A DNA stretch of 22,873 bases. Origin: Planctomycetota bacterium. Lineage in GTDB: Bacteria > Planctomycetota > Phycisphaerae > WQYP01. Under the pieces are notes generated by a model. That model was given only the letters and a program-made list of their open reading frames with translations, had not been told where the DNA came from and made no database searches. Each line of letters opens with the position of its first letter. The first letter of the stretch is position 1. Shown here in pieces: positions 1 through 22,873 of the stretch. A program made the position numbers and the translations under genes. Where the stretch lies: the NCBI GenBank assembly GCA_021798635.1, contig JAJZGH010000047.1, positions 1 to 22,873 on the forward strand, written 5' to 3'.

Positions 1-456
1 GCCCGGTTGGCCGGCGTAATCAGCACCGGCACCGACGGCTCGGAGCGCCTCAAGGAGTTCACCAATGGGACGCTGTCGCATACGTTCCACGCCATCGAGC
101 ACGTAACGCCCCTCACCGGCAGCGCACAATGCGGCAAGAAAGCGAATGGTCGTGCCGGAATTACCGCAAAACAATTCAGCGGAGGCATTGGGAATCTTTC
201 CGCCGAGGCCTTCGATCGAAATACTTTTTCCGGGCTTATCAACGCCCAGAGAAAATCCCAGCTTTTGCAAAGCTTCGATCATCCGCAGCGTGTCCTCGGC
301 GAACAGCACGCCGGTGAGAGTGCTTTTCCCGTCGGCCATCGCCGCCAGTGGCAACGCCCGGTTGGTAATGCTTTTGCTGCCCGCAATCCGGGGAGAGGCC
401 TTGAAAGGCCGCCCCGGCGGAGTGATGGTAATGACGTCAGGCATTTTTTCGGGCAT
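1..456 (-). CDS. aroA: 3-phosphoshikimate 1-carboxyvinyltransferase (EPSP synthase), N-terminal part, cut by the window edge
   Basis: EPSP synthase joins phosphoenolpyruvate to shikimate-3-phosphate in the cytoplasmic shikimate pathway to aromatic amino acids. The visible 152 residues contain the family's N-terminal landmarks: GSKSITNRAL (residues 26-35, with the substrate-binding lysine K28), the signature LFCGNSGTTIRFL (95-107) and ERMRQRPIGELLEAL (124-138). The GNSGTT form of the signature, instead of the GNAGTA of E. coli, resembles class II-like enzymes; glyphosate tolerance cannot be judged from this. The start at 456 (MPEKMPDV) has no clear Shine-Dalgarno; a second in-frame ATG is at 444. 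The gene begins 33 bp after the stop of the secreted-protein gene and is probably co-transcribed with it. The C-terminal two thirds lie outside the window. Confidence 0.95.
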   Translation of the reverse strand, partial: MPEKMPDVITITPPGRPFKASPRIAGSKSITNRALPLAAMADGKSTLTGVLFAEDTLRMIEALQKLGFSLGVDKPGKSISIEGLGGKIPNASAELFCGNSGTTIRFLAALCAAGEGRYVLDGVERMRQRPIGELLEALRAVGAGADYAGQPG

Positions 457-489
457 AAGTGCAACAACGCTTCGCGTGAAACCGCCGGA

Positions 490-1539
490 TTAATGGGCTT
501 GCAGAGCGGAAATCCTGTGGGGGATGGGAACTTTGGGGAAAAGTTTCTGCACCGCGCCAGCCTGGCCTTGAGAACCGGTAATGGCATTGACCGCCAAAAG
601 AACAGCGGCCGGATTGCTTTGGGCATTAAGGCCCGAGAGGGAAAAATTGGTCGTTCCGGTAATGGCGTTCATGGCATTGGCGGCATTGTTGATGGCTGGA
701 AATGCGGAAAGCATCTGTTTGCGGTCCAATAAGTGGGCACTAAAATATTGTGCCGTATCACTCATCAGAACAGTTAATGTGTTCATGGCTGCAAGTTTTT
801 GTGCATCCGTCAAGGTGGCGCCGTGCTGCGCCGCTTCCGCCAAGTCCGCTGTCAGACTGCTGATGATATCCAGATTGGTGGGGACAACATCCTGATAGTG
901 TGCAATACCACGGGCCATGGCCTTGGCGATGAGATTGGCCAAGCCGGCAGGAAGGGGATTTTGTGTCAATAAAACAGAGCTCATTTCCCCGGCGACAAGC
1001 GGGTCGGTTTCAACGGCCAAGGCTTGTTGCACCGCCGTAACCGCCTGCTGGTAGGCCGGCCCGATGGACATCAGGGCCGAAAAAATATTCCCCATCCCTT
1101 TGGCTCCCCAGTATCGAACTGCGGGACTGGCATTGGTCAACGCGGCCTGCAGAGGTGCCTGCATGCTGATGTCACTAATTGAGCCGATGGTAACAGCGGC
1201 ATTCAGAGCCGTTTTTTTGTTGGCCAGCAGAGATGTGAAGTCATTGGCGACCTGCGTTCCAAAATCGTAGGTAAATTCAGCGGATGGCGGATTGATTTTT
1301 GAGAGCAGCGGAGCCAGGAGCTTCCGTCGGGCGCGAACCATATCGCGGCGATGCGCTGCCGCCGACATTTGTTGGGCGTAATATTGCACAAACGCGGCGA
1401 TTTTGGTCTGGTCGTCCGCGGAAGGCGTGCCGCGGCTAGGCGGCGGCAGCGGAGGGGCCGCCGCGGAAGCTAACTGGGTTAAAAATAAACCCGCCGAACC
1501 CAGCAGGGACAGTACCACGCGTTTTTGCCGCTTAGCCAT
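490..1539 (-). CDS. Secreted Ala-rich helical protein of unknown function, possibly HEAT-like
   Basis: I do not recognise a named family. The 349-residue product starts MAKRQKRVVLSLLGSAG and has a clear signal peptide: basic N-terminus, hydrophobic core and likely cleavage after LASA near residue 26. A Pro/Ser-rich linker (about 28-40) follows. The rest is Ala/Leu-rich and looks all-helical; the stretch around QAALTNASPAVRYWGAKGM (about residues 130-150) resembles a HEAT repeat of the PBS-lyase type. There are no catalytic motifs, cysteine pairs or further membrane segments. The start at 1539 is chosen because the reading frame upstream gives no plausible protein, while here a signal peptide begins after a GGAGATACAGGATTT leader. 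A promoter candidate lies at 1640-1668. It precedes aroA by 33 bp, so the two are likely co-transcribed, although the functions look unrelated. Confidence 0.75.
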   Translation of the reverse strand: MAKRQKRVVLSLLGSAGLFLTQLASAAAPPLPPPSRGTPSADDQTKIAAFVQYYAQQMSAAAHRRDMVRARRKLLAPLLSKINPPSAEFTYDFGTQVANDFTSLLANKKTALNAAVTIGSISDISMQAPLQAALTNASPAVRYWGAKGMGNIFSALMSIGPAYQQAVTAVQQALAVETDPLVAGEMSSVLLTQNPLPAGLANLIAKAMARGIAHYQDVVPTNLDIISSLTADLAEAAQHGATLTDAQKLAAMNTLTVLMSDTAQYFSAHLLDRKQMLSAFPAINNAANAMNAITGTTNFSLSGLNAQSNPAAVLLAVNAITGSQGQAGAVQKLFPKVPIPHRISALQAH

Positions 1540-1639
1540 AAATCCTGTATCTCCGATGCGATGAAGGGCTGATCGGCCCGCTGAACCAGCAGCAGGCATG
1601 ATACGATTTTTCCGCCCAAAGCCGTCCACACAATGCTGA

Positions 1640-1668
1640 ACCGTAACACGCGCAGCGCCGCATGTCAA
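1640..1668 (-). promoter_or_regulatory. Candidate sigma70-type promoter for the secreted protein and aroA
   Basis: On the minus strand, TTGACA (1668-1663) is a perfect -35 box. A 17-bp spacer separates it from TACGGT (1645-1640), a weak -10 matching only at T, A and the last T. It lies about 100 bp upstream of the start at 1539, just past the stop of the UVR gene. The 13-bp direct repeat at 1670-1695 sits immediately upstream of the -35 box. Confidence 0.45.
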
Positions 1669-1669
1669 G

Positions 1670-1695
1670 ATTCACGCGGTCAATTCACGCGGTCA
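1670..1695. repeat. Perfect 13-bp tandem duplication over the stop codon of the UVR gene
   Basis: ATTCACGCGGTCA occurs twice back to back (1670-1682 and 1683-1695) without mismatch. On the minus strand this is TGACCGCGTGAAT twice, and the first TGA (1695-1693) is the stop codon of the UVR-motif gene. The second copy ends next to the TTGACA of the promoter candidate, so a direct-repeat regulator site is an alternative to a neutral duplication. Confidence 0.9.
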
Positions 1696-2598
1696 GGCCG
1701 TACCGGGGTCTTTAGCGGAATGGTCTTGAGCTTGCGAATCCGGCGTAACTTTGCGGCGGGATTTCCGGGCGGTGGCCGCCCGGCGTTTAGCGGTGACTGT
1801 CCGCACCGCAGGTTTAACCATCGTCACGGCCCCGGCGGCATGCAGGGCCATAAGCTGGTCCCGCAATTGCGCCGCCTCTTCATATTTTTCATCAGCCACC
1901 GCTTTTTTCAGCAACTTATTAAGTTCCTCACGTGGGTCCGGCGGCAGTTGTCGGCGAATGTCATGAATCATATCTGACAGAATTAAAGCTTCCGGAGATT
2001 CTTTGGCCGCGGGATTGCCATAGGTATGAATCACATTGCGCAGTGTGCCTCGGAGAAAAGCGATAGCGGTATTGATGTAACCATCACGCAAAGCGGCACA
2101 GGCGCGGGCGCGCCCTTCCATCATGATAATATAGGGGCGATACTGTTCGAGAATTTCCCGGTCCTGCTCGGTGGGGCCGAATTTATGGCACAGGTTTAGC
2201 ACCCCGATATTATGGCGCGTGTCCCGTACCACCCCGTCATATTGTCCCAGGACAAAGAGACTTAAATAGCGGTGATAAAACATCGCCGATTCTTCGCGTA
2301 GTACCTGGCATTCGCGCCGCGTAAGCTGAAAAGCTTTTTCTTCTCCACTGGTTTCGCGGTGTTTTTTCAGGCGATGGAGTTGATAATCCAGTTCCGACGC
2401 ATATTTGTGCGGGCGCCTGCCGTCCGGGCGGCCGCTGACTTCCATTTGCAGCAGACCCAGATCCAGCCTTAATTGAATTTTAGGTTTGCCATCGCGTCCG
2501 CGGATAATGCGAACGTTGACTTGTCCGGGTTCAAAACTCCAACCAGAGAGGGCGGAAGAAATATCCACACTTTCCGGATTTTTTGGTGAGCGCCGCAT
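1693..2598 (-). CDS. UVR (UvrB/UvrC-motif) domain protein, planctomycete type
   Basis: A 301-residue cytoplasmic protein. Residues 15-65 form a conserved-looking block (GWSFEPGQVNVRIIRGRDGK, then a QLRLDLGLLQMEVSGRPDG stretch). Residues 66-215 are helical and rich in charged and aromatic residues. Residues 221-252 form a UVR motif (DPREELNKLLKKAVADEKYE followed by EAAQLRDQL), the helical hairpin by which UvrB and UvrC interact and which also occurs in McsA and Clp adaptors. The tail (about 260-301) is Lys/Arg-rich and may bind nucleic acid. No helicase or nuclease motif is present, so it is not UvrB or UvrC. The start at 2598 is well fixed by GGGAGGT five bases upstream; longer in-frame starts lack this. 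A perfect TATAAT lies 47 bp upstream. I recall similar proteins in planctomycete genomes but know no function. Confidence 0.8.
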   Translation of the reverse strand: MRRSPKNPESVDISSALSGWSFEPGQVNVRIIRGRDGKPKIQLRLDLGLLQMEVSGRPDGRRPHKYASELDYQLHRLKKHRETSGEEKAFQLTRRECQVLREESAMFYHRYLSLFVLGQYDGVVRDTRHNIGVLNLCHKFGPTEQDREILEQYRPYIIMMEGRARACAALRDGYINTAIAFLRGTLRNVIHTYGNPAAKESPEALILSDMIHDIRRQLPPDPREELNKLLKKAVADEKYEEAAQLRDQLMALHAAGAVTMVKPAVRTVTAKRRAATARKSRRKVTPDSQAQDHSAKDPGTA

Positions 2599-2644
2599 AT
2601 TGCACCTCCCGTAAAGTAACACCACCCTCACTGCTCTAATTAAG

Positions 2645-2650
2645 ATTATA
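2645..2650 (-). promoter_or_regulatory. Perfect -10 box (TATAAT) upstream of the UVR gene
   Basis: The minus strand reads CGCTATAATCTTAATT, with TATAAT at 2650-2645. This would start transcription near 2638, giving a leader of about 40 bases before the start at 2598. No good -35 box sits at the usual distance; TTGCGT is 20 bp upstream. Confidence 0.45.
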
Positions 2651-2820
2651 GCGAGTGCCGCGCCGGCTGCACGCAAAACTTGAGAAAATTTTACCCGCGC
2701 AAAGATTTTTTGCGTCCCAAAACATTCCCGCAACGCTGCCGCATTGAGCTATGGGAGCGCGTTGCGCTTGAAACAAAGGTCAGGAATCTTTTATTGCAAT
2801 TCATTCTTGCAAAGCGGCGG

Positions 2821-4818
2821 CTACGGGGCCAGATGCGGCGCAATCTCATGGCCATGCGTAAATTCATAGTAGAGCCGGGCGTATTGGCCGTTACGTTCCA
2901 GCAGGCTCTGGTGGGTGCCGTGCTCAACAATGCGACCGTGATCCAGTACCAGCACCTGATGAGCTCCAATAATGGTGCTTAGACGGTGTGCCACAATAAA
3001 CGTGGTGCGGTTTTCCACCAGGCGCTCCAGAGCCTTTTGAATAAGCAATTCGGTTTGTGTATCAATGGCGCTGGTGGCTTCATCGAGAATTAAAATGCGC
3101 GGATTGGCGAGAAACGCCCGGCAAAAGCAGACCAGTTGCCGCTGGCCCAGGCTCAGCGATCCGCCGCGTTCACCCACATCAGTCTGGAAACCGTCTTTAA
3201 GCCGAGAGAGGATGTCGTAACAATCCAACTGCCGGGCGGCGTCATAAACCTGCTGGTCCGTCGCATCGGGGCGGGTGTAGCGGATGTTATCCATGACGGT
3301 ACCGGTGAAGAGAAAATTATTCTGGGAAACAATGCCGGTTTGTCGATGCAGACTTTCGCCATGAACCTTTCGCAGATCATAACCATCCATGAGAATTCGC
3401 CCCTGCTGGGGCTGATAGAATCGGCAGATCAGACTGATCACCGTGGATTTGCCGCAGCCGGTCTGCCCGACCAGCGCGATGGTTTGTCCGGCCTGGGCGT
3501 CAAAATTAACATCATGGAGCACCGGCTTGGCAGGATCATAGCCGAAGGTTACGTGCTCAAAGCGCACCGCACCGCGAATTTCCGGAAGCAGCACGGCATC
3601 GGGTTCATCGGTGACCTGTGGCTTTTCCGCCAGCAGATTTTGCACACGTTCGGCACACGCCATGGCCATCATCGTGTCATTGTAAAAATTGCCGAAGTTA
3701 ATGACCGGCCCCATAAACCAGTCCCAGTAAACATACAACGCAACAAGTTCCCCGACTTTGAATCGCTGGTTTGCCGGGCCATCAGCGGTATGAAAAACCA
3801 GCCACGCGCCAAATAGGAGGATAATCACTTTTCCCAGAAACCCCACCACGCCCAGCAGGGGTTGATAAATGCCGTTGATATAGGCAGCGCGCATGTTATT
3901 GGCGGTGTTGGTGGTTTGCAGATCATTAAACACGTCCAGATTCTGATTCTGCCGGTTAAAAGCGGTCACAACGCGCATTCCGGAAATATTTTCCGCCAGG
4001 TTGGTGCTCACACGCGTATAACCTTCACGCGTCATGCGCCAGGCCACGCCCACCTTTCGGCGGTAAACATTATTCATCAGATAAAGCACCGGTCCCAGCC
4101 ACAATACCGCCAGGCCCATGCGCCAGTCCATCAGCATAATAATGGCCGCCGCAATGAGCATCATGGTGAGGTTGGAAAATGCGGTATTAATTCCCCAGAC
4201 AATAAAATTGGACATGGAATCAATATCGCTGGTGCCGCGCGTCAGGATGCGGCCAAAACGTGTTTTGTCATAGAAGTTCATGGACAGTTCCTGCAAATGC
4301 GCGAAAACAGCCCGGCGCAGCGTGAAAATCACTTTCTGCCCGATCAACGTGGTGTAATAAATTCCGAAACGTTGCAGCAGCAGGGCCGCGGTCATGGTTA
4401 AAGCCCACGCGCCAATGGTAGAGGTAATATTACAGTACGCCAGTTCCCGCCGGCCAAGATGCGCCAGCGTTCCCGCGGCACCGACACTGAACCAACTGAT
4501 TATATTGATGATATAAGATGTGAATATATTTGGATGTTTTCCGGGAATATCCGTGTCCACCAGTTGCTGCATATAACGCGGCGTGATCATTTCCAGTAAA
4601 TTCACCATCGTGCCCACCACGGTGGTAAGAATATACGCATTGCGATACGGCCGCATCCAGCCCAGCACGCCCCGGAGAACCTTGCGCTCAATGGGCTTAC
4701 GATCCGGCTCAAAATCCGGATCCAGGGATGATACGCCTCCCGATGGACCGGCGCCCTGTCGCGCTGCGGACCGCGGGGTGTCCCTCCGACGGCGTAAAAA
4801 CGGCAATAGTGGCTTCAT
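2821..4818 (-). CDS. ABC exporter half-transporter, subunit with the consensus Walker B
   Basis: A 665-residue membrane ATPase of the type IV exporter class (MsbA/BmrCD-like). Residues 1-50 are a charged cytoplasmic lead. Six membrane segments lie roughly between 60 and 375, followed by the nucleotide-binding domain: Walker A GQTGCGKST (451-459), Q-loop Q499, signature LSLGQ (555-559), Walker B LILDE (576-580, with catalytic Glu), D-loop SAID and H-loop H610. The signature deviates from LSGGQ. Its start overlaps the stop of the upstream half-transporter gene by 4 bp (ATGA), so the two are translationally coupled and probably form a heterodimer. Substrate unknown: drugs, lipids and lipid A-type molecules are all possible for this class. 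It ends 222 bp before the UVR gene. Confidence 0.93.
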   Translation of the reverse strand: MKPLLPFLRRRRDTPRSAARQGAGPSGGVSSLDPDFEPDRKPIERKVLRGVLGWMRPYRNAYILTTVVGTMVNLLEMITPRYMQQLVDTDIPGKHPNIFTSYIINIISWFSVGAAGTLAHLGRRELAYCNITSTIGAWALTMTAALLLQRFGIYYTTLIGQKVIFTLRRAVFAHLQELSMNFYDKTRFGRILTRGTSDIDSMSNFIVWGINTAFSNLTMMLIAAAIIMLMDWRMGLAVLWLGPVLYLMNNVYRRKVGVAWRMTREGYTRVSTNLAENISGMRVVTAFNRQNQNLDVFNDLQTTNTANNMRAAYINGIYQPLLGVVGFLGKVIILLFGAWLVFHTADGPANQRFKVGELVALYVYWDWFMGPVINFGNFYNDTMMAMACAERVQNLLAEKPQVTDEPDAVLLPEIRGAVRFEHVTFGYDPAKPVLHDVNFDAQAGQTIALVGQTGCGKSTVISLICRFYQPQQGRILMDGYDLRKVHGESLHRQTGIVSQNNFLFTGTVMDNIRYTRPDATDQQVYDAARQLDCYDILSRLKDGFQTDVGERGGSLSLGQRQLVCFCRAFLANPRILILDEATSAIDTQTELLIQKALERLVENRTTFIVAHRLSTIIGAHQVLVLDHGRIVEHGTHQSLLERNGQYARLYYEFTHGHEIAPHLAP

Positions 4819-6833
4819 AGCGCTCCCTCCGCCGCAACGCGCCGTGATGTTGATCCCAGCGGCGGCAGAACGCCCGGGCCGCCGCCGACAAGCTGCACCT
4901 GGGCAATTTCCCGGTAATGCCCGTGTTGGCGCAACAATTCGTCATGCGTGCCGGCCTGCGTGATAGTTCCCTCCTCCAGCACCAGCACCAGATCAGCCGC
5001 TTTGACGGTACTTAAACGGTGGGCGATGATAAAAACGGTGCGGTCCTGCAACACGAGTTCCAAAGCGCGGCGAATCAGATGTTCCGTTGCCGGATCCACG
5101 GCGGCCAGGGCGTCGTCAAGGATGAGAATGCGCGGATTGGCGACTATGGCCCGGGCGATGGCCAGTCGTTGTTTCTGCCCTCCGGAAAGCGTCAGCCCGC
5201 GTTCACCGAGCATGGTGTCATATTGCTTTGGCAGGTCCATAATAAATTCATGGGCCTGGGCAATCCGCGCCGCCGCCTCCACTTGCTCTACCGAGGCCTG
5301 GGGATCACCGTAGCGGATGTTGTTAATCACGGTATCCGAGAAAAGAAATGTCTCCTGAAATACAAATCCCATAGCCTGCCGCACCGAGCGCAGGGAAATC
5401 GATCGAATATCATGACCATCAACAAAAATCGCACCGACTTGCGGGTCATAGAAGCGGGCCAGAAGCTGCATCATCGTGGTTTTGCCGGCACCGGTAGGAC
5501 CCACCAGCGCTGTAACCGAGCCGGGAGGCGCCTGAAAGGAGATATTTTTTAAGACCGGCTTTTCCCGATGGTAGCCGAAGGTAACACCGGAAAATTCCAC
5601 CGCGCCCGGTCCCGGTGGCAATGGCGGTAACGCTGCTTGAGCGATACTGGGATAGGCATAGAGAATTTCAAAGAATCTCCGGGCGGAAACCACGGCCATC
5701 TGATATTGGTTGGCAATCTGGTTAATTTGTTGCAAACGGGAGAGAATCGCACCCATCGCTACGCCGAATACCAGAATATCACCGGCGTGCAGTTTTCCGC
5801 TGACCGCCAGCAGAGCACCTAGAAAAAACAGCAGCAGATTGGCTCCCGTGGCGATTCCCCGAATCACGGGAATAAAATTCGCCCACATGCCCACCGTGGT
5901 CATTACCTGTGAAAAATAGGTATCGGCAGTCGCGTTGTATTTGTCGGTTTCTGTAGTCTCGGTGGCAAAAGCCTTGACCACGTTTACGCCTGCGACATTT
6001 TCGCTGTACACGTTGACCAGTTTATCGCCCGTCGTCATGAGATCGCGCTGCACTGGCCGCATTTTTTTTCCAAACCGCAGGATGTACCAGATCCAGAATG
6101 GCACGGGAAGTAAGGACGCCAAACCCACCCAGGGATTGATGGTGGCGATTAAAATATTATAACCAATTGTGTAGCCGACAATTTCCGCGATGGAAACCAG
6201 AGACAAGTTGACGAAAAACCGCACATTATGCAGATCCGACAAAGCCCTGTTGATCAATTGCCCGCTGGAATGGGCGTCATGAAATGAAAAGCCCACCTGC
6301 TGAAGCTGATCATACACCGCCGATCGCATGTGAAATACCATATCCATGCTTAAGCGGGTGTTGGTGATGCTGCGAAAAAAATTGCATACACTCGAAAGAA
6401 CGATAAAAAACGCCAACATCCCCACCAGCATCAACGCCACATGCAGCGAACCGGTGCGAAACGCATTCCAGTCCGGCTTTTGCGAGCCCCCAGCGATCCC
6501 CGTCCCCGCTGAACTTAGTGTGGTGCCGACGGTATTGATCACCACGCGCGTGAGGTCTACAGCCGAAATTTCCAGAAAGACGCCCAGCCCCACCAGCAGA
6601 CACGCCAGAACCGCCAGCCATTTTACCGGCCGCACAAACTGGAACATGTGCCTGATGAGTTCAAAATTGCTGAAGTTATTCGGATCGCGTGATGCCGTAT
6701 TCGGTGGAAGCGGCCCGGCAGTGCAGGCAAATTCTGGATGGTTGCCGCCCCGCGCAGGCTCTGCTCCAGGCGGTTGATCCGACCGCGGCTGACCTGAATT
6801 CGAAGATTGCTTGTCGCGTTGCATACGTGCCAC
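4815..6833 (-). CDS. ABC exporter half-transporter, subunit with a degenerate Walker B (Asp for Glu)
   Basis: A 672-residue exporter half-transporter. An unusually long, polar, Pro/Gly-rich N-terminus (1-55) precedes six membrane segments (about 70-345) and the nucleotide-binding domain: Walker A GPTGAGKTT (445-453), Q-loop Q493, canonical signature LSGGQ (549-553), Walker B ILILDDALAAVD (569-580) and H-loop H605. The catalytic glutamate after Walker B is Asp (D574), as known for the degenerate subunit of heterodimeric exporters such as TM287/288. It is the first gene of the pair and overlaps the next by 4 bp. The start is a GTG at 6833 with a weak GGCGG before it; an ATG three codons in (6824) is equally possible. 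A 15-bp palindrome lies about 80 bp upstream. Confidence 0.92.
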   Translation of the reverse strand: MARMQRDKQSSNSGQPRSDQPPGAEPARGGNHPEFACTAGPLPPNTASRDPNNFSNFELIRHMFQFVRPVKWLAVLACLLVGLGVFLEISAVDLTRVVINTVGTTLSSAGTGIAGGSQKPDWNAFRTGSLHVALMLVGMLAFFIVLSSVCNFFRSITNTRLSMDMVFHMRSAVYDQLQQVGFSFHDAHSSGQLINRALSDLHNVRFFVNLSLVSIAEIVGYTIGYNILIATINPWVGLASLLPVPFWIWYILRFGKKMRPVQRDLMTTGDKLVNVYSENVAGVNVVKAFATETTETDKYNATADTYFSQVMTTVGMWANFIPVIRGIATGANLLLFFLGALLAVSGKLHAGDILVFGVAMGAILSRLQQINQIANQYQMAVVSARRFFEILYAYPSIAQAALPPLPPGPGAVEFSGVTFGYHREKPVLKNISFQAPPGSVTALVGPTGAGKTTMMQLLARFYDPQVGAIFVDGHDIRSISLRSVRQAMGFVFQETFLFSDTVINNIRYGDPQASVEQVEAAARIAQAHEFIMDLPKQYDTMLGERGLTLSGGQKQRLAIARAIVANPRILILDDALAAVDPATEHLIRRALELVLQDRTVFIIAHRLSTVKAADLVLVLEEGTITQAGTHDELLRQHGHYREIAQVQLVGGGPGVLPPLGSTSRRVAAEGAL

Positions 6834-6913
6834 GAATCCGCCGTTGAACCAATGACCCTGCGCAAACCCGCCCCGTCATAGATGGCGGCCGGGAGGAGCG
6901 GTTTCCGCAGGGG

Positions 6914-6928
6914 TTGAAGTTACTTCAA
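6914..6928. promoter_or_regulatory. Operator-like palindrome upstream of the ABC exporter genes
   Basis: TTGAAGT-T-ACTTCAA is a perfect 7-bp inverted repeat around one central base, flanked more loosely by GGGG (6910-6913) and CCCC (6933-6936). It resembles operators of MerR- or MarR-type regulators in form. It lies 80-95 bp before the start of the exporter pair, in a region without a gene. I cannot place a convincing -35/-10 pair next to it. Confidence 0.35.
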
Positions 6929-7004
6929 ACAGCCCCGGCGTGCAAACATCCTGTAACGATACATCCTTGGCCGGTCCACGAGGTTCTGCCGGGCCATGGG
7001 TCCA

Positions 7005-7386
7005 TTATCCGTCGGCATTTCGGGCACGCATATTTCCAACGGAAGGATCAAACAACTTCCGGTAATTCATTGCCGCTTGAAAAACTTTTTTAGCATCGGC
7101 ACGTTTTCCCAACGCCTTATTCCGTAGCTTTATTCCATAGCTTTCGCGACGCACTTCGCACAACGTTAAAATTCCATCCGGGAATATCATGCCGCAGGTT
7201 TTCTTCCGCATTAGCAGTACTGACAAATGAAATGCCGGCCTTCACCAGCACGGGTCCGGATTTTCGCAAAAATCGTCCGAAGACAATAAGGTCCCGGCCG
7301 GTCTTCTGCGTTACCTGCACATCAGCGGCCGGGAATTGTTTCACTGTCGCGGCCGTACTTTCCGCGTGCTTGGGAACAGGTCGCAT
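7005..7386 (-). pseudogene. Small unknown gene, apparently frameshifted by a 13-bp tandem duplication
   Basis: From an ATG at 7386 with GGAG five bases upstream, an 89-codon frame (MRPVPKHAESTAATVK...) runs to a stop at 7117-7119. That stop lies in the second copy (minus-strand order) of a 13-bp tandem duplication (7117-7142). Removing one copy makes the frame continue SRKLWNKALGKRADAKKVFQ and then AAMNYRKLFDPSVGNMRARN to a stop at 7005. The restored length is 369 nt, or 122 residues plus stop. The product would be basic and soluble; I recognise no family. This is either a gene broken by the duplication or a gene now ending early with a new C-terminus. The rest of the 687-bp stretch between the exporter pair and the next gene (6834-7520) holds only the palindrome at 6914. 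Confidence 0.45.
7117..7142. repeat. 13-bp tandem duplication with one mismatch, at the stop of a small ORF
   Basis: TTATTCCGTAGCT (7117-7129) is followed directly by TTATTCCATAGCT (7130-7142), 12 of 13 bases identical. On the minus strand the copies read AGCTATGGAATAA and AGCTACGGAATAA; the TAA of the second is the stop of the small ORF. Because 13 is not a multiple of three, the duplication changes the reading frame. Confidence 0.85.
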
Positions 7387-7520
7387 GCATTCTCCATAAA
7401 ACCGCGGTTTGTTGATCAGCTACGGTAAACAACTATACTCGGGCGGATTTTCGGCTCCTTTGAGGGCGGCAAAGAGCTATGGAAGCCTTTCGGCCATGAA
7501 AAATGGGCAATCAATGGCGC

Positions 7521-9149
7521 TCATTTCCCGTGGCTGCTTGAGGCCGCCCACTGCTGGCGGGTGACAATGGGCACATAGCCGATGGCCAGACGTTTGGGCG
7601 GCGTGACGAGTTGGGCGGGATCGAGATCAACCAGCGAGCCTTGCGTTGGCGGCGGCAGGTACTGACGATTTTTTGTCCAATGGCGCTGGAGCATTTCGGC
7701 GCGCTTCTGCATTTTATCGCGTTCGGCCTGGCTGAGATCGGCGTGCAGCAGCGCGGGCTGGTCTTCAAAGCGATACCAGTAATAGGTTACCACCGAGCCA
7801 TCGCTTAAATGAGCGTAAAAGGGTCCGGCCGCCGGGCCGGGCTTTTTGTAAGAACTATTGGGGCCGTCCGGCGTGGTGTAGGGTTGGGGCGGCCGCCTCC
7901 GCGATGGATAAAAGTTGATCCGCTTAAGCCCAGTCGCAGGGGGAACATCGGCCGCGTGTACCGCATGCCATTGGGCCTGTTTTCCCCGGTGCATAAGCCG
8001 GTAAAATCGCGGTAACAAGGCGCGGGTTCCATCGGGTCCGTCGTGCACCAACTGCCGGTTCCACGTGAAGCCGTAAGACGCCGGGTCGGGAAGAAATGCT
8101 TTGGCGAAAAGTGTCCAAGGCAGTCCGGCGTGCTGCGTCTTGGATGTACTATTGGCATAGATCTTCCAAGTAGACCACAAATGGGGCTTAAACTGCTGCA
8201 CAAAGCCCTGCGACAAGGGGAGCCTGCCGCTCACCGCAGGGCCGCCGTTAAACCAGGCTTTTACAGGGTCCCAAAGCGCTTGACGACTGTAACTGGTCAG
8301 TCGGTTGAGCAGGACGACGTTCCCTTGGCGATCGGCTGGGAAGGACACCTGCCCCAGACGCGCGTAGGTGCCCGTACTTATCTGGCTGATGGCGGCGGGA
8401 AGATACTGTGTTTCCATCTGAAAGGCCTTATTGGCAATGGACCATCGCGAGTCGAGCAATTTGCCAACGAGGCGCGCGTGCCTTACGGCAGGGCGGTTCC
8501 AGAAGTACGGCGTAAAAAAACAGACTGGCCCCTTGAAGTTACGCGTGTTGAGAAACAATGTCCAGCAGTGATTGCCCATGGGGATGTTTTTGCCGTCGGT
8601 GGTTGCTTGCGGATCGGTAAGCGGTAGTGGCAGATAGCCGTACCCAAAGAGTTGACCGTTGACGCCGGGTTTCAGTGTGAGACCATCAGGCGGAAAGAGC
8701 AACCAAGGACTAAGCTGGGCCACGGCGTAAGCCCCACGCGGGTGCTTCCAACTGCCTTTGCCATTGCCCGGTGCGTCCGCTATGAACTGAAAATTAAACG
8801 CCACACCCCCCAGGTGAAACTTCGGGGCCGCAGTGGGAAATCGGGTACCGCGCCACCAGCCAAGGCCCCCTTCAATGTCCGAATATAAATGTTGCGGGGG
8901 CTTGCCTGTGTACTGGGCCGCCATCCATGTACCGAAAAGCCCTGATTGAAATTGATTTCCCGGGTACCGCAGCAGGAGCGGCCAGGCCGCGGAATACATG
9001 GAGAAGCCCGCATCATAATTTTTAGGCACTCGCTTGACGGGCACAATCATGTAGCCATCAGCATGCACTCCTCCAAGCACTCCAGCGTGCGCTGTTAAGG
9101 TGAACAACATAAGAGGCAAGCTCGCGACTAAAACGGCTAAACGTGTCAT
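7521..9149 (-). CDS. Large secreted protein of unknown function
   Basis: A 542-residue protein that I cannot assign to a family. It begins with a typical signal peptide (MTRLAVLVASLPLMLFTL, likely cleavage after AHA at residue 22). The mature part is rich in Trp, Tyr, Phe, Gly and Pro, has few cysteines and shows no further membrane segments, suggesting a beta-rich periplasmic, outer-membrane-associated or secreted protein. Features visible by eye include GGLGWWRGTRFP (about 94-105), GNHCWTLFLNTRNFKGP (about 193-210) and a charged segment near 465-490 (LSQAERDKMQKRAEMLQRHW). No catalytic motif is recognisable. The start at 9149 follows GGAGG by 10 bases. It lies 131 bp downstream of the alcohol dehydrogenase gene and may be read from it or from its own promoter; a hairpin sits between them. 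Confidence 0.75.
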   Translation of the reverse strand: MTRLAVLVASLPLMLFTLTAHAGVLGGVHADGYMIVPVKRVPKNYDAGFSMYSAAWPLLLRYPGNQFQSGLFGTWMAAQYTGKPPQHLYSDIEGGLGWWRGTRFPTAAPKFHLGGVAFNFQFIADAPGNGKGSWKHPRGAYAVAQLSPWLLFPPDGLTLKPGVNGQLFGYGYLPLPLTDPQATTDGKNIPMGNHCWTLFLNTRNFKGPVCFFTPYFWNRPAVRHARLVGKLLDSRWSIANKAFQMETQYLPAAISQISTGTYARLGQVSFPADRQGNVVLLNRLTSYSRQALWDPVKAWFNGGPAVSGRLPLSQGFVQQFKPHLWSTWKIYANSTSKTQHAGLPWTLFAKAFLPDPASYGFTWNRQLVHDGPDGTRALLPRFYRLMHRGKQAQWHAVHAADVPPATGLKRINFYPSRRRPPQPYTTPDGPNSSYKKPGPAAGPFYAHLSDGSVVTYYWYRFEDQPALLHADLSQAERDKMQKRAEMLQRHWTKNRQYLPPPTQGSLVDLDPAQLVTPPKRLAIGYVPIVTRQQWAASSSHGK

Positions 9150-9174
9150 TTGATAAGTTCCTCCGGAGAAACGC

Positions 9175-9201
9175 CCCCGTGTTGTTCCGGCTCAACAGGG
9201 G
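9175..9201. other. Hairpin between the alcohol dehydrogenase gene and the secreted-protein gene
   Basis: CCCC (9175-9178) plus TGTTG (9180-9184) can pair with CAACA (9193-9197) plus GGGG (9198-9201): nine pairs with one bulged base and an 8-base loop. On the minus strand it falls after the dehydrogenase stop and about 25 bases before the next start. No T-run follows, so it is not a clear intrinsic terminator; it may be an mRNA-stability or partial termination element. Confidence 0.35.
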
Positions 9202-9280
9202 TCGAACAATCAATACGGGTTAAATCCCATCTGTCCTTTGTAGCCTGTACCGCAGGCGGGAAGGTCTTCCAGTGGCTGCC

Positions 9281-10360
9281 TTATTTGCCTGGGCCGCCTG
9301 TCAACCCCGTTGTCCGGAGCGTTGCCATGTCGATCACAAAGCGGTATCGGACATCATTTTTCAAAAGCCGTTCGAAGGCTTGATTAACGTTCTGGATCGC
9401 TATGACTTCCACATCGCTGACAATGTTATGTTTCGCACAGAAATCGAACATTTCCTGCGTTTCGGCCATGCCGCCGATGGCGGAGCCGGCGATGCTGCGG
9501 CGACCGTGGATAATACTGCTGCCCAGCAGCGGCGGTGTCAGAGCGGTTAAGGCACCTACCAGCACCATGGTGCCGTCAAGCTTTAACAACCCGGCGTATG
9601 GGTTTAAATCGTGGCCGGTGGGAATGGTGTTAAGCAGAAAATGAAAGCTTTTGGCATGACGGGCCATCGCGGCGGAATCGCGGGAAATCAGGACTTCATC
9701 AGCACCCAGTCGCATCGCATCCTTGGCTTTCTCCGGAGAGGTTGTGACCATGACGGTGTGAGCGCCCATGGCTTTAGCAAACTTAATACCCATGTGCCCC
9801 AGACCGCCCAAACCAATCACACCCACTTTTTGTCCCTTGCCAATTTTCCAATGCCGCAGCGGAGAATACGTGGTAATGCCGGCACATAACAGTGGAGCGG
9901 CGGCTTTGAGATCCAGCGTGGATGCAACTTTAACGACAAAACGTTCCTCCACAACGATCTGATCTGAATAACCGCCAAAAGTGTTTTCATTGGTGCCGGG
10001 GATTTTGGAATTGTAGGTCCAGACGGTGCCGTTTTCACAATATTGTTCCAGATCAGCGCGGCAGGCTGGGCACTGTCGGCAGGAATCAACCATACACCCG
10101 ACGCCGGCGAAGTCGCCGACTTTGAGTTTTACAACCTCACCACCTACAGATTTCACGCGGCCGACAATCTCATGGCCCGGAACCATCGGATAGGCTGAAC
10201 GGCCCCAGTCATTGCGACACTGATGTAAATCGGTGTGGCAGATACCGCAATAAAGAATGTCTATATGTACATCTTTTGGTCCCGGCACACGACGAGAGAA
10301 CGCAAAAGGCTCCAACGGGGAAGAAGCACTTTGCACTGCATAGCCACGTGTTTGAATCAT
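9281..10360 (-). CDS. Zinc-dependent alcohol/aldehyde dehydrogenase (medium-chain, YahK/cinnamyl-alcohol type)
   Basis: A 359-residue cytoplasmic oxidoreductase interconverting alcohols and aldehydes with NAD(P). Catalytic zinc ligands are visible: C41 in YCGICHTD, H63-E64 in PGHEIVGRV and C159 in LLCAGITTYSPL. The structural zinc lobe has C94, C97, C100 and C108 (SCRQCPAC...QYC). The Rossmann motif GLGGLGHMG spans 183-191. Length and motifs fit the YahK/CAD subfamily, which usually reduces aldehydes with NADPH; the cofactor is not proven here. The ATG at 10360 is chosen because AAGGA lies seven bases upstream and the protein then begins at the usual point of the family; a 35-residue longer frame exists but runs through the promoter region. 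It appears to be transcribed on its own from a promoter at about 10412. Confidence 0.93.
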   Translation of the reverse strand: MIQTRGYAVQSASSPLEPFAFSRRVPGPKDVHIDILYCGICHTDLHQCRNDWGRSAYPMVPGHEIVGRVKSVGGEVVKLKVGDFAGVGCMVDSCRQCPACRADLEQYCENGTVWTYNSKIPGTNENTFGGYSDQIVVEERFVVKVASTLDLKAAAPLLCAGITTYSPLRHWKIGKGQKVGVIGLGGLGHMGIKFAKAMGAHTVMVTTSPEKAKDAMRLGADEVLISRDSAAMARHAKSFHFLLNTIPTGHDLNPYAGLLKLDGTMVLVGALTALTPPLLGSSIIHGRRSIAGSAIGGMAETQEMFDFCAKHNIVSDVEVIAIQNVNQAFERLLKNDVRYRFVIDMATLRTTGLTGGPGK

Positions 10361-10380
10361 AAAAAAGTCCTTTCCAAAAC

Positions 10381-10402
10381 AACCGGCCGGCATGGGCCGG
10401 TT
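10381..10402 (-). terminator. Strong hairpin in the leader of the dehydrogenase gene (possible terminator)
   Basis: AACCGGCC (10381-10388) and GGCCGGTT (10395-10402) form a perfect 8-bp stem with loop GGCATG. On the minus strand it is followed by GTTTTGG. It could terminate transcription from plsY, or act as a 5' stem in the dehydrogenase mRNA, because the candidate promoter at 10412-10417 would start transcription right before it. The T-run is short and interrupted. Confidence 0.4.
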
Positions 10403-10411
10403 CAGCGAAAC

Positions 10412-10442
10412 ATTATACCCAGCTAATAGCCGGAATTCCGGC
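10412..10442 (-). promoter_or_regulatory. Dehydrogenase promoter: perfect -10 box with a 14-bp palindrome over the -35 region
   Basis: The minus strand carries TATAAT at 10417-10412, about 50 bp before the start at 10360. The -35 position (10440-10435) reads CGGAAT, far from consensus, and lies within the perfect palindrome GCCGGAATTCCGGC (10429-10442). A weak -35 covered by a palindrome is the usual arrangement for a regulated promoter, so this palindrome is a candidate operator. Confidence 0.5.
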
Positions 10443-10461
10443 GGTCCAATGACGGCGGCCA

Positions 10462-11142
10462 TCACTTATGTTTTTCGCCCATTCGCGGCTCGGTGCCGTT
10501 AAGCAATCGGCGGATGTTGCTGCGGTGTTTAATGATAATCAACGCGCCAATCAGGCAGCCGGTAAATATCAGCGGCGCGAGTTTAGCCCATGGCTGGGGA
10601 TATAGAAAGCCATCAATGGGCCCTATGTCATGGCCAATAATTGGAATCAGGGTCATAAACACCACAACGCCCACCAACGATGAAAGCGAGATAATGCGAT
10701 ACACCAGAAACACCAGCAAAAATATCAGCGCCGCCCCAAGGCCCGCGAGCGTTAATACCGGCCACACCCCCATCACCACACCAAAGGTGGTGGCCACGCC
10801 TTTGCCCCCTTTGAATTTTAAATAACAGGGAAATACATGTCCAAATATGGCGGCTGCGGCTGTGGCCAGGGGCAGCCACACCGGGCCGTGCCAGTGCCGC
10901 ACAATTAAATCCACGACCAGCACCGGGGCAAAGCCCTTGAGAAAATCCAGCACAAAGGCGTACCAGAAATAGCGCATTCCCAACACCCGCCCGGCATTGG
11001 TGGCTCCGATATTTCCACTGCCTTGCGTGCGAATGTCCACGCCGCGCATCAGCCCCAGCAATAAACCAAATGGAATGCCCCCGATCAGATACGCCATGAT
11101 AATACTGATCAGAGTCGTGACTAAAATCTGCGTGCCAGTCAT
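10462..11142 (-). CDS. plsY: Glycerol-3-phosphate acyltransferase PlsY
   Basis: PlsY transfers the acyl group of acyl-phosphate to glycerol-3-phosphate, the first committed step of phospholipid synthesis, in the inner membrane. The 226 residues contain the family's motifs: GSGNIGATNAGRVLG near residue 42, and FKGGKGVATTFGVVMG near residue 110 with the glycine-rich phosphate-binding loop. Several hydrophobic segments account for most of the rest. The ATG at 11142 has AGGA five bases upstream and puts the first membrane segment at the usual position. An alternative ATG at 11172 overlaps the stop of the upstream glycosyltransferase gene by one base (TAATG) and would add 10 residues. Either way it is the last gene of a dxs-heptosyltransferase-glycosyltransferase-plsY run. 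Confidence 0.95.
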   Translation of the reverse strand: MTGTQILVTTLISIIMAYLIGGIPFGLLLGLMRGVDIRTQGSGNIGATNAGRVLGMRYFWYAFVLDFLKGFAPVLVVDLIVRHWHGPVWLPLATAAAAIFGHVFPCYLKFKGGKGVATTFGVVMGVWPVLTLAGLGAALIFLLVFLVYRIISLSSLVGVVVFMTLIPIIGHDIGPIDGFLYPQPWAKLAPLIFTGCLIGALIIIKHRSNIRRLLNGTEPRMGEKHK

Positions 11143-11171
11143 GAAAGTCCTGTGAAAAACAAACCGGTTCA

Positions 11172-12434
11172 TTAACCCCGCAATTTTAATTTCGCATTGC
11201 GGAAGCCTGTATACAGCGCTTCCAGCTTATCCAGATGCACGCCCGGCTGTAACGTGTGCCCCGCCACAAGGGCCGCTCGGGCCAAGTCTGTGCGATCGGG
11301 AAGCTGCGTGGCCAGGGCATCCATTGCCTGTGCCATGCCGGCGAATTCCCGTGGGGAATCCACAATGGTTCCCAGCCTGTGATTTTCTATATAGCCATGG
11401 CAGCCCAGAAAACGCGTACTGATCACCGGCAAGCCATACGCCACCGCCTCCAGAGCCACCAATCCGAAGCTGTCATAAAATGTCGGCAAAAGCAGCGCAT
11501 CGGCAGCGCTGTAAACGCCGCTGATCACCTGCGTAGGCCCGATGAATTTTACCCGATCGGCCACGCCCAGATCCTGAGCTAAGGCAATGTAATTTTTAAC
11601 TTTGCCCAGCCCCACCACCACCAGCTTCCACGAGGTTTTTGTTTGCGCCACCGCCCGAATCGCCCAGGATAATCCCTTGCGGCGAAAATCATGGCCCACA
11701 AATACCGCCACACGGTCCTGAGGCGCCAACGCATATACATCTCTAAACCATTGGCGATCTTTTTGAATTTGCGACGCCTCGGGCGGTTGAAGCATCATGG
11801 GATTTTCAAGCAACGCCAGTTTGTCATCCACGGAACCGTATAGCGACCGGAAATCATCTTCCATGGCGGGGCTGATGCACAGAATTTTCCATGGCTGCTG
11901 GTCGGCCATGGCTTGCGCGGCGCGGCGCTCCAGAGCCAGAAGCGTGCGTTGTTTACTGGAAAATTGGAGCATCAGACGTTTGAGATTGGCAGCCTGGGAG
12001 GTTTCGCGAGAGGATACAGATTGCTGCTGAATTCGCGCGTAAACTCCGGCATGAGGATGGTATAAATCTCCCGCCCACGCGACGGTCATGGAATGCGCCA
12101 CATCAGGATGATTCGCTTTACACCAGTCTTTTGCCGCCACACCAAATTGCCGAAACCCGATACCAGTACTTAACTTTATCGCCGGCAGACGGTGTACATG
12201 AACCCCATTGGGAGGCACGACATCCGGCAATTTACCGGCTTGGGCCGAGCGCTGCACATCGTGTGACGCACCCTGATGGGCGGCCTGATATTTATGTCTT
12301 TTCCTGGCGCTATCATGACACAGGGCATGAACTTCGTGCCCGCGCCGAGCTAACTGTTCAGAAAGCCAAAACGTATAATTTTCCGCCCCGCCGCGCGAAG
12401 GGTCAAAATGTTCAATGATCAGTGCTATTTTCAC
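11172..12434 (-). CDS. GT4-family glycosyltransferase, WaaG-like (lipopolysaccharide core type)
   Basis: A 420-residue GT-B-fold transferase that adds a sugar from a nucleotide donor to an envelope acceptor on the cytoplasmic side. The N-terminal Rossmann domain opens VKIALIIEHFDPSRGGAE with the glycine-rich acceptor-side loop. The C-terminal domain has FVGHDFRRKGLSWAI (about 245-259), the counterpart of VGSDFGRKGVDRSI in WaaG, and the donor-site region FYDSFGLVALEAVAYGLPVI (about 319-338), where the EX7E motif reads D-X7-E. The GTG start at 12434 is chosen because AAAGGAGG is just upstream and overlaps the preceding stop by 4 bp (GTGA); the longer frame to 12536 lies inside the upstream gene. 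Adjacency to a heptosyltransferase supports a lipopolysaccharide-core role, but the sugar is unknown. Confidence 0.88.
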   Translation of the reverse strand: MKIALIIEHFDPSRGGAENYTFWLSEQLARRGHEVHALCHDSARKRHKYQAAHQGASHDVQRSAQAGKLPDVVPPNGVHVHRLPAIKLSTGIGFRQFGVAAKDWCKANHPDVAHSMTVAWAGDLYHPHAGVYARIQQQSVSSRETSQAANLKRLMLQFSSKQRTLLALERRAAQAMADQQPWKILCISPAMEDDFRSLYGSVDDKLALLENPMMLQPPEASQIQKDRQWFRDVYALAPQDRVAVFVGHDFRRKGLSWAIRAVAQTKTSWKLVVVGLGKVKNYIALAQDLGVADRVKFIGPTQVISGVYSAADALLLPTFYDSFGLVALEAVAYGLPVISTRFLGCHGYIENHRLGTIVDSPREFAGMAQAMDALATQLPDRTDLARAALVAGHTLQPGVHLDKLEALYTGFRNAKLKLRG

Positions 12435-13651
12435 ACCGCCTCCTTTCGCCACTTCTCGGCAAGTGCCTGCAACACCCTCGCAGCGGTAATGCCCGTCATG
12501 CAACGATGATCGATCGGGCAGACTTTCAACTGGCACGGCCCGCAGGGAACCGATAGGGCAATCTGCTGCTCATTTTTGTAAAATATTTCCGCCCAGCGCG
12601 AATCGGTGGGACCAAAAAGTGTGACCAGCGGCGTATCGAGTGCGGCGGCGAAGTGCCGAGGCCCCGTGTCGTTGCATAATACCACGGCCGCGCGGCGCAC
12701 CAGTTCCTTGATGGCCCCCAAACTTACTCCGGCACCGTTATTAAGTCCATGCAGTGGAATCACGCGGGCTGCAATACCTGGCGGGACGCCCGCCAAGATA
12801 GCGTCAATAAGCGGGCGTTCACGCTCTGCCCCGCCAATAAGCACATAAGCCGGCGGCCCGTTGTGACCGGCGGCGACCGCTGCGGCCACGGCCGCGAATC
12901 GCTCCGCCGGCCAGCATTTCGCGGCACCAAAATGGGCACCGGGGAAAAGCATCATAAACGGTGCATCGCTGGAGATTCCCGCCTGGGCCAGAACCGCCCG
13001 AGCCTGATCCCGTTCACATTCGGTGATGGCCAGTAGCATTTTTTTATCACGCTGCGGGCTTCCCAGATGGCGGGTTAACTCGAGGTAATAATCAATCGTC
13101 GGCATCGGCTGAAACGTATTCCAGGACGACGCCTTCACATACCAACGTGGAATTTTTTGCAGATCAGTCAGTGCGCTGGCCCCGCGCGGTAATTGGTTCC
13201 CCGCAATGGATTCCCGCGCGGCACGGCGCTGAATCATCAGACGGACTTCATACTCCGTGCGAGGCACGGGCTGTATAGCATCGGTCAGCAATATCCGCCG
13301 CCCGTCACGGTTGTAACCCAGCCGCCGGGGAATGCCCGCGCGCCAGGCGAGAAAAGCGGAGCGAAAACTGTTGGGTAAAATCACGGCAAGATCAAATTTC
13401 TGCTTCCGCAAAGCGGCGGCGGTTTGTGAATAATTGATACGCCCGGCTTGATCGGCGGCGTAAGACAGGGCCGCATCAATGAGAGGCAGCCCCGTGAGCA
13501 CGGGCTGCACCAAAGTTTTACCCAGGCAATTGATGCGTGCCGTGGGAAATAACTGACGCAACGCACGAAGAAACGGCGTGGCCATAACCGCATCGCCCAG
13601 CCAGGTGGGCATGATGACAAGAATCTGCTGTGGGTCGCGCTTTGAGTTCAC
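12431..13651 (-). CDS. waaF: Lipopolysaccharide heptosyltransferase, GT9 family (WaaF-like)
   Basis: A 406-residue GT9 enzyme, expected to transfer heptose from ADP-heptose to the lipopolysaccharide inner core at the cytoplasmic face of the inner membrane. Motifs in order: ILVIMPTWLGDAVMATP (10-26), PGAHFGAAKCWP (237-248, compare PGAEFGPAKRWP in WaaF), NDTGPRHFAAAL (327-338), TPLVTLFGPTD (340-350) and a cysteine-rich CGPCQLKVCPIDHRCM (370-385) like the C-terminal Cys cluster of WaaF. The start is a GTG at 13651 with no strong ribosome site; it gives the usual short lead before the first strand. It follows dxs by 120 bp and overlaps the glycosyltransferase gene by 4 bp. WaaF rather than WaaC is favoured by the PGA-FG-AK motif and the Cys cluster; acceptor specificity is inferred. 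Confidence 0.88.
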   Translation of the reverse strand: MNSKRDPQQILVIMPTWLGDAVMATPFLRALRQLFPTARINCLGKTLVQPVLTGLPLIDAALSYAADQAGRINYSQTAAALRKQKFDLAVILPNSFRSAFLAWRAGIPRRLGYNRDGRRILLTDAIQPVPRTEYEVRLMIQRRAARESIAGNQLPRGASALTDLQKIPRWYVKASSWNTFQPMPTIDYYLELTRHLGSPQRDKKMLLAITECERDQARAVLAQAGISSDAPFMMLFPGAHFGAAKCWPAERFAAVAAAVAAGHNGPPAYVLIGGAERERPLIDAILAGVPPGIAARVIPLHGLNNGAGVSLGAIKELVRRAAVVLCNDTGPRHFAAALDTPLVTLFGPTDSRWAEIFYKNEQQIALSVPCGPCQLKVCPIDHRCMTGITAARVLQALAEKWRKEAV

Positions 13652-13759
13652 GCCGCTATTTTCGTCGGGAGTTTCATCCGTTGCAATGCCCCTGCCAATA
13701 TTTTATCCCAGCGGATAATCTGGCACTGCCCCATCGCCTGTCCGAGTGATCGGCGACGG

Positions 13760-13787
13760 ATCCCGCAGGCGTTAATCCCGCAGGCGT
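13760..13787. repeat. Two identical 13-bp copies separated by TA, at the stop codon of dxs
   Basis: ATCCCGCAGGCGT occurs at 13760-13772 and 13775-13787 with only TA between. On the minus strand dxs ends CGC CTG CGG GAT TAA, and the same 12 bases follow the stop again. If one copy and the TA (15 bp) are removed, the frame would stay open for about 18 more codons. Confidence 0.88.
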
Positions 13788-15727
13788 GCAGCGCGACGGG
13801 AAGGCGCGGCGGGTTCTTTTACGGTGCCGTTATCCGATGGAACATGGCGGCTGATGGCATCACGTACCGTGGCTGCCAAGCCCACTGGATCAAGGCCGAT
13901 TTCCTTGAATTGTTCCGATCGACTGGCGTGGCGGATAAAGCGATCCGGCAGACCCGCGCGGGTTACAACCCGGGCATCAAGCCCATTGGCCTGAGCATAT
14001 TCCACCACCGCCGAACCAAAGCCTCCGACCACGGAATGGTCTTCAAGCGTGATGATCGGCTTGCCGGTGGCAAATACCTGCTGCAGCATGGCACCATCCA
14101 GTGGTTTACAGAAGCGGGCGTCCACTACGCCAACGTTTAATCCATCATTTTCCAGTAATTGCGCTGCGGACAAGGCCTGCACCGCCACCGACCCATAGGC
14201 AATGATTGTGGCATCTTCGCCGGCTTTCAATACGCGCGATTTTCCGCCCTGCTTGCCAATGGTCCATGGAACCAGCTCGCCCAAAGGCTCCGGAGGGCAA
14301 TTATCGCGCGGATAACGAATTTGTACCGGGGATTCCTGCCCAACGGCGAAATCCAGTGCTCCGATTAAATCACGTTCATCCGAGGGTGAAATCAGCACGA
14401 TGCCGGGCTGACTGCGCAAAAAGGACAAATCGCAAAATCCATGATGCACCGCACCGTCATCTCCCACGAGGCCCGCGCGATCACAACAAAAAATAACCGG
14501 CAGCCCCTGCAGGCAGACTTCCTGAAATACCTGATCAAACGCCCGTTGCAAAAATGTGCTGTACACCGCCACAATCGGCCGCAATCCGGCTTTAGCCATG
14601 CCTGCCGCCATTGCTGTGGCGTGGCTTTCGCATATTCCCGTATCAAAATAGCGATCCGGAAACAGCGGCTTAAGTTTGATCATACCCGTGCCATCCGGCA
14701 TGGCGGCAGTAATTCCCACCACATTGGCGTGCTTACGGCACAAATTGGTCATGGCGTCCGCAAAGGCCGCCGTCCATGATCGTCCGGAACCCTGATTCAT
14801 AACCACCCGGCAGCCTTCCACACGGAAGGGCTTGGGGCTGTGGAACGTGGTGGGGTCTTCACACGCCCATTCGTATCCTTTGCCTTTAATCGTTTTAATA
14901 TGCAAAACCGCGGGAGCATTCAGGCTTTTTAGTTCGTGGAGCTTTTCCATTAAGCCAGGCAGATCATGGCCGTCAATAGGGCCGAAATATTTTAACCCCA
15001 GGTCTTCAAATATATGGCCCGGAGCAATGGCATTTTTAATGCCCTGCTTCACGTGCACCCCGATATCACAAATCTGCTGGCCATAAGGAATACGATCCAG
15101 TAATTCCTGCACGCGGCGCTTCACTTCGTCATACGTGGTCGTCACGCGCAGATGCTCGAGGTACCCGGCGAAGGCCCCCTGCGGCTCGCTGATGCTCATG
15201 GAGTTGTCATTAAGGATAATCAGCATTTGCCGATTCAGTGTACCGGCATTGTTCAAGCCCTCAAACGCCACGCCGTTAACAATGGAGGCGTCACCCACAA
15301 ATGCCACCACGCGCGTATCATGCTTCAACAGGGCATCGCCCCGCGCCATTCCCACCGCCGTGCTCACGGCTGTGCCAGCGTGGCCGACACTGAAAAGATC
15401 ATAGGGACTCTCGCTGGGGTCAGGGAAGCCACAAACGCCTCCCATTTTCCGCAGAGATGCAAAATTTTTATATCGGCCGGTAATTAGTTTATGGGGGTAG
15501 CACTGGTGTCCGACATCCCAAAGCAGGCGGTCGCGCGGCATATCAAATATGGCATGCAAGGCCAGAATAATTTCCACCGTGCCCAGATTAGGCGCAAGGT
15601 GCCCTCCGTTGGCACCGACCGTGGTCACAATGGTTTCGCGGATTTCCCCGGCGAGTTGGGTTAGTTGATCCACTGTCAGGCGTTTTATGTCTGCTGGTGA
15701 TTCAATGCCGTCGAGAAGTCGTTTCAT
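13772..15727 (-). CDS. dxs: 1-deoxy-D-xylulose-5-phosphate synthase
   Basis: DXS condenses pyruvate and glyceraldehyde-3-phosphate with thiamine diphosphate, the entry step of the MEP isoprenoid pathway (also feeding thiamine and pyridoxal synthesis). The 651 residues show GGHLAPNLGTVE (41-52), DVGHQCYPHKLITG (71-84), the thiamine diphosphate motif VGDASIVNGVAFEGLNNAG (144-162), NDNSMSIS (173-180) and DRAGLVGDDGAVHHGFCDL in the second domain. The catalytic Glu is in GICESHATAMAAG; the usual neighbour after it is Gln (EQH in E. coli), here Ser. The C-terminal tail (about 30 residues, Pro/Arg-rich) is longer than in E. coli (620 residues in total) and ends in a 13-bp repeat. The start at 15727 matches the family's N-terminus; the ribosome site is weak (GAGA). 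First gene of the envelope operon. Confidence 0.97.
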   Translation of the reverse strand: MKRLLDGIESPADIKRLTVDQLTQLAGEIRETIVTTVGANGGHLAPNLGTVEIILALHAIFDMPRDRLLWDVGHQCYPHKLITGRYKNFASLRKMGGVCGFPDPSESPYDLFSVGHAGTAVSTAVGMARGDALLKHDTRVVAFVGDASIVNGVAFEGLNNAGTLNRQMLIILNDNSMSISEPQGAFAGYLEHLRVTTTYDEVKRRVQELLDRIPYGQQICDIGVHVKQGIKNAIAPGHIFEDLGLKYFGPIDGHDLPGLMEKLHELKSLNAPAVLHIKTIKGKGYEWACEDPTTFHSPKPFRVEGCRVVMNQGSGRSWTAAFADAMTNLCRKHANVVGITAAMPDGTGMIKLKPLFPDRYFDTGICESHATAMAAGMAKAGLRPIVAVYSTFLQRAFDQVFQEVCLQGLPVIFCCDRAGLVGDDGAVHHGFCDLSFLRSQPGIVLISPSDERDLIGALDFAVGQESPVQIRYPRDNCPPEPLGELVPWTIGKQGGKSRVLKAGEDATIIAYGSVAVQALSAAQLLENDGLNVGVVDARFCKPLDGAMLQQVFATGKPIITLEDHSVVGGFGSAVVEYAQANGLDARVVTRAGLPDRFIRHASRSEQFKEIGLDPVGLAATVRDAISRHVPSDNGTVKEPAAPSRRAARLRD

Positions 15728-15770
15728 TATGAAGTTCTCACAAAACCTTAATACTCCGCTACTCGTATAG

Positions 15771-15799
15771 ATGATATGCCAGCGGGGTTAAAATTGAAA
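15771..15799 (-). promoter_or_regulatory. Candidate dxs promoter
   Basis: Minus strand TTTCAA (15799-15794), a 17-bp spacer and TATCAT (15776-15771, five of six matches to the -10 consensus), about 44 bp before the dxs start. The -35 box is weak. Confidence 0.4.
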
Positions 15800-15818
15800 G
15801 CGGAAATTTGCCGCGAGC

Positions 15819-15847
15819 TTGCTTATGTACGGCGCAGGCATTATATC
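15819..15847 (+). promoter_or_regulatory. Candidate promoter for the S10 carboxypeptidase
   Basis: TTGCTT (15819-15824), a 17-bp spacer and TATATC (15842-15847), about 45 bp before the start at 15893. It is divergent from the dxs promoter in the same 165-bp gap. Both boxes are imperfect. Confidence 0.4.
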
Positions 15848-15892
15848 TTCGCCTGTCATCAGCGTTATCACCTGTAATTTGTTGGAGTTGAA

Positions 15893-17464
15893 ATGATGCG
15901 TGTGGCGGTCACAATAACTGGTTTATTCCTCGGGGCGGCGATCATTGCCATCGGAAATGCGGCCTTTGCTGCGCCCATGGCCAACAAGGCCCCGATTCAA
16001 AGATCGAAGGGCACCTCCACGGCCGCGCATTTGCCCAAGGCCGATCCAAACAGCCTATCCGTGGTGCACGCCCAATTGACCATCCATAAAAAAGTCCTGC
16101 ACTACACGGTTACCACCGGTTACATGCCCATGAAAGGCAACGGTAAAGTGCAGGCTAAGATTTTCTTCATCGCCTATACGAAAGATCCCAAATCCGGAAT
16201 CTCCGCAACCACCCAGCGCAATAAGCGACCGGTTACATTTTTATTCAACGGCGGACCGGGTGCGGCATCGGTATGGCTAAATCTCGGCTGCGCCGGTCCG
16301 ATGCGTTTGGAACTTACGCCCAAGGGTAATGTCACGCCCCCGCCCTACAAGATTGTTACCAATCACCAGACTTGGCTTGACGCATCTGACTTGGTTTTTG
16401 TCGATCCTGTCGGCACCGGATTCAGCCACCCCGAACCGGGGGTCCCGGGCCAGAAGTTTTATGGGGTGCAACAGGATATTGCCTCCGTGGCGTCGTTCAT
16501 TCGGCTTTATACCACCATGTATCAACGCTGGGGTTCGCCTAAATTCTTGGCCGGGGAGAGCTACGGCACCACGCGCGCCTGCGGTCTGGCGGATTATCTT
16601 TCGCAACACGACGGCATGACGCTTAACGGCGTCATACTTATTTCCTGTGCTTTGAATTTTCAAATTCTTCAACCCAACTTTGGCAATGATACGCCTTACC
16701 CTCTGTTCGTTCCGTCGTATACCGCCGCGGCATGGTATCACCATAAGCTGGCACCGGATTTAGAAAAGCATTTTCATCGCACCATACAAAAAGTGGAACA
16801 CTGGGCCGTTACAGATTACATTTCGGCCCTGGCACAAGGCAGCAATCTTACCGCAACTCAACGCGACACCATCGCCGCTAAGTTGGCACGGTATACCGGC
16901 TTATCCAAACGGGAATGTTTGCTGGCGAATTTGCGCATCGGGCCGGGACTTTTTGAGCAATCTCTGCTGCGCGATCAACGGAAAATCATTGGCCGCATGG
17001 ACACGCGATTAACCGGTTACAATCCGAATCCCACCGGCGGCACGGCCTCTTATGATCCGGCGATGTCCGACTTCATTCCGCCGTTTACCAGTGCCTTTGA
17101 TCAGTATGTGCGCCAAGATCTTAAATATCGCAACAATCTGCCCTACAAAACACTTTCCGATGATGTCTACCCATGGCACTTTGGCGGCGGAGGCATGGGC
17201 TTTCTTTATGTGACGGATAATCTGCAACACGCCATGATCCGTAACCCCTTCATGAAAGTGCTGGTGTGCAGCGGCTATTTTGATTTGGCGACGCCCTTTT
17301 TTGGAACCATTTACACCTTTGATCATCTTGATTTGAGCCGGAAACTGCAAGATAACATTCATGAAGTATTTTTCCGCGGCGGCCACATGGTCTATCACCC
17401 TGCTCCCATGCGAAAAAAATTAGCCAGGGAAGTCCGCAGTTTTATCGCAGCTTCGGAAAACTAA
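15893..17464 (+). CDS. Secreted serine carboxypeptidase, peptidase family S10
   Basis: A 523-residue exported peptidase that removes C-terminal amino acids from peptides. It has a signal peptide (MMRVAVTITGLFLGAAIIAI, likely cleavage near AFA-AP at residue 27). Family landmarks are FLFNGGPGAASVWLNLGCAGP (from residue 117), DPVGTGFSHPEPG (171-183) and the catalytic triad: Ser223 in AGESYGTTR, Asp464 in CSGYFDLATPF and His498 in RGGHMVYH. Length is normal for bacterial S10 enzymes, which are frequent in Acidobacteria and Planctomycetes. The ATG at 15893 has GGAG five bases upstream; the adjacent ATG at 15896 is equivalent. Predicted location is periplasmic or secreted. It is transcribed divergently from dxs. 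The following kinase gene starts 103 bp later and could share its transcript. Confidence 0.95.
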   Translation: MMRVAVTITGLFLGAAIIAIGNAAFAAPMANKAPIQRSKGTSTAAHLPKADPNSLSVVHAQLTIHKKVLHYTVTTGYMPMKGNGKVQAKIFFIAYTKDPKSGISATTQRNKRPVTFLFNGGPGAASVWLNLGCAGPMRLELTPKGNVTPPPYKIVTNHQTWLDASDLVFVDPVGTGFSHPEPGVPGQKFYGVQQDIASVASFIRLYTTMYQRWGSPKFLAGESYGTTRACGLADYLSQHDGMTLNGVILISCALNFQILQPNFGNDTPYPLFVPSYTAAAWYHHKLAPDLEKHFHRTIQKVEHWAVTDYISALAQGSNLTATQRDTIAAKLARYTGLSKRECLLANLRIGPGLFEQSLLRDQRKIIGRMDTRLTGYNPNPTGGTASYDPAMSDFIPPFTSAFDQYVRQDLKYRNNLPYKTLSDDVYPWHFGGGGMGFLYVTDNLQHAMIRNPFMKVLVCSGYFDLATPFFGTIYTFDHLDLSRKLQDNIHEVFFRGGHMVYHPAPMRKKLAREVRSFIAASEN

Positions 17465-17535
17465 TTGCCGCCCGGGTCGGTACTGCCGCCGCCTTCTTGC
17501 CGCCACGATAAGATCGAAAAAAATACAGGATTTAT

Positions 17536-17566
17536 TCCGATAACAACGATATAAGAGTTATTCGGA
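17536..17566 (+). other. Imperfect hairpin directly before the kinase start codon
   Basis: TCCGATAAC (17536-17544) can pair with GTTATTCGGA (17557-17566), nine pairs with one bulged base and a 12-base loop. The stem ends one base before the GTG start at 17568 and covers the place where a ribosome binding site should be. It could limit translation initiation or be a protein-binding site. Confidence 0.35.
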
Positions 17567-17567
17567 C

Positions 17568-19139
17568 GTGGAGAGGAAATCCCCCGTTAAAATTCTCATG
17601 GCCGATGCGTTTGCCTCCGATAAAGGAATGGTGGCCCGCGCCATAAAACGCTTTGCGCCGGGCGGAGATGCCGCGCAGGCGGCGAGAATAATTGCCGGGG
17701 TTCCCGGACAACGCATAAAGAAGGTTGGTGACCTCATGGCCGTGAAAAGTGAACGAAAAGCGTCGCTGGAACGCCTGCAATCTCTGGCGGATAAATCTTC
17801 CTCGGTGAAGCTTATCCAGAACAAAGTCTTCGCGCGTGATCCCGAATATACCTCCAGCGTGGCGCATGGTATGGAAAACACCGCCCGCGGCCTGCCTTAT
17901 CATTTGTTTTTACCGGCGGAAACAGCGCTTTCTCCGGAAGATGTATTTCCGAATCTGCGCTGGGGCGGCCGAGCGATTATGGTCTCACCCAATAAGCTGC
18001 TGGTGGACGAAATTGCCCAGCGCTTCACCCGTTGGGACGGGTTTATCCTGGAAGGCGATGTGCAAAACGTCCGCACCCCGATTCTCGGCCTACCTATCCC
18101 CGGATTGGGCAAACCAGTGCATTACCTTGTGGCGCGCCGCGTTCAACTGCTGAAACCCGGTGAATCCACAGAACGCTTCACCTACCACGTGCATCTGGCA
18201 CGCAAAGATATCGAGCAGGAAAAATATGTCGTTGTCAAACAGGTCCCCACTGTGGATCGGGTGGTGTCACGGCTGCGTTCCAAATTCCCGGACGCTTCAT
18301 TGGACGATATTCGCCGCCGGGCCATGAAATTTACGGAAAAGATATTTCCCGTTTTCCTCACGCGCGAAGCCGCGATGCTCAAAATTCTCCAGCGCGATCT
18401 GCCCAAGCCGTTCTGCGACCGTGTGCCGCGCTGCCTGGGGGTGGAACATGATTCCAAAGGTTTTGTTCGCACGCTGTACATGAACTGGATGCGCAACGGC
18501 GGCGAGGGGCTTTCGCAAATTGATTTTGCCAAACAATCCTGCGAACTCCTGGCGGTGCTGCATGAAAAAATCGGGGTGATCCACCTGGATCTCCGCCTGG
18601 ATAATTTTGTCATCACCGAAAACGGCGTTGGGTTTATTGATTTTGGCTCAGCCGTGCGGGTGGGTGAAACCTTCTCTGATAATTCCCTGCTGCATACGCT
18701 TTTTGAAGAGATGATGAAAACTTCCCAGATTCAACGCATGCTTTATCACATGAGTGAAAATGGACTGGTCACCTCCGATGTTTTGCGCGGGGGCCTGCAT
18801 AAAGTCGATAAAGCTGTGGACTTATTTTATCTTGCCGTACAAATGAACAAACCACACTCTAATCCTGATTTCAAAGGGCTTATTCACTTTAATCCTAAGA
18901 GCCTCGAGGCGCGGCACCTCAAGCGGCTGACGGATGAAATCCTCCGTCCGCCTGATGAGAATAATATTAAATATCGCACCGCGCGGGATATTCTCACCGG
19001 ACTTGAACGCGTTACCCAGGAAATCGCCGCCGGTCGCGAACCAGAACCACTCCCGGCCACAGCGAAGGACGCCACGGAGGAGACCGTGGAAGAGCGGCCG
19101 CATCGCACCGAGCACCGCGCCGTGCGTGCCGTAGGATAA
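17568..19139 (+). CDS. Atypical protein-kinase-fold protein with a long unknown N-terminal region
   Basis: A 523-residue soluble protein whose C-terminal part (about 205-490) carries the protein-kinase core: YVVVKQV with ATP-binding Lys224, candidate helix-C Glu268 in TREAAMLKIL, a catalytic loop IHLDLRLDNFVI (Asp341, Asn346) and FIDFGSA (Asp358). The loop departs from the Hanks form HRDLKPxN. No obvious APE motif follows DFG, so it may be a distant kinase (RIO/ABC1/WaaP-like) rather than a Ser/Thr kinase. Residues 1-200 match nothing I know; VFPNLRWGGRAIMVS and ILGLPIPGLGKPVHYLVARR look conserved. The tail (490-523) is charged. The start is a GTG at 17568 with no good ribosome site; an ATG at 17598 is possible. 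Lipopolysaccharide genes are nearby but not in the same operon, so a sugar-kinase role is speculative. Confidence 0.78.
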   Translation: MERKSPVKILMADAFASDKGMVARAIKRFAPGGDAAQAARIIAGVPGQRIKKVGDLMAVKSERKASLERLQSLADKSSSVKLIQNKVFARDPEYTSSVAHGMENTARGLPYHLFLPAETALSPEDVFPNLRWGGRAIMVSPNKLLVDEIAQRFTRWDGFILEGDVQNVRTPILGLPIPGLGKPVHYLVARRVQLLKPGESTERFTYHVHLARKDIEQEKYVVVKQVPTVDRVVSRLRSKFPDASLDDIRRRAMKFTEKIFPVFLTREAAMLKILQRDLPKPFCDRVPRCLGVEHDSKGFVRTLYMNWMRNGGEGLSQIDFAKQSCELLAVLHEKIGVIHLDLRLDNFVITENGVGFIDFGSAVRVGETFSDNSLLHTLFEEMMKTSQIQRMLYHMSENGLVTSDVLRGGLHKVDKAVDLFYLAVQMNKPHSNPDFKGLIHFNPKSLEARHLKRLTDEILRPPDENNIKYRTARDILTGLERVTQEIAAGREPEPLPATAKDATEETVEERPHRTEHRAVRAVG

Positions 19140-19172
19140 CGCCGCCGGACAACGCCGCCGGACAACGCCGGT
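19134..19172. repeat. Three tandem 13-bp copies over the kinase stop codon
   Basis: GGATAACGCCGCC (19134-19146), GGACAACGCCGCC (19147-19159) and GGACAACGCCGGT (19160-19172) are head to tail. The T in the first copy makes the TAA stop of the kinase gene (19137-19139); the other copies have CAA there. The third copy diverges at its last two bases. CCGGAC in the array can pair with GTCCGG near 19185-19190, so the end of the array may form a stem. Confidence 0.88.
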
Positions 19173-19228
19173 GAAACAACGGCCGTCCGGTTAATTCAAG
19201 ACCACCGAGGGCATCCTCCCGCGCCGAT

Positions 19229-19252
19229 AGCTCAATGCGGAAGCGTTGAGCT
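19229..19252. other. Ten-pair hairpin with a GGAA loop between convergent genes
   Basis: AGCTCAATGC (19229-19238) and GCGTTGAGCT (19243-19252) pair fully as plus-strand RNA (one G-U pair), closing a GGAA (GNRA) tetraloop. No T-run follows, so it is not a standard intrinsic terminator. It lies in the 235-bp gap between the convergent kinase and tadA genes, and could protect the kinase mRNA 3' end or be part of a small RNA. Confidence 0.45.
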
Positions 19253-19314
19253 GGAATCGAAATGCGATTTAATGACACGACATTTTTCTTCGGCGCGGTT
19301 GGCACGGCGCGCCG

Positions 19315-19359
19315 GGTTGGGATGCGGATAATTTCCACCACGGCGTTTCGCATCCAACC
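19315..19359 (-). terminator. Long-stem inverted repeat just downstream of tadA
   Basis: GGTTGG plus ATGCG (19315-19326, one bulged G) pairs with CGCATCCAACC (19349-19359): eleven pairs with a 22-base loop. On the minus strand it begins 16 bases after the tadA stop. There is no T-run, so if it ends transcription it would do so with Rho or mainly by protecting the 3' end. Confidence 0.3.
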
Positions 19360-19374
19360 GCGACCGATGCCCCC

Positions 19375-19917
19375 TTACCGACGAGATTTGAAAAATGTTT
19401 TCAGCAGTTCCGCGCATTGTTCGGAAAGAACATCCGGCGTGACTTCCAGGCGATGGTTTAATCGCGGATCATCGGTGATGCGAAAAAGCGTGGTCACCGC
19501 GCCGGCCTTCGGGTCGCGGCAACCAAAAATCACCCGCCTGATCCGCGCGTTGACCAAAGCACCAGCGCACATGGGGCACGGTTCCAACGTAACATACAGA
19601 TCACAATCGGTAAGTTGCCAGCGTTTTAATGCGGCACCCGCATGTCTTAAAGCAACAATCTCCGCGTGGGCGGTCGGGTCGCTGTCCATCTGCCGCTGAT
19701 TACCGCCACTGCCGACAATATGCCGCTGGCCATTAAGTTCCTGCACAATCAATGCACCGACTGGAATTTCCCCGCGTTCCGCTGCGTGCGCCGCCAAAGC
19801 CAGGGCCGCCTGCATAAACGCTTTATCCATTTCCGCCACGCGGTTTTCTCCACGCTCCGGCGTTTGATGCCTCGCCAATGGAGACGGTACCGAGGAGTTG
19901 TCAATTTTATTTTCCAT
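19375..19917 (-). CDS. tadA: tRNA adenosine(34) deaminase TadA
   Basis: TadA deaminates adenosine 34 to inosine in the anticodon of tRNA-Arg, so that CGU, CGC and CGA can be read. The zinc site is complete: HAE (H84-E86 in [10 protein letters not shown]) and PCPMC (C114 and C117 in [16 protein letters not shown]), followed by [10 protein letters not shown]. The typical fold starts at [13 protein letters not shown] (ATG at 19830), so the 29 residues before it are an unconserved lead. Three starts are possible: 19938 (overlapping the rnpA stop by 11 bp), 19917 (used here, 10 bp after the rnpA stop) and 19830 (homology start); none has a good ribosome site, so translation may depend on coupling with rnpA. 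Related guanine or cytosine deaminases share HAE/PCxxC, but the PCPMCAGA and DPKAGA segments favour TadA. Confidence 0.92.
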
Positions 19918-19927
19918 ATTCAGACCG

Positions 19928-20329
19928 TTACAGACCATTCCGCAGCATGGCCAGCAGGCGTTGCTGGTATTCCAACATCGCTATGCGCCCGTGCGGCTGC
20001 ACCACCACCAGCACATCCAGCCCCGGCGGAAATTCATGCTGCGCCAGCCGCCACGCCTCTCGCACCCGTCGGCGAATCGTGTTGCGCTCCACCGCTGACC
20101 CGCACTTTTTCGCTATCGAAATAGCCACGCGTGCCGGCCCGGAATCCGGCCGCCGCACGATGCAGGCCATCAGCGGCTTGTTCCGGCGGCGCTGGCCAGT
20201 TTTATAGACCGTGTCAATAAGCTTTTTCCCGGAAAGGCGATGCGACTTGAGAAACCGCAGAGAATTCGTGCCGCCGCTAGCCGGAGATGGCGGTTGTGGC
20301 AAAACAAAATCATCTCTGGCTGCGTTCAT
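19928..20329 (-). CDS. rnpA: Ribonuclease P protein component
   Basis: RnpA is the small basic protein that helps the RNase P RNA bind precursor tRNAs and cleave their 5' leaders. The 133 residues include [21 protein letters not shown] (the N-terminal helix and strand, from about residue 26) and the RNR signature region [20 protein letters not shown] (70-89). The first 24 residues, rich in Pro and Ser, are an extension compared with the roughly 119-residue E. coli protein. The start at 20329 is the only ATG before the conserved part; GGGG-rich sequence precedes it, without a clean Shine-Dalgarno. The usual upstream partner rpmH (ribosomal protein L34) is absent from the 431 bp between rnpA and the ABC-F gene, and tadA instead of yidD or yidC follows. 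Confidence 0.94.
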
Positions 20330-20451
20330 CCCACTACTTTACCCCCCCGCCCCGATGATGCAACAGCCGATCATGATGATGCGTGCGGCAAATGCACGGG
20401 CCGGAAAAAAACCGTAACAAAGGGGGAAATTTGTGGCGAAATGCGGTAGAA

Positions 20452-20725
20452 TAGTGCTCTGTCAAGCCTACAAATTAGGATTGATTGGCCGCAAAGGCTC
20501 CAGATGCAAGGAGCCAGCGGCGAGAACCGGGTCCAATAAGACCCATTGAGCCGCTGCGACGCCGCAGATGGGGCGTTTGCGGGCAACCCTGCGGGCGGGG
20601 GCCAGGAGGCCGTGGGCTTTGGCGCTCGTCGTCAATGTATGTTCCCATACATAATCCTCCTCGCGTCGCGCCCACAACCCCCTGGCCCTCCGTCAATCCT
20701 AATTGGTAGGCTTGACAGAGCACTA
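20452..20725. mobile_element. MITE-like element or structured RNA: 33-bp terminal inverted repeats beginning and ending in TA
   Basis: The ends 20452-20484 and 20693-20725 are inverted copies matching at 32 of 33 bases; the outer part reads TAGTGCTCTGTCAAGCC. The TA at both ends could be a target duplication, as made by IS630/Tc1-type and some IS5-type elements. The 208-bp interior encodes no convincing protein but is full of pairing: GGCTCC/GGAGCC (20496-20501 with 20510-20515), AGCGGC/GCCGCT (20516-20521 with 20550-20555) enclosing GGGTC/GACCC, CCGCA/TGCGG (20562-20566 with 20578-20582), GGGCCAGG/CCTGGCCC (20599-20606 with 20681-20688), GTGGGC/GCCCAC and ATGTATG/CATACAT around TTCC. It therefore also looks like a multibranched RNA closed by a 33-bp stem. 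Flanks: 122 bp to rnpA, 35 bp to the ABC-F start. No second copy is in the window. Confidence 0.7.
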
Positions 20726-20760
20726 GGTCTTTGGTTTTGCGAAAAAGAGGTCGCCGGAAT

Positions 20761-22722
20761 ATGTCGCTTTTATCAGTTAAGAATGTCAGCAAGGCTTATG
20801 GATTGCGCCATGTGCTGGAAAACATCACCATGGATGTGCAGGTGGGAGATCGCATTGGATTAATCGGCCCCAACGGAGCCGGGAAATCGACCCTGGTTAA
20901 AATTATCGCCGGCGTTGAGGAACCGGACCACGGGACCGCAACGCTGGCCGGTGATGCGTCCATGAGTTATGCCGCGCAACAACCGCGGCTGGATTTAACG
21001 CAAACCGTCCGGCAGCAGGTGGAACTGGTTTTTGCCCATGTTAGAGAGATTGAACATCAGTTGCAGTTGGCGGCTGAGGAACTGGCACGCGACCCGGACG
21101 GGCCCGAGCATGATGCGGCCTTAAAGCATTACGATCATTTGCAGCATCAATTTCAGCACCTGGAAGGTTGGGATATTCAGCGGCGCGTGCAGATGGTGCT
21201 GGAACAGCTTGGATTTACGGATGGGGAGATGGACCAGCCCGTGGCCAATCTTTCGGGCGGCCAGAAATCCCGCATCCAACTGGCGCGCATGTTGCTGGAA
21301 GGGGCGGACTTGCTGCTGCTGGATGAACCTACCAATCACCTGGATATTCCCATGCTGACCTGGCTGGAAGGCACCCTTTCCGGCCTGGAAGATACCGCCA
21401 TGATTATTGTCAGCCACGACCGTTATTTTCTGGATCGGGTGGTCAACAAGGTTATTGATTTGCGGTCCGCGGGGATTGAAGAATATATCGGTAATTATTC
21501 CGCTTACATGACCCAGCGAGCGGAACGTTTGCTGACCCAGCAGCGGGCCTATGAACAGCAGAAAAATTTTATCGCCAAGCAAGAAGAATACATCCGTCGT
21601 TTTTCGGCCGGACAACGCGCCATGCAGGCGCGCGGGCGCAAAACGCGCCTCGAAAGATTCAAGACTGAATCCGCCATTGGCAAGCCCGGCGGTGATGCAG
21701 CCCGCATGATACTGAATCTGGAACTTGAAAAGCCCAGCGGACAGCATGTGCTGAAACTCCGCGATTTATCCAAAGCGTATGGTCAAAAAGTTCTCTTTGA
21801 AAATATCACACTGGAACTGACGCGCGGCGATCGGCTGGGCATTGTCGGTCCTAATGGTTCCGGCAAAAGTACGCTGCTGAACATTCTGGCCGGGAAACAA
21901 CCTCAGGACGCCGGCGAAATTGTCTGGGGCCACGGCACAACCGTGCAATATTTCCAGCAGGAACATCAGGACTTGAACCCCGCCAATACCGTGATGGAGG
22001 AAATTCACAGCGTCAAACCCGTTACGCCGCCGCAGGATATACGGGAACTCGCCGCCCTGTTTCTGTTTTCCGGGGATGATATATTCAAAAAAGTCGGCAC
22101 ACTGTCGGGTGGAGAAAAGGCCCGCGTGGCGATGGCCAAAATGCTCCTGAACCCCGCCAATGTCATTCTCATGGATGAACCCACCAATCACTTGGATATG
22201 AATACATGTGAAGTGGTGGAAGCGGCCTTGGAAAGTTATGACGGCACACTGCTTGTGGTTTCGCATGATCGTTATTTTCTGGCCAATGTCTGCGACCGCA
22301 TTCTGGCGATGGAACCCGATGAAACCGCACCGGGCGGCTGGCGGCTGGTGGACGGGACATTTGATGACTATGTACTGGATCGGGAAAAACGTGCCCGCCA
22401 CAAAGCGGCAGCCGCAAAGGCTGCCGCTGCATCGCCTGCGAAGGCGGTAAAGGCGGCTCCGTCGACCAAGGCTCCGTCCGGAAAGCCGCCGGTGGCGGAA
22501 AAAGCGAAATTGCCGTGGCATCTTGAAAAGCTTTCCGCCGGGGAATTGGAAAAAATGATCCAGACCAAAGAGCAGGAACTGGGAAAGCTGGAATCGCAAT
22601 TTGCCGACCCCGCCATAGCGGCAGTGCCGGCCAAACTAAAAAAGCATCAGCAGGACTACGAAAAACTACAAGCGCAAATCGCCGAAGCCCTGGCCGCGTG
22701 GGAAACGAAGGCTTCACGGTAA
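20761..22722 (+). CDS. ABC-F family ATPase (Uup/YdiF/EttA-like), soluble, ribosome-associated type
   Basis: A 653-residue protein with two ATP-binding cassettes and no membrane segments. First cassette: Walker A GPNGAGKST (36-44), signature LSGGQ (164-168), Walker B LLLLDEPTNHLD (184-195). Second: GPNGSGKST (363-371), LSGGE (448-452), ILMDEPTNHLD (469-479). The linker between cassettes (about 243-325) is charged and helical, the P-site tRNA interaction motif of ABC-F factors. After the second cassette come an Ala/Lys/Pro-rich linker (545-585) and a C-terminal coiled coil (590-650), as in Uup. ABC-F proteins act on the 50S subunit, rescuing stalled ribosomes or, in some members, giving antibiotic resistance; Uup-type is the more likely reading. 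The start at 20761 fits the fold; a GAGGT lies 10 bases upstream. The inverted-repeat element ends 35 bp before it. Confidence 0.95.
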   Translation: MSLLSVKNVSKAYGLRHVLENITMDVQVGDRIGLIGPNGAGKSTLVKIIAGVEEPDHGTATLAGDASMSYAAQQPRLDLTQTVRQQVELVFAHVREIEHQLQLAAEELARDPDGPEHDAALKHYDHLQHQFQHLEGWDIQRRVQMVLEQLGFTDGEMDQPVANLSGGQKSRIQLARMLLEGADLLLLDEPTNHLDIPMLTWLEGTLSGLEDTAMIIVSHDRYFLDRVVNKVIDLRSAGIEEYIGNYSAYMTQRAERLLTQQRAYEQQKNFIAKQEEYIRRFSAGQRAMQARGRKTRLERFKTESAIGKPGGDAARMILNLELEKPSGQHVLKLRDLSKAYGQKVLFENITLELTRGDRLGIVGPNGSGKSTLLNILAGKQPQDAGEIVWGHGTTVQYFQQEHQDLNPANTVMEEIHSVKPVTPPQDIRELAALFLFSGDDIFKKVGTLSGGEKARVAMAKMLLNPANVILMDEPTNHLDMNTCEVVEAALESYDGTLLVVSHDRYFLANVCDRILAMEPDETAPGGWRLVDGTFDDYVLDREKRARHKAAAAKAAAASPAKAVKAAPSTKAPSGKPPVAEKAKLPWHLEKLSAGELEKMIQTKEQELGKLESQFADPAIAAVPAKLKKHQQDYEKLQAQIAEALAAWETKASR

Positions 22723-22726
22723 GGGA

Positions 22727-22756
22727 CGGTTCAACCGAAGAATTTTTGTTTTTGCT
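22727..22756 (+). terminator. Weak intrinsic terminator candidate after the ABC-F gene
   Basis: A short stem CGGT-TCA-ACCG lies a few bases after the stop codon, followed within five bases by a T-rich run (ATTTTTGTTTTTG). The stem has only four pairs, so termination would be inefficient. Confidence 0.3.
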
Positions 22757-22857
22757 TGCAGTCCGGGCCTGTGACAGTTTCTGCCAAAGGGTAAGTGTGT
22801 GTAAAATAGGAAGGCACCAATCCACAGGACGTGGCTTGGGATTAATGTCAAGTTTTC

Positions 22858-22873
22858 AAGGAGGAACAATCAT
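22858..22873 (+). promoter_or_regulatory. Ribosome binding site of a gene starting at the window edge
   Basis: AAGGAGG (22858-22864), seven bases of spacer, then AT as the last two bases of the window. A plus-strand gene very probably starts with ATG at 22872. Upstream, 22723-22857 holds no gene; a TAAAAT (22802-22807) could be its -10 box but no -35 box fits. Confidence 0.6.

Follow-up and report, generated by a model that had tools for sequence, protein, structure and literature searches.

A planctomycete MITE with IS630-type tips carrying an inverted pair of a structured module

The 274-bp element described here lies in a 22,873-nt contig of a Planctomycetota bacterium (GCA_021798635.1, JAJZGH010000047.1; the whole stretch is referred to below as the window) and is best explained, with a probability that we put at roughly 70%, as a non-autonomous transposon (MITE) with IS630-type tips that carries an inverted pair of a selected structured module, most likely an RNA. 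As a MITE it belongs to a known kind of element, of which it forms a new family. Its module, on the other hand, occurs in roughly one in four of the planctomycete genomes sampled, as well as in chlamydiae and proteobacteria. In the mechanism that we propose, an IS630-type transposase would move the MITE in trans via its tips and insert it at TA, mostly within CTAG; the cargo would be an inverted pair of a structured module of about 100 nt rather than transposon debris, and selection would maintain its folded form, most likely as that of an RNA. Since the two copies face opposite ways, a transcript entering from either side would contain one sense module, located in the half of the element nearer its 5′ end. 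The module would act in cis on the transcripts in which it lands: a host factor of wide occurrence would contact its conserved internal-loop core, which may make insertions tolerable or even useful. Current transposition, transcription, the host factor and any benefit are all things that we infer. A broader proposal, namely a mobile class of structured RNA absent from Rfam 15 that spreads as singles or inverted pairs, borrows the tips of any insertion sequence and acts in cis through one conserved host factor, is tentative and in our estimate somewhat doubtful.

Architecture of the element

The preliminary description, made from the sequence alone, had proposed near-perfect 33-bp inverted ends bounded by TA and an interior filled with hairpins, and each of these features was recovered (Table 1). 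The terminal repeats are complementary at 32 of 33 positions (97%) and constitute the longest of the 14 inverted-repeat pairs listed for the window; TA stands at both termini. With up to three mismatches allowed, two occurrences of the 19-nt outer tip are present in the window, and none of 100 shuffles has it. The ORFs overlapping the element (105 aa per strand) both extend beyond it. Short, with terminal inverted repeats and no transposase gene, the element thus classes as a MITE.

Table 1 Features of the element and its neighbouring genes (positions in the window)
Feature	Position	Strand	Details
Whole MITE	20452..20725	+	274 bp, TA to TA; orientation set by left-arm module
Left terminal inverted repeat	20452..20484	+	tip TAGTGCTCTGTCA.., subfamily A; tip also on IS630-type elements
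Right terminal inverted repeat	20693..20725	-	inverted-repeat search
Left arm, structured module	20485..20589	+ (sense)	R1 111.3 bits; R2 83 bits; covariation
Small inter-arm hairpin CCC-TGC-GGG	20587..20595	+	predicted fold
Right arm, inverted module copy	20593..20692	- (sense)	R2 35.4 bits minus vs 11.1 plus
rnpA (RNase P protein), left neighbour	19928..20329	-	TIGR00188, 75.4 bits (cut-off 38.35)
ABC-F ATPase gene (ribosomal protection-like), right neighbour	20761..22722	+	NF000355, 436.5 bits (cut-off 380)

Together with a few flanking bases the element folds at -167.3 kcal/mol (z = -12.3), a value matched by none of 200 shuffles. The interior alone (20486-20690) has z-scores of -5.6 on the plus strand and -5.3 on the minus strand, with 0/200 shuffles as good on either, and since it beats all shuffles without the ends, the fold is not attributable to the ends alone. 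Besides the terminal stem, the predicted structure has two long arms separated by a small hairpin, which shows no double change among its three pairs across 36 non-redundant copies. No conserved segment of RNase P RNA, tmRNA, SRP RNA or 6S RNA had been recognised by the earlier reader, and none of the Rfam 15 families reaches its gathering score in the window; a search of nine loci with E-values up to 0.5 returned two microRNA matches only (27 of 100 and 25.9 of 90 bits), far below gathering.

Two models were used to search for the arms: R1, built from left arms, and R2, built from 29 matches of R1 and plasmid matches. R2 scores the two arms of the window element on opposite strands, the left arm reaching 16.8 bits on the wrong strand as against 83 on the plus strand, and in a filtered R2 search the right arm is found at 20597-20687 on the minus strand (E = 2.3e-5). 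Sixteen short loci, chosen for size from among the 60 full copies, were tested in addition: on the inverted strand the right arm reaches 23.7 to 47.4 bits in all 16, and its score on the opposite strand, where listed, does not exceed 17.1 bits. Because the hairpin resembles its own reverse, the left arm of these 16 loci still reaches 19.5 to 35.4 bits on its wrong strand where listed; this range overlaps the right-arm scores, so that for the weakest copies the score by itself is no proof of a pair. Beyond the family the pairs stand out clearly: a second module is matched at E-values of 1e-9 or better in L234, L242, L246, L266, L330, L341, L342, L344 and L347, and in a series of 23 loci taken one per genome (L338-L360) an inverted neighbour is present at E < 1e-3 in five, with L352 at 0.012. 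The hairpin-filled interior is thus one module of about 100 nt in two inverted copies around the small hairpin.

Dispersal of the element and origin of its tips

A pattern consisting of the two tip blocks with a variable gap matched 92 stretches of the genome collection, 91 of them titled as planctomycete and one as Chlamydiae; the latter (L050:6685-6717, Chlamydiae SZUA-160) is one exact match in a genome without any element match and is taken as chance. Element matches occur in nine of the ten genomes behind the pattern loci (5 to 84 rows each, including fragments and tip self-matches), and matches were also obtained in 17 of 28 genomes of the planctomycete family to which G003 belongs (G003, Planctomycetota bacterium ZJ5.bin40, JAKBCC, is the source of L004). 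An initial 66 full copies were reduced to 60 by dropping six alternative-end duplicates, and one copy was re-oriented; 57 copies were used for structure after exclusion of L026 (hybrid), L131 (run of N) and L195, 36 of which remain below 95% identity. The full copies fall into subfamily A, which has the tip TAGTGCTCTGTCA.. and includes the window element, and subfamily B (tip TAGTGCCCTGTTCC..), and the interiors of the two are related. The hybrid (L026:122-381) combines one tip of each subfamily. The target context reads C-TA..TA-G in 46 of the 60 full copies and CTAG stands at both junctions in 33 of them: the TA is duplicated within a CTAG target. In L034 (genome G003) the left flank of 5843 is self-similar with a period of about 91 bases, hence a tandem repeat adjoins the element there.

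Whether homologous loci lack the element and retain a single TA had been put forward as a check, and sites without the element do exist. At the window locus, upstream of the ABC-F gene, the element is present in G003 with its position unchanged (98.5% identity over 272 bases); it is missing from five relatives, G002, G005, G006, G007 and G009, and G001, G004 and G010 matched only weakly there. The element-free sites are not base-perfect, however, as some five bases, for example TGGCT, replace the element together with its TAs. G009 has a shortened relative of the element on the opposite side of rnpA. A near-clean empty site exists at a second locus, where G006 reads GGGATTC-TA-element-TA-GGGAGTC and G002 GGGATTC-CA-GGGAGTC, and about 45 bases away G002 carries a full B copy as against fused tips only (44 bp) in G006. 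In Variovorax, a 268-bp element in one strain is represented by a 53-bp remnant in another, the two sharing their flanks. The remnants (L335:730-782, 53 bp; L035:1308-1351, 44 bp) consist of tips and little else, and relatives carry the full element.

With blastn, the window element matched one phage record and ten plasmid records, in each case through short matches covering 7-14% of the query. Three tip or core patterns had no match in viral contigs; a further pattern returned 24 stretches that resemble phage coding sequence and have no hairpins as judged by eye, and these were rejected, and another pattern gave two matches, L262 being a real 269-bp element and L261 not an element.

IS630-type transposases (PF13358) are encoded in all nine genomes searched, and transposase elements that share their ends with the MITE, as sought on the basis of the preliminary description, do exist. 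In L149 the tips TAGTGCTCTGTCACG.. and TGGTGCTCTGTCAACG..TTAGGAT flank a broken transposase gene, and L269 contains a 378-aa ORF with PF13358-type relatives, its 3′ tip matching a subfamily A copy at 83% identity over 35 nt. Paired tips stand 1,285 and 1,265 bp apart in L273 and L274, their likeness to the B tip being by eye only. A blastn comparison of the MITE with ten transposase loci yielded the tips and short stray matches; the best match beyond the tips (43 nt, E = 1.5e-4) lies outside the insertion sequence of L274, and the module model has no significant match at 43 transposase loci (best E 0.019). An origin of the interior as a deletion product of an insertion sequence finds no support at these loci, the bodies of the IS630-type elements being without the module. 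As the tips are matched and the bodies lack the module, we regard the tips as IS630-type and the interior as of other origin. Judging by these tips, the MITE would probably be mobilised in trans by an IS630-type transposase. An IS630-family transposase gene with the tips TAGTGTTATGACACAG.. / TAGTGTCTCAACACAC.. is situated at the terminal CTAG of a module element on a plasmid of Azotobacter chroococcum HR1 (L336:1-1640), and an insertion-sequence end identical to that of L336 lies beside the module element of L265.

The interpretation as a MITE accordingly holds, on the strength of the dispersed copies, the TA in its CTAG context, the element-free relatives and the IS630-type elements sharing the tips; a single-copy sequence conserved in placement among distant relatives, which would have spoken against it, is not what was found.

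Recurrence and covariation of the module

R1 matched 14 of 392 sampled planctomycete genomes, G003 among them, and none of the 116 genomes in the phylum of the Chlamydiae-titled genome. R2, with up to ten candidates scored per genome, found the module in 95 of the 392 planctomycete genomes and in five of the 116 genomes of the chlamydial phylum, one of which alone has 35 matches. Plasmids with an R2 match belong to Betaproteobacteria (Comamonas, Cupriavidus, Variovorax, Mitsuaria and Diaphorobacter) and Gammaproteobacteria (Azotobacter, Pseudomonas and Halomonas). Among the new matches of R1, many are single hairpins of about 100-130 bp that share no sequence in their outer stems, and there are also elements with different tips, 250-272 bp in size. 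In Variovorax, Azotobacter, Pseudomonas and Halomonas the complete elements are 267-271 bp long, close to the length of the planctomycete element, and have the tips TAGGGYCTGTTRACG; the second module of the Pseudomonas element is unmatched by R2.

Several individual loci extend the range of forms. A second repeat family in genome G001 (L002:4793-5001, L092:5031-5247 and L057:7827-7928) has the outer end AGGAGTCTGTCC.. and a left part that is the module, followed in L002 and L092 by a second, inverted module. The ends of a single module of about 167 bp (L359:~1470-1640, genome G358) read CTAGTG..CACTAG, so CTAG tips are possible on single modules too. The single modules at L241:1501-1621 and L250 (genome G403) are A/T-rich and have a longer inner hairpin around the core. 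The core may also be common in Geobacter and Desulfobacterota, a possibility that is not used as evidence.

Covariation was scored in three alignments. Among 29 left arms drawn from the 36 non-redundant copies (A1), 16 of 35 pairs show a double change and the covariation score is 0.254, compared to 0.111 for shuffled and at most 0.073 for slid alignments. For A3, which comprises 29 hand-chosen matches from 25 sources, double changes affect 33 of 35 pairs, 90.0% of the cells are paired and the score is 0.731 (0.180 shuffled, at most 0.109 slid), and for the 62 rows of A4 it is 0.818 (0.185 shuffled, at most 0.121 slid). All three scores exceed those of all 500 shuffles; on one of five measures, the 33 pairs with a double change in A4, the value was reached in 18 of 500 shuffles, and A3 and A4 were fitted to the covariance model and are hence biased towards it. 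Compensatory changes, the absence of which was to count against a functional RNA, are therefore present both within the family and across phyla. Conservation was counted on 44 modules, one per locus, five of the 62 A4 rows that are retained in the A4 covariation being omitted. The internal loop and adjacent positions are nearly invariant across three phyla, with A, G, A and C in 44/44 modules and the others in 41-43; this core is GCNAGGNG / ACGCCGCAG. In the outer stem the sequence is free and the pairing is kept.

What these data say about RNA depends on the mismatch asymmetry between strands. For the 36 non-redundant copies, the comparison uses pairs that both strand predictions contain and that are Watson-Crick in most rows; the cells are not independent, so no p-value is attached. 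On the core-bearing strand of the 44 modules the ratio of G-U to A-C is 53:14 in the outer helix and 85:35 over all pairs. For the left arm of the 36 copies the plus-strand count is 53 G-U to 23 A-C; for the right arm it is 27 to 45, which becomes 45 to 27 on the minus strand. Each arm prefers G-U on the strand where it carries the core, and such an excess of G-U over A-C points to RNA. The tips (31 G-U and 25 A-C cells) show little strand bias; the terminal stem therefore behaves as a DNA transposon end and not as part of an RNA. Counting against the RNA reading is the folding of whole copies, of which 28 of 36 are more stable on the minus strand.

The closest rival, which we consider fairly unlikely, is a palindrome maintained at the level of DNA, in which the arms would be kept complementary by arm-to-arm correction (template switching or gene conversion) or would form a cruciform that aids transposition, with no role for RNA. 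The element is after all mobile DNA with IS630-type tips, and its long arms are complementary whatever their sequence. Moreover, the double changes are chiefly Watson-Crick on both sides (Watson-Crick to Watson-Crick in 17 of 34 pairs of the left arm and 10 of 32 of the right, 36 non-redundant copies), which is equally expected from a DNA palindrome. Against this rival stand the G-U excess on the core-bearing strand, which is seen in both arms and the 44 modules and not in the tips, and loop-region positions that are nearly invariant over three phyla next to stems of free sequence.

The preliminary description had also reasoned that being a MITE is not enough to account for the folding of the whole interior. 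We agree: the interior is a separate, widespread module with strong covariation and a bias of G-U over A-C.

Genomic setting and relation to known systems

The start codon of the ABC-F gene lies about 35-36 bp past the end of the element, which could form part of the leader of this gene. Relatives without the element have a TAGAAT/TATACT-like hexamer just upstream of the site; a promoter scan found no promoter-like site. With a crude ORF caller, 16 of 30 copies fall in ORFs of doubtful reality, ten between ORFs of the same direction, four between convergent and none between divergent ORFs, and control spacers comprise 25 same-direction, 15 convergent and 11 divergent cases. Eight annotated plasmid stretches have genes on both sides, and in seven of them these genes are co-directional, the exception being L264. 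We infer that the module may be a cis-acting RNA carried by the MITE, and of the alternatives raised at the outset a MITE that produces a structured RNA appears to be the best.

The module might also be a two-way transcription terminator. A run of at least four A precedes and a run of at least four T follows the outer stem in 6 of 26 single modules, but a T run after the stem is present in just 7 of 26, so termination is not general. No T run directly follows the window element, and the window stretch has one terminator-like site compared to 0.9 expected, which is chance level; we consider a terminator improbable. A plain MITE, the interior of which would be the neutral filler of a recent founder folded by accident, is very unlikely: common ancestry accounts for much of the likeness between the listed family copies (about 72-99% identical), but other families and phyla have the module behind tips unrelated to these, which contradicts such an origin, and its covariation scores lie above all 500 shuffles. 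Equally remote is a REP/REPIN-type repeat moved by RAYT (Y1) transposases instead of an IS630-type enzyme, for although Y1 transposases occur in nine of ten genomes tested, the module (R1 or R2) is found at none of 30 Y1-transposase loci, searched about 1.5 kb to each side where the contig allows, and the copies carry long tips with TA.

MITEs are usually seen as gene-stripped transposons; here it is the interior that is conserved and the tips that vary between families. As a single covariance model already suffices to detect the module in 95 of the 392 genomes, the function of a bacterial MITE interior becomes directly testable, and a core common to three phyla suggests a common partner molecule that could be isolated.

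Searches of the literature by sequence letters returned, among the matches listed, primers, plant microRNAs and the like, and none when repeat terms were added. The portion of PMC4666352 that was available yielded no identity for the element or the module, and the core is described in neither PMC10969869 nor PMC3733652 as far as the available parts of these papers go. Nothing recognisable as the module was encountered in Rfam 15 or in the literature covered by sequence or theme, which is no proof of its being undescribed.

Three known systems invite comparison. The transcripts of bacterial MITEs form stable stem-loops, and Chunjie is a structured MITE of 235 bp from Geobacter uraniireducens, according to the available part of PMC10969869; it falls in a similar size class and likewise comes from an environmental bacterium, a likeness drawn from its description only. 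REP dimers (described in PMC3733652, in the part available) and REPINs resemble the module in being short structured units scattered between genes, which occur singly or as inverted pairs; the module differs in its length (about 100 nt as opposed to 20-40), in its core, in the long transposon tips and in having no RAYT gene nearby. The nearest relatives are the IS630-family MITEs of the Tc1/mariner superfamily. IS630 itself prefers CTAG with duplication of the TA. The element shares with these MITEs its IS630-type tips, the TA duplication, the CTAG context and the lack of a gene, and differs from them in an interior that is not derived from an insertion sequence but is an inverted pair of a module found elsewhere with other tips.
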